DNA from: Rhizobiaceae bacterium
Lineage (GTDB): Bacteria; Pseudomonadota; Alphaproteobacteria; Rhizobiales; Rhizobiaceae
Assembly (NCBI GenBank): GCA_029233925.1
Contig: JARGOX010000028.1
Location: 20,617-84,616, forward strand
Direction of reading: 5' to 3'
Length of the DNA stretch: 64,000 nt
Shown: positions 1 to 64,000 of the stretch, one piece after another
Layout: each line of letters starts with the position of its first letter
How positions within the stretch are numbered: the first letter of the stretch is position 1
The notes under the pieces: model-generated
Told to the model about the DNA's origin: nothing
Seen by the model: the letters and a program-made list of their open reading frames with translations, nothing else
Databases searched by the model: none
Translations under genes and position numbers: made by a program

Positions 1-741
1 ACCATCATCATAGTCAAAAATATCCTTGCCCATGAGCGTATGAACGACGGGTGCCTGAATGCGTTTTGCCAATGCGATGATTGCATCCTTGGCCTCGCGG
101 CAGCCGGCTCCTGCAAAAATAGCAACATTTTTTGACTTGTTTATGACCTCCGCAGCACGCTCAATTTCACCCAGAGGTGGAATGATCGCTGAAGGCTGGG
201 TCACAATATGGTAGCGCGAGCGCAGAGCAGGAACGGTCTTCTCCGTCACATCCATCGGCAACTCAACACGCACAACAGCACGCTCGATCAGCGCCTTCTG
301 AATGGCTATCTGAGCCAAACGCGGCATTTGTTCTTGCGAGTTGATGACCGCCTGGAATCCGCAGACATCATCAAACATCTTTTCCAGATTGACTTCCTGA
401 TGATAGTTGGTGCTGCGTTCCTTGTGGGCAATCTGCCCGGTTATGGCCACGACTCCGGCCCGTTCGCGCTTGGCATTGTAAAGCCCGTTGATCAGATGCA
501 GGGCACCCGGACCGACCGTCCCGGCACATACCCCGATTCCGCCGGACAATGCCGCCTGACTATAGGCTGCATAGGCTGCATTTTCCTCGTGTCTTACCGC
601 GATCCATTCAAAACGATCGTCCCGCCTTATGGCTTCCAGCAACGGATTGAGGGCATCTCCCGTCACCCCGAATATCTGTCGCGCACCTGCCGCATGCAGA
701 TTGTCCAAAAGAACTTCACAAACGTTTTTTTTCAGTGCCAT
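1..741 (-). CDS. Thiamine-pyrophosphate enzyme, PoxB/pyruvate oxidase-like (3' end outside window)
   Basis: The gene reads leftward off the window edge, so only the first 247 codons are visible; it is missing from the ORF track for that reason. The translation begins MALKKNVCEVLLDNLHAAGA and shows the N-terminal TPP-binding pyrimidine domain, including the conserved glutamate region RHEENAAYAA near residue 50 and GTVGPGALHLINGLYNAK. From about residue 195 the central domain begins (NVAIFAGAGCREAKDAI). This order fits the acetolactate synthase/pyruvate oxidase superfamily, and the phrasing is closest to PoxB-type (quinone-linked) pyruvate oxidases. The C-terminal cofactor domain is not visible, so the substrate is inferred. 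GGGAGTG lies just upstream of the ATG. Confidence 0.85.
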   Translation of the reverse strand, partial: MALKKNVCEVLLDNLHAAGARQIFGVTGDALNPLLEAIRRDDRFEWIAVRHEENAAYAAYSQAALSGGIGVCAGTVGPGALHLINGLYNAKRERAGVVAITGQIAHKERSTNYHQEVNLEKMFDDVCGFQAVINSQEQMPRLAQIAIQKALIERAVVRVELPMDVTEKTVPALRSRYHIVTQPSAIIPPLGEIERAAEVINKSKNVAIFAGAGCREAKDAIIALAKRIQAPVVHTLMGKDIFDYDDG

Positions 742-1163
742 TGTTCACTCCCGTGTCTACTGCCCAATGGAAACCGCAACAGGCCGTGTCAGATTACTCG
801 AATTGTCTTGGTAAGGCAGCTTCGACCGACGCCAATATGAAACATTGTACAATTTCCAACATGGCTGCCGTCAGCATAAACCTGGCAAATTACAATTTCC
901 TGAATCCGATCGACAGGCAGGTATCAGGGTGATGCGATAAATGGCAGCAGGCTCTCTAAGCGCTGGCAACGGATTGACAGCGTATCGAACGCGGGAGATA
1001 TGAAAGGCATGACGCAATATGTTCGCCTGCCCTGACGTCTTGGTGTTCGTTTTGCCCGTACTGGCGGCTTACGTCATGACATTTTCACGGCTTTGCCGTC
1101 ATGACATTTTCACGGCTTTGCCGTCATGGCATCATCACTGCTCCGCAACGAAAGGAACCCGGC
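742..1163. other. Intergenic region between divergent genes, contains a tandem repeat
   Basis: A 422-base divergent spacer between the TPP enzyme and the HIT gene. I see no credible ORF. A TTGACA with GATATG 17 bases later (about 973-1001, plus strand) is a possible but weak promoter. The only clear structure is the 25-base tandem duplication annotated separately. Confidence 0.5.
1072..1130. repeat. 25-bp tandem direct repeat, two copies plus a partial third
   Basis: The unit CGTCATGACATTTTCACGG followed by CTTTGC occupies 1072-1096 and is repeated exactly at 1097-1121; a third copy starts (CGTCATG) and then diverges. It ends about 35 bases before the HIT start codon, so it lies in the likely promoter/leader. 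Confidence 0.9.
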
Positions 1164-1598
1164 ATGAAACCTTTGGAACCCTATGACAGCGACAATATTT
1201 TCACAAAAATAATTGACGGGTCCATCCCCTGCCACAAGATCTATGAGGACGCCGCAACATTTGCTTTCATGGACATCATGCCCAGGGGAACCGGACATTG
1301 CCTTGTCGTTCCCAAGACCGGGGCGCGCAGCATACTGGATGTAAAGAAGGAAGTTTTTGCCGATGTCATGGAAACGGCGCGGCTTGTGTCAAAAGCGGCC
1401 ATGACTGCTTTTGATGCGGACGGTATCACCCTGCAGCAATTCAGCGAACCTGCCGGTGGCCAGGTCGTCTTTCATATTCACGTGCATATCATCCCGCGCT
1501 TCGACGGGGTCAAAATGCTGCCGCATACCGGCAAGATGGAAGATCCTGATATCTTGAAGACCAATGCGGAAAAACTCCGCCGGGTTTTGGCACAATAA
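1164..1598 (+). CDS. HIT family protein (nucleotide hydrolase/transferase)
   Basis: A 144-residue histidine-triad protein. The signature appears as FHIHVHIIPRF near residue 100, matching HxHxHxx, where the middle histidine attacks the alpha-phosphate of a nucleotide. The N-terminal segment DNIFTKIIDGSIPCHKIYED is typical of the Hint branch, which hydrolyses AMP-lysine or AMP-NH2-type substrates. The ORF track begins 21 codons earlier, inside the 25-bp tandem repeat; I chose the ATG at 1164 because AAAGGAACCC precedes it and the family starts here. It stands alone, convergent with the CBS protein. The exact substrate cannot be told. Confidence 0.93.
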   Translation: MKPLEPYDSDNIFTKIIDGSIPCHKIYEDAATFAFMDIMPRGTGHCLVVPKTGARSILDVKKEVFADVMETARLVSKAAMTAFDADGITLQQFSEPAGGQVVFHIHVHIIPRFDGVKMLPHTGKMEDPDILKTNAEKLRRVLAQ

Positions 1599-1610
1599 TC
1601 CATACCCAGA

Positions 1611-2039
1611 TCAACTGGCAATATAGGCTTTTATCTCCTCGGCTTCACGTTCAACCTGCTCGATCCGCATGCGAACCACATCGCCAATGGAGATAATGCC
1701 ACCAATTTTTCCATCAACCTCGACCGGCAGATGGCGAAAGCGCCCCTGCGTCATCATTTCCATCAACTGGATGACCGAATGACTTTCATCGCAGACCTTG
1801 ACCTTGCTTGTCATGACACTCGAGACCGGAGTCTCGAGAATTGATGGTCCCTTCTCTGCTATGGAACGTACGATATCGCGCTCAGACAGGATGCCACAAA
1901 TCTTTCCGTCGGTATCCGCAACGATAATCGCACCAATTTTGTGCCTGGAAAGCTCCCTGCCAGCCTCGGCAACGGAGATATCTGGACCGACTGTGACAAC
2001 ATCCCGCCCCTTCTGATCCAATATGGCTTTAACTGTCAT
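1611..2039 (-). CDS. Two-CBS-domain protein
   Basis: 142 residues consisting of a tandem CBS pair (roughly residues 8-62 and 73-128) and nothing else. Each repeat carries the expected pattern, for example KIGAIIVADTDGKICGILSERD and RFRHLPVEVDGKIGGIISIGD. Such stand-alone pairs bind adenosine nucleotides and act as energy sensors or partners of other proteins; the partner is unknown. Short C-terminal helix rich in glutamate. Single gene, convergent with the HIT gene 12 bases away. Confidence 0.93.
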   Translation of the reverse strand: MTVKAILDQKGRDVVTVGPDISVAEAGRELSRHKIGAIIVADTDGKICGILSERDIVRSIAEKGPSILETPVSSVMTSKVKVCDESHSVIQLMEMMTQGRFRHLPVEVDGKIGGIISIGDVVRMRIEQVEREAEEIKAYIAS

Positions 2040-2239
2040 TGAGACATCCTTTCACGCGAATAAACCCGACATGAATGCCCCGACAAGGGGACCACACGCC
2101 TGCTCGGAAACCATGGTGCGCAGAGAAACATTGAATTGCAAGCGTCACTTGCAGCAATGGCGGCAAATTTGCAGCCTTTGCTGCGCGGCCTGACGGAACC
2201 CATTCATTTTTACTGGCAAATCAAAATGTCAGACGCTTT

Positions 2240-2998
2240 TCATAATCCGTTTGCGTCAAAACGCCTGGTATCAAACAGCGGAAAAAGAAAAAAGCCGAAC
2301 AGAAATCCACCAATATGCGCCTCCCAGGCAACCTGTGCGCCTTGCGGTGCGCCTGCCGCAAATCCGAAAGCAGCCAGTGCGTTGATTCCGAACCACACCA
2401 CCACATAGGTCACAACAGTGCGGTTGGTGAATGTTTCGCTCAAACCGAGGCGCGGCAAGAGATGTGCATGAAGGCGGTTGAAACGTCCATTTTTCGGGAA
2501 GGCAAAACGTGCAGCAGCACCCATCAGCGCAGAAACCACCCCGGATGCACCGATCATCGGCACATTGCTACCCTGATTGAGCACGCCGTAAAGTGCAGCG
2601 GCGCAAATCGATGAGATAAGCCAGAACACCAGGAATCTGGTGGTTCCAATGCGGCGCGCCACAACGGCACCAAAGGCCATTAACCAGATGGAGTTGACCA
2701 CAAGATGTGCGAATCCTCCATGAAGAAAAGAATAGGTTAGAGGCGTCCAAAGCCATGCGTAGCTTTGTTGCGCGGTTTCCAGCGCATACCTCAAGGGAAT
2801 AAATCCCCCTTCGACGATGAGATGGAAATCCTGAACCTGTGTCAGAACAAATTCCCGAACGACCTGGATCAACCACATCAACGCGAGAAGCCAGATAACA
2901 ACGACGGGCAAATTGAACATTGGCTGGCGTATGGGACGGTCCCCGGTCGGGCCAGATGGCACTCCACCGGTTCCGCGGTAATCCAGTTCATCAGCCAT
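2240..2998 (-). CDS. Rhomboid family intramembrane serine protease
   Basis: About 252 residues with six predicted membrane segments. The catalytic serine motif GASGVVSALMGA is near residue 150 and the catalytic histidine in WEAHIGGFLFGFF is near residue 225; the conserved HGGFAHLVVNS segment precedes them. It cuts single-pass membrane proteins within the bilayer. The ORF track starts at 3013, but the ATG at 2998 has GGAAGG eight bases upstream and is preferred. A candidate small RNA with its own terminator lies directly upstream on the same strand. Confidence 0.92.
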   Translation of the reverse strand: MADELDYRGTGGVPSGPTGDRPIRQPMFNLPVVVIWLLALMWLIQVVREFVLTQVQDFHLIVEGGFIPLRYALETAQQSYAWLWTPLTYSFLHGGFAHLVVNSIWLMAFGAVVARRIGTTRFLVFWLISSICAAALYGVLNQGSNVPMIGASGVVSALMGAAARFAFPKNGRFNRLHAHLLPRLGLSETFTNRTVVTYVVVWFGINALAAFGFAAGAPQGAQVAWEAHIGGFLFGFFLFPLFDTRRFDANGL

Positions 2999-3050
2999 GA
3001 TCGTGCCTTCCATTCACCGCAACAACAGGCGTCATATAGCAGAACTGCAT

Positions 3051-3146
3051 AAAAAAGAAGCCGCCTGACATTGCTGTCAAACGGCCTTGGTCGGGCCCCA
3101 CCCGAACATCAGTCTGTGCTGATCTCTGCGGCACGTGCCAGCAGTG
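3051..3146 (-). ncRNA. Candidate small RNA with four hairpins
   Basis: Read on the minus strand, a promoter-like TTGAAC/TATTAA pair with 17-base spacing (3152-3180) is followed by about 95 bases without an ORF. These fold into four successive short hairpins: one around GGCACGTGCC (3130-3139), ATCAG/CTGAT (3108-3123), TCGGG/CCCGA (3091-3105) and a terminal stem GCCG-TGACA/TGTCA-CGGC (3060-3085) followed by TTCTTTTTT. That is the layout of a Rho-independent small RNA gene. It could instead be an attenuator for the rhomboid gene 50 bases downstream. I do not recognise the RNA family. Confidence 0.5.
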
Positions 3147-3151
3147 AACCA

Positions 3152-3180
3152 TTAATACTTTTATGTCATACTGAGTTCAA
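3152..3180 (-). promoter_or_regulatory. Sigma-70-type promoter for the candidate small RNA
   Basis: On the minus strand TTGAAC (3175-3180) and TATTAA (3152-3157) are separated by 17 bases, close to the housekeeping consensus; transcription would begin near 3145. Confidence 0.45.
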
Positions 3181-3366
3181 ATCGGCAAAGTAAAGTGATC
3201 GTTAACCTTAACGTCAAAATAGTCAGTGAATTGCATAGCTCCCAGAGACCTACCGGTTGACCGGGCTTCTTAAAACTTTCTTTTGCGAACTCACTGCTGC
3301 TTACTGCTTGTTAACGGACGCGCCGTATTATGGCCGCATTGGGCGAAACGACTGGATCTGATCGCA

Positions 3367-3978
3367 ATGGAATTAGTCAAAGGGTTGGCAACATCGAATG
3401 AACCGAATTTGGTAGAGGATACGGCATTCCAGAATGTCGCTGTCGATCTGCACGGACGACTTATGTGTGCTGACTTCAACGAGTATGAGTGTATCGCCGC
3501 CAAGATGTCCCCCGGTGAGGTGCATTTTGTTTGCGCAGCGCGACCGCGTGTTTATGAACGCATCGTCGCCTATATCGATCATATCGGACGCGTTGAAGGA
3601 AATGTCACGCAATTGCTGGACAATGGCTTCCAGATCGCAGTCAATGCTACTGACAGGAAACGCCAAAAACTGGCCGCCCAATTGACCTGGTTCGCCAACA
3701 AGAATGAGCTTGGCCTGCCAGAAGATCGGCGCCACGAGCGCATTGTCCCACGCAGCCCCAATGCCGAAGTGCGGTTGGCTGATGGCGATAGCTACCCTTG
3801 CCGTATTGTCGATTTGTCCATGTCCGGTGCAGCACTGGAGCTGGAAGAACGGCCCGCAATGGGTTCACAAGTTATGCTTGGCAGCATGCGCGCACGCGTC
3901 ATCCGCCACTTTGATGACGGTATTGCCATTGAATTTGTGACCATCCAGCCACCGGAATCCCTTGAAGGGTTTCTCTGA
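3367..3978 (+). CDS. PilZ domain protein
   Basis: 203 residues. The C-terminal half (about residues 118-200) is a PilZ domain with the c-di-GMP signature: RRHERI, an arginine-rich stretch, followed by DLSMSGAALEL, the D/NxSxxG motif. The first 110 residues look like a second, degenerate PilZ-like or YcgR-like domain without the arginine motif. Role inferred: c-di-GMP receptor affecting motility or envelope. The ORF track starts 28 codons upstream; I prefer ATG 3367 because residues before it are not protein-like. The divergent spacer contains TTAACCTTAAC, but no full CtrA site is clear. Confidence 0.88.
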   Translation: MELVKGLATSNEPNLVEDTAFQNVAVDLHGRLMCADFNEYECIAAKMSPGEVHFVCAARPRVYERIVAYIDHIGRVEGNVTQLLDNGFQIAVNATDRKRQKLAAQLTWFANKNELGLPEDRRHERIVPRSPNAEVRLADGDSYPCRIVDLSMSGAALELEERPAMGSQVMLGSMRARVIRHFDDGIAIEFVTIQPPESLEGFL

Positions 3979-4635
3979 AAATCAGCGGCAGGCAAACTAA
4001 TTCATCGAATCAATGCGATTGAACGTGGTTGAGATATGCCTCCCGCTGAAAACTATTTTCCAGGTCTGACCATTTCACAAAATCGATCAGAGCCAATCGT
4101 CGCTTATCGAAACTGACGACCCATCTTCTTTTTGGGTTTGGCCAAATTTTTCCCATCATTGTCAAAATTGCTCTGATTTCAATCGGCTGAGCAATGTCGG
4201 CCTTTGCCAAACTGGCTGACCCCGCATGGGATTGCCTGTACCCCCGAACATTGGCGCCAACACAATATCGCGCAGTGTTCCCTGACGATTGCCCCGGTTG
4301 CTTCCGGACAGGGGCAACATGCATTTTTCAAAGAATAGCCACTGAAAGCTTGCAGCTGAATTGATTTCAGCTGCGGTAGGCGCTCGCGCTGCCGCTGGCC
4401 GGACATCAGTCAGACCCTGTCTTTGCCGCCGACAATCATCTGTCGATGAAAACGGAAACATCGGGTTGAACAAATCAACCGCATTTTAGTCAATATTTAT
4501 ACTTGTTTTATTTGAATTTTATATTCTATTTATTCAAACTAATAGAGAATTTATACTTGTTTCTATTGTTTATATTCTCAGGATTTAAAAAAATAAATGT
4601 CATTGTATTCCCAACGAAGACGGGGAAACAATAAT
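3979..4635. other. 657-bp region without a supported gene, with an AT-rich repeat island
   Basis: Several short ORFs exist on the minus strand (up to 104 residues) but none resembles a protein family or has a clear ribosome binding site. From about 4480 to 4600 the sequence becomes strikingly A+T rich compared with its surroundings and contains an imperfect tandem duplication (annotated separately). The AT-rich part probably carries the promoter of the downstream protease gene. Confidence 0.5.
4495..4578. repeat. AT-rich imperfect tandem repeat, period about 51-54 bp
   Basis: ATTTATACTTGTTT occurs at 4495-4508 and 4549-4562, and TATATTCT at 4520-4527 and 4571-4578, in the same order; the two copies therefore form a degenerate tandem duplication just upstream of the BTLCP protease gene. 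Confidence 0.7.
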
Positions 4636-5241
4636 ATGAAAATCGGGACTATTTTAAGATATGCCATCCTGTGTGGAATTTGCCTGATGCCGGTCGAAGT
4701 TATGGCCAGAGCATCGAGCATGAAAACCCATGGCCTGACCAGTCAGCCCATCGGACATTACAATTTTTGCAAAAGCAATCCTGGCGAATGCAGCCAGCGG
4801 TCGGGCAAAACACGCCCAATGCAATTGACCCGCGAGGCGTGGCGTCAGATGATCGATATCAACCAGCGCGTCAATATGGCCATTGAACCGCGCACCGACA
4901 TGGAACTGTTCGGGGTGGAAGAATATTGGGCCTATCCGCAATCTGTTGGAGACTGCGAAGATTACGTGCTGCTGAAGAGGCACCTGCTGATGCAGGAAGG
5001 CTACAGCCCGTCGGATCTGCTCATCACCGTTGTTCGCCAACCCGATGGTTCCGGACATGCCGTCTTGACGGTTCGGACAGACAACGGCGACTTCATTCTC
5101 GACAACATGCGCAACCAGGTACTCCTGTGGTCGGACACGGAATACACTTTCCTGAAGCGTCAATCTTCCCGCCATACCGGCAAATGGACAAAAATCGAAC
5201 ATAGTCGCACGACGATTGTTGGCTCTATCAAGGACAATTAA
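4636..5241 (+). CDS. Bacterial transglutaminase-like cysteine protease (BTLCP/DUF920)
   Basis: 201 residues with an N-terminal signal sequence (MKIGTILRYAILCGICLMPV, cleavage likely after the following MARA). The catalytic triad is visible: cysteine in SVGDCEDYVLLKR, histidine in GSGHAVLTV and aspartate in DFILDNM. This family is periplasmic; the best studied relatives (LapG type) release adhesins or act in envelope maturation, but no LapD or large adhesin gene is nearby, so the target is unknown. The start at 4636 replaces the track start at 4597 because the signal peptide begins there. The upstream AT-rich duplicated region is likely its promoter. Confidence 0.9.
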   Translation: MKIGTILRYAILCGICLMPVEVMARASSMKTHGLTSQPIGHYNFCKSNPGECSQRSGKTRPMQLTREAWRQMIDINQRVNMAIEPRTDMELFGVEEYWAYPQSVGDCEDYVLLKRHLLMQEGYSPSDLLITVVRQPDGSGHAVLTVRTDNGDFILDNMRNQVLLWSDTEYTFLKRQSSRHTGKWTKIEHSRTTIVGSIKDN

Positions 5242-5425
5242 ACTCAGGGACCTGCGGTGATCGCCCGACAAAAGGCGTGAAAACATGCAGTTGAACGCAA
5301 CCTGCAAGAAAACAGGCAATTGCAAACAACACACAATTGGCAAGCTGACATTCAGTTTGCGGATGAACGACTTGGAATACAAATACAAAGCAATGGCTGC
5401 ACGTTCAGTGTAAACCGTCTGCTCG

Positions 5426-5474
5426 AAAAAGGCCTTGGTCAGTCCCCACCCTTCCCGTCTCGGACCTTGGCCTT
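5426..5474 (-). terminator. Hairpin terminator after the gamma-carbonic-anhydrase-like gene
   Basis: On the minus strand AAGGCC-aa-GGTC pairs with GACC-aa-GGCCTT (5463-5474 with 5429-5440) and is followed by TTTTT. A second hairpin, GGGAG-CGACC type, lies between it and the stop codon (5475-5501). The distal arm contains a 21-base motif shared with the candidate small RNA at 3083-3103. Confidence 0.65.
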
Positions 5475-5506
5475 GGGAGTCGACCTACCCGGTCGGCTCC
5501 CACTCT

Positions 5507-6037
5507 TCAAGGGGTGATCCGGACGAGTTCTTTGGAAAACCGGCGGGCATTTTCCACATAATGCCGGGCGGACCATTGCAGCATTTTCACTGCATCATCA
5601 TCCAACTGCCTGACCGCCTTGCCCGGCGCACCAATCACCAGAGAGTTATTGGGAATCTCCTTTCCCTCCGTCACCAAAGCGCCAGCTCCTATCAGGCAGT
5701 TCTTGCCGATTTTTGCGCCATTCAGAACCGTGGCTCCCATGCCGACAAGGCTGTTGTCGCCAATAGTGCAACCGTGGAGCATGGCCTTGTGTCCAATGGT
5801 ACAGCCCGCGCCGATCGTCAAAGGGAAACCCTTGTCGGTATGCATCACGCAATTTTCCTGAACATTTGACCCTGCCCCGATGGTGATGCACTCATTGTCA
5901 CCGCGCAACACGCTTCCGAACCAGATGCCAACATCATCTTCCAGGATCACACGACCTATGATGACGGCCGTATCAGCAATCCAGAAAAATCCCTCGGGCA
6001 TTTGGGGGCTGTTGGCCTCGAGTTTGTAAAGCGGCAT
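5507..6037 (-). CDS. Gamma-carbonic-anhydrase-like hexapeptide-repeat protein (YrdA/PaaY family)
   Basis: 176 residues forming a left-handed beta-helix of hexapeptide repeats ([52 protein letters not shown]). Three conserved histidines in MHTD, IGHKA and LHGC match the zinc ligands of the gamma carbonic anhydrase family. Many YrdA-type members have no measured carbonic anhydrase activity, so function stays open. The track start is a TTG; ATG at 6037 with GGAGAG six bases upstream is clearly better. Single gene with its own terminator. Confidence 0.92.
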
Positions 6038-6284
6038 GGTTCTCTCCAATCAATCAGTCAATGTGCAGCGCGCGGTGTATCAGAACCGCAGCCTTTGACA
6101 CTTCATAATGAAACCCTGTTGAAAATGAAACGCCAGGTCTTCATGTCAGCGTTGTGGCAATGGCGAGAGTTGGTGGAATACGCGATCAAATTTACTTGGT
6201 TTTAACCATAATACTGAAAGGTTGAAATAGAATACATAACCCGCAATGCAATCGTGTCGGGTAAAAAGGCGAGTCAGCGAATTC

Positions 6285-7037
6285 ATGCAACAACCCAATG
6301 AAACAGTATCGGCAGAGACATACGAGCCTCTGATATCTGCCCGCCTGCTTCGCAGAACAATGGTCGTTGTAATCCTGATCGCAATTCTTACAATTTTACT
6401 CAATATCGGCGGCCGATGGTATGGCGAACGCATGGCAACCGGTGGTTACAACGTCGACGAAAGCCTGAAAACAATTACAATCGCTGGCAACAGGATGATT
6501 TTTCCCGCCAATACGATCCGCTTTGAAAGCCAACGCACAGGCGGTTCATCCGATCGCCTTGACCTCTACGTTGTCTGGCCGGAACTGGCGGGTTATTCCC
6601 TTGCCAATCGGCAGCAATTCAATGATAGCGAAAAATCCGGGAATTTGATTTTTCTGTCTGTGATGCCAAAAACAATGCAACTTGACATGACAGCGCGCCT
6701 TGCACCGATTTACCGCAAGCTGACGACGCCAGGTATGGCGTCCGGCATTAACGGGCTCGAAGTTCTGGAATTCACCGAAGATAGCCGTTACGTTGACGAA
6801 ATACTCTATGTCGGCGCACGAGAAGACAGAAAACCATTTGTTGTTCGCTGCCTGAAAGAGGAAAAACTGCCAAGCGGTTCGCGTTCCTGCATGCGGGACA
6901 TCAATATCGGTCAGAACCTGAGCGTTACATACCGTTTTTCCAACGGCCTGCTTCCACAATGGCAGGAATTGGACAAGGCAATCAATAATTTTATTGAAAA
7001 AGCAATGCTACCGGGTACCGCGCAGTCCCCGGCATGA
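6285..7037 (+). CDS. Conserved membrane-anchored protein of unknown function
   Basis: About 250 residues. One membrane segment near the N terminus (VVVILIAILTILLNIGG, about residues 26-42) is followed by a large domain that should be periplasmic. No known motif recognised. The region around residues 130-200 contains two or three cysteines (RCLKEEK, SRSCMRD) that could form a disulfide. Start ambiguous: an in-frame ATG at 6246 would add 13 residues. Divergent from the gamma-CA-like gene and convergent with the DUF3126 gene; nothing in the neighbourhood hints at a role. Confidence 0.8.
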   Translation: MQQPNETVSAETYEPLISARLLRRTMVVVILIAILTILLNIGGRWYGERMATGGYNVDESLKTITIAGNRMIFPANTIRFESQRTGGSSDRLDLYVVWPELAGYSLANRQQFNDSEKSGNLIFLSVMPKTMQLDMTARLAPIYRKLTTPGMASGINGLEVLEFTEDSRYVDEILYVGAREDRKPFVVRCLKEEKLPSGSRSCMRDINIGQNLSVTYRFSNGLLPQWQELDKAINNFIEKAMLPGTAQSPA

Positions 7038-7090
7038 TGACACACGATTGCGGGTGCGGTTGACACATCCTGCCAATCGACCTGGCATTT

Positions 7091-7303
7091 TCAGTGGTCG
7101 TCCAGATCCATTTCCAGAATGGCCATGGAAAAATTGAAAGACAAATCGCCGTCTTCCTCATCGCGAAACAAAACGCCTAGAAATTCATCGCCCTTGTACA
7201 CTTCGGCGGAGTCGTTTTTGTGCGGTCTGGCGCGCACAGCCATCTGCTGACAGAAGGTCTGTTTAAAATAGGAATCGAGCTTTCGCAGTTCTTCGGGCTT
7301 CAA
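7091..7303 (-). CDS. DUF3126 family small protein
   Basis: 70 residues, MKPEELRKLDSYFKQTFCQ at the start and an acidic end (EMDLDDH). Length and sequence match DUF3126, a small protein widespread in Alphaproteobacteria with no known function. Same strand as cysE and about 160 bases downstream of it, so it may be cotranscribed. Confidence 0.88.
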   Translation of the reverse strand: MKPEELRKLDSYFKQTFCQQMAVRARPHKNDSAEVYKGDEFLGVLFRDEEDGDLSFNFSMAILEMDLDDH

Positions 7304-7462
7304 AGTGATCTCCGTTCTGGTGTCTCATCTGCACGGCTTCTCGCACAGCACCAATCAGGCTGTAAAGCCCCGCGGTACGCTTGCCGAGCATTTAATATAC
7401 AGCGAACCACAATCCCACTGCCCGCCAGCGTGGTCCACGGCGGCGCGTATCTGCCGTATGAC

Positions 7463-8281
7463 TCAATCCTTTCCGGGAATCTGGTCCATCAGTCGTGCGG
7501 GTTCCCGGCACCCGGCCTTGCCAACGACACGCGCAGGAACCCCGGCCACAGTCGTTGCTTCAGGCACGGCCTGCAAGACCACCGAACCGGCTGCAATGCG
7601 CGAGCAACACCCGATTTCAAGATTGCCAAGGATTTTGGCACCGGCACCAATCAACACACCGTGGCGCACCTTGGGATGCCTGTTGCCCGCATCTTTTCCG
7701 GTACCACCCAGCGTCACACCATGCAAAATGGAAACATCATCCTCAATCACCGCTGTGCCACCGACGACCAGACCTGTCGCATGGTCGAGGAATATCCCTT
7801 TGCCCATGCGTGCACCGGGATGAATATCGGTCTGGAATACCTCTGACGACCGGCTCTGCAAATAGAGTGCATAGTCCCGGCGGCCCTGTTCCCACAACCA
7901 ATGGGCAAGACGATGCGCCTGAATGGCGTGGAAACCCTTGAAGTACAAAACAGGTTCGATAAACCGGGCGCAGGCGGCATCGCGGTCGTAGACGGCCTGC
8001 ACATCAACCCGCAATACGCTGCTCCATTCCGGCCAGTCCGCAAGCATCTCTTCGAATGTCTGTCGCAGCAGATTGGTTGGCATGTCCGGGTGATCAAGCC
8101 GTTCACAGACCCGGTGAATCACCGCATCCTCCAACGAACGGAAGTTCAAAATCGTTGAATAGTGATAGGTGGCAAGCATGGGATCATTTTCCACCGCCTG
8201 CTGTGCTTCAGTTCGAATGGCATCCCAGATCGGGTCCATCGACTTGATCTGCTCGGTACTGATGGCTTTGTTGGCAATCAT
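7463..8281 (-). CDS. cysE: Serine O-acetyltransferase
   Basis: 272 residues. Makes O-acetylserine from serine and acetyl-CoA, the first step of cysteine synthesis. The N-terminal helical domain (SMDPIWDAIRTEAQQAVEND) is followed by the hexapeptide left-handed helix with DIHPGARMGKGIFLDHATG, which holds the catalytic Asp-His pair, and ILHGVTLGGTGK. The C-terminal tail lacks an obvious isoleucine end (finishes QIPGKD), so binding to cysteine synthase is uncertain. The track adds 41 residues upstream; ATG 8281 with AGAAGGG fits the family. Divergent from the crotonase gene. Confidence 0.95.
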   Translation of the reverse strand: MIANKAISTEQIKSMDPIWDAIRTEAQQAVENDPMLATYHYSTILNFRSLEDAVIHRVCERLDHPDMPTNLLRQTFEEMLADWPEWSSVLRVDVQAVYDRDAACARFIEPVLYFKGFHAIQAHRLAHWLWEQGRRDYALYLQSRSSEVFQTDIHPGARMGKGIFLDHATGLVVGGTAVIEDDVSILHGVTLGGTGKDAGNRHPKVRHGVLIGAGAKILGNLEIGCCSRIAAGSVVLQAVPEATTVAGVPARVVGKAGCREPARLMDQIPGKD

Positions 8282-8404
8282 ATTGCACCCTTCTGATGAC
8301 CACCCCGTCGAGGCCCAATCATCCCTATCTTCTAAAACTCGCGTATGCTCTATCGCACCTTGAACAACATCCAGTAAAGATAGAGCAGATATGTTGAATT
8401 TCAA

Positions 8405-9223
8405 ATGGATAATATTTTCATGAAATCAAGTCACTCATTTTCTGAAAATGCGCTCATTGCCACGACCGAGGATGATCGCGGATATCTCACCTTCAACCGG
8501 CCTGAGAGCAAAAACGCCATCAATTTCAGAATGTGGCAGGAAATTCCACTGGCGCTGGACTGGTTGTGCAGCCAGGGCGACATCCGCTGCATCATATTGC
8601 GCGGCGAAGGCGGGCGGGATTTTTCCGCCGGTGCTGATATCACCGAGTTTGAGCAAATGCGACAGGCCGCTCCAGATGGGCAGGCCTATGAGCGCTCCAA
8701 CACGTCCGCTTTCCGGGCTGTTCGCCTGTGCCAACTGCCCGTTCTGGCAATGATCAATGGAATCTGCTTCGGCGGAGCATTCGGGCTGGCAGCGGCGGCA
8801 GATTTGCGTATTGCAAGCAACGAAGCGCTTTTCGCCATACCGGCCGGACGGCTGGGACTTGCGTATCCGGTGGACGCCATGAGTGATATTGTCGAAGCGC
8901 TGGGGCCACAACGCGCAGGTTCCCTGCTGTATACGGGTGGAAGAATGACTGCACGCGACGCTCACGCTGCTGGTTTTATCCTCTCCACCTGCGGTCTGGC
9001 AGATCTCAATCTGACGATGACAGCGCTGGCCGATCAGATCTGCGCAAATGCGCCGATGTCGAACAGGGCATCAAAGGCGGCCATCCGCTCTGTCCTCACT
9101 GGAAGCAAGGAAGACCGGTTGCTGGCCGAGGATCTGGCGCAGTCCACTTTTGATAGTTCCGATTATGAAGAAGGTCGATTGGCGTTTCGGGAGAAGAGAA
9201 AGCCGACATTCAGCGGGCATTAG
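8405..9223 (+). CDS. Enoyl-CoA hydratase/isomerase (crotonase) family protein, atypical active site
   Basis: 272 residues with the crotonase fold: oxyanion-hole segments FSAGADITEFE and MINGICFGGAFGLAAAADLR are present. When aligned with mitochondrial enoyl-CoA hydratase, both catalytic glutamates are replaced: the CEL glutamate by glycine (FGL) and the QPE glutamate by alanine (IPAG). A simple hydratase reaction is therefore unlikely; CoA binding is still expected. Start could be ATG 8405 or 8420; neither has a strong ribosome binding site. The stop codon lies at the left edge of the MITE-like element that follows. Confidence 0.85.
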   Translation: MDNIFMKSSHSFSENALIATTEDDRGYLTFNRPESKNAINFRMWQEIPLALDWLCSQGDIRCIILRGEGGRDFSAGADITEFEQMRQAAPDGQAYERSNTSAFRAVRLCQLPVLAMINGICFGGAFGLAAAADLRIASNEALFAIPAGRLGLAYPVDAMSDIVEALGPQRAGSLLYTGGRMTARDAHAAGFILSTCGLADLNLTMTALADQICANAPMSNRASKAAIRSVLTGSKEDRLLAEDLAQSTFDSSDYEEGRLAFREKRKPTFSGH

Positions 9224-9224
9224 A

Positions 9225-9409
9225 GCATGTCTGGCTTTCATTGAACCACTCTGTTCGTGATCCAGTGAGTCGCTCCGCCAGGAAGGCGGTAAAGAGCCAT
9301 GCTTTCGCATCGGTCGAGACATCTGACGCAGCGGGCGACCACTGGCCGCGAAGCAACTTGATCCTGAAAAAAACAACTTGCAGAGTGAAACAATCAAAGC
9401 CAGACATGC
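9225..9409. repeat. MITE-like element with long imperfect terminal inverted repeats
   Basis: GCATGTCTGGCTTT at 9225-9238 is matched by its exact reverse complement AAAGCCAGACATGC at 9396-9409. Beyond this 14-bp core the match continues with interruptions (ATTG and CACTCTG are again paired). The 185-bp interior has no convincing ORF. This resembles short nonautonomous palindromic elements (RIME type) common in rhizobial genomes. No target-site duplication is obvious. Confidence 0.75.
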
Positions 9410-9517
9410 GCTACAGCATCAGGCATGCACCTCCGAAGATATCGGTCCAATCTCCTTCAACCATCGCCTGACCTTCACCCCGCAAGCGTTCCTTGCCGGG
9501 TGAAGGCCTGTTTTATG

Positions 9518-10021
9518 TCAGTAAGGCGAACGGCACTGCTTGCGAGGGCCGTGGTAGGGCTGGAATGTGTTATCCGATACCCGGTATGAACGATAATGAT
9601 CATGACACCATCTGACGTGGCTGCTGCCATGCTGCGTGTTCTGATTTGAAATGATGCCACCGATAATAGCACCGGTTATGAAAGCTGCGCCTGGAAACCA
9701 ATATCCATTATGCTGGCGGTATCCCCTGCGCGGCGTGTTGTAACCCCGATGACCATTGTAATAGGCGCGATTTCCGCGACGTTCAAATCTGTTGCTGTTG
9801 GCGCGACGTTCGGCGTCGTTGCGCGTGCCGCCACGCTTGACGCGGTTATTTCTTCTGTCGTTTTTATCATTGAGATTTCGGTATTGAACTGGCTCAAAAA
9901 GGGAAGATGGCGCCCTCTGGATTTCCAGAGACGTGGGGCCTGCGAACGAGGGAGCGCTCATAACGCCCACATTTGCAAAGGTCATTGCTGCGGCACATAA
10001 AACTGAAATAATTCTGGGCAT
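9518..10021 (-). CDS. BA14K family secreted protein
   Basis: 167 residues: a signal peptide ([20 protein letters not shown], cleavage likely near SFAGP), a basic arginine/asparagine-rich middle ([15 protein letters not shown]), one hydrophobic glycine-rich segment ([14 protein letters not shown]) and the BA14K C terminus [19 protein letters not shown] to KQCRSPY with its two cysteines. BA14K was described as an immunoreactive Brucella protein with lectin-like behaviour; the general role is uncertain. ATG 10021 is preceded by AGGAGATATCC, so the 25-residue upstream extension in the track is dropped. Confidence 0.88.
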
Positions 10022-10265
10022 GGATATCTCCTGCTTGGCTGAATAAGACCTGCGATGATCGCTTGAAGCTCCGGCAATCAGCGTTGCCGGCAACATCTCA
10101 ATCTGTTGAGGAACAACGCCTACTCAAACAGATGGTTCCATCGTCGCATGCCGGAAAGGCGAAATGCGCTGGCACTTGCCAACAGGACAAACGGCTTGAT
10201 TTACCATTAATGTGAGTAGGTTCGAAGCCAAGGAAACGCTGTATCAAAGAGCAGTTTCCAAGCTT

Positions 10266-10544
10266 TTAAAGAGATCGTCGCTCTTCAGATAAATCAACAT
10301 AAACTAAATAGTCAACAATAGATAGCTGAAACCGGTCGTTCCGGATACCAGCGACCTTATGCACCGCCCCCGAGACATCAGCCCGGACAGCGGGCGGCAC
10401 CAATTCCTGAAACTCCGGCTCCAGCGCCGATGTCACCAGTTCCGATTGCTGTGCGCGCGCCAGCAAGTTCGTTTTCGTCATCGCGCGGGCAGCGTCCCTA
10501 CGGTCGGTTAAATCAGCGGCAGCCCGGCCATTATCGTTGTGCAT
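10266..10544 (-). CDS. Small ORF of unknown function downstream of the alpha/beta hydrolase
   Basis: 92 codons, beginning 8 bases after the hydrolase stop codon. I recognise no family. Codon use looks coding-like for most of its length (many G/C third positions) but becomes T/A-rich over the last 20 codons (DYLVYVDLSEERRSL). It could be a real operon partner or a chance ORF. Confidence 0.35.
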   Translation of the reverse strand: MHNDNGRAAADLTDRRDAARAMTKTNLLARAQQSELVTSALEPEFQELVPPAVRADVSGAVHKVAGIRNDRFQLSIVDYLVYVDLSEERRSL

Positions 10545-10552
10545 CACGTGGC

Positions 10553-11338
10553 TCAAGTCCTTGCATGATCCTGATAGAATTGCAGCACTGCTGCCTTGTA
10601 TGTGCGGTCACCCACGGCAAGCATGTGGTCGCGGTTCAAAATATCAAATGCCTGTCCATTCGGCAGCATGTCAGCCAGTGCTCTTGCCGAACCGGCAATA
10701 TCGTCTTTCGTTCCGACGGCAACCATTGAAGGCATTGTCAGTTTTGCCAGGTCCTGCCGCGCAACCAGGGTACGCGAGAATTCTATGCAGGCCGCTAGCG
10801 CTCGCCGGTCGGAACCGGTCTGATCCGCAAAGGCCCGAAACGCGCGGCCCTTGGGGTCGGTGACATCATCAAGGGACGGCGCCAGCAAGGCATCGGCAAT
10901 CAGGTTCCAGTCACCCACACCATCCACCAGGCCGGACCCCAGCCCACCCAGCACGATTGATTGCACCAGTCCCGGCTCAGCCAGCGCAAGAAACGCACAC
11001 AGCCGCGCGCCCATGGAATATCCCATGATATGTGCCTGGCTGATGTCGAGATGCCTAAGGATCGCAAGCGAATCACCCGCCATCTGATCGGGCGTGTATA
11101 ATGTCGGATCATGCGGTTTTGCGCTTTCGCCATGACCACGGTTATCCAGCGCTACAACGCGGTAACCACCGTCGACAAGTGTTTTCACCCAGCCGGTAAA
11201 AACCCAATTGACGTGAGCCGTGGATGCAAACCCATGGACCAGAAGGATCGGTATGCCCGATCGCGGACCGACATCCAAATAGGCGATATGCACACCATCA
11301 TTGCTGACACTGGTCATCGGCAAACGACCTATATCCAT
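10553..11338 (-). CDS. Alpha/beta hydrolase
   Basis: 261 residues. Nucleophile elbow GYSMGARLC near residue 107, oxyanion region LLVHGFAST, DNRGHGESAKP typical of the family, and candidate acid and base residues in GTKDDIAG and NRDHMLAVGD. Small-molecule ester or lactone hydrolase by family; the substrate cannot be predicted. GGAGATC lies ahead of the ATG. It stands alone apart from the small ORF after it. Confidence 0.9.
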   Translation of the reverse strand: MDIGRLPMTSVSNDGVHIAYLDVGPRSGIPILLVHGFASTAHVNWVFTGWVKTLVDGGYRVVALDNRGHGESAKPHDPTLYTPDQMAGDSLAILRHLDISQAHIMGYSMGARLCAFLALAEPGLVQSIVLGGLGSGLVDGVGDWNLIADALLAPSLDDVTDPKGRAFRAFADQTGSDRRALAACIEFSRTLVARQDLAKLTMPSMVAVGTKDDIAGSARALADMLPNGQAFDILNRDHMLAVGDRTYKAAVLQFYQDHART

Positions 11339-11657
11339 GCCCGGATCTCCTCAAAACATAATAAATCAAACGATACAAACCGACGATCAGAGCCGGTTCG
11401 GCCTTTTACCCCTATGTGTAAAATGAACGCAGGCGATTTCCCTGTTACATCTCAGCTACATCATGCCTTTCAATAACCAGCAAGCAGCACGCGATAATTC
11501 AAACGCATCACAATATCAATCTCGCGGCAACGAACGAAGGAAAGTGTTAACGGGTTATCAGACCAGAAAATATTGCCCCTATGCTTCAAATGGGTACTAC
11601 ACAATTGACAACCATGCGTATATGTTTCGCAAAATTCTGCTAAAATGGAGTGCCAGG

Positions 11658-11903
11658 ATGGCCGGACATCCCATACCATATTTTCACAACGACGCCGGGC
11701 ATCCCATCATCGAGATTGGGGCCCGAAAGTTCATGTGCGTCGGTGCCCATCCACCCTTTGATCATCCCCATGAATTTCTGGATATGGGCAATGATACGGA
11801 AATCGTTTGTCCATACTGTTCGACACTTTATCGTTTTCGTCCTGCGCTGGTCGCTGATGAGACAATTCCTGCCGGCTGCGTCTATGGCGAAAAAGTCGAA
11901 TAG
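11658..11903 (+). CDS. Zinc-finger domain protein (zf-CHCC, respiratory complex I NDUFS6-like)
   Basis: 81 residues. The pattern KFMCVGAHPPFDHPHEFLDMG and VCPYCSTLYRF gives one cysteine, histidines and a CxxC that match the zf-CHCC family (bacterial relatives of the NDUFS6 accessory subunit of complex I). Family length is about 80 residues, so ATG 11658 (GGAG upstream) is used rather than the 146-residue track ORF, whose first 65 residues are not protein-like. Stand-alone gene. Confidence 0.9.
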   Translation: MAGHPIPYFHNDAGHPIIEIGARKFMCVGAHPPFDHPHEFLDMGNDTEIVCPYCSTLYRFRPALVADETIPAGCVYGEKVE

Positions 11904-12019
11904 ATCTGCTCAGATTGTACTGGTAACCGCATAAAACCGGCCGTCCTCACCTAACTGGACCAGCAAATATCCCACTGCTGTAACGTGCACACTCTATGTC
12001 ATGCAACGGGGTAGGCATC

Positions 12020-13189
12020 ATGCAACCAAAAATTGCTATTATAGGAGCCGGCATTGCAGGACTGAGCGCAGCCCTTGCCTGCGCCAAACTGGGATTCCAG
12101 ACCGATATCTATGAACAATCAGCTTCCCTGACTGAAGTTGGCGCAGGTCTGCAATTGTCTCCCAATGCGACACGCCTTCTCGATGAACTCGGCGTGCTGC
12201 AGCACCTTGGCAACCAATGGTACGAACCTGATGCACTTTCATTGGTATCTGGCAAAGATATGCAGACCCTGTGCAACATTCCCATAGGTCCGCAAGCCCG
12301 GGAACGCTGGGGAGCCCCCTATGTGGTGGTCCATCGCGCTGACTTGCTGGGCGCATTGACCGAGGCCGTCCGGAGGGAAGCCATATGCCGCCTGCATCTG
12401 GGAAAAATAATTGCCACAACAGCCCAAAACGAGCTGACGCAACAACTCACTGCAATTTCAGGCAACGCGCCCGATCTGATCGTCGCCGCAGACGGTGTCT
12501 GGTCCAGGACCAGACAGATGCAACAGAACGCATCTGCTGCGACTTTTTCCGGTTCCATCGCCTGGCGGGCACTGCTGCACCATAAGGACTTCCCTGCCCT
12601 CGAAGCGCCCGGGAATGTAACCTTGTTCCTTGGCCCGGACACACATCTTGTAACCTATCCATTGGGACAGCGCGGCATGATGAATGCTGTCGCTGTCACG
12701 CCCGGTGGAGCCGCGTCGCGCAATTGGGACAATAGCGGTGACAGCGACATTCTGGCCGGGCATTTCCGGCATTGGAACCCCCGGATCACGTCGGTTCTGG
12801 CAGCGACGTCGTGGCGTTGCTGGCCGCTGTTCGAAGTCAGGAAGAACGCATGGCAGCGGGCAAGCAAGACCCTACTGATTGGAGATGCCGCCCATGCCAT
12901 GACGCCACACGCGGCCCAGGGCGCAGCCATGGCGATAGAAGACGCCTGCACGCTTGCCGCATGCTTGAAACGATCCAACGGAGAGATCTCCCCTGCCATT
13001 GACGCTTTTGTCTCATTGCGGGAACCGCGAATCAACAAGATCCGCAAGCGTGGAGATTTCAACAAATTCGCCTATCAGACCAGGGGACCCATTCGCATGG
13101 CCCGCGATCTTGTTCTATCCCTGCGTTCGCCTGGGAGGCTCGCAGCGGATATGGACTGGATCTACAAATATCGTCTGGACAAACCATAG
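12020..13189 (+). CDS. FAD-dependent monooxygenase, salicylate-hydroxylase-like
   Basis: 389 residues of the class A flavoprotein hydroxylase family. The dinucleotide-binding GAGIAGLSAALACAK is at residues 10-24, the DG motif in LIVAADGVWSRTRQ is central, and the GD motif LIGDAAHAMTPHAAQGAAM is near residue 290. Such enzymes use NAD(P)H and oxygen to hydroxylate aromatics; related proteins include 3-hydroxybenzoate 6-hydroxylase and UbiH types. No ring-cleavage genes are nearby, so a catabolic role is not supported by context. ATG 12020 preferred over 11996. Confidence 0.9.
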   Translation: MQPKIAIIGAGIAGLSAALACAKLGFQTDIYEQSASLTEVGAGLQLSPNATRLLDELGVLQHLGNQWYEPDALSLVSGKDMQTLCNIPIGPQARERWGAPYVVVHRADLLGALTEAVRREAICRLHLGKIIATTAQNELTQQLTAISGNAPDLIVAADGVWSRTRQMQQNASAATFSGSIAWRALLHHKDFPALEAPGNVTLFLGPDTHLVTYPLGQRGMMNAVAVTPGGAASRNWDNSGDSDILAGHFRHWNPRITSVLAATSWRCWPLFEVRKNAWQRASKTLLIGDAAHAMTPHAAQGAAMAIEDACTLAACLKRSNGEISPAIDAFVSLREPRINKIRKRGDFNKFAYQTRGPIRMARDLVLSLRSPGRLAADMDWIYKYRLDKP

Positions 13190-13274
13190 GGCCGAATCCG
13201 GATATCCACTTCGTCACCGTAACAAATGCAAAAGCCGAGTGGCGTCATGTCTTATTGCCGAAACATGACAGCTA

Positions 13275-14063
13275 TCAGTGGAGGATCTGGCTGAGGAAAA
13301 GCCTGGTGCGTTCGTGTTGTGGATTGTCAAAGAAGGCAGCGGGTTCATTCTGCTCGACAATCTGGCCCTGGTCCATGAATATCACCCGGTTGGCAACCTG
13401 CCTGGCAAATCCCATTTCGTGGGTGACAACCAGCATCGTCATGCCTTCTTCGGCAAGACCAACCATCGTATCGAGCACCTCCTTGATCATTTCCGGATCA
13501 AGTGCCGATGTTGGTTCATCGAAAAGCATGATGCGCGGGTTCATGCACAAGGAACGTGCAATGGCCACGCGTTGCTGCTGGCCCCCTGACAGCTGACCGG
13601 GATATTTACCGGCCTGCTCGGGAATCTTCACACGCTCCAGAAAATGCATGGCGATTGCTTCGGCTTCCTTTCTGGGCATCTTCCGCACCCAGATCGGTGC
13701 CAGCGTGCAGTTTTCCAGAATGGTCAGATGGGGAAACAGGTTGAAATGCTGAAACACCATGCCGACCTCACGGCGCACTTCATCAATTTTCTTCAGATCA
13801 TTGGTCAATTCGATACCATCAACAATGATCTTGCCCGACTGGTGTTCTTCCAGTCGGTTGATGCAGCGGATAATGGTTGACTTGCCTGATCCCGACGGTC
13901 CGGCAATGACAATGCGTTCACCCTGCATCACCTTCAAATTGATGTCACGCAGGACATGGAAGTCGCCAAACCACTTGTTCATTCCGATAATTTCAACGGC
14001 AACGTCGGTCTCGGAAACGGTCAGCTTGGCGCGAAGGTCCATTTCTACAGCGTTTACAGACAT
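13275..14063 (-). CDS. aapP: Amino-acid ABC transporter ATP-binding protein (AapP-like), orphan
   Basis: 262 residues of the polar amino-acid (GlnQ/AapP) ATPase family. Walker [10 protein letters not shown], signature [14 protein letters not shown], Walker [13 protein letters not shown] and the H-loop VVTHEMG are intact. It drives general L-amino-acid uptake in rhizobia together with AapJ, AapQ and AapM. Here none of these partners is adjacent: the next gene is metC on the other strand, 300 bases away. As far as I recall, metC next to aapJQMP is the rhizobial order, so the three genes seem to have been lost between them. It may pair with a permease elsewhere. Confidence 0.93.
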
Positions 14064-14363
14064 TCTATTCCCCTGAGTTCAATTCCGTTCATTGCGCGAT
14101 CGGCATTTGCGGAGGGTTCAACGGTTTGCCACGCCAAAACCAAGGCAGAAAACACAACACCAAAAATCAACAACACACCACGGGCCGTTCCATTGTGAAA
14201 ACCGCCACAGGTTGGCGGTTCGACCAACTGCGTTGCCAGCCATAAGAATTGGACATTGCATCTGAGGTCAAGTGTCTATGTAAAAAAGACCTGTTGAGAC
14301 CCTTTGTGCTGAGAGCCTAACGTTGTAAACCCGGCGGCATCAATCCGGTACAGGAACAGCGAC
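14064..14363. other. Divergent spacer between aapP and metC
   Basis: 300 bases. On the minus strand an in-frame stretch without ATG reads NGTARGVLLIFGVVFSALVL and on to the aapP start; it would encode one hydrophobic segment from a GTG or TTG start and ends at a TAA overlapping the first codons of aapP. It may be a remnant or chance. I looked for the SAM-II riboswitch often found before alphaproteobacterial met genes and did not see its consensus. Confidence 0.4.
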
Positions 14364-15557
14364 ATGACGAAAAAAACGGACAAATCAAATTGGGGCAGCA
14401 ACACCGTTCTGGCGCATGCCGGAAACAATCCACAGGACTATTTCGGTTTTGTAAACCCGCCTGTTGTTCACGCCTCGACCGTGCTGTTCCCGGATTCGGC
14501 GACAATGGCTGGCCGCAACCAGAAATACACCTATGCCATCCATGGAACACCAACCTCCGACGCCCTGTCTGAGGCGGTTGATGCGTTGGAAGGGTCAGCC
14601 GGGACCATTATCGTGCCATCCGGTCTGGCTGCCGTCACCATTCCCTTGCTGGCGTTCCTGAAGACCGGCGACCATATGCTGATGGTCGATTCCGTCTATC
14701 ATCCGACCCGTCGCTTCTGCGATACGATGCTGCGCGATATCGGCATTGAAGTGACCTATTATGACCCGTTGATGGGAGCGGATGTCAAATCGCTGATACA
14801 GACCAATACCCGTGTGGTGTTCACGGAATCACCCGGTTCGAATACATTTGAGATTCAGGATATTCCGGCTATTTCCAAAGTCGCACATGACCATGGCGCC
14901 GTGGTGATGATGGACAATACATGGGCCACACCGCTCTATTTCAAAGCGCTCGACTTCGGCGTTGACCTCAGCATTCACGCAGCCACGAAATATCCCGGCG
15001 GCCACTCCGACGTCATGTTGGGGCTGGTTTCCGCCAACGCGCAAAACCTGGCCCGCTTGAAGGAAACACAGATGCTTCTCGGCGTTTGCGGAAGTCCCGA
15101 TGACAGCTATCAGATTTTACGTGGATTGCGGACCATGGGCGTGCGACTGGAACAGCACGGCAAATCGGCTCTTGAGATTGCCCAGGCATTGAACGGCATG
15201 CCGGGCGTTGCCCGGGTCCTCCACCCGGCATTGCCGGATTTTCCAGGCCACGCGTTATGGAAGCGCGACTTCAAAGGCTCAAGTGGCCTGTTTTCCATTG
15301 TTCTGGACGGCGGGCCCGATCAGGCAAAATGGGTTGGAAAAGCCCATGCCTTCCTTGACGCACTTGAGATTTTTGGTCTGGGTTATTCCTGGGGTGGCTA
15401 TGAGAGCCTTGCAGTTCACGCCCATCTGGATGATCGCACAATTGCCAAGAAACCGTCCGAAGGGCCGGTCATGCGCTTGCAGATCGGGCTCGAAGATTCT
15501 GCAGACCTGCTGCAGGACCTTCGAGGCGCCATTACCGCCGCAAATGAAATCACCTGA
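14364..15557 (+). CDS. metC: Cystathionine beta-lyase
   Basis: 397 residues, PLP-dependent, Cys/Met metabolism family. The cofactor lysine lies in HAATKYPGGHSDVMLG near residue 213; the substrate-binding segment YAIHGTPTSDAL and PSGLAAVT are conserved. It splits cystathionine into homocysteine, pyruvate and ammonia. AGGAAC lies 8 bases before the ATG. Location beside aapP matches rhizobial synteny and supports MetC rather than a gamma-lyase, though family members can be hard to tell apart by sequence. Confidence 0.92.
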   Translation: MTKKTDKSNWGSNTVLAHAGNNPQDYFGFVNPPVVHASTVLFPDSATMAGRNQKYTYAIHGTPTSDALSEAVDALEGSAGTIIVPSGLAAVTIPLLAFLKTGDHMLMVDSVYHPTRRFCDTMLRDIGIEVTYYDPLMGADVKSLIQTNTRVVFTESPGSNTFEIQDIPAISKVAHDHGAVVMMDNTWATPLYFKALDFGVDLSIHAATKYPGGHSDVMLGLVSANAQNLARLKETQMLLGVCGSPDDSYQILRGLRTMGVRLEQHGKSALEIAQALNGMPGVARVLHPALPDFPGHALWKRDFKGSSGLFSIVLDGGPDQAKWVGKAHAFLDALEIFGLGYSWGGYESLAVHAHLDDRTIAKKPSEGPVMRLQIGLEDSADLLQDLRGAITAANEIT

Positions 15558-15681
15558 ATTGATTGATTCAAATCGACAAGGATCAGGCACAACATACTGA
15601 TTGTGCGCCTGTATTGATCAGTCGGGACGGTCAGATCTTTTTTGCCGAGATGAGCACATGGGTACCATAGCCCTCTGACAC

Positions 15682-17337
15682 TCAGTTTTTCAGGATACCA
15701 CCGGCATCCAGAACGGCCTGCTGTGTATCAACATCCAGCAAAGCTGCATCGCCGATATCCACATCAATGATCGGCAATCCGGCGCTGGCGATGACCTGCC
15801 GTGCGCCGACATCGCCTTCCAGACGTGACAATGCCTCGAAAGTCTCCCGCGGCAGAATAACCGGATTTCCGCGCAGCTCGCCGCTTGCAGCCCGAACTAT
15901 CACTTTTGCACCCGCCTGATTGAATGTCTCCAGCATGGTGCGAAGATGCGCTGCTGAAATACCTGGCATATCGGCAAGCATGACCAGAACGCCGGCCACA
16001 TCTGGGTCCATCACCGACACACCACAGCGCAGCGAGGAGGCCATCCCTTCATCAAAATCGGGATTGTGCACAATGGCAACATCCAGCCCCTCAAGCGCCG
16101 CTTTCATGTCATGGCTTCGATAGCCGGTAATGACGTGGACATTGCCAGCAGATTGCGCCGTTTCGACCGCTTTGCGAATCAGCGGGACGCCATCAAATTC
16201 GGCGAGCAACTTATGCGGCGCCGGCAATTGTCCTTCCCGGTTCAAGGCCCCTGCAGTTTCCCCTGCACCCATCCGGCTGGCACGCCCCGCAGCAAGGACA
16301 ACAATATCCACCGGCCGTTTGCCCGTGGAAACCTGTTCACTGGCCAGTCGCGGTTGCGGACGCCCGGGTATTTCCTTGAGCAGACCGCCAACGCCCATTT
16401 GCATGATCATTTCAGGCGATGGTGTTTGACCAGCCAGAATGCGCGCCAGAACCCAGTCGAATCCGTTTTCCCTGGGGCTTCTTGCGCAACCGGGGGCACC
16501 AATGACCGGCACCTTGCCGACATGTCCCAGCACCAGAAGATTGCCGGGATCCACCGGCATGCCAACCTGATCGACATGCCCGCCGGCATGGAGAATACCG
16601 GCAGGCAAAACATCGAGTGGGTCGACAATCGCCGACGCACCAAACGCCACAACAAGATCGCACCTATCAACCAGAGAAAGGATCGCCTCACCCACTGCGA
16701 CCGCATCATGGGGAATCCGCAATTCACGCAATATGTGACTGCCTGAAGCATTCAGCCGTTCCTGCAAAAGCCGGGCAGTCTTGTCCATGACAGATGGTTT
16801 GAGTGAGGGCAATTGTGTCGCGACCAACCCCACCACACGGCTTTCAAAGGGTCGCAACACGAGAATATCCGGTGCGCTGATTGCCTGCATTGCGCGGTTC
16901 AAGTGATCGCCGGAAACGGCCAATGGGATGATCTTGACCGTCGCCACCATGTCGCCTGCAGCAACCTGCGTATGATCCGCCAATGTCGCCAGCGTGATGG
17001 ATGGATGCACAAGATTGAGCCGATCAACAAGTGCCTTGTCGGCAAGGAACAGCCCATTTTGCGTGGCATAGAGATTAACGCGACCGGTTGCCGCCTTGCC
17101 CGCTCTTAATCCGTCGGCGACCAGCACATCTGCAAGCCGTTCAGCAGCATCATCCTCACCAACATCATTCGCCTCCAAACACGCTACAATCACCTGCTCA
17201 ACCTGCGCATATTCCAGAGTTGCCAGATCATCGGCGCTGAGTACCCGGCCCTTTTTCAACCGCACCGTTCCGGCAACGAGTGAATGTGCCAGCACTGCAC
17301 CCAATGCATCATCGCGTTTGACAGGCCCAAATCTCAT
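15682..17337 (-). CDS. Molybdopterin-binding/MocA-like nucleotidyltransferase fusion protein
   Basis: 551 residues in two parts. The first about 340 are a MoeA/MoaB-like molybdopterin-binding region (LPAGILHAGGHVDQVGMPVDPGNLL). The last about 200 are an NTP transferase domain (VVLAAGRASRMGAG, HKLLAEFDGVPLI, LADMPGISAAHL) like MocA, which attaches CMP to molybdenum cofactor. Together it likely makes the MCD cofactor for xanthine-dehydrogenase family enzymes. Start codon overlaps the stop of the XdhC C-domain gene by 4 bases (ATGA), so the two are coupled. Confidence 0.9.
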   Translation of the reverse strand: MRFGPVKRDDALGAVLAHSLVAGTVRLKKGRVLSADDLATLEYAQVEQVIVACLEANDVGEDDAAERLADVLVADGLRAGKAATGRVNLYATQNGLFLADKALVDRLNLVHPSITLATLADHTQVAAGDMVATVKIIPLAVSGDHLNRAMQAISAPDILVLRPFESRVVGLVATQLPSLKPSVMDKTARLLQERLNASGSHILRELRIPHDAVAVGEAILSLVDRCDLVVAFGASAIVDPLDVLPAGILHAGGHVDQVGMPVDPGNLLVLGHVGKVPVIGAPGCARSPRENGFDWVLARILAGQTPSPEMIMQMGVGGLLKEIPGRPQPRLASEQVSTGKRPVDIVVLAAGRASRMGAGETAGALNREGQLPAPHKLLAEFDGVPLIRKAVETAQSAGNVHVITGYRSHDMKAALEGLDVAIVHNPDFDEGMASSLRCGVSVMDPDVAGVLVMLADMPGISAAHLRTMLETFNQAGAKVIVRAASGELRGNPVILPRETFEALSRLEGDVGARQVIASAGLPIIDVDIGDAALLDVDTQQAVLDAGGILKN

Positions 17338-18026
17338 GCAGACACCATTGGTCGCTGGCGCAGCGCCGCAATGATTTGCGCCAGAACGGCAACGGCTATT
17401 TCTTCCGGGTTTGCCGCACCGATATCCAGACCGATCGGCGATGCAATGCGCCCAATGTCCTCTTCGCTCAATCCGCGTTCGCGTAGCCGCTCAACCCGCT
17501 TTGCATGGGTCTTCCTGCTACCCAGCGCCCCGACATAGAAACATCCGGCCTCAAGTGCCGCCTGCAAGGCATAATCATCAATCTTCGGATCATGGGTAAC
17601 GGCAGCAAGCGCGGTAAAGCTGTCGAGGGGGCTTTGCGCCAGGACATCCTCCGGCCATTCGGCGAGAAGCTCCACACCGTCAAAACGTTCCGGCGTTGCA
17701 AAGGCCGTCCGCGGATCTATGACTTTGAGATCAAACCCGGCAATACGTGCCATTGGCACAAGCGCCTGCGATATGTGAACCGCACCAATAATCACCAGTC
17801 TGGCGGGTGGCAGATGAACGTTGAGGAAATAGGATCGCCCATCCACCTCGACGCTCATGGATTTGCCGGAACGAAATGAGCGCTCAATGGCCTCGCCCAA
17901 AGCACCGGCCACCTCATCACCCGGAGCAAGCAGGCGGTCGCGTCCATCACCAAGATCCGTCAGCAGCAAGGCCGCCCTGCGGGCGTTCCTTTCAACATTG
18001 AGTTTTTTCAGAAGATGTGGATCCAC
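17334..18026 (-). CDS. XdhC family protein, C-terminal Rossmann domain
   Basis: 230 residues. The Rossmann segment LVIIGAVHISQALVPMARIAG and the diagnostic GALGSRKTHAKRVERL identify the C-terminal domain of XdhC/CoxI proteins, which insert sulfurated molybdenum cofactor into xanthine-dehydrogenase-type enzymes. The usual N-terminal XdhC domain is encoded separately just upstream with a 3-base gap, a split seen in other Alphaproteobacteria. About 100 residues before the Rossmann part are poorly conserved. Confidence 0.9.
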   Translation of the reverse strand: MDPHLLKKLNVERNARRAALLLTDLGDGRDRLLAPGDEVAGALGEAIERSFRSGKSMSVEVDGRSYFLNVHLPPARLVIIGAVHISQALVPMARIAGFDLKVIDPRTAFATPERFDGVELLAEWPEDVLAQSPLDSFTALAAVTHDPKIDDYALQAALEAGCFYVGALGSRKTHAKRVERLRERGLSEEDIGRIASPIGLDIGAANPEEIAVAVLAQIIAALRQRPMVSA

Positions 18027-18029
18027 AGT

Positions 18030-18359
18030 TCAACCCAGCCTTTCGACATAGACACGAATACGCCCACCACAGGATAGTCCGACTTGCCAGGCGGTCTCGT
18101 CTGCTACGCCGAATTCCAGCATGCGCGGTTCTCCTTCCCGGATAATCTCCGCCGCCTCGCTGACAACCGCGCCTTCAACACAGCCGCCGGATACGGACCC
18201 GTGAAAATTGCCATCGCCATCAATGACCAGATGGCTGCCGGTCGGCCTTGGTGCGGAACCCCATGTTTCCACCACGGTGGCAATTGCCACTTCGCGCCCC
18301 TCACCCATCCAGCGCTCCGCTATCATCAGCGGGTCACGTGTCTCGTCTACGATATCCAT
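18030..18359 (-). CDS. XdhC family protein, N-terminal domain only
   Basis: 109 residues: VATVVETWGSAPRPTGSHLV and GSVSGGCVEGAV with the conserved cysteine, the XdhC/CoxI N-terminal domain. Normally fused to a Rossmann domain, here encoded by the next gene. Conserved cysteines in SGGCVE and LSCGGR may take part in sulfurated cofactor binding. A GTG at 18365 is possible, but GAAGGTGAC spaces better to ATG 18359. Confidence 0.9.
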   Translation of the reverse strand: MDIVDETRDPLMIAERWMGEGREVAIATVVETWGSAPRPTGSHLVIDGDGNFHGSVSGGCVEGAVVSEAAEIIREGEPRMLEFGVADETAWQVGLSCGGRIRVYVERLG

Positions 18360-18401
18360 TTGCACGTCACCTTCGCGCCGTTTCCAGTTAACTACAGTCT
18401 G

Positions 18402-19625
18402 CTAATGCCCCAGAAATCGCCTGGGGTCAGCCTTATAGCTGTCATTGCCATCCAAAGCATCGACCAGATCAGCCATGGATTCAAGATTGTGCACCGGCCT
18501 GAACTCGTCAACATGTGGCAACATGGCCCTTACCCCCATTGCCCGCGCTTCGAAACCATCGAACCGCAGTAATGGATTTAACCAGATAAGACGCCGGCAC
18601 GATTTGTGAAGCCTCTCAATCTGATAGGGTAGATCATCAACGCTTTCGCGCTCAAGTCCATCGCTAATCAGCAGCACAACGGCCCCTTGAGAGAGGACCC
18701 GGCGCGACCAAAGGCGGTTGAATTGCGACAATGTTTCGGAAATACGTGTTCCACCGGACCAGTCCTGAACTGCGGCCGTACATTCCAGCAGTGCCTCGTC
18801 AGGGTCGCGATGGCGCATTTGCCGTGTCACATTGGTCAGGCGCGTGCCAAAAAGAAATGTGTGCACGCGTCGTCGCTTTTCCGTCAACACATGCAGAAAA
18901 TGCAGGAAAATACGCGTATATTGGCTCATTGAGCCCGATATATCGGCAAGCACCACAAGCGGCGGATGAACCATGCGCTGCTGGCGAAACTTGGGCAGGA
19001 TCAGCGATCCACCGGTTTTGAGCGCCGTGCGCATGGTTGACCGCGGATCAACCACCGCCTTCCTATGGGTTTGCCGGAAGCGCCGGGTGCGCACCATATC
19101 ATTCGGCAGAACAAGCTGTGACATTATACGTTTTGCCCGCGCAATTTCATCTGCCGTCATCTGCGCAAAGTCCATTGTGCGCAAAACCTCACTGCCCGAA
19201 CTGGTAAACCGCGCATCCACCTCGATTTCCGGGTCTTCATTGACCGGGCGGGGCTTTTCCCTGTTCTTGTGGAAGGCTTCATCGACGCGGCTTTGTGCCG
19301 CCCGTTGTTTTTCCCGGTTGCGGTAGTCCGGGGCAACCGGGGAAAACATGGCAATCATTTTTTCGATCAGATCACGCGAACGCCAGAAAAGACGAAATGC
19401 CTCGTCAAAAACGGCATGATCTTCGTGTCGGTTGACGAATATCGGGTGCAAGGTCCAGTAAAAGTCTTCGCGCGATCCAATCCCGGCAATCGACAGTGCC
19501 CTTATGGCATCCGTCACCGCCGCTGGTCCGACCCGCATGCCGGCGCGACGCAGCGTGCGGGCAAAATAGACAATATTGTCCGCGAGCCGTCCTTCAACCA
19601 ATTCCTGTTTGTTGCCTTCAGCCAA
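18402..19625 (-). CDS. VWA domain protein, CoxE-like
   Basis: 407 residues. The VWA domain in the second half has the MIDAS metal motif DISGSMSQYTR and GGTRISETLSQF; the first half is helical and charged. CoxE proteins partner with MoxR-type ATPases (CoxD) to mature the active site of carbon-monoxide-dehydrogenase-like molybdo-enzymes. The gene follows the ATPase with a 21-base gap and precedes the XdhC genes, which supports this role. Confidence 0.9.
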   Translation of the reverse strand: MAEGNKQELVEGRLADNIVYFARTLRRAGMRVGPAAVTDAIRALSIAGIGSREDFYWTLHPIFVNRHEDHAVFDEAFRLFWRSRDLIEKMIAMFSPVAPDYRNREKQRAAQSRVDEAFHKNREKPRPVNEDPEIEVDARFTSSGSEVLRTMDFAQMTADEIARAKRIMSQLVLPNDMVRTRRFRQTHRKAVVDPRSTMRTALKTGGSLILPKFRQQRMVHPPLVVLADISGSMSQYTRIFLHFLHVLTEKRRRVHTFLFGTRLTNVTRQMRHRDPDEALLECTAAVQDWSGGTRISETLSQFNRLWSRRVLSQGAVVLLISDGLERESVDDLPYQIERLHKSCRRLIWLNPLLRFDGFEARAMGVRAMLPHVDEFRPVHNLESMADLVDALDGNDSYKADPRRFLGH

Positions 19626-19646
19626 AGCGCCCTGCTCCGCAGATCG

Positions 19647-20570
19647 TCACGCGTCCGCTATTTCTGACTTCAATTCATCGAGTATTTTTCTGCCGTCACC
19701 CTCTTCGATCCGGGCAATATCATCCTGGTATTTCAACAGGGCACCGATCGTATCGGAAATGATTTCGGGATCCAGCGCCACACTGTCCAACTCGGTCAAG
19801 GCTGTCGCCCAGTCAATGGTCTCCGCCACACCCGGTTTTTTGAACAGATCAAGTTCACGCAATTTCTGCACATAGGCGACCAGTTCCTGCGAAAGCTGCC
19901 TGTTGCAACCAGGCACCTTGCGCCGGACAATCTCCAACTCTGCATCGGCCTGCGGATAGTCAACCCAATGATAAAGACAACGCCTTTTCAACGCGTCATG
20001 GATTTCACGGGTACGATTTGTCGTGATGATCACAATGGGTGGCTCTTCGGCCTTGATGACACCGATTTCCGGTATGGTGACCTGATACTCAGAGAGCAAC
20101 TCCAGCAGGTAGGCCTCAAATGCTTCATCCGTCCTGTCCAATTCATCAATCAGGAATATCGGTGCTGCCCCATCGACCGATGAAAGCGCCTGCAATATCG
20201 GACGACGGATCAGATAGCGGTCGGAAAATATATTGTGCTCGATGGCTGAGCGATCCGATATTCCAGCCGCCTCCGACATCCGGATTTCCAGCATCTGAGC
20301 GGGATAATTCCACTCATAGACCGCTGTCGAAATATCCAGCCCCTCATAGCACTGCAGACGAATAAGCGGCCTGTTCAGCCCGGCGGAAAGCACCTTGGCA
20401 ATCTCCGTCTTTCCAACGCCCGCTTCACCTTCCAGCAGTAGTGGACGGCGCATACGCAGACTGAGGAACAGCACGGTCGCAAGCGCCCTGCTGGCAACAT
20501 AATCCTGGCTCGTCAGCAGCGCCAGCGTTTCATCGATGGAACTGGGAATTGCACTTTGAGGATTGTTCAA
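19647..20570 (-). CDS. MoxR-family AAA+ ATPase, CoxD-like
   Basis: 307 residues. Walker A EGEAGVGKTEIAK near residue 47, Walker B IFLIDELDRTDEAFEAYLLE and sensor region IVIITTNRTREIHDALKRRC with the arginine finger. CoxD is an ATP-dependent chaperone for assembly of the [CuSMoO2] or related active site. First gene of the maturation cluster MoxR, VWA, XdhC-N, XdhC-C, MocA. No catalytic coxMSL-like genes are seen on either side in this window. Confidence 0.92.
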   Translation of the reverse strand: MNNPQSAIPSSIDETLALLTSQDYVASRALATVLFLSLRMRRPLLLEGEAGVGKTEIAKVLSAGLNRPLIRLQCYEGLDISTAVYEWNYPAQMLEIRMSEAAGISDRSAIEHNIFSDRYLIRRPILQALSSVDGAAPIFLIDELDRTDEAFEAYLLELLSEYQVTIPEIGVIKAEEPPIVIITTNRTREIHDALKRRCLYHWVDYPQADAELEIVRRKVPGCNRQLSQELVAYVQKLRELDLFKKPGVAETIDWATALTELDSVALDPEIISDTIGALLKYQDDIARIEEGDGRKILDELKSEIADA

Positions 20571-20639
20571 AGCTGTATCCTTCGGCAGAGAGTAGAAAGG
20601 GCACGGTCAGCGCCCTCATTCAAGGTTCAAGTTTGCAGG

Positions 20640-21134
20640 CTACAGGCTTCGCCACTCCCGGTCCATGAATAGAAGTGAAGATTGCCGGTTTCCAATGCGC
20701 AGTCCGACCACTTCTCCAAAAAGAACCATATGGGTCGCCATGATCGTGTGCTCCTTGATGATGCAGTCGAACACTGCGAGCGCATCAGTCAGCGTCGGAG
20801 ACCCGCTCGAAAGTGTATCCCACTCACCCATTGCAAAACGGGCATCGGCCAGCTTGTTCTCAAAGCCCGCAAAAGCGGCAGCCATGTCCTGATGCTGAAC
20901 CGCCAGCGTATTCAGCGCGAACCTGCCGCTTTCCAGGAAGATCGCATTGTTGGGATTGCTCTTGTTGAGGCATACCAGAACGGTCGGCGGATCGTCAGAC
21001 ACCGAACAGGCGGCTGTAACCGTCACACCACGGCGCTGGCCCGCGTGCGCGGTGGTCACAAGTTGCACATGTCCCGCATAATGGGCCATGGCATCCCTGT
21101 AGTCGCTGGACCCGACGGTTTTTGTTTTCAACAC
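20640..21134 (-). CDS. Flavin reductase family protein
   Basis: About 164 residues of the HpaC/RutF FMN-binding split-barrel family: YRDAMAHYAGHVQLVTTAH, GVTVTAACSVSDDPPTVLVCL and LNTLAVQHQDMAAAFAG. It reduces FMN or FAD with NAD(P)H for a partner monooxygenase. The track starts at a TTG at 21173; GGAGA seven bases before a GTG at 21134 makes the shorter form likelier. Same strand as the MoxR cluster with a 70-base gap; whether it belongs there is unclear. Confidence 0.87.
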   Translation of the reverse strand: MLKTKTVGSSDYRDAMAHYAGHVQLVTTAHAGQRRGVTVTAACSVSDDPPTVLVCLNKSNPNNAIFLESGRFALNTLAVQHQDMAAAFAGFENKLADARFAMGEWDTLSSGSPTLTDALAVFDCIIKEHTIMATHMVLFGEVVGLRIGNRQSSLLFMDREWRSL

Positions 21135-21486
21135 CCATAGTCTCCAATCGTCATGGCGCCGGTTCCTGGCCAAGCTGCCTTTGTGGCATTGGTCTTTGAG
21201 GCCAGACGTGTTTCATTGATGGCATACATAGAGATATCTCTTTTTATTGTAACCATTGGCAGAGTTTAAATTTTGCGAATCGCCATCTTGAAGCCTGTTG
21301 CATGGTGATTGACGGCACGTTTGCCTGCCCCCATCACAGCATTGATTATCGTGCTGCACAGAAGCAAATACGCATGTTCGACTTGGTTGCCCTTTGCTGA
21401 TCTGTTATCGCTGAAGCGGATAATCTATCATCGAGATGAGACGTGAATTCCCGAATGGACGAATGACGCGCACTGGATCGAAATTG
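21135..21486. other. Divergent spacer between flavin reductase and binding-protein genes
   Basis: About 350 bases with no convincing ORF. It contains a perfect 12-bp palindrome AGAGATATCTCT (21231-21242) followed by a T-run, which could be an operator about 100 bases upstream of the flavin reductase start. Confidence 0.4.
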
Positions 21487-22635
21487 ATGAAACTCTGGTT
21501 ACCATATGTCCTCGCAGCCTGTGTCCTGAGTGCAGGCCACACCGTTGTCGCACCGGCCATGGCACAATCTGCCGATCAAGGCCTTCGCATTGGCATCATG
21601 AAACCAGAAGATGGTGCATTTTCGATACTGGGAAACCAGATTGTCAACGGCATCAATATGCTCGCCAGCAGCACAAATCTCGATATTTCGGAGGTCCTGA
21701 TTGAGCCTGACACCTGCGACGCCGCGGGAGGAACCGATGCCGCCAGCGCTTTTGCCGAAGCCGATGTGGATGCCGTCATCGGTTTTTTGTGTATGGAAAG
21801 CCTCAGTGCGGCCTTGCCCATTTTGTCGTCGGAGGGGATCCCGGCCATAACACTCGGTGCGCGCGCCCAAATCATTGCCGAAGACAGCGAGCGAAACGGG
21901 TGGCTGTTTTATCGACTGGCACCGCGTGCGGACGATGAAACACGCATGATCGCACAAGCCATATCCACACAATGGCACGGCAAACCTGTGGCCCTTGTCG
22001 ACGATGGAACGATCTATGGTCGCGAACTTGCCGAATCCGTGCGGCTCATGCTTGAGGAAAAGGGACTGTCCCCGATCTTCATAGATAACTTCCGACCGTC
22101 GCAGGAAAAACAGTTCGGCCTCGTCAAACGGCTGGAGAAATCCGGTGCCACCCATATTTTCATCGGTGGGGACAGACAGGACACAGCCACGATTGCCCGC
22201 GACAGCATTGCCTCCGGTTTCAATCTGACATTCCTTGGTGGTGATGCGCTGAAAGCGGCGAGCAGTGAACCCGACCTTGCCGAAGGCGTTCTGGCTGTGA
22301 CACTTCCCGAACCACAATATCTGCCCAGTGCCCGGCAGGCCGTTGCACAATTTGACTCGGCCGATCTTTCGGCAAACGGCTATACAATTCCTGCCTATGC
22401 CGCTGGTCAGATTTTGCTGGCAGCCAAAGCTGTATCCATCGCCCGTTCTGTACCGATATCGCAGGTACTCAAAAGGGAAAAATTTACGACGGCCATCGGC
22501 ATGATCGAATTTGATGCCTCCGGTGAGCGTAAAGACAACCCTTTCGAACTTATGGTCTGGAAGGACAACACATTTATTCCAGCCAATCTGGCAGCCAGAA
22601 TGACGCCGGTCTATTCCAACGGAGAGAACCAATGA
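21487..22635 (+). CDS. Type-1 periplasmic binding protein (Leu/Ile/Val-BP-like)
   Basis: About 382 residues with a signal peptide (MKLWLPYVLAACVLSAGHTV, cleavage near AMAQS). The mature part has the two-lobed fold of amino-acid binding proteins: GIMKPEDGAFSILGNQIVNG, VDAVIGFLCMESLSAALPIL, VALVDDGTIYGRELAES and IFIGGDRQDTATIARD. No permease or ATPase gene accompanies it. Its stop codon overlaps the start of the P1 peptidase gene (ATGA), so the two are translated together. Start could also be ATG 21463 or 21436. Confidence 0.88.
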   Translation: MKLWLPYVLAACVLSAGHTVVAPAMAQSADQGLRIGIMKPEDGAFSILGNQIVNGINMLASSTNLDISEVLIEPDTCDAAGGTDAASAFAEADVDAVIGFLCMESLSAALPILSSEGIPAITLGARAQIIAEDSERNGWLFYRLAPRADDETRMIAQAISTQWHGKPVALVDDGTIYGRELAESVRLMLEEKGLSPIFIDNFRPSQEKQFGLVKRLEKSGATHIFIGGDRQDTATIARDSIASGFNLTFLGGDALKAASSEPDLAEGVLAVTLPEPQYLPSARQAVAQFDSADLSANGYTIPAYAAGQILLAAKAVSIARSVPISQVLKREKFTTAIGMIEFDASGERKDNPFELMVWKDNTFIPANLAARMTPVYSNGENQ

Positions 22636-23648
22636 AAACAACGGGTCCAGGCAATCTGATCACCGACGTCGAAGGCTTGCTGGTCGGCAATGTGCAGGAT
22701 ACCGATTTGAATTCAGGTGTGACGACCGTCCTTTGCGAGGGCGGCGCTGTGGCATCTGTGCAGGTACTCGGCGGAGCTCCGGGCACCCGGGACACGGACC
22801 TTCTGGAGCCCCACAATACCGTGGACAGCGTTCATGCCCTGGTGCTTTCCGGCGGATCGGCCTATGGCCTGGATGCCGCCACCGGGGTGCAGGCGGCCTT
22901 GCGCGAGAGGAATATCGGTTTCGAGGTTGCCGGCTTTTGTGTCCCCATCGTGCCCAGCGCCATTCTTTTCGACCTGGCCAATGGCGGCAACAAGGATTGG
23001 GGTCGCTACCCTCCCTACCGGGAAATGGGGTACGCATCCGCAAATTCGGCCAGCCGCGCATTCCAGATAGGAACCGCTGGAGCCGGAACCGGCGCCTTGA
23101 CGGCTGATCTCAAAGCCGGCCTCGGCTCCGCTTCCCTGGTGATGGACAATGGTGTCACACTTGGTGCGCTTGTGGCTGTCAACGCGGTCGGAACCACCAA
23201 TGTGGCCGGCGGTGCGCATTTCTGGGCGGCACCCTTTGAAGTGGACGGCGAATTCGGTGGGCTCGGGCTGCCCTCCCCCCTGCCCCAATCCACGACGGAC
23301 CTGCGGATCAAGTTTCGCGACAACCACAGCCCGGAAGGCGCCAGCACGACCATTGCCGTGATAGCGACGGATGCAGTGATGACCAAGGCTGAGGCAAAAC
23401 GTCTCGCGATAGCGGCTCATGACGGTTTCAGCCGCGCCATTTGGCCCTCGCACACCCCCTTTGACGGTGACCTGATCTTTTCCCTGGCCACCGGAAAGAG
23501 CGGCAAACAACTGGACGTCAATGGTTTCCTCGACCTGTGTGCCGGCGCTGCTGCGGTGATGTCACGGGCCATAGCCAGAGGTGTCTACCACGCCACAGCT
23601 CAACCCAACGACATGCTGCCCACCTGGAAATCAAAATTCGGCAAGTAG
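22632..23648 (+). CDS. P1 family (S58, DmpA/NylC-type) aminopeptidase
   Basis: 338 residues of the N-terminal-nucleophile P1 family. The self-cleavage region is GASTTIAVIATDAVMTKAEAKR near residue 237, where a Ser or Thr becomes the new N terminus of the small subunit. The large-subunit motif VLSGGSAYGLDAATGVQ is present. Family members release N-terminal residues from peptides, amides or beta-peptides. No signal peptide. Coupled to the upstream binding protein, which suggests that the ligand taken up or sensed is a peptide or amide; this is inference. Confidence 0.9.
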   Translation: MKTTGPGNLITDVEGLLVGNVQDTDLNSGVTTVLCEGGAVASVQVLGGAPGTRDTDLLEPHNTVDSVHALVLSGGSAYGLDAATGVQAALRERNIGFEVAGFCVPIVPSAILFDLANGGNKDWGRYPPYREMGYASANSASRAFQIGTAGAGTGALTADLKAGLGSASLVMDNGVTLGALVAVNAVGTTNVAGGAHFWAAPFEVDGEFGGLGLPSPLPQSTTDLRIKFRDNHSPEGASTTIAVIATDAVMTKAEAKRLAIAAHDGFSRAIWPSHTPFDGDLIFSLATGKSGKQLDVNGFLDLCAGAAAVMSRAIARGVYHATAQPNDMLPTWKSKFGK

Positions 23649-23745
23649 AGCGCTTGCAGCAAAGACAGGCGGCATGTTTTGAAGTTTGTTTCGTCCGCCT
23701 GATAGTGTTATGGCCCGATCAAATTGCTATTGCACGGAGCCTGAA

Positions 23746-24426
23746 ATGAATCGCCCGATAAAGATCGCACCGTCAATCCTTGCCGCCGACTTTGCAAATC
23801 TTGGCCAGGAAGTGCGCGATGTAACAAGCGCCGGCGCCGACTGGATACATCTTGATGTCATGGACGGGCATTTCGTTCCGAATATTTCCTATGGCGCAGA
23901 TGTCATCAAGGCTGTGCGCCCCTGCAGCGATGCCATATTTGACTGTCATCTGATGATAGCCCCCTGTGATCCTTTTCTGGAAGCCTTTGCAAAAGCCGGC
24001 TGTGACATCATCACAGTCCATGCCGAAGCAGGACCGCATCTTCACCGTTCGCTGCAGGCGATTCGGGCACTTGGAAAAAAGGCAGGTGTCTCCCTTAATC
24101 CCGCGACACCGGAAAGCGTCATTGAATACGTTCTGGATGAGGTTGATCTGGTTCTGGTCATGAGCGTCAATCCGGGTTTCGGAGGACAGAAGTTCATCCC
24201 GGCCGTTCTGGAGAAAGCCAAAAACATCAAGGCAATGATTGGTGATCGCCCGATTGATCTGGAGATCGACGGCGGCATCAATGAAAAAACGGCATCCCAG
24301 GCAGCAGCCGCTGGAATCAATGCATTTGTCGCCGGTTCCGCAATCTTCTCCGGTGGTTCGCAAGATGCGTACAGACAACGCATAACGGCCATCCGGTCCG
24401 CTGCCCAAAAGGCACAGGGCAAATGA
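23746..24426 (+). CDS. rpe: Ribulose-phosphate 3-epimerase
   Basis: 226 residues, TIM barrel. [18 protein letters not shown] with the substrate-contacting serine, [16 protein letters not shown] metal site, [22 protein letters not shown] and DGGINEKTA are all present. Interconverts ribulose-5-phosphate and xylulose-5-phosphate in the pentose phosphate or Calvin cycles. ATG 23746 is preceded by GGAGCC; the track extension is rejected. About 100 bases after the peptidase gene on the same strand. Confidence 0.96.
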
Positions 24427-24453
24427 AGGTGATGAAAAACGGAGTTTTGCGGC

Positions 24454-24984
24454 TTGCCGCCTGAGGATAGAACTTCGCGCGGGCGCGGCGATCATTTTTT
24501 CGCCCGTTCCCGCGATGCACTGCCTTCACCCTTCTCTTTGATATCCGGTGCGCTCTTTTGGGGCTGCGCTATGGCGCTATCACTCTATGTTGGGCTGGAA
24601 GTGATGATGGGCGGCTTTACGTCACATAGAGCAAGCCTCGCCGCGCTCTATTTTGCCGGAGGGACAATCGCTTTCCCGATGGCGCTTTGCGCGGCACGAT
24701 TTCTCGGCCTTCGCAGACCTGCCGAAGTCCGCTTCGCATCGGCATTTGTCTGCCTCATCGTGGCAACCATCGCCTGCACTTCCGGTCTCTACGCCATCAT
24801 CTACTGGAGTTTTTATGCCGGGTGGAAAGGAGAATTCCTTTCGATCGCATGGGCCTATCAACTGGCTTTTACCACAGCCAGTGCTCTGTTTCAATTTGCA
24901 GTTATCGGCCTTCGCTACTTTCTGCCGGTCGGTCTTGTATGTCTGATCGCTACCAGCTTCTGGATCGCCAAAAGGATGCGTTGA
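24454..24984 (+). CDS. Small integral membrane protein of unknown function
   Basis: About 176 residues with four predicted membrane segments (ALFWGCAMALSLYVG; SLAALYFAGGTIAFPMALC; FASAFVCLIVATIACTSG; VIGLRYFLPVGLVCLIATSF). No family recognised. There is no ATG near the 5' end; a TTG at 24454 with GGAG nine bases upstream is the best start. Lies 27 bases after rpe on the same strand, so probably cotranscribed. Confidence 0.7.
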   Translation: MPPEDRTSRGRGDHFFARSRDALPSPFSLISGALFWGCAMALSLYVGLEVMMGGFTSHRASLAALYFAGGTIAFPMALCAARFLGLRRPAEVRFASAFVCLIVATIACTSGLYAIIYWSFYAGWKGEFLSIAWAYQLAFTTASALFQFAVIGLRYFLPVGLVCLIATSFWIAKRMR

Positions 24985-25186
24985 GAACAAAGGCGAATTC
25001 TGTTAGAGCGCTGCAAAGAAAACATGAAGCAGTTCTGCAGCATGAAGCGCGCAGACAAACCACCGAACCATCCATTGTTTGAAGACACGATGTTTGGTTC
25101 TGTTGGCCGGGCAATTTCCCGATCAATTGAAGTGAGCGGTTCACGCCGCCAGATAAATCCAACGATGTCACCAGTGAGTGTTGCCC

Positions 25187-26509
25187 ATGATACCCCGTTA
25201 CTCCCGTCCCGAAATGGTCGCTATTTGGTCGCCGGAAACCAAGTTCCGCATCTGGTTTGAAATTGAGGCGCACGCTTGTGATGCGCTCGCCGAACTGGGT
25301 GTGATTCCGAAGTCAGCCGCGCAGACGATCTGGGACAAGGGTGGCAAAGCCGTTTTCGATGTGGCCCGCATTGATGAAATTGAAGCTGTGACCAAGCATG
25401 ACGTCATTGCCTTTCTGACCCACCTGGCGGAAATCGTCGGTCCCGATGCCCGTTTCATTCATCAGGGAATGACGTCATCCGATGTACTCGACACCTGCTT
25501 CAACGTTCAATTGGTCAAAGCCACGGACATCCTTCTTGCTGACATGGAAAAACTGCTCGACGCCTTGAAAAGGCGGGCCTTCGAGCACAGGGACACCGTT
25601 ACCATCGGGCGCAGCCATGCCATTCATGCCGAGCCGACGACCTTCGGTCTCAAACTGGCGCTTGCCTTTGCGGAATTCGAACGGTGCAAAAAGCGGCTGT
25701 TGGCCGCCCGCGAAGAAATCGCGACCTGCGCCATATCGGGAGCTGTGGGAACCTTTGCCAACATCGATCCGCGCATTGAGGAACATGTCGCCAAAGCCAT
25801 GGGGCTTGTCGCCGAACCGATCTCGACGCAGGTCATCCCGCGCGACCGACACGCGATGTTCTTTGCGACACTGGGTGTGATTGCCTCTTCCGTGGAGCGG
25901 CTTTCGGTTGAAATCCGCCATCTGCAGCGCACCGAGGTGCTGGAAGCAGAGGAGTATTTCTCCCCCGGGCAGAAGGGTTCATCGGCCATGCCGCACAAAC
26001 GCAATCCGGTGCTCACCGAAAACCTCACGGGCCTCGCACGCATGGTCCGGGCCTTTGCACTGCCAGCCATGGAAAACGTTGCCCTTTGGCACGAGCGCGA
26101 CATTTCCCATTCATCAGTGGAACGCATGATCGGACCCGATGCAACAGTCACACTGGATTTTGCCCTCGCACGACTGACCGGCGTGATCGACAAATTGCTT
26201 GTCTACCCCGAGAACATGATGGCCAATATGAACAAGTTCAAGGGACTGGTTCACTCGCAACGAGTCCTCTTGGCCCTCACCCAGGCAGGTGTAAGCCGCG
26301 AAGATGCCTACAGCCTGGTTCAGCGCAACGCCATGCGCGTTTGGGAAGAGGGCAAGGATTTCCTTGCCGAACTGCTGGCTGACAAGGATGTTCGCGCAGT
26401 CTTGTCAGAGGCTGAAATCTCGGAACTGTTTGACCTGAGCTATCATACCAAACATGTCGATACGATATTCAATCGGGTCTTCGGCGCAGGCACATCAGGA
26501 AAAGTGTGA
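25187..26509 (+). CDS. purB: Adenylosuccinate lyase
   Basis: 440 residues of the fumarase/aspartase superfamily. The signature SSAMPHKRNPVLTENL is near residue 265, HQGMTSSDVLDTC holds the TSSD substrate loop, and GRSHAIHAEPTTFG the catalytic histidine. Acts twice in purine synthesis: SAICAR to AICAR, and adenylosuccinate to AMP. It lies apart from purC-purS by the hydrolase and DUF1476 genes, the usual arrangement in Hyphomicrobiales. ATG at 25187 fits family starts (MIPRYSRPEM). Confidence 0.97.
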   Translation: MIPRYSRPEMVAIWSPETKFRIWFEIEAHACDALAELGVIPKSAAQTIWDKGGKAVFDVARIDEIEAVTKHDVIAFLTHLAEIVGPDARFIHQGMTSSDVLDTCFNVQLVKATDILLADMEKLLDALKRRAFEHRDTVTIGRSHAIHAEPTTFGLKLALAFAEFERCKKRLLAAREEIATCAISGAVGTFANIDPRIEEHVAKAMGLVAEPISTQVIPRDRHAMFFATLGVIASSVERLSVEIRHLQRTEVLEAEEYFSPGQKGSSAMPHKRNPVLTENLTGLARMVRAFALPAMENVALWHERDISHSSVERMIGPDATVTLDFALARLTGVIDKLLVYPENMMANMNKFKGLVHSQRVLLALTQAGVSREDAYSLVQRNAMRVWEEGKDFLAELLADKDVRAVLSEAEISELFDLSYHTKHVDTIFNRVFGAGTSGKV

Positions 26510-26623
26510 AATTTTTCATGCATTTGGTCTGAAAAAACACAATGGGACGGATCATCAATTCAACAAACCGATGAGCCGTGCCACAGAAACAAACAGCGCA
26601 ATAACCATAGCACGGGGTCTGTC

Positions 26624-27178
26624 ATGAAAGCATCTGAGGCCGACATTCTGATTGTGCCCGGATACAAGAATTCCGGTCCGCAGCACTGGCAGAGTCGTTG
26701 GGAAACGAAATTGTCCACCGCAAGCCGGGTTGAGCAGCAATCATGGGAAAAGCCGGTTTGTGAAGAATGGACGCAGGAAATAGCCCGCGCTGTCAATGCG
26801 TCCGTCAGGCCAGCTGTTCTGATCGCACATTCTCTTGGCGTGGCGGCCTCTGTTCAGGCCATTCCCCAGTTCAGCAAAAAGATTGCCGGTGCCTTGCTGG
26901 TGGCCCCGCCAGATGTGGCCAATCCGAAAATCCGCCCGCGGCATCTGATGACATTTGGACCCTACAGCCGTGATCCCTTGCCATTCCCCTCTATCGTGAT
27001 TGCCAGCAAAAATGATCCCTATTGCAGCCTGGACGTGGCTGAGGACATCGCTGCGGCCTGGGGATCATTGTTCATGGATGCAGGCGAAGCCGGACACATC
27101 GATGTCGCCTCGGGCTTTGGGCCCTGGCCGGAAGGATTGATGGTCCTTGCCAAGTTTCTGGGCCAGTTAAAGGCCTGA
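26624..27178 (+). CDS. RBBP9/YdeN family alpha/beta hydrolase
   Basis: 184 residues. ILIVPGYKNSGPQHWQSRWE is the family N-terminal signature, AHSLGVAA the nucleophile elbow (serine near residue 68), SKNDPYCS the acid and GEAGHID the histidine. Small serine hydrolases whose physiological substrates in bacteria are mostly unknown. Convergent with the DUF1476 gene across a perfect 15-bp palindrome. Confidence 0.92.
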   Translation: MKASEADILIVPGYKNSGPQHWQSRWETKLSTASRVEQQSWEKPVCEEWTQEIARAVNASVRPAVLIAHSLGVAASVQAIPQFSKKIAGALLVAPPDVANPKIRPRHLMTFGPYSRDPLPFPSIVIASKNDPYCSLDVAEDIAAAWGSLFMDAGEAGHIDVASGFGPWPEGLMVLAKFLGQLKA

Positions 27179-27255
27179 CATCACGACAGCACTGGGTCAG
27201 ATAGAATAAACTTGGTCAGGTTTTTAAACCCGACCTTCTGATTTGAAGCTTTGCG

Positions 27256-27288
27256 TTGCGGAAAACCGTTGGAAACGGTTTTCCGCAA
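27256..27288. repeat. Perfect 15-bp inverted repeat (hairpin)
   Basis: TTGCGGAAAACCGTT, loop GGA, AACGGTTTTCCGCAA. It sits between two convergent genes and could terminate transcription from both sides, although no T-run follows on either strand. It may also be an extragenic palindromic repeat of the GGAAAACCGTT type common in rhizobial genomes. Confidence 0.85.
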
Positions 27289-27293
27289 TTGCA

Positions 27294-27614
27294 CTATTCC
27301 GAAATGATCTGTGCCCTGGCGGTTTGCAACAACTCGTCCATGGTGCGGCGGATCTGATGATCGGACTGTTCAACATTGGCCGCTTCAAGATCCCCCTTCA
27401 CCTTGCGAAAGACGTCCTCGTCGCCAGCTTCCTGAAGATCGGATATGACAACTTCCTTTGCATAGGCCTCAGCCTCTTCGCCAGCTTTGCCCATCAAGGC
27501 TGCAGCCCACATACCCAATAGTTTGTTACGCCGTGCCTCTGCTTTGAAACGCAGTTCCGCGTCATGGGCAAATTTATTCTCAAAGGCATCACTGCGATCG
27601 TCCATGCCGCTCAT
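27294..27614 (-). CDS. F1-ATPase inhibitor zeta subunit (DUF1476)
   Basis: 106 residues, almost entirely helical: MDDRSDAFENKFAHDAELRF, then a four-helix arrangement. This is the alphaproteobacterial zeta protein, which in Paracoccus blocks ATP hydrolysis by F1 through its N-terminal segment. Whether it is a strong inhibitor varies between species. ATG 27614 has GGGAG eight bases upstream. Divergent from purC, typical of the order. Confidence 0.93.
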   Translation of the reverse strand: MSGMDDRSDAFENKFAHDAELRFKAEARRNKLLGMWAAALMGKAGEEAEAYAKEVVISDLQEAGDEDVFRKVKGDLEAANVEQSDHQIRRTMDELLQTARAQIISE

Positions 27615-27865
27615 AGTCAGTACTCCCGAAGGTCGACGAAATTATCCTGATAAACAGCCGTCCTGGCTGTTCGTTTCATACGTGTAAACCAAAAGCGCGC
27701 CGAAAGATCAATCATTGCGTTGGCCGATTATCAAATAACACGGCATTTCGGCCAAAATGCAGACTTCAAGCGATTGTGAAATGCCTGGCTATGGGCTAGA
27801 TCATACCTAAACTGTCGCCATTCGACGCAGCATGCGACTATCCCGCTGCAGAAACAGAGTGAACC

Positions 27866-28630
27866 ATGAAGCGTCGCCGCCGCATATACGAAGGCAAGGC
27901 CAAAATACTTTATGAAGGCCCTGAACCAGGAACCCTCATACAGTTTTTCAAAGATGATGCCACCGCGTTCAACAACAAGAAACATGATGTTGTCGAAGGC
28001 AAAGGTGTGCTGAACAATCGTATTTCAGAATATATCTTCAACCATCTGAACCGAATCGGCATTCCGACACACTTCATTCGGCGCCTCAACATGCGCGAGC
28101 AGTTGATCAAGGAAGTTGAGATCATCCCGCTGGAAGTGGTAGTGCGCAATATTGCCGCTGGTCAGCTGTCAAAAAGACTGGGTCTTGAAGAGGGTACGGT
28201 TCTGCCGCGCTCGATCATCGAGTTCTATTACAAGGCCGATGCACTTGATGACCCGATGGTTTCCGAAGAGCACATTACGGCGTTCGGCTGGGCCAGCCCG
28301 CAGGAAATAGATGACATCATGGCGCTGGCCATTCGGGTGAATGATTTTCTCAGTGGTCTTTTCCTCGGCGTCGGCATCCAGCTTGTGGATTTCAAGATTG
28401 AATGCGGCAGGCTGTTTGAGGGAGACACCATGAGGGTTGTCATCGCTGACGAAATCTCGCCTGACAATTGCCGCCTCTGGGATGTCGAGACCAAGGACAA
28501 GATGGACAAGGATCGCTATCGCCGCGATATGGGAGGCCTCGTCGAGGCTTATCAGGAAGTGGCTCGGCGCCTGGGCATTGTCAACAAGAATGAGCCACCT
28601 CGCGGGACCGGCCCGGTTCTTGTCAAATAG
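27866..28630 (+). CDS. purC: Phosphoribosylaminoimidazole-succinocarboxamide synthase (SAICAR synthase)
   Basis: 254 residues. [24 protein letters not shown] contains the nucleotide-binding start, [17 protein letters not shown] and [10 protein letters not shown] the catalytic region, and [13 protein letters not shown] the family end motif. Joins CAIR and aspartate using ATP. First gene of the purine block, followed by purS. Confidence 0.97.
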
Positions 28631-28682
28631 CTGCTATTGCTCAAACGGGCATATGGCAACGCATAAGTTAAGGAAAAAGTCT

Positions 28683-28925
28683 GTGATTAAGGCGCGAGTG
28701 ACTGTAACCTTGAAAAATGGTGTTCTTGATCCTCAGGGAAAAGCCATCGAAGGTGCGCTTGGATCAATGGGCTTTGAAGGCATTGGCCATGTCAGACAGG
28801 GCAAGGTTTTTGATCTGGAACTCTCAACCACTGATGCAGCAGCTGCGCGCCAACAGCTCGATGAGATGTGCGCGAAGCTGCTGGCCAATACCGTGATTGA
28901 AGATTACGCCATCGAATTGATCTGA
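28683..28925 (+). CDS. purS: FGAM synthase subunit PurS
   Basis: 80 residues, starting at a GTG (VIKARVTVTLKNGVLDPQGK) with AAGGAAAA upstream; the 162-residue track ORF merges it with out-of-frame sequence. Family motif ALGSMGFEGIGHVRQGKVFDL. PurS bridges PurL and PurQ in the three-part FGAM synthetase, carrying ammonia between them. 52 bases after purC; its expected partner purQ is displaced by kynA. Confidence 0.93.
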   Translation: MIKARVTVTLKNGVLDPQGKAIEGALGSMGFEGIGHVRQGKVFDLELSTTDAAAARQQLDEMCAKLLANTVIEDYAIELI

Positions 28926-28947
28926 ACGACGCTCTCTTTCGACCTTT

Positions 28948-29796
28948 TTAAAGATCCGTGCGAACAGCCCACAGTTCCGGAAAAAACGTCCGATCCAGTG
29001 CCGTTTTGAGATAACCCACGCCCGATGAGCCTCCAGTGCCCTTCTTGTGTCCGATGATTCGCTCGACTGTTTTCATGTGACGAAAACGCCATTGCTGGAA
29101 ATGATCCTCTACGTCCACAAGCTCTTCGGCCAGTTCATAGAGCTCGAAATATCGTTCAGGCTCCCGGTATACCTGCAGCCAGATATCGTGAAGCGCATCG
29201 CTGTAGCTATGTGTCTTCGAAAAATCACGGTTCAGCAGAGAATCAGGCACGTCCAGGCCCGAGCGTTTGACCAGGGCAATGGCCTCATCATAAATGCTTG
29301 GTCCTCGAAATGCCGCTTCAAGGCGCGCATAGACCTGTGGTGTATGGCGGTGCGGTGCCAGCATGCGCTCGTCTTTTGCACCCAAAAGGATTTCCACCAA
29401 TCGGTATTGGTAGGATTGAAAGCCCGAGGCCTGCCCCAGTGTATCGCGAAATGTCAGATAGTCCGATGGTGTCAGGGTCGAGAGCACATCCCATGCGGAG
29501 ATCAATTGTTCCTGGATTCGAGAGATCCGCGCCAGTGCCTTGAAAGCGATTCCCGCTTTGCCGTCACGCATATTCTGCATGGCAAATTCCAGCTCGTGAA
29601 TAATCAGGCTGAGCCAGAGTTCCTGCACATGATGGACAATGATGAAAAGTTTCTCATCCTGCTGGTCGCTGAGCGGCACCTGAGCAGACAGCAACGTATC
29701 GAGCTTGAGGTAATCGCCATAGGCCATGCGCCCCTTGAAATCGAGTGCCATGTCACTCTCAACCCGGCTGTTATCTTCTGTCAAAATGCTCTCCAT
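28948..29796 (-). CDS. kynA: Tryptophan 2,3-dioxygenase
   Basis: 282 residues of the heme-dependent TDO family: [35 protein letters not shown] with the distal histidine, [10 protein letters not shown], and [31 protein letters not shown] with the proximal histidine and flexible loop. Converts tryptophan to N-formylkynurenine. No other kynurenine gene is next to it. It lies on the opposite strand between purS and purQ, separated from purS by only 22 bases. Confidence 0.95.
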
Positions 29797-29988
29797 CCAA
29801 TCAGCTGTGCAAACCGCCTCGACCCCCGTCGCTTGGTTGCAACGGTTCGATCGGCATTTATTTTAAGTGTAAACTATCTGGACGATACAAGGCACTCAAT
29901 AGCAAAGCAACAGCTATCGCAATTGCTGATCATATGCGGTAAAAGGCGGAAGAACCGTACCCAATTCCAGACCCGCAAAGCTTTGACC

Positions 29989-30657
29989 ATGAAATCTGCT
30001 GTTCTACTCCTTCCTGGCCTGAACCGTGACCGGGACATGATTGCTGCATTGACCAAAATCTCCGGCGAGGCCCCCGTTACCATCTGGCAGACCGAAACCG
30101 AGATTCCCGATGTCGATCTGATCGTCATACCCGGTGGCTTTTCCTACGGCGATTATCTGCGCTGTGGCGCCATCGCCGCGCGCATGCCGGTCATGGATGC
30201 GGTCAGGCGCAAGGCCGCCAGTGGAACCCGCGTGCTTGGCGTGTGCAATGGCTTCCAGATTCTGGTTGAAGCCGGTCTCTTGCCTGGCGCGCTGATGCGC
30301 AATGCCTCGCTCAAATTCGTCTGCAAGCAGGTTCAGCTTGAAGTCACCAATGCCGACACGGTTTTTACCGGGCAATACAGGCAGGGCGAAATCATACGTT
30401 GCCCGGTCGCGCATCATGACGGCAATTATTTTGCCGAGAGCGAAACGCTCAAGCAACTGGAAGACAATGGGCAGGTGGTGTTTCGTTATGCAAACGGCAC
30501 AAACCCCAACGGTTCCGTCAATGATATCGCCGGTATCATCAACAAGAATGGTAATGTTCTTGGCATGATGCCGCACCCGGAAAATCTGATCGAGGCCGCC
30601 CACGGCGGCAATGACGGTTACGCCCTGTTCAGTGCCGCGCTGGGAATCGCTGCCTGA
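29989..30657 (+). CDS. purQ: FGAM synthase glutaminase subunit PurQ
   Basis: 222 residues, class I glutamine amidotransferase. Nucleophile in [16 protein letters not shown] near residue 85, histidine and glutamate in [23 protein letters not shown] is typical of PurQ. Supplies ammonia to PurL. The 536-residue track ORF runs through kynA antisense; ATG 29989 is the family start. About 190 bases upstream of it are left for a promoter, since kynA blocks read-through from purS. Confidence 0.96.
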
Positions 30658-30692
30658 CCAGTTAAAATGTCGCTCTGTTGTGAGGAATTAAC

Positions 30693-31157
30693 GTGACCCC
30701 GGTTGGCACACATACTGCTGAAGCACCAAGACGTCGCGTTTCGCGTCCGGCCCTTTCCATCATATGGATGGGTCTGCTGGCCACTGGACTTTTGACCGGC
30801 TGCCAGAGTGATGGACCGGGCCCCGGCAATCTGACTCTCCAGGCATCGGAACCGGCGCTGCCGGCCATGGAGCGCATCGCCCTGACGGCCAGCAAATGCT
30901 GGTTCAGGTCGGGCAACAGGAATTTCAAGCCATACCGGCTTGCCATGGAGCTCAATTCCCTGACCGGCCGCCCACGTATCCTGCTGGTTCCGCGCAACAA
31001 GCCCGAAGACCGACCACTTGCCGTCATTGAGGCGGAAGGCGATCCGGCTACGATAAAAGCCTACGGTGCCTTGCTGTTCTCCCCTACCGGCAATCTCATG
31101 GTCGCTGACATCAGGGACTGGACCAAAGGGTCCACTACATGCAATTCCGCCACCTGA
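30693..31157 (+). CDS. Predicted lipoprotein of unknown function
   Basis: 154 residues. After a charged start, [20 protein letters not shown] is a lipoprotein signal with lipobox LLTGC, followed by a short periplasmic domain ([21 protein letters not shown]) with two more cysteines. No family recognised. Lies between purQ and purL and is likely cotranscribed with them, but nothing suggests a purine role. The start may be further inside. Confidence 0.75.
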
Positions 31158-31182
31158 CACAATCAACCTATTGAAACCGGAC

Positions 31183-33417
31183 ATGACCATCCCAAACGAA
31201 ATTCAGATTACCCCGGAACTTATCGAAGCCCACGGCCTTAAACCGGATGAATATGAACGTATTCTCGCATTGATCGGCCGTGAGCCGAGTTTTACCGAAC
31301 TCGGCATTTTCTCGGCCATGTGGAATGAGCATTGTTCCTACAAGTCATCGAAGAAATGGCTGCGCACATTGCCCACTGAAGGACCTCAGGTCATTCAGGG
31401 ACCCGGCGAAAATGCCGGAGTGGTCGATATCGGTGACGGTGACTGCGTCGTCTTCAAAATGGAAAGCCACAACCATCCGTCCTATATCGAGCCCTATCAG
31501 GGCGCTGCAACCGGCATGGGCGGCATTTTGCGGGATGTCTTCACCATGGGCGCCCGGCCAATTGCAGCCATGAATGCGTTGCGCTTTGGCGAACCCGACC
31601 ACCCCAAGACACGCCATCTTGTTGCCGGCGTTGTCGCCGGCATCGGCGGCTATGGCAATTCCTTCGGAGTCCCGACAGTCGGTGGCGAAGTCGAGTTCGA
31701 CGCGCGCTACAATGGCAATTGCCTGGTCAATGCCTTCGCAGCAGGCCTGGCAAAAACCGATGCGATCTTCTATTCCAAAGCCGAAGGCGTCGGTCTGCCG
31801 GTTGTCTATTTGGGTGCAAAGACCGGGCGTGATGGTGTTGGCGGCGCCACGATGGCTTCTGCCGAATTTGATGAAATGATCGAGGAAAAGCGCCCCACAG
31901 TTCAGGTTGGCGACCCCTTCACCGAAAAATGCCTGCTGGAGGCAAGCCTTGAACTGATGGCATCGGGCGCTGTCATCGCCATTCAGGACATGGGCGCGGC
32001 CGGGCTGACCTGTTCGGCTGTCGAGATGGGCGCCAAGGGCGATCTCGGCGTGGAACTGAACCTGGACATGGTTCCGGTTCGCGAAGAAAACATGAGCGCC
32101 TACGAGATGATGCTATCGGAAAGCCAGGAGCGCATGCTGATGGTTCTGCGCCCGGAAATGGAAGCGGAAGCAAAGGCCATCTTCGTGAAATGGGGGCTGG
32201 ATTTCGCCATTGTCGGCAAGACGACTGACGACCTGCGTTTTCGAATCTTCCATGCCGGGGATCTCGTCGCTGATCTGCCAATCAAGGAATTGGGAGACGA
32301 GGCACCGGAATATGACCGGCCATGGCGTGAAACCGGATTATATTCTCCGCTTCCGGCGCAAAACATCGAAGAGCCCGAAGATTATGGCAAGGCACTTCTG
32401 TCGCTACTGGGTTCGGCGAACAATTCCTCGCGCCGATGGGTCTATGAGCAATATGATACGCTGATACAGGGCAACAGCCTGCAATTGCCAGGCGGTGATG
32501 CGGGCGTGGTACGGGTTGACGGCCACCCGACCAAAGCCCTGGCATTTTCTTCCGACGTGACACCGCGCTATTGCGAGGCCGATCCCTATGAAGGTGGCAA
32601 ACAGGCCGTTGCGGAATGCTGGAGAAACATCACCGCTACCGGTGCGGAACCATTGGCTTCAACCGATAACCTCAATTTCGGCAATCCGGAACGCCCGGAG
32701 ATCATGGGACAATTGGTCAAGGCCATTGAAGGGATCGGAGATGCCTGCACCACCCTGCGCTTCCCCATCGTTTCGGGCAATGTATCGCTCTATAATGAGA
32801 CCAATGGCGAGGCGATCCTGCCGACACCGACCATAGCCGGTGTTGGACTCATTCCTGACTGGTCACAGATGGCAACCATCGGCGGCGCAAAAGTTGGCGA
32901 CACGATTGTTCTGCTGGGCGGCGACGGAACACATCTGGGCCAATCGGTCTATATGCGCGACTGTCTCGGACGGGCCGATGGCCCCCCGCCCCCGGTTGAC
33001 CTCAATGTCGAAAAGCGCAACGGCGACTTCGTCCGCTCGGCCATTCGCAATGGTCAGCTCAGTGCCTGCCACGATATTTCCGATGGAGGCCTGGCGCTTT
33101 GCCTGGCCGAAATGGCCATGGCCGCCAATAAAGGCATGAGAGTGGAAATCGATTGCGAAATCGCTCCGACCCACGGGCAATTGTTTGGTGAGGACCAGGC
33201 CCGCTATGTGGTGACCATTTCTGCCGATATGGCCAATTTCTTCTGTATGAGTGCCGAAGGGGCCGGTGTGCCGTTCCGACAGATTGGCACTGTTGGCGAT
33301 GATCAATTGACGATCAATGACCTGCTCTCCATATCAGTAGAGCAATTGCGCAATGCACATGAATCCTGGTTCCCGGACTATATGGACAGGGATATTGCCC
33401 AAAGCCTGATAGACTGA
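31183..33417 (+). CDS. purL: FGAM synthase subunit PurL (small type)
   Basis: 744 residues. [18 protein letters not shown] at the start, [21 protein letters not shown] nucleotide motif, and [20 protein letters not shown] near the end. The short form without glutaminase domain, working with PurS and PurQ to turn FGAR into FGAM. The track ORF begins 39 codons earlier, inside the lipoprotein gene; ATG 31183 matches family starts. Confidence 0.97.
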
Positions 33418-33461
33418 TTGCCGGCAACCGAAATGACAATGACACAGACAGGAATGAAACC

Positions 33462-33695
33462 ATGCCCATGAGCGCTGGAGACATAGAAACAATGATCAAG
33501 GCAGCCATACCGGATGCCGTGGTAACGATCAGAGATCTGGCAGGCGACGGTGACCATTATGCCGCCGAGGTCGTCGCCGAAAGCTTCCGTGGCAAGAGCC
33601 GCGTACAGCAACACCAGATGGTCTATCAAGCCCTGCAAGGCAATATGGGCGGTGTACTGCATGCCTTGGCGCTTCAGACAAGTGCCCCCGATTAA
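33462..33695 (+). CDS. BolA family protein
   Basis: 77 residues: MPMSAGDIETMIKAAIPDAV, GDGDHYAAEVVAESFRGKS and QQHQMVYQAL, with the conserved histidine of the BolA Fe-S site. BolA-like proteins bind monothiol glutaredoxins through a shared [2Fe-2S] cluster and report iron status. The monothiol glutaredoxin gene follows, as in many Alphaproteobacteria. Ribosome binding site GGAATG precedes ATG. Confidence 0.95.
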   Translation: MPMSAGDIETMIKAAIPDAVVTIRDLAGDGDHYAAEVVAESFRGKSRVQQHQMVYQALQGNMGGVLHALALQTSAPD

Positions 33696-34013
33696 TAGGT
33701 CAGGAAGCCAGGAATATTCCGGTACACGCTGAGGAAGTTGCCTTCGAAATCCATTCAGCCGGTCTCCATCAGGTGTGTTCTGCACCTATGGTCTGACAAA
33801 AAATCCAAGCTGCGGATAAGACTGCAGACGTTTCTTTTTCACGCAAAGACTTTCGCTAGGAAATTCCTTCCCGACACCCACCGCTGCAGCACCTTGTCCG
33901 CCGCCCAAAGCATTTTGCAGCGGATCAGGGCTGGAAATCACAACGGTTCGGGTCTATTTACGATGACAGGACAAACTCCGGGCCTTAACCCCGGCAGACA
34001 CGAGGTATGTGAG
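33696..34013. other. Spacer between bolA and grxD
   Basis: 318 bases without a supported gene. The track shows an in-frame extension of grxD through it, but its translation is not protein-like and the family start is at 34014. It probably contains a separate grxD promoter. Confidence 0.5.
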
Positions 34014-34349
34014 ATGACGGGCATAAATGATTTTATCGACAACGAAGTCAAAACCAGCGATGTGGTTCTTTTCATGAAGGGCACACCAGCATTTCCGCAA
34101 TGCGGATTTTCCGGTCAGGTGGTGCAAATCCTCGATTATCTTGGTGTTGAATACAAGGGTGTCAACGTGCTTGCAGATGATGATCTGCGACAGGGCATCA
34201 AGGATTATTCAAACTGGCCGACCGTCCCGCAGCTTTACGTCAAGGGAGAGTTCGTCGGTGGATGCGACATCATCCGTGAAATGTTCCAGGCCAACGAGTT
34301 GCAGGAACACATGGTTGAAAAGGGCGTAGCCGTCAAAGGCGCAGCCTGA
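34014..34349 (+). CDS. grxD: Monothiol glutaredoxin Grx4 type
   Basis: 111 residues with the CGFS active site in [15 protein letters not shown], plus [19 protein letters not shown], the glutathione-binding segment. Monothiol Grx carry [2Fe-2S] clusters with glutathione and pass them on, or pair with BolA. GAGGT lies ahead of the ATG. Its stop overlaps the ytoQ start by one base (TGATG), so the two are translationally coupled. Confidence 0.96.
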
Positions 34350-34816
34350 TGCGTCAATGGAATGTCTATCTGTCCGGGGAAATCCATTCTGACTGGCGTG
34401 AGCAGGTTGAGACCGGCGTAAAAGCCGCCGGCCTTCCCGTGGTTTTCAATGCCCCGGTGACCCATCATGAGGCATCCGATGATTGTGGCGTTGCCATCCT
34501 TGGCGCGGAACCGGACAAATTCTGGCATGATCACAAGGGCGCGCAGGTCAACGCGATTCGCACCCGCACACTGATCGGCGATGCCGATATCGTCGTCGTG
34601 CGTTTTGGCGACAAATACAAGCAGTGGAACGCGGCTTTCGATGCAGGTTATGCTTCTGCGCTGGGCAAGGCACTGATTGTCATGCATGGTCCCGATCATC
34701 AGCACGCCCTCAAGGAAGTGGATGCAGCCGCTCTTGCCGTGGTGGAAACACCCGAGCAGATCGTCAAAATCCTCAACTATGTGATCGATAGCAAGCTGGC
34801 CGGTTACACCGGTTAG
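34349..34816 (+). CDS. YtoQ family protein
   Basis: 155 residues. [20 protein letters not shown] and FNAPVTHHEASDDCGVAILG match YtoQ, a family with a nucleoside-deoxyribosyltransferase-like Rossmann fold and no established function. Overlaps grxD, which is a conserved pairing and may point to a redox or Fe-S connection (inference). A long hairpin terminator follows. Confidence 0.92.
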   Translation: MRQWNVYLSGEIHSDWREQVETGVKAAGLPVVFNAPVTHHEASDDCGVAILGAEPDKFWHDHKGAQVNAIRTRTLIGDADIVVVRFGDKYKQWNAAFDAGYASALGKALIVMHGPDHQHALKEVDAAALAVVETPEQIVKILNYVIDSKLAGYTG

Positions 34817-34878
34817 AACGATAACCTCCAGCGCCTGTCGGCCATCCAGATCGACAGGCGAGCAATCGCTCTATTTTC

Positions 34879-34921
34879 CGGCATCGTGCAACAGGCCTCA
34901 AATTCCTGTTGCACGATGCCG
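34879..34921 (+). terminator. Rho-independent terminator of grxD-ytoQ
   Basis: 17-bp perfect stem CGGCATCGTGCAACAGG / CCTGTTGCACGATGCCG with a 9-base loop, then TTGTTTTAT. A smaller 9-bp hairpin (CGCCTGTCG/CGACAGGCG, 34832-34860) precedes it. Confidence 0.9.
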
Positions 34922-35087
34922 TTGTTTTATGAAAGAATATTCAGGTCGCAACTGTTGATGAGCATCAACCCGGGTGGTGCATTTAGAGTACTGCCCAATC
35001 CTGTTGCGGGATCACAGCCGAAAAACCAACGCTTTCAAACACCCACGCCGCGCCATGGCGCAATTCGGGTGGAGAATAGAGGCACGA

Positions 35088-36368
35088 ATGGACATGCAAA
35101 GCGCACCTGATTCTGAAGGCAGACCCGTGAGCGCCGGAGAAAGAAAAAATTTCGTCGACCGCGCCGGCATCGGTTTTGGCGAATTCATTTTCCTGATTGC
35201 CGCTTTGAGTTCGATTGTCGGACTGTCCATAGACATCATGTTGCCTGTCCTGCCCCTTATTGGCGACAGTTTTGCGGTTACCAATGAAAATGACCGGCAA
35301 GCGATCATTGTCGTCTTCATGCTTGGGTTTGGAGGCGCTCAGATCTTTTTTGGCCCGCTATCAGACCGATACGGTCGCAATATCATTCTGATTCCGGCAA
35401 TATTATTCTATGCAGCCGCCTCGATGGCCGCAATATTTGCCGACAGCTTTGCTGTTCTGCTGGCGCTTCGCCTGGCGCAGGGGGTCGGCGCTGCTGCCGT
35501 ACGCATTGTTGTCATGGCAATCGTCCGCGACTGTTTTGCCGGGCGCGATATGGCACGGGTCATGTCCTACACATTCACCATATTCATGATCGTTCCGGTT
35601 GTGGCTCCAGCTCTGGGACAATGGATTTCAAACATTGCCTCATGGCAATGGATATTCCTGGTGCTGGGTTTTGCCGGAACGGCCCTGGCCGCCTGGAGTG
35701 GATTGCGAATCAAGGAGACATTGCGGCCGAATGAACGTCAGCCATTGTCCTTTGCTGGCGTCGGCAATGCCTTTATGGAGATTATGAAAAACCGTCTGGC
35801 CATGGGCTATACGCTGGGTGCAACATTGTGTTTCAGCGGGCTGATTGCCTTTGTCGTCTCCGCCCAGCAGATTTTTCAGTCGATGTATGACCTTGGTCAA
35901 TGGTTTGCATTTGCCTTCGCACTCAACGCTGCGGTCATGGCCGTGCTCAACATTGCAAATGGAGCAATCGTGCGCACCGTCGGCATGCGCCTGATCTCGC
36001 ACAGCGCTCTCATTGCCTTCGCCCTGCTGGGAACCTTGCTGCTGTTGATCAGCCTTGCCGGTCAACCGCCCTTTTGGGTGTCCTATATCCTTCTGGCTGC
36101 AATCGTTGGCGCCTTTGGCCTGGTTCCAGGCAATTTCAACGCACTCGCCATGGAGCCACTGGGGCATATTGCCGGAACCGCATCATCGGTGCTGGGGGTT
36201 ATAACCTTTACAGTCGGCGCAGTACTGGGCGGTCTTGTAGGGCAGGCCTATAACGGAACCTTGATCCCCTTGGCCGCTGGTCTGGCGCTGTTTGGCTGGT
36301 TGGCGCTGGCCATCGTCCTGTGGACTGAAAAAGGCAAGCTGTTTGTCAACCCCGCCGGACCGCGCTAA
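35088..36368 (+). CDS. MFS multidrug transporter, Bcr/CflA family
   Basis: 426 residues with 12 predicted membrane segments. GFGGAQIFFGPLSDRYGRNIILI is the MFS loop 2-3 motif; LRLAQGVGAAAVRIVVMAIVRD is typical of the Bcr/CflA drug exporters. Pumps small molecules outward using the proton gradient; substrate unknown. ATG 35088 follows AGAGGCACGA; the track start lies in the terminator region of ytoQ. Single gene, convergent with ttcA. Confidence 0.92.
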   Translation: MDMQSAPDSEGRPVSAGERKNFVDRAGIGFGEFIFLIAALSSIVGLSIDIMLPVLPLIGDSFAVTNENDRQAIIVVFMLGFGGAQIFFGPLSDRYGRNIILIPAILFYAAASMAAIFADSFAVLLALRLAQGVGAAAVRIVVMAIVRDCFAGRDMARVMSYTFTIFMIVPVVAPALGQWISNIASWQWIFLVLGFAGTALAAWSGLRIKETLRPNERQPLSFAGVGNAFMEIMKNRLAMGYTLGATLCFSGLIAFVVSAQQIFQSMYDLGQWFAFAFALNAAVMAVLNIANGAIVRTVGMRLISHSALIAFALLGTLLLLISLAGQPPFWVSYILLAAIVGAFGLVPGNFNALAMEPLGHIAGTASSVLGVITFTVGAVLGGLVGQAYNGTLIPLAAGLALFGWLALAIVLWTEKGKLFVNPAGPR

Positions 36369-36432
36369 CCCATGACCGCGTTAATCCATGGTTGCGGCCG
36401 TCTGGCCCAGTTTCCGACGAGAAGAACCAGTT

Positions 36433-37356
36433 TCAATTTGCCTCTTCCGCTTCAGGATTGCCTGTAAGATTGGCGAAATCAAACAGGTTGCGGTCCATCA
36501 GATGCGAGGGGCGCACATTGGCCAGAGCCCGGATCATGGCATCCTTGCGGCCCGGCATTCTGGTCTCGATATCCGCAATCATCGCCTTCATCGCATTGCG
36601 CTGCAGGCCATCCTGCGAACCGCACAGGTCGCACGGAATAATCGGGAAATTCATTGCGACTGCGAATTTTTCAAGATCATCTTCGGCGCAATAGGCAAGC
36701 GGCCTGCAAACCAGCACATCACCCTCGTCGTTGAGCAATTTGGCGGGCATCGCCGATAGCCGACCGCCGTGGAAGAAATTCATCAGGAAAGTCTCCAGAA
36801 TGTCTTCCCGGTGATGGCCAAGGACCAGAGCGTCACACCCCTCCTCGCGCGCAACGCGATACAGGTGACCACGACGCAGCCGCGAACACAGCGAACAATA
36901 AGTGCTGTTTTCCGGAACCTTCTCCTTCACGATGGAATAGGTATCGCGATATTCGATCCGGTGGGCGATGCCGTGAAAATCCAGAAAATCCGGCAGGATA
37001 TGTTTGGGAAAGTTGGGTTGTCCCTGATCCAGGTTGCAGGCAAGCAGATCAACCGGCAATAGTCCGCGCCACTGCATATCAAGCAGAAGGGCCAGAAGAC
37101 CATAGGAATCCTTGCCGCCCGACAGACCGATCAGCCAGCGCGGCCGGCGACCCTCCACCGGCTCTACCATGCCAAAATCGGCAATGGCCTGTCTGGCCTG
37201 TCTCAGCAGCCTTTTGCGCAATTTGTTGAAGCTGACAGAAGACGGTGCGTTGCGGAACAATGGATGACAGGTCCCGGCAAGATCATCAGTGCCTTGACCA
37301 ACAATCTCCGGCACGGTCGATTGAGACACGCCTGTGCCTGTGTCGTGTATACCCAT
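36433..37356 (-). CDS. ttcA: tRNA 2-thiocytidine(32) synthetase TtcA
   Basis: 307 residues. PP-loop [19 protein letters not shown] near residue 96, then cysteine pairs [13 protein letters not shown] and [14 protein letters not shown] that bind an Fe-S cluster. Adds sulfur to cytidine 32 of certain tRNAs. The track ORF adds 31 residues; ATG 37356 has GAAGGG upstream. N-terminal 45 residues before the conserved start are unusually long. Confidence 0.93.
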
Positions 37357-37428
37357 TGGTCGGCCCTTCATTGTAGCTGCAGCTGTTGATTTGAATGATT
37401 TCCCGTTCCGCCGCAATGGGCCGGATAC

Positions 37429-37459
37429 AAAAAAGCCGCCGGTTTGCACCAGCGGCTTT
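37429..37459 (-). terminator. Rho-independent terminator of rpsD
   Basis: Minus strand: AAAGCCGC (37452-37459), 12-base loop, GCGGCTTT (37432-37439), followed by further T residues (37429-37431). Immediately downstream of the rpsD stop. Confidence 0.9.
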
Positions 37460-37481
37460 CAATCAGTTGAATGCGCTCAAA

Positions 37482-38099
37482 TCAGCGTGAGTAAAACTCG
37501 ACCACCAGATTTGGCTCCATGTGCACCGGATAAGGCACATCCGCGAGCGCAGGAACCCGCACGTAAGTGGCAACCATCTTGTTGTGGTCCACATCAATGT
37601 ATTCAGGAACATCACGCTCGGAAAGCTGCGATGCTTCAAGAACAAAAACCAGCTGCTTGGATTTTTCCCGCACTTCAATCACGTCGCCTGGCTTGCAGCG
37701 GTATGAAGGAATGTTCGTGCGAACGCCGTTGACCGTGACATGGCCATGGTTGACGAACTGACGGGCCGCAAACACGGTCGCGACAAATTTTGCGCGATAG
37801 ACCAGCGCGTCAAGGCGTGATTCCAGAAGACCAATCAGGTTTTCCGGTGTATCGCCCTTCCGGCGGTTTGCTTCATCATAGACCTTGCGGAACTGCTTCT
37901 CACGAATATCGCCGTAGTAGCCCTTCAGCTTCTGCTTTGCACGCAGCTGAACACCGAAGTCGGACAATTTGCCCTTGCGGCGCTGACCATGCTGGCCAGG
38001 ACCGTATTCGCGGCGATTGACAGGAGATTTGGGACGGCCCCAGATGTTTTCGCCCATACGGCGATCAATTTTGTATTTCGAAGAATCGCGCTTACTCAT
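37482..38099 (-). CDS. rpsD: 30S ribosomal protein S4
   Basis: 205 residues. [20 protein letters not shown] at the start, then [21 protein letters not shown], and the S4 RNA-binding domain [23 protein letters not shown] near residues 90-150. A primary 16S rRNA-binding protein that nucleates 30S assembly. Monocistronic, as in other Hyphomicrobiales, with a strong terminator behind it and the murI terminator ahead. Five upstream codons in the track dropped. Confidence 0.98.
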
Positions 38100-38238
38100 C
38101 GCATTCCCTTTCAAAAAGTTGCACCGATCCGTTCCCGGACCGATTTAAGGAAACGCGCCCTCCTCTGCCGGCTGTTTTTACCGACTGACAGAATATCCAA
38201 CTTTCACATGGAAGCGGTCATTCACGGGACACGTAATT

Positions 38239-38261
38239 AAAAACCGGGCGCAAGCACCCGG
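38239..38261 (-). terminator. Rho-independent terminator of trmJ-murI
   Basis: Minus strand CCGGGTGCTTGCGCCCGG followed by TTTTT (38239-38243), about 36 bases beyond the murI stop. Confidence 0.9.
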
Positions 38262-38296
38262 AGACAGGGCGGATTTAGGTCAATGCGCGTTGATTG

Positions 38297-39091
38297 TCAA
38301 TGGCGCATCTGCTCGGGAGTCAACCCAAAACCGGACATCAGACGCTTTATCGCAAAATCCGGGTCATTCGACGTGAATATAGCCAGATCAGGCGCGTGTG
38401 ACACCAATGGACCCGTTGTTACCAGCGACAGCGCGCGCCGGGCAATGGCCTCTGCCGGGTCCAGCCAATCCACCGGCCAGGGTGCAAGACTTCTGAACAG
38501 ATTGGCAAGAAACGGATAATGCGTACAGGCAAGCACGACAATATCGGTCTTTCGTCCCAGCTTCTCAACAAAACAGGGCATGATCTCAGCCTGTATCGCA
38601 TCGCGTGAAATTTTCTCGCCGCGAATGTATCTTTCCGCCATGCCCGCCAGATTTTCAGACCCCACAAGCCGCACATGGCATCGTGATGCAAAGGATTCGA
38701 TCAGGTCACGCGTATAGGCCCGCCTGACCGTGCCGGGCGTCGCCAGGACACTGACCAGACCAGAACGGGTTCGCTCGGCCGCAGGCTTGATCGCCGGAAC
38801 GGTTCCAACAAATGGCGTATCGGCAAATGCGGAACGCAAAGGTTCAAGAACCAGTGTTGCCGCCGTGTTGCAGGCGATGACACAAAGCGCCGGCCGGAAT
38901 CTGGCAATCAGCTCGGCAAAGAGCGACAGTATCCTTTGTGTCAGCTCCGCCTCTCCCCAATTGCCGTAGGGAAACCCGGCATCGTCGGCAACATAAATGA
39001 AGCGCCGTTCCGGCATGAGCACCCGTGCTTCGCGCAGGACAGTCAACCCGCCGATACCGGAATCAAACACCAGAATGGGTTGCTGGCTCAA
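38297..39091 (-). CDS. murI: Glutamate racemase
   Basis: 264 residues. [15 protein letters not shown], the first catalytic cysteine in [16 protein letters not shown] near residue 73, and the second in [11 protein letters not shown] near residue 185. Makes D-glutamate for peptidoglycan. Its ATG overlaps the trmJ stop by four bases, so translation is coupled. Confidence 0.96.
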
Positions 39092-39930
39092 GGTCGCTCG
39101 TCTCCTTCACTCGGCGCATCCAATGCGTCTGCGTCAGTTGACAATGGCGGTCCGCTACCGCGCGGTCTTTGCCTGCTGTAGAGATCCAGCGAGCGAATGA
39201 CGCCGCGCAGGAGACGCACCTCCGGTTTGAAAAACCCCTGACGGCTCAGGACAGCCCGGAGCGCCTCAACCATTTTGTGTTTCTTCTGCAACGGTCTGAA
39301 ATATCCACGCGCGTCCAGCACTTCCTCCAGATGATCAAAAAGACCCTGCATATCCGCCTTTTCAGCTGGCTGCATGTCCGGACCGCGGAAAGCGGTTTCA
39401 TTTTCGTGAGCAAGCCCGGTTTTCAGCCATTCATAGGACATCAGCAAGACCGCCTGGGCAATGTTCAGCGAAGCAAACGCCGGGTTGACCGGAAAAGTGA
39501 CAATTTCATCCGCCAGGCTGACCTCTTCATTTTCCAGTCCCCAGCGTTCACGTCCATACAAAATGCCGCATTTCTGTCCCGAATCAAAACGACTGCGCAG
39601 TGCCACAGCGGCCTCAACCGGACCACGCACGGGCTTGAAGCCGTCACGCACACGCGCTGTCGTTGCCAGAACGAAATTCAGATCCGAAATGGCATCTTCC
39701 AAAGTGTCAAAGACGCGCGCACCCTCAATAACGTGATCCGCCCTGCTCGCTGCAGCCTGTGCCTTGGCATTGGGCCAGCCGTCTCGCGGCTTGACCAGAC
39801 GCAATTCGGACAGTCCGAAATTGGCCATTGCCCGCGCGACCATGCCAATATTCTCGCCCAGTTGCGGCTCCACGAGAATCACCGCAGGCCCTTCTGTCAT
39901 CAATGTTCGTAATTTGTCCGTGCCTGCCAT
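39088..39930 (-). CDS. trmJ: tRNA/rRNA 2'-O-methyltransferase, TrmJ type (SPOUT)
   Basis: 280 residues of the SpoU/TrmH knotted methyltransferase family: [37 protein letters not shown] and [21 protein letters not shown] (SAM-binding knot). C-terminal helical extension as in TrmJ, which methylates position 32 of tRNAs. Both this enzyme and TtcA encoded nearby act at tRNA position 32. Forms an operon with murI. Confidence 0.92.
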
Positions 39931-40061
39931 CTGTTCCGTCCACTTGACCGTCTGCCTGCCCGTTCACTGCCATATTCACAAGGCGCAGGAAAGGCGACAC
40001 CCCTTCGAATTTTGTCAAAATTGTCCGTCAGATGGCCTCAATGCACAGGCGTTGCGCATTG

Positions 40062-40976
40062 TCAGGCAGGTTTGTCGGCAAGCCAAGCGCGCACCAAAGC
40101 GGCGACGGCTTCCGGCTTCTCATGTAAAATCCAGTGCCCGGCGCCTGGGACCTTTTTGACAGTGAGGTCACTGCAAAAGCGATCAAGCCCCTCCATACAG
40201 ACCGGACGCAGCGCCTCATCGAGGTCCCCCCACAAGACAAGGTGCGGCACATGCACGGACATCGCTGCCTGCGGTATAGACAGGATCGGCAGTTTGCCTT
40301 CGAGTTCCGAAGCAGACAGATCTACAGGTGGCACGATAATGGGTGACGCCCGATACCAGTGCAACATCGTGTCCATCGCGCCTTCCGCACTCCAGGCCCG
40401 CAGGTAATCGGCTTTTGCTTCTGCGCTCATCCATGCGGTGGTTGAGAACCCTGCAATCATGTTGAGCGTGCGCGCATAATTGTCCCGGCTCATCAGTTCG
40501 GTGGAATTCCTGCGCCGCAAAGTGGTCATATATTGACTGGCGGCGCGCTGATCCGGGTCGTCGATAATGGCTTTTTGGAATGTATAGGGATGAACACCAT
40601 TTGCCACGATCAGCGCTTTCAGCCTTTCGGCAAAACCGAATGCATAGGCATAGGCGACAGCCGTTCCCCAATCATGGCCAAACAGCACAAATGGCTGATC
40701 TGGACTCAGATGATCTGCAAGTGCGGCAACATCCTCCACCAGATAGCGCGTCTGATAGGCCTCGACACTGGTTGGTTTGAACGATTCGGCAAATCCGCGC
40801 TGGTCAGGCGCCACGACGTGATATTCCTCTGCGAGCAGGGGCATGAGATCGCGCCAGGCGCCCCAATATTCCGGAAAACCGTGCAGGCACAGGATCAGCG
40901 GTTTCGAAGGGTCACCCATCTGCACATAATGGATGCGGCGCCTGCCGTCGTCAAAAAAGTCCGATTTGAATTCCAT
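40062..40976 (-). CDS. Alpha/beta hydrolase, epoxide-hydrolase-like
   Basis: 304 residues. [15 protein letters not shown] (oxyanion HGxP), nucleophile aspartate in [16 protein letters not shown] near residue 107, and [12 protein letters not shown] with the histidine. The aspartate nucleophile rather than serine points to epoxide hydrolase or haloalkane dehalogenase; the HGFP and cap-domain tyrosines favour epoxide hydrolase. Substrate unknown. ATG 40976 chosen; the 43-residue track extension is not conserved-looking. Confidence 0.9.
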
Positions 40977-41161
40977 GGCGACACACTCGTCAAAAGGGGC
41001 AGGAGCCGGGTGAAAATAAACAATATTGGCAGTTTGCCCGTATAATACGAAATCGCAAGGGCGGGCACCTTTGCCTTGGCGCAACACAATGGTATAGGAG
41101 CGCAAACTTCACTAAAGTCCAGCGGGCGCGAGGCCCATTCCATTCAAAACGAGGCACTTCA

Positions 41162-42376
41162 ATGGCAAAAATCAAGGTCGAAAATCCGGTCGTCGAACTC
41201 GATGGCGACGAGATGACCAGAATCATCTGGCAATTCATCAAGGAAAAACTGATCCACCCCTATCTCGACATTGATCTGAAATATTACGATCTGGGCATGG
41301 AATCGCGTGATGCATCCGATGACCAGATCACCATTGATGCAGCCAATGCCATCAAGAAGTACGGTGTCGGTATCAAATGCGCGACAATCACGCCGGATGA
41401 AGACCGTGTCGAAGAATTCGGTCTGAAAAAAATGTGGCGTTCTCCCAACGGAACGATCCGCAACATCCTCGGCGGCGTCATCTTTCGCGAACCGATCATC
41501 TGCAAAAACGTTCCGCGGCTGGTTCCCGGCTGGACAAAGCCTGTTATCGTTGGCCGCCACGCCTTTGGTGATCAGTACCGGGCAACGGATTTCAGATTTC
41601 CCGGCAAGGGAAAGCTGACCATGAAATTTGTCGGTGAAGACGGTGCGGAAATAGAACATGAAATTTACGATGCACCTGCCGCCGGCATTGCCATGGGCAT
41701 GTACAATCTCGACAAGTCGATCGAAGATTTTGCCCGCGCATCGTTGAATTACGGCCTGCAGCGCAAGGTCCCTGTCTACCTTTCAACGAAGAACACCATC
41801 CTCAAAGTCTATGACGGACGTTTCAAGGATATTTTCCAGGAAATCTATGAGGCGGAATTCCTTGATTCGTTCAAGGAAGCCGGCATCACCTACGAACATC
41901 GTCTCATCGATGACATGGTTGCCTCGAACCTGAAATGGTCCGGCGGTTATGTATGGGCCTGCAAGAACTACGACGGCGACGTACAGTCCGACACTGTGGC
42001 ACAGGGATTTGGCTCACTTGGTCTCATGACCTCTGTGCTGATGACTCCGGATGGAAAGATCGTTGAAGCCGAAGCTGCCCATGGCACAGTAACCCGTCAC
42101 TTCCGCCAGCATGAAAAGGGTGAGGAAACATCAACCAATTCCATTGCCTCGATCTTTGCCTGGACCCGCGGATTGGCGCATCGCGCCAAATTGGACAGCA
42201 ATGACGAATTGGCACGGTTCGCACAGACACTGGAAGACGTCTGCGTAGCAACAGTTGAGAGTGGCCACATGACCAAGGATCTGGCGCTGCTGATCGGTCC
42301 GGACCAGCCTTGGCTGTCCACCATCGGCTTCCTGGACAAGGTTGATGAAAACCTCGGAAAAGCCATGGCGGCCTGA
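41162..42376 (+). CDS. icd: Isocitrate dehydrogenase (NADP+)
   Basis: 404 residues of the eukaryote-like homodimeric NADP-IDH type: [37 protein letters not shown] (isocitrate-binding serine and arginines), [20 protein letters not shown] and [16 protein letters not shown] for NADP. TCA-cycle conversion of isocitrate to 2-oxoglutarate. Convergent with alaS across a shared terminator. Confidence 0.97.
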
Positions 42377-42400
42377 TTACAGGTATCTGTTCCAAGCTAA

Positions 42401-42430
42401 AAAAAGCCCCGGTCTGTGCCGGGGCTTTTT
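42401..42430. terminator. Bidirectional terminator between icd and alaS
   Basis: AAAAAGCCCCGG, loop TCTGTG, CCGGGGCTTTTT. A perfect 12-bp stem with an A-run on one side and T-run on the other, so it can serve both convergent genes. Confidence 0.95.
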
Positions 42431-42450
42431 CGTTTGAACAATAAAATGTC

Positions 42451-45108
42451 CTAACCGGCGATTTGAGTGGCAACCGCTTCGATGGCTTCGTCAGCCTTGC
42501 TGCCGTCCGGTCCGCCTGCCTGCGCCATATCAGGCCGTCCGCCGCCGCCCTTGCCGCCAAGTGCGGCTGAAGCAACGCGCACCAGATCAACGGCGCTGAA
42601 GCGCTCTGTCAGATCCGCCGTGACGGCAACCACGACGCTGGCCTTGCCATCTTCTGAAACATTGATCAGCGTTACGACACCCGAGCCAATAGTGGTTTTG
42701 GCCTCATCGGCAAGCCCTTTCAGATCGCGCGGTTCAACACCCGGCACCGATTTGCCAAGAAATTTGATGCCGGCGATTTCGCGGGTCTCGTCAACACCTT
42801 CCGTGCCACCGCCCATCGCCAGTTTCTTTTTCAACTCACCGATTTCGCGTTCCAGCCTCTTGCGCTCATCCATTAGGGTTTCAACGCGTGCAACCACTTC
42901 GCCTGGCTGAACGCGCAGTGAAGAGGCCAGTGCTTTGACGCGATTATCCTGTTGCGAAAGATAATCAAGGGCCGCATCACCCGTCAGGGCTTCAAGCCGG
43001 CGTACGCCTGAACCAACGGCACTCTCGTCGATAATATGCACGAGGCCAATGTCTCCGGTCGCACGCACATGCGTCCCGCCACACAATTCAACCGAATAGG
43101 TTCTGCCCTGTTTTTCGCCGTGCAATGCGGTTCCCATGGAGACCACGCGCACCTCATCACCATATTTTTCACCAAACAGCGCCATGGCACCCTCGGCCCT
43201 GGCGTCATCAACGCCCATCAACCGTGTGGTTACAGCACTGTTCTGCAGGACCATTTCATTGGCTATTTTCTCAACAGCTGCCATCTCTTCAGCGCTCACC
43301 GGCTTGGGATGGGAAATGTCAAAGCGCAAGCGATCCGGTGCGACAAGCGAGCCCTTTTGCGCCACATGGGTTCCAAGTGTTTCACGCAGTGCTTCATGCA
43401 GCAGATGGGTTGCTGAATGATTGGCACGCAAATGGCTGCGACGCTGATGATCAACCGTGAGGATGACTTCGGCTCCGGACTTGATGACACCTTCTTCCAC
43501 GGTGCCAATATGAACGAAAAGCCCCTCACCCTTTTTCAAGGTATTGGTGACATTGATCCGCACACCGTCACCGGCGATGATCCCCGTATCACCCATCTGA
43601 CCACCGGACTCGCCATAAAAGGGTGTCTGGTTGACGATGAGCTGTACCGTATCTCCGCGCCCTGCTTGTGCCACTTCCGCGCCGTCTACAACAATGGCTT
43701 CGACAATCCCCTCGGCCTGTTCGGTATCGTAGCCGAGGAATTCGGTTGTTCCCAAGCGATCCTGCAGTTCCAGCCAGATGGTATCGGTTGCAGCGTCACC
43801 CGATCCGGACCAATTGGCACGGGCCTCGCTTTTCTGGCGCTCCATGGCTGCCTTGAAGCCGGCATCGTCCACGGTGATTCCGCGCTGCCGGAGCGCATCC
43901 TGTGTCAGGTCGAGCGGAAAACCGTAGGTATCATAGAGCTTGAAGGCGGTCTCGCCATTGAGTTCATCGCCCTTGCCCATGCTGACGGTTGCTTCTGAAA
44001 GCAGGCCAAGGCCCCGCTCAAGCGTTTTTCCAAACCGTGTTTCTTCAAGTTTCAATGTCTCGGAAATAAGCGCTTCGGCGCGCACGAGCTCCGGATAGGC
44101 CCGCCCCATCTGGGCAATCAGCGATGGCAAAAGCTTCCACATAAGCGGTTCGCGGGCCCCCAGCATCTGTGCATGGCGCATGGCACGCCGCATGATACGA
44201 CGCAGCACGTATCCACGTCCCTCATTGGACGGAAGAACGCCATCGGCGATCAGAAAGGACGATGAGCGCAAATGGTCCGCAATCACCCGGTGGCTTGCCC
44301 GTGCCTTGCCTTCTGCCCTGACGCCGGTGAATTCCACAGAGGCATTGATCAGCGCCTGAAACAGGTCGATTTCATAATTGTCATGTTTGCCCTGAAGCAG
44401 CGCTGCAACTCGTTCCAGCCCCATACCGGTGTCAATGGAAGGCCGCGGCAGGTCAATGCGCAAATCCTTTGTCTGCTGTTCGTATTGCATGAACACCAAA
44501 TTCCAGATCTCGATGAACCGGTCACCATCCTCACCGGGAGATCCTGGAGGACCACCCTCGATCGTGTCGCCATGATCATAGAATATCTCGGAACAGGGAC
44601 CACAGGGCCCGGTATCACCCATGGCCCAGAAATTGTCGCTGGTGGGAATGCGGATGATCCGGTCATCGGGCAGTCCGGCAATTTTCTTCCACAGGTCAAA
44701 TGCCTCGTCATCCGTATGATAGACGGTGACAAGCAGGCGCTTCCGGTCGATGCCGAATTCACCCGTGATCAGTTTCCAGGCCAGTTCGATCGCCTCAGCC
44801 TTGAAATAATCGCCGAATGAAAAATTGCCCAGCATTTCGAAGAATGTATGGTGGCGCACCGTATAGCCGACATTGTCGAGATCATTGTGCTTGCCGCCTG
44901 CCCGGACACATTTTTGCGCCGTCGTCGCACGCGTATAGGGTCTGTGCTCCAGCCCGGTAAAAACATTCTTGAACTGGACCATGCCGGCATTGGTGAACAT
45001 CAATGTCGGATCATTGCGTGGCACCAGCGGGCTTGAGGCAACGATCTCGTGTCCATTCTTGCCGAAATAGTCGAGAAATGCCGACCTGATGTCGTTAACG
45101 CCACTCAT
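42451..45108 (-). CDS. alaS: Alanyl-tRNA synthetase
   Basis: 885 residues. [20 protein letters not shown], class II catalytic core with motif [17 protein letters not shown], editing domain with [19 protein letters not shown] and [13 protein letters not shown] zinc-type motif, then the DHHA1 C-domain ([12 protein letters not shown]). The 943-residue track ORF includes 58 upstream codons that extend into the recA terminator; ATG 45108 with AAAGGGC is the family start. Directly downstream of recA, the usual rhizobial order. Confidence 0.97.
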
Positions 45109-45253
45109 GATACGCCCTTTGATATGGTTTTTAGCGGACCGTTGCCGGTTCCGGCAGCGGACAATCCTTTCGGCTTTTATCGCTCCCATGCGGGACTGTC
45201 CAGACAGTCTTGATTTCTGCCACGCGGTTGGATCGCGACAGCCGATACCATTG

Positions 45254-45296
45254 TCAAAAACAATGGTCGGCAACATCTTCAAATGCTGCCGACCAT
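45254..45296 (-). terminator. Rho-independent terminator of recA
   Basis: Minus strand ATGGTCGGCA...CAT, short loop, ATG...TGCCGACCAT, then TGTTTTTG. Located about 55 bases after the recA stop. Confidence 0.88.
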
Positions 45297-45350
45297 CATT
45301 CAGATCGCGGGTGGTTTTATAAAAACCGATATCGACGAATAGGAGCCGTC

Positions 45351-46424
45351 CTATGCCTCGGCGGCATCATCCGGGCCTGTATCTTCCAGCAGCTTTTCGG
45401 CAATCAGGCCGGCATTCTGCCGCAAGGCCAGCTCAATCTCATCTGCCAGAACAGGATTTTCCCGCAGGAATGTCTTGGAGTTTTCGCGGCCCTGCCCCAG
45501 ACGTTGGCTATTATAGGAGAACCAGGCACCAGACTTCTCCACAATGCCGGCCTTGACGCCAAGGTCGATCAGTTCGCCAACCTTGGAAACACCTTCGCCA
45601 TACATGATGTCGAACTCCACCTGCTTGAAAGGCGGCGCCAGTTTGTTCTTGACGACTTTGATGCGTGTCTGATTGCCGACCACTTCGTCGCGGTCCTTGA
45701 CTGCACCGATCCGCCGGATATCAAGACGAACAGAAGCATAGAATTTCAGCGCATTGCCGCCCGTCGTGGTTTCGGGGGACCCAAACATCACACCAATTTT
45801 CATGCGGATCTGGTTGATGAAAATGACCATGCAATTGGATTTCGAAATCGAAGCGGTCAGTTTTCGCAAAGCCTGACTCATCAGGCGCGCCTGCAGGCCC
45901 GGAAGGGAATCACCCATCTCACCTTCGATTTCAGCGCGTGGCGTCAGTGCCGCAACCGAGTCGATAACCAGAACATCAATAGCACCGGAGCGAACAAGCG
46001 TATCGGTAATTTCAAGCGCCTGCTCCCCCGTATCGGGCTGTGAAATCAGCAGACTCTCAAGGTCGACGCCCAGCTTGCGGGCATAGATCGGATCCAGTGC
46101 GTGTTCCGCATCAATAAATCCGCAGATACCCCCCACCTTCTGTGCTTCAGCAATGGTATGCAGGGCCATTGTCGTCTTGCCTGAACTTTCAGGTCCGTAA
46201 ATCTCAATGACGCGTCCCTTTGGCAGGCCGCCGACACCGAGAGCAATATCGAGCCCGAGCGATCCGGTCGAAATGGTTTCAATCTCGACAATATTTTCAT
46301 TGGAGCCGAGCTTCATGATCGAGCCCTTGCCGAATGCCCGCTCTATCTGAGAGAGCGCTGCGTCGAGTGCCTTGCCTTTGTCCACCGATTTTTCCTCTAC
46401 GAGCCGCAATGAATTCTGAGCCAT
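45351..46424 (-). CDS. recA: Recombinase RecA
   Basis: 357 residues. Walker [48 protein letters not shown] with loop L1/L2 regions, and an acidic C terminus ([11 protein letters not shown]). Strand exchange and LexA co-protease. ATG 46424 with AAAGGTGG upstream; the track's extra three codons start at GTG. A LexA-like box lies about 60 bases upstream, consistent with SOS control. Confidence 0.98.
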
Positions 46425-46836
46425 TTTGTCCACCTTTAGGTTATATGGGCACCGCAGGCAATGAAAGCCGCTTGCGAAGTTTGTACTCTATTTGTTCTAA
46501 AATTGCAATAGGCATCTAAGAATATGAAAAAAATGAGGAATTAATGGAGTGTTCTATTTTTGTTTTCCGCAGAGAGTTTAACTCAGCGTCTGGAGGAACA
46601 GCACACAAGCAGCAAACAAAGCGAAAATCTCTGCCCAAGCGATTCGCCTTCTGTGCGCTTGAGCACTTCAGGCCAGACCTGCAGTCGGCCTTTCAAATGT
46701 GTTCTTCAGCCGCTTCGCACCTGCCTTGCAGTGCAGCCAAATTGTAAAACCACCGTTCTTGGCTTAAGCCATGATTGGGTTCATTGGAACATGCCAAGCC
46801 CCGACAGAAAAGGCCTCCCAATATGACTTGGTATTC
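46425..46836. other. Divergent spacer between recA and psuK
   Basis: 412 bases. Holds the recA promoter with a LexA-like box at 46483-46497 and a second weaker match (GTTC-N7-GTTT, 46551-46565). I see no credible ORF; the 46544-46747 plus-strand ORF looks random. Confidence 0.5.
46483..46497 (-). promoter_or_regulatory. LexA (SOS) box, near-consensus
   Basis: GTACTCTATTTGTTC on the plus strand equals GTTC-N7-GTTC except for one base (GTAC). Alphaproteobacterial LexA binds GTTC-N7-GTTC direct repeats, and recA is its classic target. Confidence 0.65.
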
Positions 46837-47775
46837 ATGACACGTTTTCTTGTTGTTGGCGGCGCGCATATGGACAGACGCGCACGGATAAGCGGGACGA
46901 CCATTGCCGGTGCGAGCAACCCCGGAAAATGGCAGGACGAGCCTGGTGGCGGCGGCTTTAATGCTGCCCGCAATCTTGCTGCCCTTGGCAATCTTGTGAC
47001 CATGGTCTGCGTTCGAGGCGGCGATGCCACCGGACAGTTGGTTGAAAACGCCGCGGAAGCGGCCGGCATCAACGATCTTGCGCAGGTCTTTCTGGATCGC
47101 GCCACGCCAAGCTATTCGGCTATTCTGGAGCATAGCGGTGATCTGGTGATCGCCGTGGCCGACATGGAACTTTATGATCTTTTTTCCCGCCGTATGTTGT
47201 CTCGCAAGTCGATTCGCCACGCCATTGCAGATTGTGACGCCATCCTGTGTGACGCCAATCTGCCGGCTGATACGCTGTTGGCCCTCAGTGAAAGTGCAGT
47301 CCGGGAAAACAAGCCCCTTGCCGCCATTGCAATCTCACCGGCAAAAGTCGGCAGGCTTGCAGGCATATTTGAACATCTGACCGCACTTTTCCTGAACCGG
47401 GCAGAAGCAGCAGCTGTTTGCGGTGAAACCGTCTCATCCGATCTGTGGCCGCAGGGGCTGAGAGCCCAAGGGATCAAGCGGGCGGTGATTACTCGTGGTG
47501 CACAACCGGTATTGGGTTTTGAAGAAAACCGGATCTTCGAAATTTCGCCACCCGAGATCGAGGCCCTCGTCGACGTGACAGGCGCCGGCGATGCCCTTGC
47601 AGCTGCCACCATGCACGCTCTGGCCAACGGAATTGAGTTTTGTGATGCCGTACGCTTCGGCATTGCGGCGGCCCGGATCACCGTTCAATCACCTCATGCC
47701 TCTCCTCCGGATTTGAATAGTCAGACACTTCATGCCGCTTTCGCGCTTGTCCCCGAAGCCGTTTTTCTGTCATGA
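46837..47775 (+). CDS. psuK: PfkB-family sugar kinase, probable pseudouridine kinase
   Basis: 312 residues. MTRFLVVGGAHMDRRARISG start, GGGGFNAARNLAALG glycine-rich motif 1 and DVTGAGDALAAATMHALANG, PfkB motif 2 with the catalytic aspartate. On its own the substrate would be open; the adjacent pseudouridine-5'-phosphate glycosidase gene makes pseudouridine kinase the likely function. ATG 46837 rather than the track start 22 codons upstream. Confidence 0.9.
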   Translation: MTRFLVVGGAHMDRRARISGTTIAGASNPGKWQDEPGGGGFNAARNLAALGNLVTMVCVRGGDATGQLVENAAEAAGINDLAQVFLDRATPSYSAILEHSGDLVIAVADMELYDLFSRRMLSRKSIRHAIADCDAILCDANLPADTLLALSESAVRENKPLAAIAISPAKVGRLAGIFEHLTALFLNRAEAAAVCGETVSSDLWPQGLRAQGIKRAVITRGAQPVLGFEENRIFEISPPEIEALVDVTGAGDALAAATMHALANGIEFCDAVRFGIAAARITVQSPHASPPDLNSQTLHAAFALVPEAVFLS

Positions 47776-47807
47776 GAACCCGACAAACCAGCCCCATCAG
47801 GACGACC

Positions 47808-48728
47808 ATGAACCAGACATCTTCTTTTCCTCTCATCTATTCGAACGAAGTCAAAGCAGCCCTCGACGCAGGAAGACCAGTCGTGGCCTTGGAATCGACC
47901 ATCATCACACACGGCATGCCCTGGCCGGGCAATCTCGATATGGCCAACGATGTTGAAGACATCATCCGTGCGCAAGGCGCAGTCCCGGCTACAATAGCCG
48001 TTCTGGATGGCAGCTTGCACATAGGCCTTGAAAAAAAGGCGCTTGAGGTGCTTTCGCATAGCCAAAACGCCATGAAAGTCTCACGCGCTGATCTACCCTT
48101 TGCAATTGCCACCAAAAGGACCGGAGGGACAACGGTTGCAGCCACAATGATCGCCGCCGCCCTGGCTGGGATCAGGGTTTTTGCCACCGGCGGTATTGGC
48201 GGTGTTCACTTTGGAGCTGAACAGAGTTTTGATATTTCTGCTGATCTGGAAGAGCTGGCCCGCACGCCGGTGATCGTGGTCAGCGCCGGGGCGAAAGCCA
48301 TTTTGGACATCCCAAAAACACTGGAAGTCCTCGAGACCAAAGGCGTTCCGGTGGTCACCTATCGGAGCAATGAATTGCCCGCTTTCTGGTCGCGCCAGTC
48401 CGGCCTCACCAGCCCATTGCGCCTCGATTCAGCGCAGGAGATCGCCCATTTCCAGAACATGCGCACAGCGATGAATATTGGTGGTGGCATGTTGATTGCC
48501 AATCCCGTTGCCGCTGCAGACGAGATACCGGCCAGTCAAATGCAGGGCTACATCAATCAGGCATTGGAAAAAGCCAAATCCAAAGGTATCTCGGGCAAGC
48601 AGGTCACACCATTCTTGCTGTCGGAAATACTGACGATCACCGCTGGCGCCAGTCTTGTAACCAATATAGCGCTTGTCAAAAACAACGCCCATCTGGCAGC
48701 CGCCATTGCCTGCGCATTGTCAAATTGA
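47808..48728 (+). CDS. psuG: Pseudouridine-5'-phosphate glycosidase
   Basis: 306 residues. VVALESTIITHGMPWPGNLD, AVPATIAVLDGSLHIGL, RADLPFAIATKRTGGTTVAAT with the catalytic lysine region, and GGIGGVHFGAE are diagnostic for PsuG. Splits pseudouridine phosphate into uracil and ribose-5-phosphate. An alternative ATG at 47772 overlaps the psuK stop (ATGA), but AGGACG before 47808 and family length favour the latter. Together with psuK a two-gene salvage operon. Confidence 0.95.
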   Translation: MNQTSSFPLIYSNEVKAALDAGRPVVALESTIITHGMPWPGNLDMANDVEDIIRAQGAVPATIAVLDGSLHIGLEKKALEVLSHSQNAMKVSRADLPFAIATKRTGGTTVAATMIAAALAGIRVFATGGIGGVHFGAEQSFDISADLEELARTPVIVVSAGAKAILDIPKTLEVLETKGVPVVTYRSNELPAFWSRQSGLTSPLRLDSAQEIAHFQNMRTAMNIGGGMLIANPVAAADEIPASQMQGYINQALEKAKSKGISGKQVTPFLLSEILTITAGASLVTNIALVKNNAHLAAAIACALSN

Positions 48729-48732
48729 ATCA

Positions 48733-48765
48733 GAAAAGGCGCTGCCTTTCGGGCAACGCCTTTTC
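48733..48765. terminator. Bidirectional terminator between psuG and the OmpA-like gene
   Basis: GAAAAGGCG-c-TGCC, loop TTTCG, GGCA-a-CGCCTTTTC: a 13-bp stem with one mismatch, A-run on one side and T-run on the other. Confidence 0.9.
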
Positions 48766-48787
48766 AAATGTCCGTTCTGCGCAAAGC

Positions 48788-49441
48788 TTACTGGCTGAGC
48801 GGAACGATCTGAATTTCCACACGACGGTTCTGGGCGCGCCCGGATTCGGTCGCATTGCTGGCGATTGGCCGCGCTTCGCCAAATCCTGTGACATACATGC
48901 GGCGGGGGTCGATACCCTGGCCACTCAGGTATGATGATACCGACTGGGCCCGCTGTTGGGACAGATTGAGATTATACTGATCCGACCCGGTCGAATCCGT
49001 GAAGCCGTAAACATCGACGAGTGTCTGATTGTATTTTGACAGCACGATGCCGACTGAATTCAACGTTGCATAGAAACCCGGATCAATCTGCGCCTGGTTC
49101 AGTGCAAAGGTAATATTGGATGGCATGTTCAACACGAGATTGTTGCCATTGCGCGTTACGGAGATGCCTGTCCCCTGAAGCTGCGCCCGCAACTCGGCTT
49201 CCTGACGGTCCATGTAATTGCCGATCGCACCACCGGCCAGCAGGCCGATGCCGGCGCCAACCAGCGCGTTGCGACGGTCATTGCCGCCAGCCAGCAGGCC
49301 AAGCCCTGCACCAGCAGCTGCACCCAGTGCCGCGCCACCTGCCGTGTTTGAAACACGCTGTTGTCCTGTATAGGGATCCGTTGTCATACACGATGACAGA
49401 AAAATGCCAGCGAACATTGAAATTGCAATTTTTTGGTACAT
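48788..49441 (-). CDS. OmpA-domain lipoprotein (YiaD/Pal-like)
   Basis: 217 residues. Lipoprotein signal MYQKIAISMFAGIFLSSCMT with lipobox LSSC, then a glycine-zipper segment (AALGAAAGAGLGLLAGG and GAGIGLLAGGAIGNYMDR), then an OmpA peptidoglycan-binding domain (VDVYGFTDSTGSDQYNLNLS, QNRRVEIQIVP). Anchors the outer membrane to the wall. ATG 49441 chosen. Divergent spacer upstream has no other gene. Confidence 0.93.
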   Translation of the reverse strand: MYQKIAISMFAGIFLSSCMTTDPYTGQQRVSNTAGGAALGAAAGAGLGLLAGGNDRRNALVGAGIGLLAGGAIGNYMDRQEAELRAQLQGTGISVTRNGNNLVLNMPSNITFALNQAQIDPGFYATLNSVGIVLSKYNQTLVDVYGFTDSTGSDQYNLNLSQQRAQSVSSYLSGQGIDPRRMYVTGFGEARPIASNATESGRAQNRRVEIQIVPLSQ

Positions 49442-49692
49442 CCGGCTTTCCCGTCCCAGTTGATTATTGAGTGCCAATTTGCCTTGAACAGCAACAATAC
49501 GGCGGCTTTGTGTTCATTCTGTCCGTTGATCGACTCTGCTCGTCAATGACGTTCAAATGTCACCTGTCCTGAGGCATCTGGCCATGCAAGCCACACTGTT
49601 GCCTGCGGTTTGATTCCCTCGATGAACTATTATCACCAATAGGCAGGATCAGCCAACAGGCGAGATCCCGAGCGAACCCGTGCCTGTTGATT

Positions 49693-50481
49693 TCATTTTA
49701 TGATTTTCAGACGGATGGCGAGGGCCACAGCCTGAATGCGGTTGACAGTGTTGAGCTTCCGACAGGCCAGGGTGATATAGTGATTAACTGTATGCTCGGA
49801 TATCTCCAGAATAAGGGCCATTTCATGGCTGGTTTTGCCTGCGGAGGTCCAACTCAGGCACTCGGCTTCCCGCTGGCTGAGTTCCGGTATATCGTTCCGT
49901 TCAACCTTGCGAAGTTCACAAAACCGCTCAAACAGGCCTGACGCCAGCAGTGCCAGTTTTGCGAAATTCCTGGCATTCGGCAAGCCGCCCTTGCCATGAA
50001 ACCCCAAAACGCATCGCTCATTTTGCGTCCCCAGCATCGGGATGAGCACATTTGCCTGTCCAAGCCAGTTTGCCTGGGCGATGTCGCGCTCCGCATGACG
50101 TATTGGCGCCGCGTTTCCGGCACCCTTTACACCTAGCCGGACCATAAAGGGCGCAGACGATTGGTGAAGCGCTGAGAAAACCGGTCCCCTTGCCTGCGAA
50201 ACGTCCAATTCACAGGCTTGCTCGATTGCATTGGGAAAGTTGGATGCCAGAACGTGGGTCATTGCCGGGTTTGACACGGACGATTTCATTTTGGTCTGCA
50301 TCAAAGGCTCAAGGGATATGATAGAAAAATATTCAAAACCAAATTGCGCGCAGGTCTTTTCCAGGCTGTGCACGACTTCGTACAGTTCGTGCAGTGCTTT
50401 GATAGCATCAAGAGTTTGCTGCAACGTAAAAACCCGAAAATAAGCACCGTCGGGCTGTCTTGAAATAGTGCGACCGGCCAT
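49693..50481 (-). CDS. LuxR-family transcriptional regulator
   Basis: 262 residues. The C-terminal HTH (LSQREAECLSWTSAGKTSHE, VNHYITLACRKLN) is typical LuxR/FixJ. The N-terminal about 165 residues resemble an autoinducer-binding domain in length and layout (FGFEYFSIISL near the start), but I cannot confirm the ligand-contact residues and no luxI-type gene is nearby, so it could be a solo receptor. The HTH ends KTSHEMALILEISEHTV. Start at ATG 50481 assumed; track TTG start 29 codons upstream possible. Confidence 0.88.
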   Translation of the reverse strand: MAGRTISRQPDGAYFRVFTLQQTLDAIKALHELYEVVHSLEKTCAQFGFEYFSIISLEPLMQTKMKSSVSNPAMTHVLASNFPNAIEQACELDVSQARGPVFSALHQSSAPFMVRLGVKGAGNAAPIRHAERDIAQANWLGQANVLIPMLGTQNERCVLGFHGKGGLPNARNFAKLALLASGLFERFCELRKVERNDIPELSQREAECLSWTSAGKTSHEMALILEISEHTVNHYITLACRKLNTVNRIQAVALAIRLKIIK

Positions 50482-50611
50482 ACACGATGAATCAATAATG
50501 ACGTGTCTCTGGACGAGCACGCTTTCACAGGATTGTTTGTGAGCATTATTGCCGGGCAGTGCCAGCAATTGGCAGTTGCATTGAAAACACCGTTAATGTT
50601 AAATTTTTATA

Positions 50612-53236
50612 TTAACTTTCAATGACTTCCTTGACGACGGTGGCCAATTGCTTGAGCGAAAACGGCTTGGGAAGAAAGCCGAACTGCGCATTTTCCGGCA
50701 GGTTTTTGGCAAATGCATCCTCCGCATAACCGGAGACGAAAACAAACTTCAGATCCGGGTATTCCTTGCGCACTTCACGCAACAGGGATGGACCGTCCAT
50801 TTCAGGCATCACCACGTCCGAGACGACGATATCAATATCGCCACCCAGTTCCTTGATGATATCCAGCGCTTCCAGTCCCGAAGCCGCTTCGTGAACCGTA
50901 TAGCCTCGCGTCTCCAACATGCGTTTCCCGCCACGCCGCACCGCTTCTTCATCCTCAACCAACAGGACGGTCGCGGTACCGGTCAGATCCGTATGATCCG
51001 GCGCCTGCATGTCACCCTTGTATGTACCAGAGGCTTTTGCCAGCGCTGCACTGTCAGCGGATGCGGCAGCCGAGGCATCCACTTCCAGGACCGGCTGCAA
51101 ATTCTCCGGATCCTCAACAAAACGGGGAAGGTAAATGCGGAACGTCGTCCCCTTGCCGACTTCCGAATCCGGATAGATATAACCACCGGACTGCTTGATG
51201 ATTCCATATACCATGGAAAGACCAAGGCCAGTGCCCTTGCCAACGTCCTTGGTGGTGAAGAATGGTTCGAATATTTTTTCCATCAGGTCAGGCGACATAC
51301 CGGTCCCACCATCACTGACCGCGATCATCACATAATCTCCATCCACCATTCCGCGGTTGTTCAGTGCTTCGACATCCTTGCTTTCAAGGTTCGCCGTGCT
51401 GATCTTGATGGTCCCGCCTTTCGGCATCGCATCACGCGCATTGACCGCCAGATTGATAATCACCTGCTCGAATTGCCCCAGGTCAGTTTTGACAGGCCAC
51501 AGATCCCGGCCGAATTCCAGCTCAAGCTTGACATTCGTGCCTGTCAGCCGATCCACGAGCATCCGCAGATCGCCAATCACATCGGTCATGGAAAGGACTG
51601 CAGGACGCATGGTCTGCTTGCGCGAAAATGCCAGCAATTGACGCACCAGAACCGCGGCGCGATTGGCATTGCGCTTGATTTCCATCAGATCGGCAAAACT
51701 GGTGTCGGACGGGCGCAGAGACAAAAGCAAATGATCTGCAGAGAGCAAAATGGCTGTCAGAACATTGTTGAAGTCATGGGCGATGCCGCCAGCAAGCGTG
51801 CCGACAGCATTCATTTTTTGTGTCTGCGCCATCTGGGCTTCAAGCGCCTTTTGTTCCGTGGTCTCTACGGCATAGACAATGGCAGCTTCAGTGCTGTCAC
51901 CGCCATCCAGTACGGCTGTGATGAAGAAGCGGAAGAACCGTTCGTCATTATCCGCATGCCTGGTGTCGACAGGCGCAATCTCCGCCTGCCCCTGAAATGC
52001 CGCGTCCAGGGCGATGGCAAACAGCTTGCGGTCAGCCTCATGCACGACAGTTTCAAACCGTGTGCCCTTTTCCAGATCATCGCGTGTGACAGCCGCAGAG
52101 AACATCCTGAGGAACGGCGCGTTGGTGCGTTGTATCTTGCCGCTGCTGTCAACGGATGCAATGGCCATGGGAGAATTGTTGAAAAAGCGCGTAAACCGCA
52201 TTTCGGCTGCGGTTGCCTCACCTGGAGAATTCCCCTCGCCGGTCCGCAACAGAACGATGGTTCGACTTTCACCTGGAGCGCCATCACGTGTGGCGCTGAC
52301 ACGATGCACCAGCGTGACGGGCAGGCTCTTGCCATCACGGCGCAGCATATCAAGATCGAGCGTTGCAGTGCGATCCAGGCCGGGTGCCGCCTGCACTGAA
52401 TTGATCAGCGCCATACCCTCTCCTGCAATCAGATTTCCAAGCGCAATGGAACCAGGCGAAAATTGCGTCAGATCCAGGCCAATCCAGTCCGCCAATGTCG
52501 CATTGATATAGACCACTTCGCCGTTTTGTCCGGTCGACATGAACCCGGCCGGTGCATGGTCCAGATAATCGATGGCGTGTTGCAAATCCCGGAAAAACTG
52601 TTCTTGCACTTCACGTTCTGATGAAATGTCAGACAATTGCCAGGCAAAAAGTTGTTCACCCGTTGCGCCAAGGTCAAGAAGGCGTACACGCAGCCTGTAC
52701 CAGCGCGGCGCAACGATTTGATCCGCCGCCTCGCCAAGCCCTTTGAGCAGCCTGAATTCCTCCTGCCCCTCTTTCCCTTCGCGAACCTGATTTGTCAGTC
52801 TGTAAACAGCTTCGGCGGCCTGATTGTCATGCGACATGATCGCTTCGATGGACAGAACGTCGTCCGGATGCGCTGCGCCGGTCAATGCTGCATAGGCCCG
52901 GTTGGCGTAGACCACCCGTCCCTTCTTGTCGGTGATAACGGTACCTTCGGGATGCCCGTCGATATAGACTCTGGAAAGAACATCGCCACCTGCGCGCGGC
53001 ATGACCTGCACGAATCCGATAAATGTCGAAACCAGGTAAAAAATACCGATCATCGCAAGGATGCCCAGCAAACCAAGACCGATATTGGTGTTCAGCTGCC
53101 CGTCCAGAAATACAAATGCGGCAGCGGCGCCGACAAGTACAACGGCAAGCACAATCAGGCGAATGACGGTTCCGGGTCTGGAGTGCCGGTCAATGATTGG
53201 TGTCGGGTAGTTCCCCGACTGGTTCTCACGCGCCAT
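50612..53236 (-). CDS. cckA: Hybrid sensor histidine kinase CckA
   Basis: About 874 residues. Two N-terminal membrane segments ([20 protein letters not shown] and [20 protein letters not shown]), PAS domains, HisKA with phospho-site histidine in [18 protein letters not shown] near residue 505, HATPase with [20 protein letters not shown], and a C-terminal receiver ([31 protein letters not shown]). CckA phosphorylates CtrA through ChpT and controls the alphaproteobacterial cell cycle. Divergent from the FliO-like gene. AGAGGG precedes two adjacent ATG codons (53239 or 53236). Confidence 0.96.
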
Positions 53237-53598
53237 CATGTCCCTCTAGAAGCGAGTATGATTCCCTCGACTTACAAAACCTCGTTTTGACCACATTCCT
53301 GCCGACATGAACAGGGGGCATGCCCAATTGCCGGAGCACTGTGCACAGGCGGTTGGGCCTTCAGGTGATTCGCCGTGGCCCCCCCCAATCGCCAAGTATG
53401 GAGCGCAGGCGCGATGCCAGTAGCGACAATATCCGGCAATCCAGCACCATTATACTGGTCATCAACATATTGAAGCTGTGCGTTATACAAAATTTGACCT
53501 GTCTCCTGCTTGCATGGTCTCAGATCGCCCTTTACCTTTGCTTTTGGCTGCTGTTGACGCAACATCGGCCTTGGGAAGAGAATTCAGGACACTGTTTC
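53237..53598. other. Divergent spacer between cckA and the FliO-like gene
   Basis: About 360 bases containing both promoters. The track ORF runs in frame through it into the FliO-like gene, but the translation is not protein-like. An uninterrupted run of eight C lies near 53381-53390. No full CtrA site (TTAA-N7-TTAA) seen. Confidence 0.45.
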
Positions 53599-54876
53599 AT
53601 GAATGACACGATTTTGAGTGCGGACGGAATGTCCTGGGTTTCAATACTTGGAATAAGCGCAATCGTTGTTGTTGTGCTTGCGCTGATCTTCTGGTTCCTG
53701 AACCGGCGCGGACACATGGCGTTCATGCGTGGCGGGTCAAACCGACAGCCACGCCTGGCTGTTCTGGATGCCGCAGCGGTCGATTCCCGGCGGCGTCTTG
53801 TCCTGGTCCGTCGCGACAATGTGGAACACTTGATCCTAATCGGTGGACCAACCGATGTTGTTGTCGAGGGCGGTATATACAGAGCCAAGGCCCCTCAGGC
53901 GGATGGCGCCAAACAGCCCAATCCAAAGGCCGTTGCACGCCCGGGCAAACCAAGGCCGCAACCCAAGACCCAGCAGACAGAGCAGCCGGCAGAACAGCAG
54001 GCTGCACCGGCGGCCAAAGCCATTGCGATGGAGCCTCTGGAAATTCCCAAATCGTCAGAACCAAAAACACCGGAAACCAAAACGCCGGAACCCAAATCTC
54101 TCGAACCCAAATCTCCGGAACCAGCAACGATGCCGGTCGTGACGCGTGGGCCTGCTGCGCAACAACCACCGCCAGTGCAAAAGCCGCAGGTTGTCTCAGT
54201 ACCACAACTGGCCGCTGTGGCTGCAGCAACGGCAACCGGGGCAGTCGCTTCAGCGCCGCGGTCGCAGGCTGCAGATGAAGGTTCGGACGTCATCAGCGAG
54301 ATAGCAACAGTCAGAACCGGGAATGCGCCTGCAGCAGGTCAAATGCCCGCTGAATCCGCTGCGCCAGCGACACGTGACAGGCAAAATGACCTGACGGCCG
54401 AATTCGAAGAAGCCTTCGATGCGGCGCCAGAGATAGTTGCTTCCGAACCAGGCCGGGATGTTGAACCGGCAAACGGCGGATCTGAATCCGAATCCGATCC
54501 ATGGTTGGCAATGGTGGCCGCACAACAGAAAACGGCGGAAAATGCTTCATCCTTCGTTGCTCCGTCGGTGGGCCCCGCCACCAATCAGAACGCGCCCTCT
54601 GTCGAAGGCATCCTTGTCCCCAATCCCTCCGTACAAGCTGAACCTTCACCACGGGGTGAAGCGGCCCCGCAAAAGGTCAACCCTGAGGAACTGATCGCCG
54701 ATTTCGACAAGGTTTTGGAAGCAGAAATCAGCCGGTCAGAAAAGGTTGCTCCGGAAATCGCCGAGAGCGAACCTGCAACAGAAGCCGATAACAGCGCTGA
54801 TGGGCCGTCGCAATCAGCCTCACTCGAAGACGAGATGAAAAAAATGCTGGGTGACCTGTCTCCCAAAAAAGAATAG
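53599..54876 (+). CDS. FliO-like membrane protein with long low-complexity tail
   Basis: 425 residues. One membrane segment (WVSILGISAIVVVVLALIFW), then a short FliO-like beta domain (RLAVLDAAAVDSRRRLVLVR, VEHLILIGGPTDVVVEGGIY), then about 300 residues rich in Pro, Ala, Glu and Lys, including five PK(S/T)xEP-type repeats between residues 151 and 177. FliO helps assemble the flagellar export gate; this cckA-linked homologue is common in Hyphomicrobiales, and no flagellar genes are nearby, so its role may differ. ATG 53599 has AGGAC upstream. Confidence 0.85.
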   Translation: MNDTILSADGMSWVSILGISAIVVVVLALIFWFLNRRGHMAFMRGGSNRQPRLAVLDAAAVDSRRRLVLVRRDNVEHLILIGGPTDVVVEGGIYRAKAPQADGAKQPNPKAVARPGKPRPQPKTQQTEQPAEQQAAPAAKAIAMEPLEIPKSSEPKTPETKTPEPKSLEPKSPEPATMPVVTRGPAAQQPPPVQKPQVVSVPQLAAVAAATATGAVASAPRSQAADEGSDVISEIATVRTGNAPAAGQMPAESAAPATRDRQNDLTAEFEEAFDAAPEIVASEPGRDVEPANGGSESESDPWLAMVAAQQKTAENASSFVAPSVGPATNQNAPSVEGILVPNPSVQAEPSPRGEAAPQKVNPEELIADFDKVLEAEISRSEKVAPEIAESEPATEADNSADGPSQSASLEDEMKKMLGDLSPKKE

Positions 54877-54961
54877 AGCAGCTTCCAAAGCGACCACCAA
54901 CATCGTTGTTCGCAGTTCAGGTCAAAATCGGTTGAGTGGTCGTAGAGATGCGACTGTGTCC

Positions 54962-57280
54962 CTATTTGGACGTCATGACCCAAACACCGTCCCATTTGCC
55001 TTCCGGCGGCGCATGTTTCAGCAATTCACACCGATCGATATAGGTGGTTGCCAGGCTGTCAGACGGCGTTGCCTTGATGGCCTGTTGGAAATTGGAGATG
55101 GCCCTGTCCCAATTGGCTTCGCGGTACTGTTTCACCCCCTCATTGAAATAGTTCACATTGTCCATCAGGTTGGGATAGGTTTCGTTGTCATGGTAATCAA
55201 GCACCTCATAGACCCCCACCGGTTCGGTTTTCCCCTTGACCACCACCAGGTCTACGTCGCGCATGCGGTAGGTGCCCTTCAGTTTGGCTCTGGTAAATTC
55301 GCTGATCAGAATGCGCGCCGAATATTGTTTGCAGGCTGATTCCAGCCGCGCGGCAAGATTCACACCATCGCCGATCATCGTGAAATCCATGCGTTTCGGA
55401 GAGCCTATGTTCCCGGAAACGACCATACCGGTATTCAGCCCGACACCATGATCAATAGGCATTTCACCGCGTGCAACACGGACCTTGTTCCAGTCCCACA
55501 ATTCCGTGATCATGGCAATTGTCGCGCGAACGGCACGATCAGCATCATCGTCATGGGCCAGCGGAATTCCGAAGGCTGCCATGATCGCGTCACCAATGAA
55601 CTTGTCCAGCATGCCGCCTTCACGGGTGATGATGTCGACCATGATCGTGAAATACTCGTTGAGCATGGCAACAGTGCCCTGAGCGCCCAGGGATTCCGTC
55701 AAAGTGGTGAAACTGCGAACATCTGAAAACAGGATCGTGGCTTCGGTGCTCTTGCCGCCCAGGAAGTCATCACCACCTTCCATCAGCCGATCTGCAAGAG
55801 AAGGATCCATATAGCGCGACATCGTCGACTTCATGCGTTTTTCGGTGCTGATGTCCTCGATCATCACCATTGAGCCGAGCTTTTTCTGCTCCGTATTGAT
55901 CAACGGAAGAATGGTCACATTCACAGATAGCGGCCGGTCTTCAAATTTCAGCTGCCCGTCGACAATTTCTGCAATCTCGCCCGATTCCTCGACATGACGA
56001 ATTTTCTCCATGAGCCATTGGTTGTCTCCGACAAAGAACGTCTCCGCCGCCAGACCCAAGATCGTGCTGTGGCCCATTCCGGTAATGCGCAGGCCCGACC
56101 GATTGCAGGTGACGATCCTGCCGTCCTCATCCATCGTGATCACACCGTTCGACATGCTTTCCAGCATGGCTTCGGTATAATTCTGCATGTTTTGCACATC
56201 TTCGAACAGTTTTGCGTTCTCAAGAGCAATGGAAACCTGCGCCGTGAATGTTTTCAACCGCTTTTCATCATCATTGGTGAAGGGACCGCCACGCCGGTTC
56301 AGGACCTGAGTGACTCCAATGCATTTGCCGTTTTTGTTGATCACCGGCACGCAGAGGATCGAGCGGGTAAAATATCCCGTTTGTTTGTCAAATGCCGGAT
56401 TAAACCGAAGATCTGCATAGGCGTAAGGGATGTTGATTGTATTGCCCGAGGTAAACACTGCGCCTGCTATGCCAGCCGTGTTCGGAAGACGAATTTCCCC
56501 AATGCCATCACCCATGGCAACCCGCGAAAACAATTCGCCGGTTTTTTCATCATTCATGAAGAGTGTGGAGCGATCAGCTCCCAGCATGCGTGTCGCTTCA
56601 CTCATGACCTTTTTAAGCAGAGTGCCCAGTTCCAGCTCAGATGTAACATCGGAGACGACATCAAGAAACTCGAGCTCCTTTGCCCGGCTTTTTTGCATAC
56701 GCTCGGCAAATTGCGTGTTTTGCAGTGCGATGCTTGCCTGTGTGCCCATGGCCTCTAGAAGACTCAGGTCCTGTATCGTGAACACACCGGACTTCTTGTT
56801 GAGCACCTGGATAACGCCGATTATTTCCTCGCGTACGGTTTTGACCGGGGCGCAGATAATTGTTTCAGTATGATAGCCCGTCTGCTCATCTATGGAATGA
56901 TTGAAGCGGGAATCGTTGTAGGCATCATCAATCACCTCTCCCTTTCCGCTCGTGAACACTGCACCGGCAACACCAGTCGTATTGAGAATGCGGATTTCCC
57001 GGGAAAAATTGCCCTGCGCCACACGGGAATACAATTCACCTGTCGTGCCATCATTGAGAAACAGACTGCCTCGCTCGGCCCCCAATTCCGTGGTGGTCAT
57101 ATTGACCAGCGTTTCGAGAATTTCGTCTAGGCTTTCCATCGCCGCGCATTTGCGCGACACGCTCAGCAGCATCTCCGCATGCTTGAGCTTCTTTTGCGCC
57201 TCCACAAGCAATTCCTGAGGCTTTGCCTTCATTTTGCGCGACGATGCCTGTCGCCTGACTGTTGAAACCGCTGTCGTCAT
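54962..57280 (-). CDS. GAF-GAF-PAS class III adenylate/guanylate cyclase
   Basis: 772 residues without membrane segments. Two GAF domains (about 45-200 and 220-375; GSLFLNDGTTGELYSRVAQG and STLFMNDEKTGELFSRVAMG), a PAS domain (about 385-500), then the class III cyclase domain ATILFSDVRSFTTLTESLGA, DKFIGDAIMAAFG, GDGVNLAARLES with the two metal aspartates. C-terminal about 60 residues resemble one TPR repeat (YFNEGVKQYREANWDRAISN). Makes cAMP or cGMP in response to a small molecule bound by GAF. The substrate is not settled from sequence. Confidence 0.93.
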   Translation of the reverse strand: MTTAVSTVRRQASSRKMKAKPQELLVEAQKKLKHAEMLLSVSRKCAAMESLDEILETLVNMTTTELGAERGSLFLNDGTTGELYSRVAQGNFSREIRILNTTGVAGAVFTSGKGEVIDDAYNDSRFNHSIDEQTGYHTETIICAPVKTVREEIIGVIQVLNKKSGVFTIQDLSLLEAMGTQASIALQNTQFAERMQKSRAKELEFLDVVSDVTSELELGTLLKKVMSEATRMLGADRSTLFMNDEKTGELFSRVAMGDGIGEIRLPNTAGIAGAVFTSGNTINIPYAYADLRFNPAFDKQTGYFTRSILCVPVINKNGKCIGVTQVLNRRGGPFTNDDEKRLKTFTAQVSIALENAKLFEDVQNMQNYTEAMLESMSNGVITMDEDGRIVTCNRSGLRITGMGHSTILGLAAETFFVGDNQWLMEKIRHVEESGEIAEIVDGQLKFEDRPLSVNVTILPLINTEQKKLGSMVMIEDISTEKRMKSTMSRYMDPSLADRLMEGGDDFLGGKSTEATILFSDVRSFTTLTESLGAQGTVAMLNEYFTIMVDIITREGGMLDKFIGDAIMAAFGIPLAHDDDADRAVRATIAMITELWDWNKVRVARGEMPIDHGVGLNTGMVVSGNIGSPKRMDFTMIGDGVNLAARLESACKQYSARILISEFTRAKLKGTYRMRDVDLVVVKGKTEPVGVYEVLDYHDNETYPNLMDNVNYFNEGVKQYREANWDRAISNFQQAIKATPSDSLATTYIDRCELLKHAPPEGKWDGVWVMTSK

Positions 57281-57500
57281 GCCTGTTCAATCTTTTTGAT
57301 GTGCTGGCTGGACCCTACCATGTTTGCCTGCGAGCTGCATGGCCAGTGTGTCAGCCGTCTTTCCGAATTGCTTCATTTCGTTCGCACAGAAGCATTTCAA
57401 TGCTTGAATCCGCCACTCGTATACCAACACGTCAAAGTCCGGCTTATCCCGATGGCGCGATGCTCATTCTCTGTACGGCTACGCTGCTTCTTTGTGCAGC

Positions 57501-58082
57501 CTATGTCTTTCGACCCTCCGTCTGCCTTTGAAGCGCAGGATCGTCCAATTGGGCACGCAAAGCACTGATGGTGGCTTTCAATTGTCGGATTTCATCATGG
57601 GAACGCGCATTGGCCTCCTGAATTTCACGGTCCCGGCTGAATTTAAGCTCTTCCAATGTATCGCGAAGTGCGCTGATCGTCTCTTTCAAATGCTTGATTT
57701 CGTCATGCGAACGATGAACGGCTTCCTGAACCTCTCTGGTTTTCTGATGCCCGAGTTCGTCAAGAGAATCCCGCAACGCACTTGCTGTCTCCCTGAGCTG
57801 ACTTATTTCATCAGCTTTGGCTGACAGCGCTTCCTGAACGGACCTGTCTTTTTCAAAATTCAAATCATCAAGGGAATCGCGCAACGCAGTGGCGGTGTCC
57901 TTCAACTGCTGCATTTCATCTGCGTGAAACGCGCGGACTTCCTGAACCTTGCGTTCCTGCTCCACAGCTGCGCGGTCGAGCGCCTGACGCAACGCATTGA
58001 TCTGCTCGTGCAGACTTCGTGCCTCAAGCTGGGCTTCGTGCAGTCTGTCTGCCTGGCCTTCACCGATACCCGATGTGCTCAT
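57501..58082 (-). CDS. Coiled-coil protein built of 36-residue repeats
   Basis: 193 residues, nearly all helical. Four and a half copies of a 36-residue unit, core LKDTATALRDSLDDLNFEKD / LRETASALRDSLDELGHQKT / LKETISALRDTLEELKFSRD, each with a DE(I/M)xxL start and a VQEA end. 36 equals two hendecads plus two heptads, so a long straight coiled coil is expected. No family recognised; may tether or scaffold the neighbouring cyclase. Start at ATG 58082 uncertain (weak ribosome binding site). Confidence 0.78.
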   Translation of the reverse strand: MSTSGIGEGQADRLHEAQLEARSLHEQINALRQALDRAAVEQERKVQEVRAFHADEMQQLKDTATALRDSLDDLNFEKDRSVQEALSAKADEISQLRETASALRDSLDELGHQKTREVQEAVHRSHDEIKHLKETISALRDTLEELKFSRDREIQEANARSHDEIRQLKATISALRAQLDDPALQRQTEGRKT

Positions 58083-58368
58083 AGGTTCAATCGCCCAATA
58101 TAACATTCAGGAATTCAGTCTCACTTTGCGAAATTTCTTCGTCAAGTGGAATGCCGAATATTATGTTTTGGATACACGCTTTCGTATCGCATTGATACAA
58201 TACAAATAATTACAGAAATATTGTGTGGTTGAAACGCTCAGGTGCAAGGCGATTATTCATCCGAACGCAATGAGGAGAAGCCGGCACGGCGCATATACCA
58301 GGGCCATGCATTATGTTTAGCCATTCGACGCACATGAACTGTGCGAAGGCATTTGAAAAACCGGCAAT

Positions 58369-58788
58369 CTATTCGTCCCGGTAGACCTTTTCGCGGCGTT
58401 CGTGACGTTCCTGTGCTTCAATCGACAATGTTGCAATCGGACGGGCATCCAGTCGCTTCAGACTGATGGGTTCGCCGGTTTCCTCACAATAACCATAGGT
58501 ACCTTCGGTAATACGCCGCAGCGCTGCATCGATTTTTGAAATCAGCTTGCGCTGCCGATCACGGGCACGCAATTCAATTGCGCGATCGGATTCCGACGAT
58601 GCCCGGTCGGCAATGTCAGGATGGTTGACGCTATCTTCCTGCAGGTTCCCCAGCGTTTCACGCGCCTCACGCAGAATATCGTCTTTCCAGACGTTCAGTT
58701 TGGCACGAAAATAGGCACGCTGTTTTTCATTCATGAAAACCTCGTCATCCGAGGGTACATAGGAACCAAGATCAATCATATCATTCAT
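58369..58788 (-). CDS. dksA: RNA polymerase-binding transcription factor DksA
   Basis: 139 residues. Coiled coil with NEKQRAYFRAKLNVWKDDIL, tip residues DIADRASSESDRAIELRARD and the DksA end EERHERRE-type tail. The zinc-finger region reads YGYCEETGEPISLKRLDARP, so only the first of four cysteines remains (the others are T, S and A). This cysteine-poor version is known among Alphaproteobacteria. DksA works with ppGpp on RNA polymerase. ATG 58788 with AGGGAAA. Confidence 0.94.
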   Translation of the reverse strand: MNDMIDLGSYVPSDDEVFMNEKQRAYFRAKLNVWKDDILREARETLGNLQEDSVNHPDIADRASSESDRAIELRARDRQRKLISKIDAALRRITEGTYGYCEETGEPISLKRLDARPIATLSIEAQERHERREKVYRDE

Positions 58789-59439
58789 GGTGATTTCCCT
58801 TGAGGCGGTCCTTTTGCGCGTTGTATAGCTACACCGAACGTTCCACACAAGCAGCAATTCCTGCAGTCCATATTTTTTTTATGGTCATCGTGTTTTACAT
58901 AAGCACCTCAATTGATTTGTCATTTTGTCATCTGGCATTCATATTTCCGGCCGACGGGTGATTCAAAAAATCGGTATGTCACCAGAAGACGCAATATTTC
59001 TTTCTGACTGGCCGGCCACCGGAAACCACCACGTGGTCAAGCGATTTGGCATTCTTGAAATCATTGAATGCCGATCATAACGGCAAGGCGTATCAGCGAC
59101 TTTTGCCACCAAAGGTAGCGCTGTTTTTCTCATGGATCCTGCGCCGACATTGATGCTGTCACGCCGGCTTTGGGCAGATATCAGGATGGCCGCTGTCCGA
59201 CGCAAAACGGCCTGAATGCCCCTCGCCCATCGCAATCTCTAACCCCTGTTTGCGCTTTGGCCTCTTGATTGCCCACTGCGAACATGATCCCGAAACGCAA
59301 CGCTTGGAGTGCATGCAGATACATCAGACCAAGGGAAAAATAGAGGGTTAACAAGGGCACTTCAGGCTCGCTTCAATCTTCAAATGATGATTTAACTGCG
59401 TCGATCGAACAGAGGCTATGGAACAGTAAACCGCCTGCC
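58789..59439. other. 651-bp divergent spacer between dksA and sixA-like gene
   Basis: No supported gene. A short plus-strand ORF (58977-59081, MSPEDAIFLSDWPATGNHHV then 14 more residues) looks protein-like and could be a gene remnant, but has no ribosome binding site. The minus-strand ORF of 90 residues at 58963-59235 is not convincing. Confidence 0.45.
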
Positions 59440-59988
59440 ATGAACAAAAACGAACAAGCGCCCAACCTGATATATCTGCTGCGCCATGCCCATGCGGCCT
59501 GGGCGCGTCCGGGACAGCGTGACTATGACCGCCCGCTTGATGACCTCGGTATTGAAGATGCCAACCTGATGGGGATGGTGCTGGCAAAATTTGAACATCT
59601 GCCGCAAATCATTCTGTGTTCTTCAGCGCGGCGCTGCCGCCAGACCTGCGAAATCATACAATCCCATCTGTCCAACGGACCAATCGTCGAACACGACGAC
59701 GGGCTCTATGAAAATGACCACGACTATTATGTCAGCCTTTTGGCGCGGCAGACCAATCGACCGGTCCTTTTGATCGGGCACAATCCGATGATGGAGGATA
59801 CAGCACATCAATTGAGCGCATCCACAAGCAAGCAGGCAGGCAAAGTGTTGCAAAAGGGTTTTCCGACTGCGGGGCTGGCCGTGATTGAAATTTCGGGCGA
59901 TTTTTCAACAATAGGCGAAGGCGGGATGCTGACAGGTTTTTCGACGCCGAAAAATCAGAAAACAAAAGCCGGCAAGGCATCTGATTGA
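59440..59988 (+). CDS. Histidine phosphatase, SixA-like
   Basis: 182 residues. RHA motif LIYLLRHAHAAWARPGQRDY at the start, second histidine in PVLLIGHNPMMEDTA. SixA dephosphorylates histidine phosphotransfer domains. No signal peptide. Stand-alone gene; which HPt it acts on is unknown. Sequence ends in a lysine-rich tail. Confidence 0.92.
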   Translation: MNKNEQAPNLIYLLRHAHAAWARPGQRDYDRPLDDLGIEDANLMGMVLAKFEHLPQIILCSSARRCRQTCEIIQSHLSNGPIVEHDDGLYENDHDYYVSLLARQTNRPVLLIGHNPMMEDTAHQLSASTSKQAGKVLQKGFPTAGLAVIEISGDFSTIGEGGMLTGFSTPKNQKTKAGKASD

Positions 59989-60252
59989 CCTGCAGGTATA
60001 TTCCCGTCTGGTCTTTACTTTGCAACCTCCCGGCATCGCGGGGAAATAAGACATCAGCTTGAAACACGATCCGGCTGCATCCATATGCCAAGGAAGGAAA
60101 GGCCCTTTCTTGATGCAAAATGCTGGCGTTTTATCTGACGGCGGTGATGCGCTGAGCTATGAACAAACCTTTTCACTCTTCCCCGGGACGATTCGCACCC
60201 GAAACAACTTGGGCCCGAGATAATACAGGCGTTGCTGCCAACGAGGTGCAAT

Positions 60253-61725
60253 TTGGTTTCCACTCTTTCCCGGTTTTCTGACGAAGCCCTGATCACGCTT
60301 GACAACCTGACCGATCGGGCTGGCGATCTTCTTCGCCCAACCATGCGGTTCGGGGTCACAGGCCTGTCGCGCGCTGGCAAGACCGTCTTCATCACCGCCC
60401 TGGTCCACAACCTTCTGCACGGCGGTCGACTGCCCCTCTTCAAGGCACAAAATTCCGGTCGGATCGCATCAGCCTATCTCGAACCGCAGCCCGATGATGG
60501 TGTCCCCCGCTTTCAATATGAAGACCATGTCAAAGCCCTGGTGGAGGAACGCCTGTGGCCGCAGTCCACCCGAGCGATCTCCGAACTCAGACTGACAATC
60601 GAGTATGAATCGGCCAGTGCCTGGAACCGCCTGTTTTCCGGTGGCAAATTGTCGATCGATATTGTTGATTACCCCGGCGAATGGCTGCTGGACCTGCCGC
60701 TTTTGAAGCAGGATTATCGCACGTTCAGTCAGAATGTGATTGAACTGGCGCGCTCGCCTGCCCGTATCGACCTGGCAGAAAAATGGCTGCAACGCTCATC
60801 CGAGGTCGCAAACGGAAAGACCGCTGACGAAGCTGTTGCCCGGGAGATATCAGACCTGTTCGCGCAATATCTTCGCGCCTGTCGCAGCGACGAACGCGCG
60901 CTTTCGACGCTGCCCCCGGGCCGCTTCCTGATGCCCGGCGATCTGGAAGGCTCGCCTGCCCTCACATTCTCGCCACTGCCGGACCTGGCCCACGGACCGG
61001 CGCCGGCAGGTTCGTTGTGGGCCATGATGGAACGCCGCTATGAATCTTACAAGTCGCTGGTGGTCAAACCGTTCTTTCGGGACCATTTTGCGCGTCTGGA
61101 CCGTCAGATCATTCTCATAGATGCCATGCAGGCGATGAATGCCGGAACGGAGGCCATGAAGGATCTGGAACGCGCCTTGGTCGATATTCTTTCCTGTTTC
61201 CGACCAGGCAGCAACAATCTGCTGACATCATTGCTCACCCGGCGCATTGACCGGGTCCTCATCGGTGCCACCAAGGCCGATCATCTGCATCATGAAAGCC
61301 ATGATCGGCTTGAAAATCTTGTGGGACGACTCGTCGAACGCGCTACCCGACAGGCCGGCTATTCAAAAGCCGATATCGAGGTTGTCGCCATGGCCGCTGT
61401 CCGCGCCACCAGAGAGGGCAGCGTCAAACAGGGCAAAGAGCAACTTCCGCTGATCGTTGGAACACCGATGGCGGGTGAAAAAATCGAAGGCGAGACCTTC
61501 GATGGAAACAGTAAAACCGGCATATTTCCCGGGGACTTGCCCGCTGACGTTGAATCATTCTTTCAGCAAGCGCAAGCGCACCCGGGCAAAGCTTTTCCGC
61601 ATCTGAATTTTGTACGCTTCCGGCCGCCGCAACTCGAGCAGACAGCGGAGGGTGTGACACTCTCCTTACCGCACATCCGACTGGATCGCGCATTTGAGTT
61701 CCTGTTCGGAGACCGTTTGGCATGA
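60253..61725 (+). CDS. YcjX family P-loop GTPase-like protein
   Basis: 490 residues. P-loop FGVTGLSRAGKTVFITALVH near residue 40, and DIVDYPGEWLLDLPLL, the switch region of YcjX. The family is stress-linked in enterobacteria and pairs with the membrane protein YcjF, which follows here and overlaps. No ATG exists near the start; TTG 60253 has GAGG seven bases upstream and is preferred to TTG 60232. Confidence 0.92.
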   Translation: MVSTLSRFSDEALITLDNLTDRAGDLLRPTMRFGVTGLSRAGKTVFITALVHNLLHGGRLPLFKAQNSGRIASAYLEPQPDDGVPRFQYEDHVKALVEERLWPQSTRAISELRLTIEYESASAWNRLFSGGKLSIDIVDYPGEWLLDLPLLKQDYRTFSQNVIELARSPARIDLAEKWLQRSSEVANGKTADEAVAREISDLFAQYLRACRSDERALSTLPPGRFLMPGDLEGSPALTFSPLPDLAHGPAPAGSLWAMMERRYESYKSLVVKPFFRDHFARLDRQIILIDAMQAMNAGTEAMKDLERALVDILSCFRPGSNNLLTSLLTRRIDRVLIGATKADHLHHESHDRLENLVGRLVERATRQAGYSKADIEVVAMAAVRATREGSVKQGKEQLPLIVGTPMAGEKIEGETFDGNSKTGIFPGDLPADVESFFQQAQAHPGKAFPHLNFVRFRPPQLEQTAEGVTLSLPHIRLDRAFEFLFGDRLA

Positions 61726-62837
61726 GTGAGAAAATTCGCAGACCAGCGGCATTCAAAATTGAGGAAACCGCTGAAGGTAAACCCAAAAAAGCCAGGAGCA
61801 GTCCTGAAACCACTTCCAGGGAACGTGCTCCGACATCCGTTTCGGCAGGTATCGAATTCACCCAGCCTGAAGATGACCTGTTTCTTGCCGCCCCCCCGCC
61901 AATTGAGCGGGCAAATGATGGCAATGCGCTGGCAGATCAATTGACGCCGCCGATTGCCAAACCACAGCGCAAACGGTTTTCATTTGCAAAACTGGCCATG
62001 TCCGCTTTCGGTCTGTTGTTTTCTCTGGCCTTTGCCACCTGGCTGGATGGGCTTATCACATCCTATTTCGAGCGTTCCGTGTGGTTGGGATGGACGGCCA
62101 CCGCCCTCACGGCAATCGCTGTTCTTGCGCTCATTGCATTGGCAGCCAGAGAGTTGCGTGCACTAGCGCGCCTTCATGCTGTTCAATCCATGCGCCTGGA
62201 AGCGGCCGCCGCCGTGGCAGAGAAAAATCCGGCAAAAGCCCGTGTGGTTTTGAAAAGACTGATCCGTTTGTTCGCCCATCAACCGCAAACAGCCAGACCC
62301 AGAGCTCGGTTGAAGGAACTGGATGATGAAATCATCGACGGTCCGCACCTGATTGAACTGGCCGAAATCGAACTGATGGCGCCGCTGGACCGCCAGGCCC
62401 GCGAACTGATTGTAAACGCGTCCAAACGCGTGTCCGTGGTAACCGCTGTCAGCCCCAGAGCCCTGGTGGATATCGGCTACGTGCTGTTTGAAGCCATGCG
62501 CCTGATCCGGGCGCTTGCCACGCTCTATGGCAGCCGGCCAGGCTCGCTGGGGGCAATTCGCCTTGCTCGCGATGTCGTCAGCCATCTGGCGGTGACCGGG
62601 TCAATCGCGGTCGGCGACGGCATGGTACAACAATTGCTGGGCCACGGACTGGCATCAAAACTGTCGGCCAGGCTGGGTGAAGGCGTCATTAACGGCTTGA
62701 TGACCGCACGCATTGGCATAGCAGCCATGGACCTGTGCCGACCGCTGCCTTTCAAGTCACTCAAGCGTCCGGGGATCGGTGATTTTGTCGGTGATCTGAC
62801 ACGTCAGGCGACAGGCACTCAAAAGCCCAAAGACTAA
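61722..62837 (+). CDS. YcjF family membrane protein (TIGR01620/DUF697)
   Basis: 371 residues. About 85 residues of charged N terminus, two membrane segments (FGLLFSLAFATWLDGLITSY; TATALTAIAVLALIALAA), then the DUF697 region (LATLYGSRPGSLGAIRLARDV, GEGVINGLMTARIGIAAMDL). Overlaps ycjX by four bases (ATGA). Together with YcjX a conserved pair of unknown exact function. Confidence 0.92.
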   Translation: MSEKIRRPAAFKIEETAEGKPKKARSSPETTSRERAPTSVSAGIEFTQPEDDLFLAAPPPIERANDGNALADQLTPPIAKPQRKRFSFAKLAMSAFGLLFSLAFATWLDGLITSYFERSVWLGWTATALTAIAVLALIALAARELRALARLHAVQSMRLEAAAAVAEKNPAKARVVLKRLIRLFAHQPQTARPRARLKELDDEIIDGPHLIELAEIELMAPLDRQARELIVNASKRVSVVTAVSPRALVDIGYVLFEAMRLIRALATLYGSRPGSLGAIRLARDVVSHLAVTGSIAVGDGMVQQLLGHGLASKLSARLGEGVINGLMTARIGIAAMDLCRPLPFKSLKRPGIGDFVGDLTRQATGTQKPKD

Positions 62838-62852
62838 GTTCCAGTCGTTCAC

Positions 62853-63161
62853 TCAAGGGGCGACACCGGGAGCAGTGACGCCGACACAGCATTCTCGCGT
62901 CAGAAAACCCACCAGGTCCGTCATGGCATCATAATTGGCATGGTTGCGTATTTCCCTGCCGTGGCGTTGCTGGCGAACCAGCCCGACGTCGACCAAAGCG
63001 GACAGATGATGGGCAAGTGTCGAAGCCGGTATGGTCAGATGCTGACCGATTTCACCAACATTCAATCCGCCGTCGCCCGCGCGCACCAGCAAGCGGTACA
63101 CGGAGAGCCTGGCTTCGTGCCCAAGAGCCGACAGGGATTTTGCAGCCGATTTTTCGTTCAT
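62853..63161 (-). CDS. ArsR-family transcriptional regulator
   Basis: 102 residues with a winged helix: ALGHEARLSVYRLLVRAGDG, VGEIGQHLTIPASTLAHHLS recognition helix. A CC pair in RECCVGVTAPG near the C terminus could bind metal or thiol reagents, but the standard ELCV metal motif is absent. Convergent with ycjF, 15 bases apart. No target gene next to it. Confidence 0.9.
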   Translation of the reverse strand: MNEKSAAKSLSALGHEARLSVYRLLVRAGDGGLNVGEIGQHLTIPASTLAHHLSALVDVGLVRQQRHGREIRNHANYDAMTDLVGFLTRECCVGVTAPGVAP

Positions 63162-63393
63162 GACCGGACCATAGCCGCTGCCTGTATTTCGTCAATACAG
63201 ATCGAAGAACTGGTCATAAGATCCAGGGACGAGCACTGGAGAAATGGACGATGAAGATTGGACTATCTCTTGTTAAAGGCATGGTTTGCACAAATATGCC
63301 CGCTTCTGTTATAAACGCTGAACACATCCTCAACCGGACGTTAACCATTCTGAGCGATGGTGTGAAATCATTAAAACCGTTGCAGGCTGAATT

Positions 63394-63918
63394 ATGTATT
63401 TTCGAATCGCACTTTCGATACTTGCCCTCTTCACATCCTTGATAGCGACGCAGGCCTGGGCCGGTGCGAAGGAGAAGGTCTTTTTTGATTCTGTGTCGGG
63501 TGTCTGGCGAGGGCCAGGCAAGATCGTGGCCGGCAAATACAAGGGCACGAAATTCGTCTGCAACCTGAAAGGTGGCCCCTCCGTTGAGCAGGCCAGCGGC
63601 GTTGCACTGGATGGTCATTGTCGCGTTGGTGTCTTCTCACAGAAAATGTCGGCGATCATCAACTTGAAGGGTGGCAAATATTCCGGTCGTTTTCTTGATG
63701 GCGCAGCCGGTGAAGGGCTGGACATCACCTCCGGAAAGGTCAGAGGCAACAAGATTACGGTTGGTATCAATCGCAGGAAGCTCGACGGCGCCATGGTTGC
63801 CCATCTGGAAGAACCCGATACGATGAACATCACTGTTTCCGTCAAGGTTCAAAATCAGATGATCCCGGTGATCGGCATGACCTTGACGCGCGAGAGCAAG
63901 GTCGGCTCCAACCGTTAG
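63394..63918 (+). CDS. Secreted protein of unknown function
   Basis: 174 residues with a signal peptide (MYFRIALSILALFTSLIATQ, cleavage after the following AWAGA). The mature part is beta-rich: FFDSVSGVWRGPGKIVAGKY, FVCNLKGGP with two cysteines (VCNL and GHCRVG) that may form a disulfide, then repeated glycine-rich strands. No family recognised. Divergent from the ArsR gene, about 230 bases away. Short gap to the window edge holds nothing visible. Confidence 0.78.
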   Translation: MYFRIALSILALFTSLIATQAWAGAKEKVFFDSVSGVWRGPGKIVAGKYKGTKFVCNLKGGPSVEQASGVALDGHCRVGVFSQKMSAIINLKGGKYSGRFLDGAAGEGLDITSGKVRGNKITVGINRRKLDGAMVAHLEEPDTMNITVSVKVQNQMIPVIGMTLTRESKVGSNR

Positions 63919-64000
63919 TTCAAACCAGCTTGCAATGATCGCATTATCTGTAGAAGTTGACACTTGATCTGACAGTTTGCCGTTTTGGTGACGGTGATCT

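Follow-up and report, generated by a model that had tools for sequence, protein, structure and literature searches.

The DNA analysed here, hereafter the window, is a stretch of 64,000 nucleotides of contig JARGOX010000028.1, from a 6.1-Mb genome of the Rhizobiaceae (in the GTDB sense) with Hoeflea poritis and Nitratireductor sp. XY-223 among the named relatives in its genus group. The element that we describe lies on the minus strand of a spacer flanked by two divergent genes: one with a PilZ domain, which runs on the plus strand from 3283, and one for a rhomboid-family intramembrane protease, which starts at 2998 on the minus strand. Its predicted RNA and promoter are listed together with the rhomboid gene in Table 1. 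The rhomboid ATG at 2998 is preceded by the Shine-Dalgarno sequence GGAAGG (3011-3006) and stands about 52 nt past the U-tract that ends the RNA, in line with the first-pass annotation of this DNA, which had placed the gene about 50 bases beyond it. Near the divergent PilZ-type gene, at about 3300-3315 of the window, GTTAACAAGCAGTAAG is found, and four relatives (L013, L015, L018 and L019) carry GTTAACAANCGGTAAT near theirs; together they appear to mark a further repeat element, related to that of the promoter, on the opposite side of the spacer. Farther along the window, 6246-7037 (plus strand) encodes a predicted protein of 263 aa that has no Pfam or NCBIfam match.

Table 1. Features of the putative sRNA-rhomboid locus, in window coordinates
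Feature	Position	Strand	Basis
Upstream promoter element GTTAAGGTTAAC-N5-(G)TTTAC	3190..3212	-	84-locus logo; GTTAAGGTTAACGATCACTTTAC in window
-35 element TTGCCG	3183..3188	-	TTG in at least 83 of 84 loci; fixed spacing to extended -10
Extended -10 TG-N-CATAAA	3160..3168	-	T, G, C and A kept in 74, 82, 66 and 80 of 84 loci
Predicted small RNA, ~103 nt, start near A3153	3051..3153	-	Fold z about -3, covariance models, family-wide conservation
Hairpin A (CTGC-T-GGC/GCC-GCAG)	3126..3144	-	Folds of relatives: place kept, sequence varies by species
CAGCACA motif	3115..3121	-	Kept in genus and about half of family
Hairpin B TCGGG-UGGGG-CCCGA, G-rich loop (typically UGGGG)	3091..3105	-	Covariation
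Terminator hairpin, 13 bp, then U-tract to 3051	3058..3087	-	Terminator scan and covariation
Candidate rhomboid -10-like box CTATAT	3034..3039	-	TA-type trinucleotide enrichment behind U-tract
Rhomboid-family intramembrane protease gene	2240..2998	-	PF01694, E 1e-23; longest ORF from 3013

Structure and conservation of the RNA

The minus-strand segment 3153-3051 folds with a minimum free energy of -43.7 kcal/mol (z -2.95 to -3.26), and none of 200 shuffled sequences was equally stable; across 85 transcripts of homologous loci, the median fold z was -3.5. The four hairpins described in the first-pass annotation are all present in this fold, but they are not equally conserved. The small hairpin ATCAG/CTGAT is limited to the source species and its nearest relative, and hairpin A is kept in place only: its sequence is wholly different among species, while a hairpin occurs at the equal position in most folds. 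Since hairpin A resisted column alignment, it was left out of our covariation counts. Hairpin B and the last hairpin, by contrast, covary. The latter had been called a terminator, and our terminator scan agrees, finding a strong intrinsic terminator whose 13-bp stem is followed by TTCTTTTTT. Between hairpins A and B, AGCAC is invariant within the genus; of the 85 transcripts, 46 contain CAGCA and 41 contain CAGCAC. No segment of the RNA is constant enough across the family to stand out as a seed. The absence of an ORF, also claimed before, is borne out by the genus alignment, in which no conserved ORF was found in the RNA and the ATG at 3152 is missing from six of the eight members.

The first-pass annotation had made its case depend on conservation and compensatory changes among relatives, and we found both. 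The RNA is present in all eight genomes of the genus, its DNA being recognisable in all seven besides the source. A covariance model built from the genus and then broadened twice matched 144 of 299 family genomes, representing 61 of 109 genera, nearly always in single copy. Among the 90 strong matches (E <= 1e-5, within the fetched loci), the rhomboid gene lies directly downstream on the same strand in 88. Outside the family, three loci (L141, L149 and L152), all from one other family of the order, combine the RNA, the promoter and the rhomboid gene; the case is weaker for L148, which belongs to a third family. From these matches, the RNA gene family is predicted to span the wide (GTDB) Rhizobiaceae and at least one neighbouring family.

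In the 90 sequences, double-sided changes occur in 15 of the 17 pairs of hairpin B and the terminator: in five of five pairs of hairpin B, where 79% of cells are paired, and in 10 of 12 pairs of the terminator, where 98% are. Taken together, 92.8% of cells are paired, against 77.6% in shuffled alignments and 27-53% when the partners are slid by 1 to 3 columns, and double-sided changes are seen in 279 cells against 94 in shuffles. These values come from an alignment fitted to the model and therefore biased towards the structure, but the first eight-sequence structure was derived from the window, and it is in independent genera that the changes are seen.

Several other matches were set aside as chance. 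Seven weak matches away from the rhomboid gene (L122, L129, L130, L132, L133, L135 and L137) have neither a rhomboid gene nor the promoter motif, and we read RNA-model matches distant from rhomboid as chance because the motif is absent there. No rhomboid gene was found at the order-level matches L142-L147, L150 and L151 or at second copies of the RNA. A search of a plasmid collection gave no match.

Promoter and candidate regulator

The promoter conserved among relatives is GTTAAGGTTAAC-N4-GGTTTNNRTTGC-N16-TGNCA, which in the window reads GTTAAGGTTAACGATCACTTTACTTTGCCG...TATGACATAAA. It lies about 8 bp upstream of the one proposed in the first-pass annotation, TTGAAC-N17-TATTAA, which we abandoned: it failed a consensus scan, its TTGAAC falls in unconserved spacer, the closest relative, L011, has ATGCTG in place of its -35, and its TATTAA overlaps the start that we now predict. 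From the positions of the conserved -35 and extended -10, transcription would begin near A3153. In 84 rhomboid-linked loci anchored on TTAAGGTTAA, the logo is GTTAAGGTTAACAAATGGTTTACRTTGC-N16-TGGCA-N9-CA, and about ten of its columns approach 2 bits. The promoter core, with at most one mismatch, is found in 86 of 96 loci and is absent from the seven matches away from rhomboid. Such a tight logo gives a direct handle on the regulator of the sRNA.

Beside the -35, the promoter carries the direct repeats GTTAAC-N5-GTTTAC, 11 bp and thus one helical turn apart. Repeats with this spacing are typical of sites for OmpR-family regulators, and the upstream element is likely the binding site of such a response regulator. 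In S. meliloti, the CtrA consensus is TAA-N7-TTAAC, and chpT is among the genes having a CtrA motif (PMC3616915). The family consensus of our promoter, TAA-N7-TTTAC or TTTCN, resembles this box but departs from it by one or more mismatches, and L149 carries a perfect TTAA-N7-TTAA. The source genome has three exact TTAAC-N4-GGTTTAC sites. At one of them (L161, G000:C6:15585), the exact sequence TTAACAGTCGGTTTAC stands 112 nt upstream of a gene for a ChpT-like histidine phosphotransferase (PF10090, HPTransfase domain), hinting at the CckA-ChpT-CtrA pathway. Among Mesorhizobium-like genomes (L046, L053, L055, L070, L076 and others), GATTC is repeated between the RNA terminator and the rhomboid gene; GANTC, which GATTC fits, is the CcrM methylation sequence.

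In a pattern search, the long promoter element was found in 63 of 111 family genomes, often in two copies. Behind the second copy, a DUF6105 gene was present in all 11 genomes inspected (the source genome and 10 others). The 28-bp element before this gene is mostly GTTAACCTTAAC-N4-GGTTTNCRTTGC (L163, G000:C26:94403, in the source genome, and L172-L181). The DUF6105 gene is therefore a predicted second conserved member of the regulon of the sRNA promoter. CtrA is weakly indicated as the leading candidate for the regulator, and the length and low copy number of the element could also point to a dedicated regulator. A wider picture, which we offer as tentative and rather doubtful, is a dedicated and deeply conserved Rhizobiales response-regulator circuit whose few targets would be the sRNA and the gene for the DUF6105 membrane protein. 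In this circuit, a CtrA-type phosphorelay would turn on a non-coding RNA, through which post-transcriptional control would be linked to the cell cycle or the state of the envelope.

Proposed transcription unit and its alternatives

Based on these findings, we think it likely that the locus holds an independent, single-copy sRNA gene of a new family. Its RNA of about 103 nt would be made from a sigma-70 promoter of the extended -10 type, and transcription would stop at the RNA's own terminator. Activation of this promoter would probably come from an OmpR-type response regulator that occupies the repeats beside the -35. The rhomboid gene would most likely be transcribed separately, from a promoter just past that terminator. 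The RNA would probably base-pair in trans through its exposed CAGCACA region and the UGGGG loop of hairpin B. Action in trans is our default reading because the RNA is terminated and independently promoted and its loops are exposed. Against the proposal, an obvious seed is lacking across the family, and no pairing of the sRNA with the rhomboid or DUF6105 leaders was found beyond that of shuffles. The first-pass annotation had likewise favoured a small RNA gene, a reading that family-wide conservation, covariation and the combination of promoter and terminator now strengthen. By sequence and conservation, the element has the marks of an sRNA gene: its own promoter, an intrinsic terminator, a conserved structure and no ORF.

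The same annotation had named a leader attenuator of the rhomboid gene as its alternative, which appears less likely. Here the rhomboid mRNA would start near 3153 with the RNA as its 5' leader, and transcription would stop at the terminator unless a ligand, protein or ribosome signal allowed read-through. A cis element would be expected to show the same tight linkage to rhomboid (88 of 90 strong matches), and hairpin B with its conserved G-rich loop could be a sensor. We folded each RNA as far as the loop of the terminator, using RNAs with a shuffled upstream part as controls, and found no conserved antiterminator: pairing of the nascent 5' arm of the terminator with upstream sequence was 0.53, against 0.56 in the controls. 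The upstream half is moreover variable in sequence, unlike a ligand-binding aptamer. Behind the terminator, TA-type trinucleotides at 10-25 nt past the U-tract reach 18 per 5-nt bin, compared with about 8 in the bins at 30-60 nt and about 5 further on (96 loci). This enrichment and the -10-like CTATAT of the window fit the expectation for a separate rhomboid promoter and speak against a leader. In L056, L057 and L065, however, the rhomboid start is merely 17 nt past the U-tract, which leaves scant room for such a promoter; on account of these few genomes, we keep the leader as an unlikely reading rather than dismissing it. The sRNA is favoured over the attenuator because a conserved antiterminator is lacking and the -10-like box is enriched after the terminator.

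It is also conceivable, but very improbable, that the regulated promoter fires into the terminator as a promoter-proximal decoy. Its main role would then be to tune rhomboid through supercoiling or transcriptional interference, with the short RNA as a by-product. Conservation of the promoter does exceed that of the RNA sequence, as such a scheme would have it, but hairpin B, which is dispensable for termination, carries compensatory changes.

Comparison with known RNAs

If the sRNA reading holds, the RNA would represent an undescribed sRNA family. The first-pass annotation did not recognise the family, and at the gathering threshold Rfam 15 gives no match either, in the whole window or in 20 related loci. 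The best sub-threshold hit, ctRNA_p42d (RF00489), scores 14.2 bits against a gathering threshold of 50 and was taken as a chance match; its terminator hairpin is similar in shape, but ctRNA_p42d is a plasmid antisense RNA. In the open literature we found no sRNA described beside rhomboid in rhizobia, although an unnamed entry in supplementary RNA-seq sRNA tables is possible. One comparative screen excluded candidates a short way upstream of an ORF, considering them probable cis elements (PMC2780559), and for this reason earlier screens may have overlooked a rhomboid-linked sRNA. Broadly conserved rhizobial sRNAs known so far are few. The new family, which occurs in over half of the genera sampled from the bacterial family of Mesorhizobium and other symbionts, would extend their list.

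Among known rhizobial RNAs, the trans-encoded SmelC023 and SmelC289 of S. meliloti resemble the sRNA in being chromosomal and conserved in several Rhizobiales families, with multiple hairpins and covarying stems, a Rho-independent terminator and one-gene microsynteny (PMC3927594). These RFM adjoin polA and the prolyl-tRNA synthetase gene, respectively (PMC3927594), whereas the neighbour here is rhomboid (88 of 90), and it is by these published neighbour genes that we set the sRNA apart from both. GspR/SmelC775 is likewise a rhizobial trans-sRNA with three stem-loops and a link to cell-cycle control, but it is 143 nt long, lies in the SMc03844/SMc03845 spacer without known promoter signatures and is found mainly in Sinorhizobium (PMC5928217). 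Nearest in concept is CcnA of Caulobacter crescentus, a small RNA whose promoter has a CtrA box and whose loop is homopolymeric (CCCC); no homologue of CcnA was clearly detected in S. meliloti (PMC8959179). CcnA is 182 nt long, is located at the replication origin and pairs to GGGG through its C-rich loop (PMC8959179), whereas the sRNA proposed here has a G-rich loop and lies at another locus.
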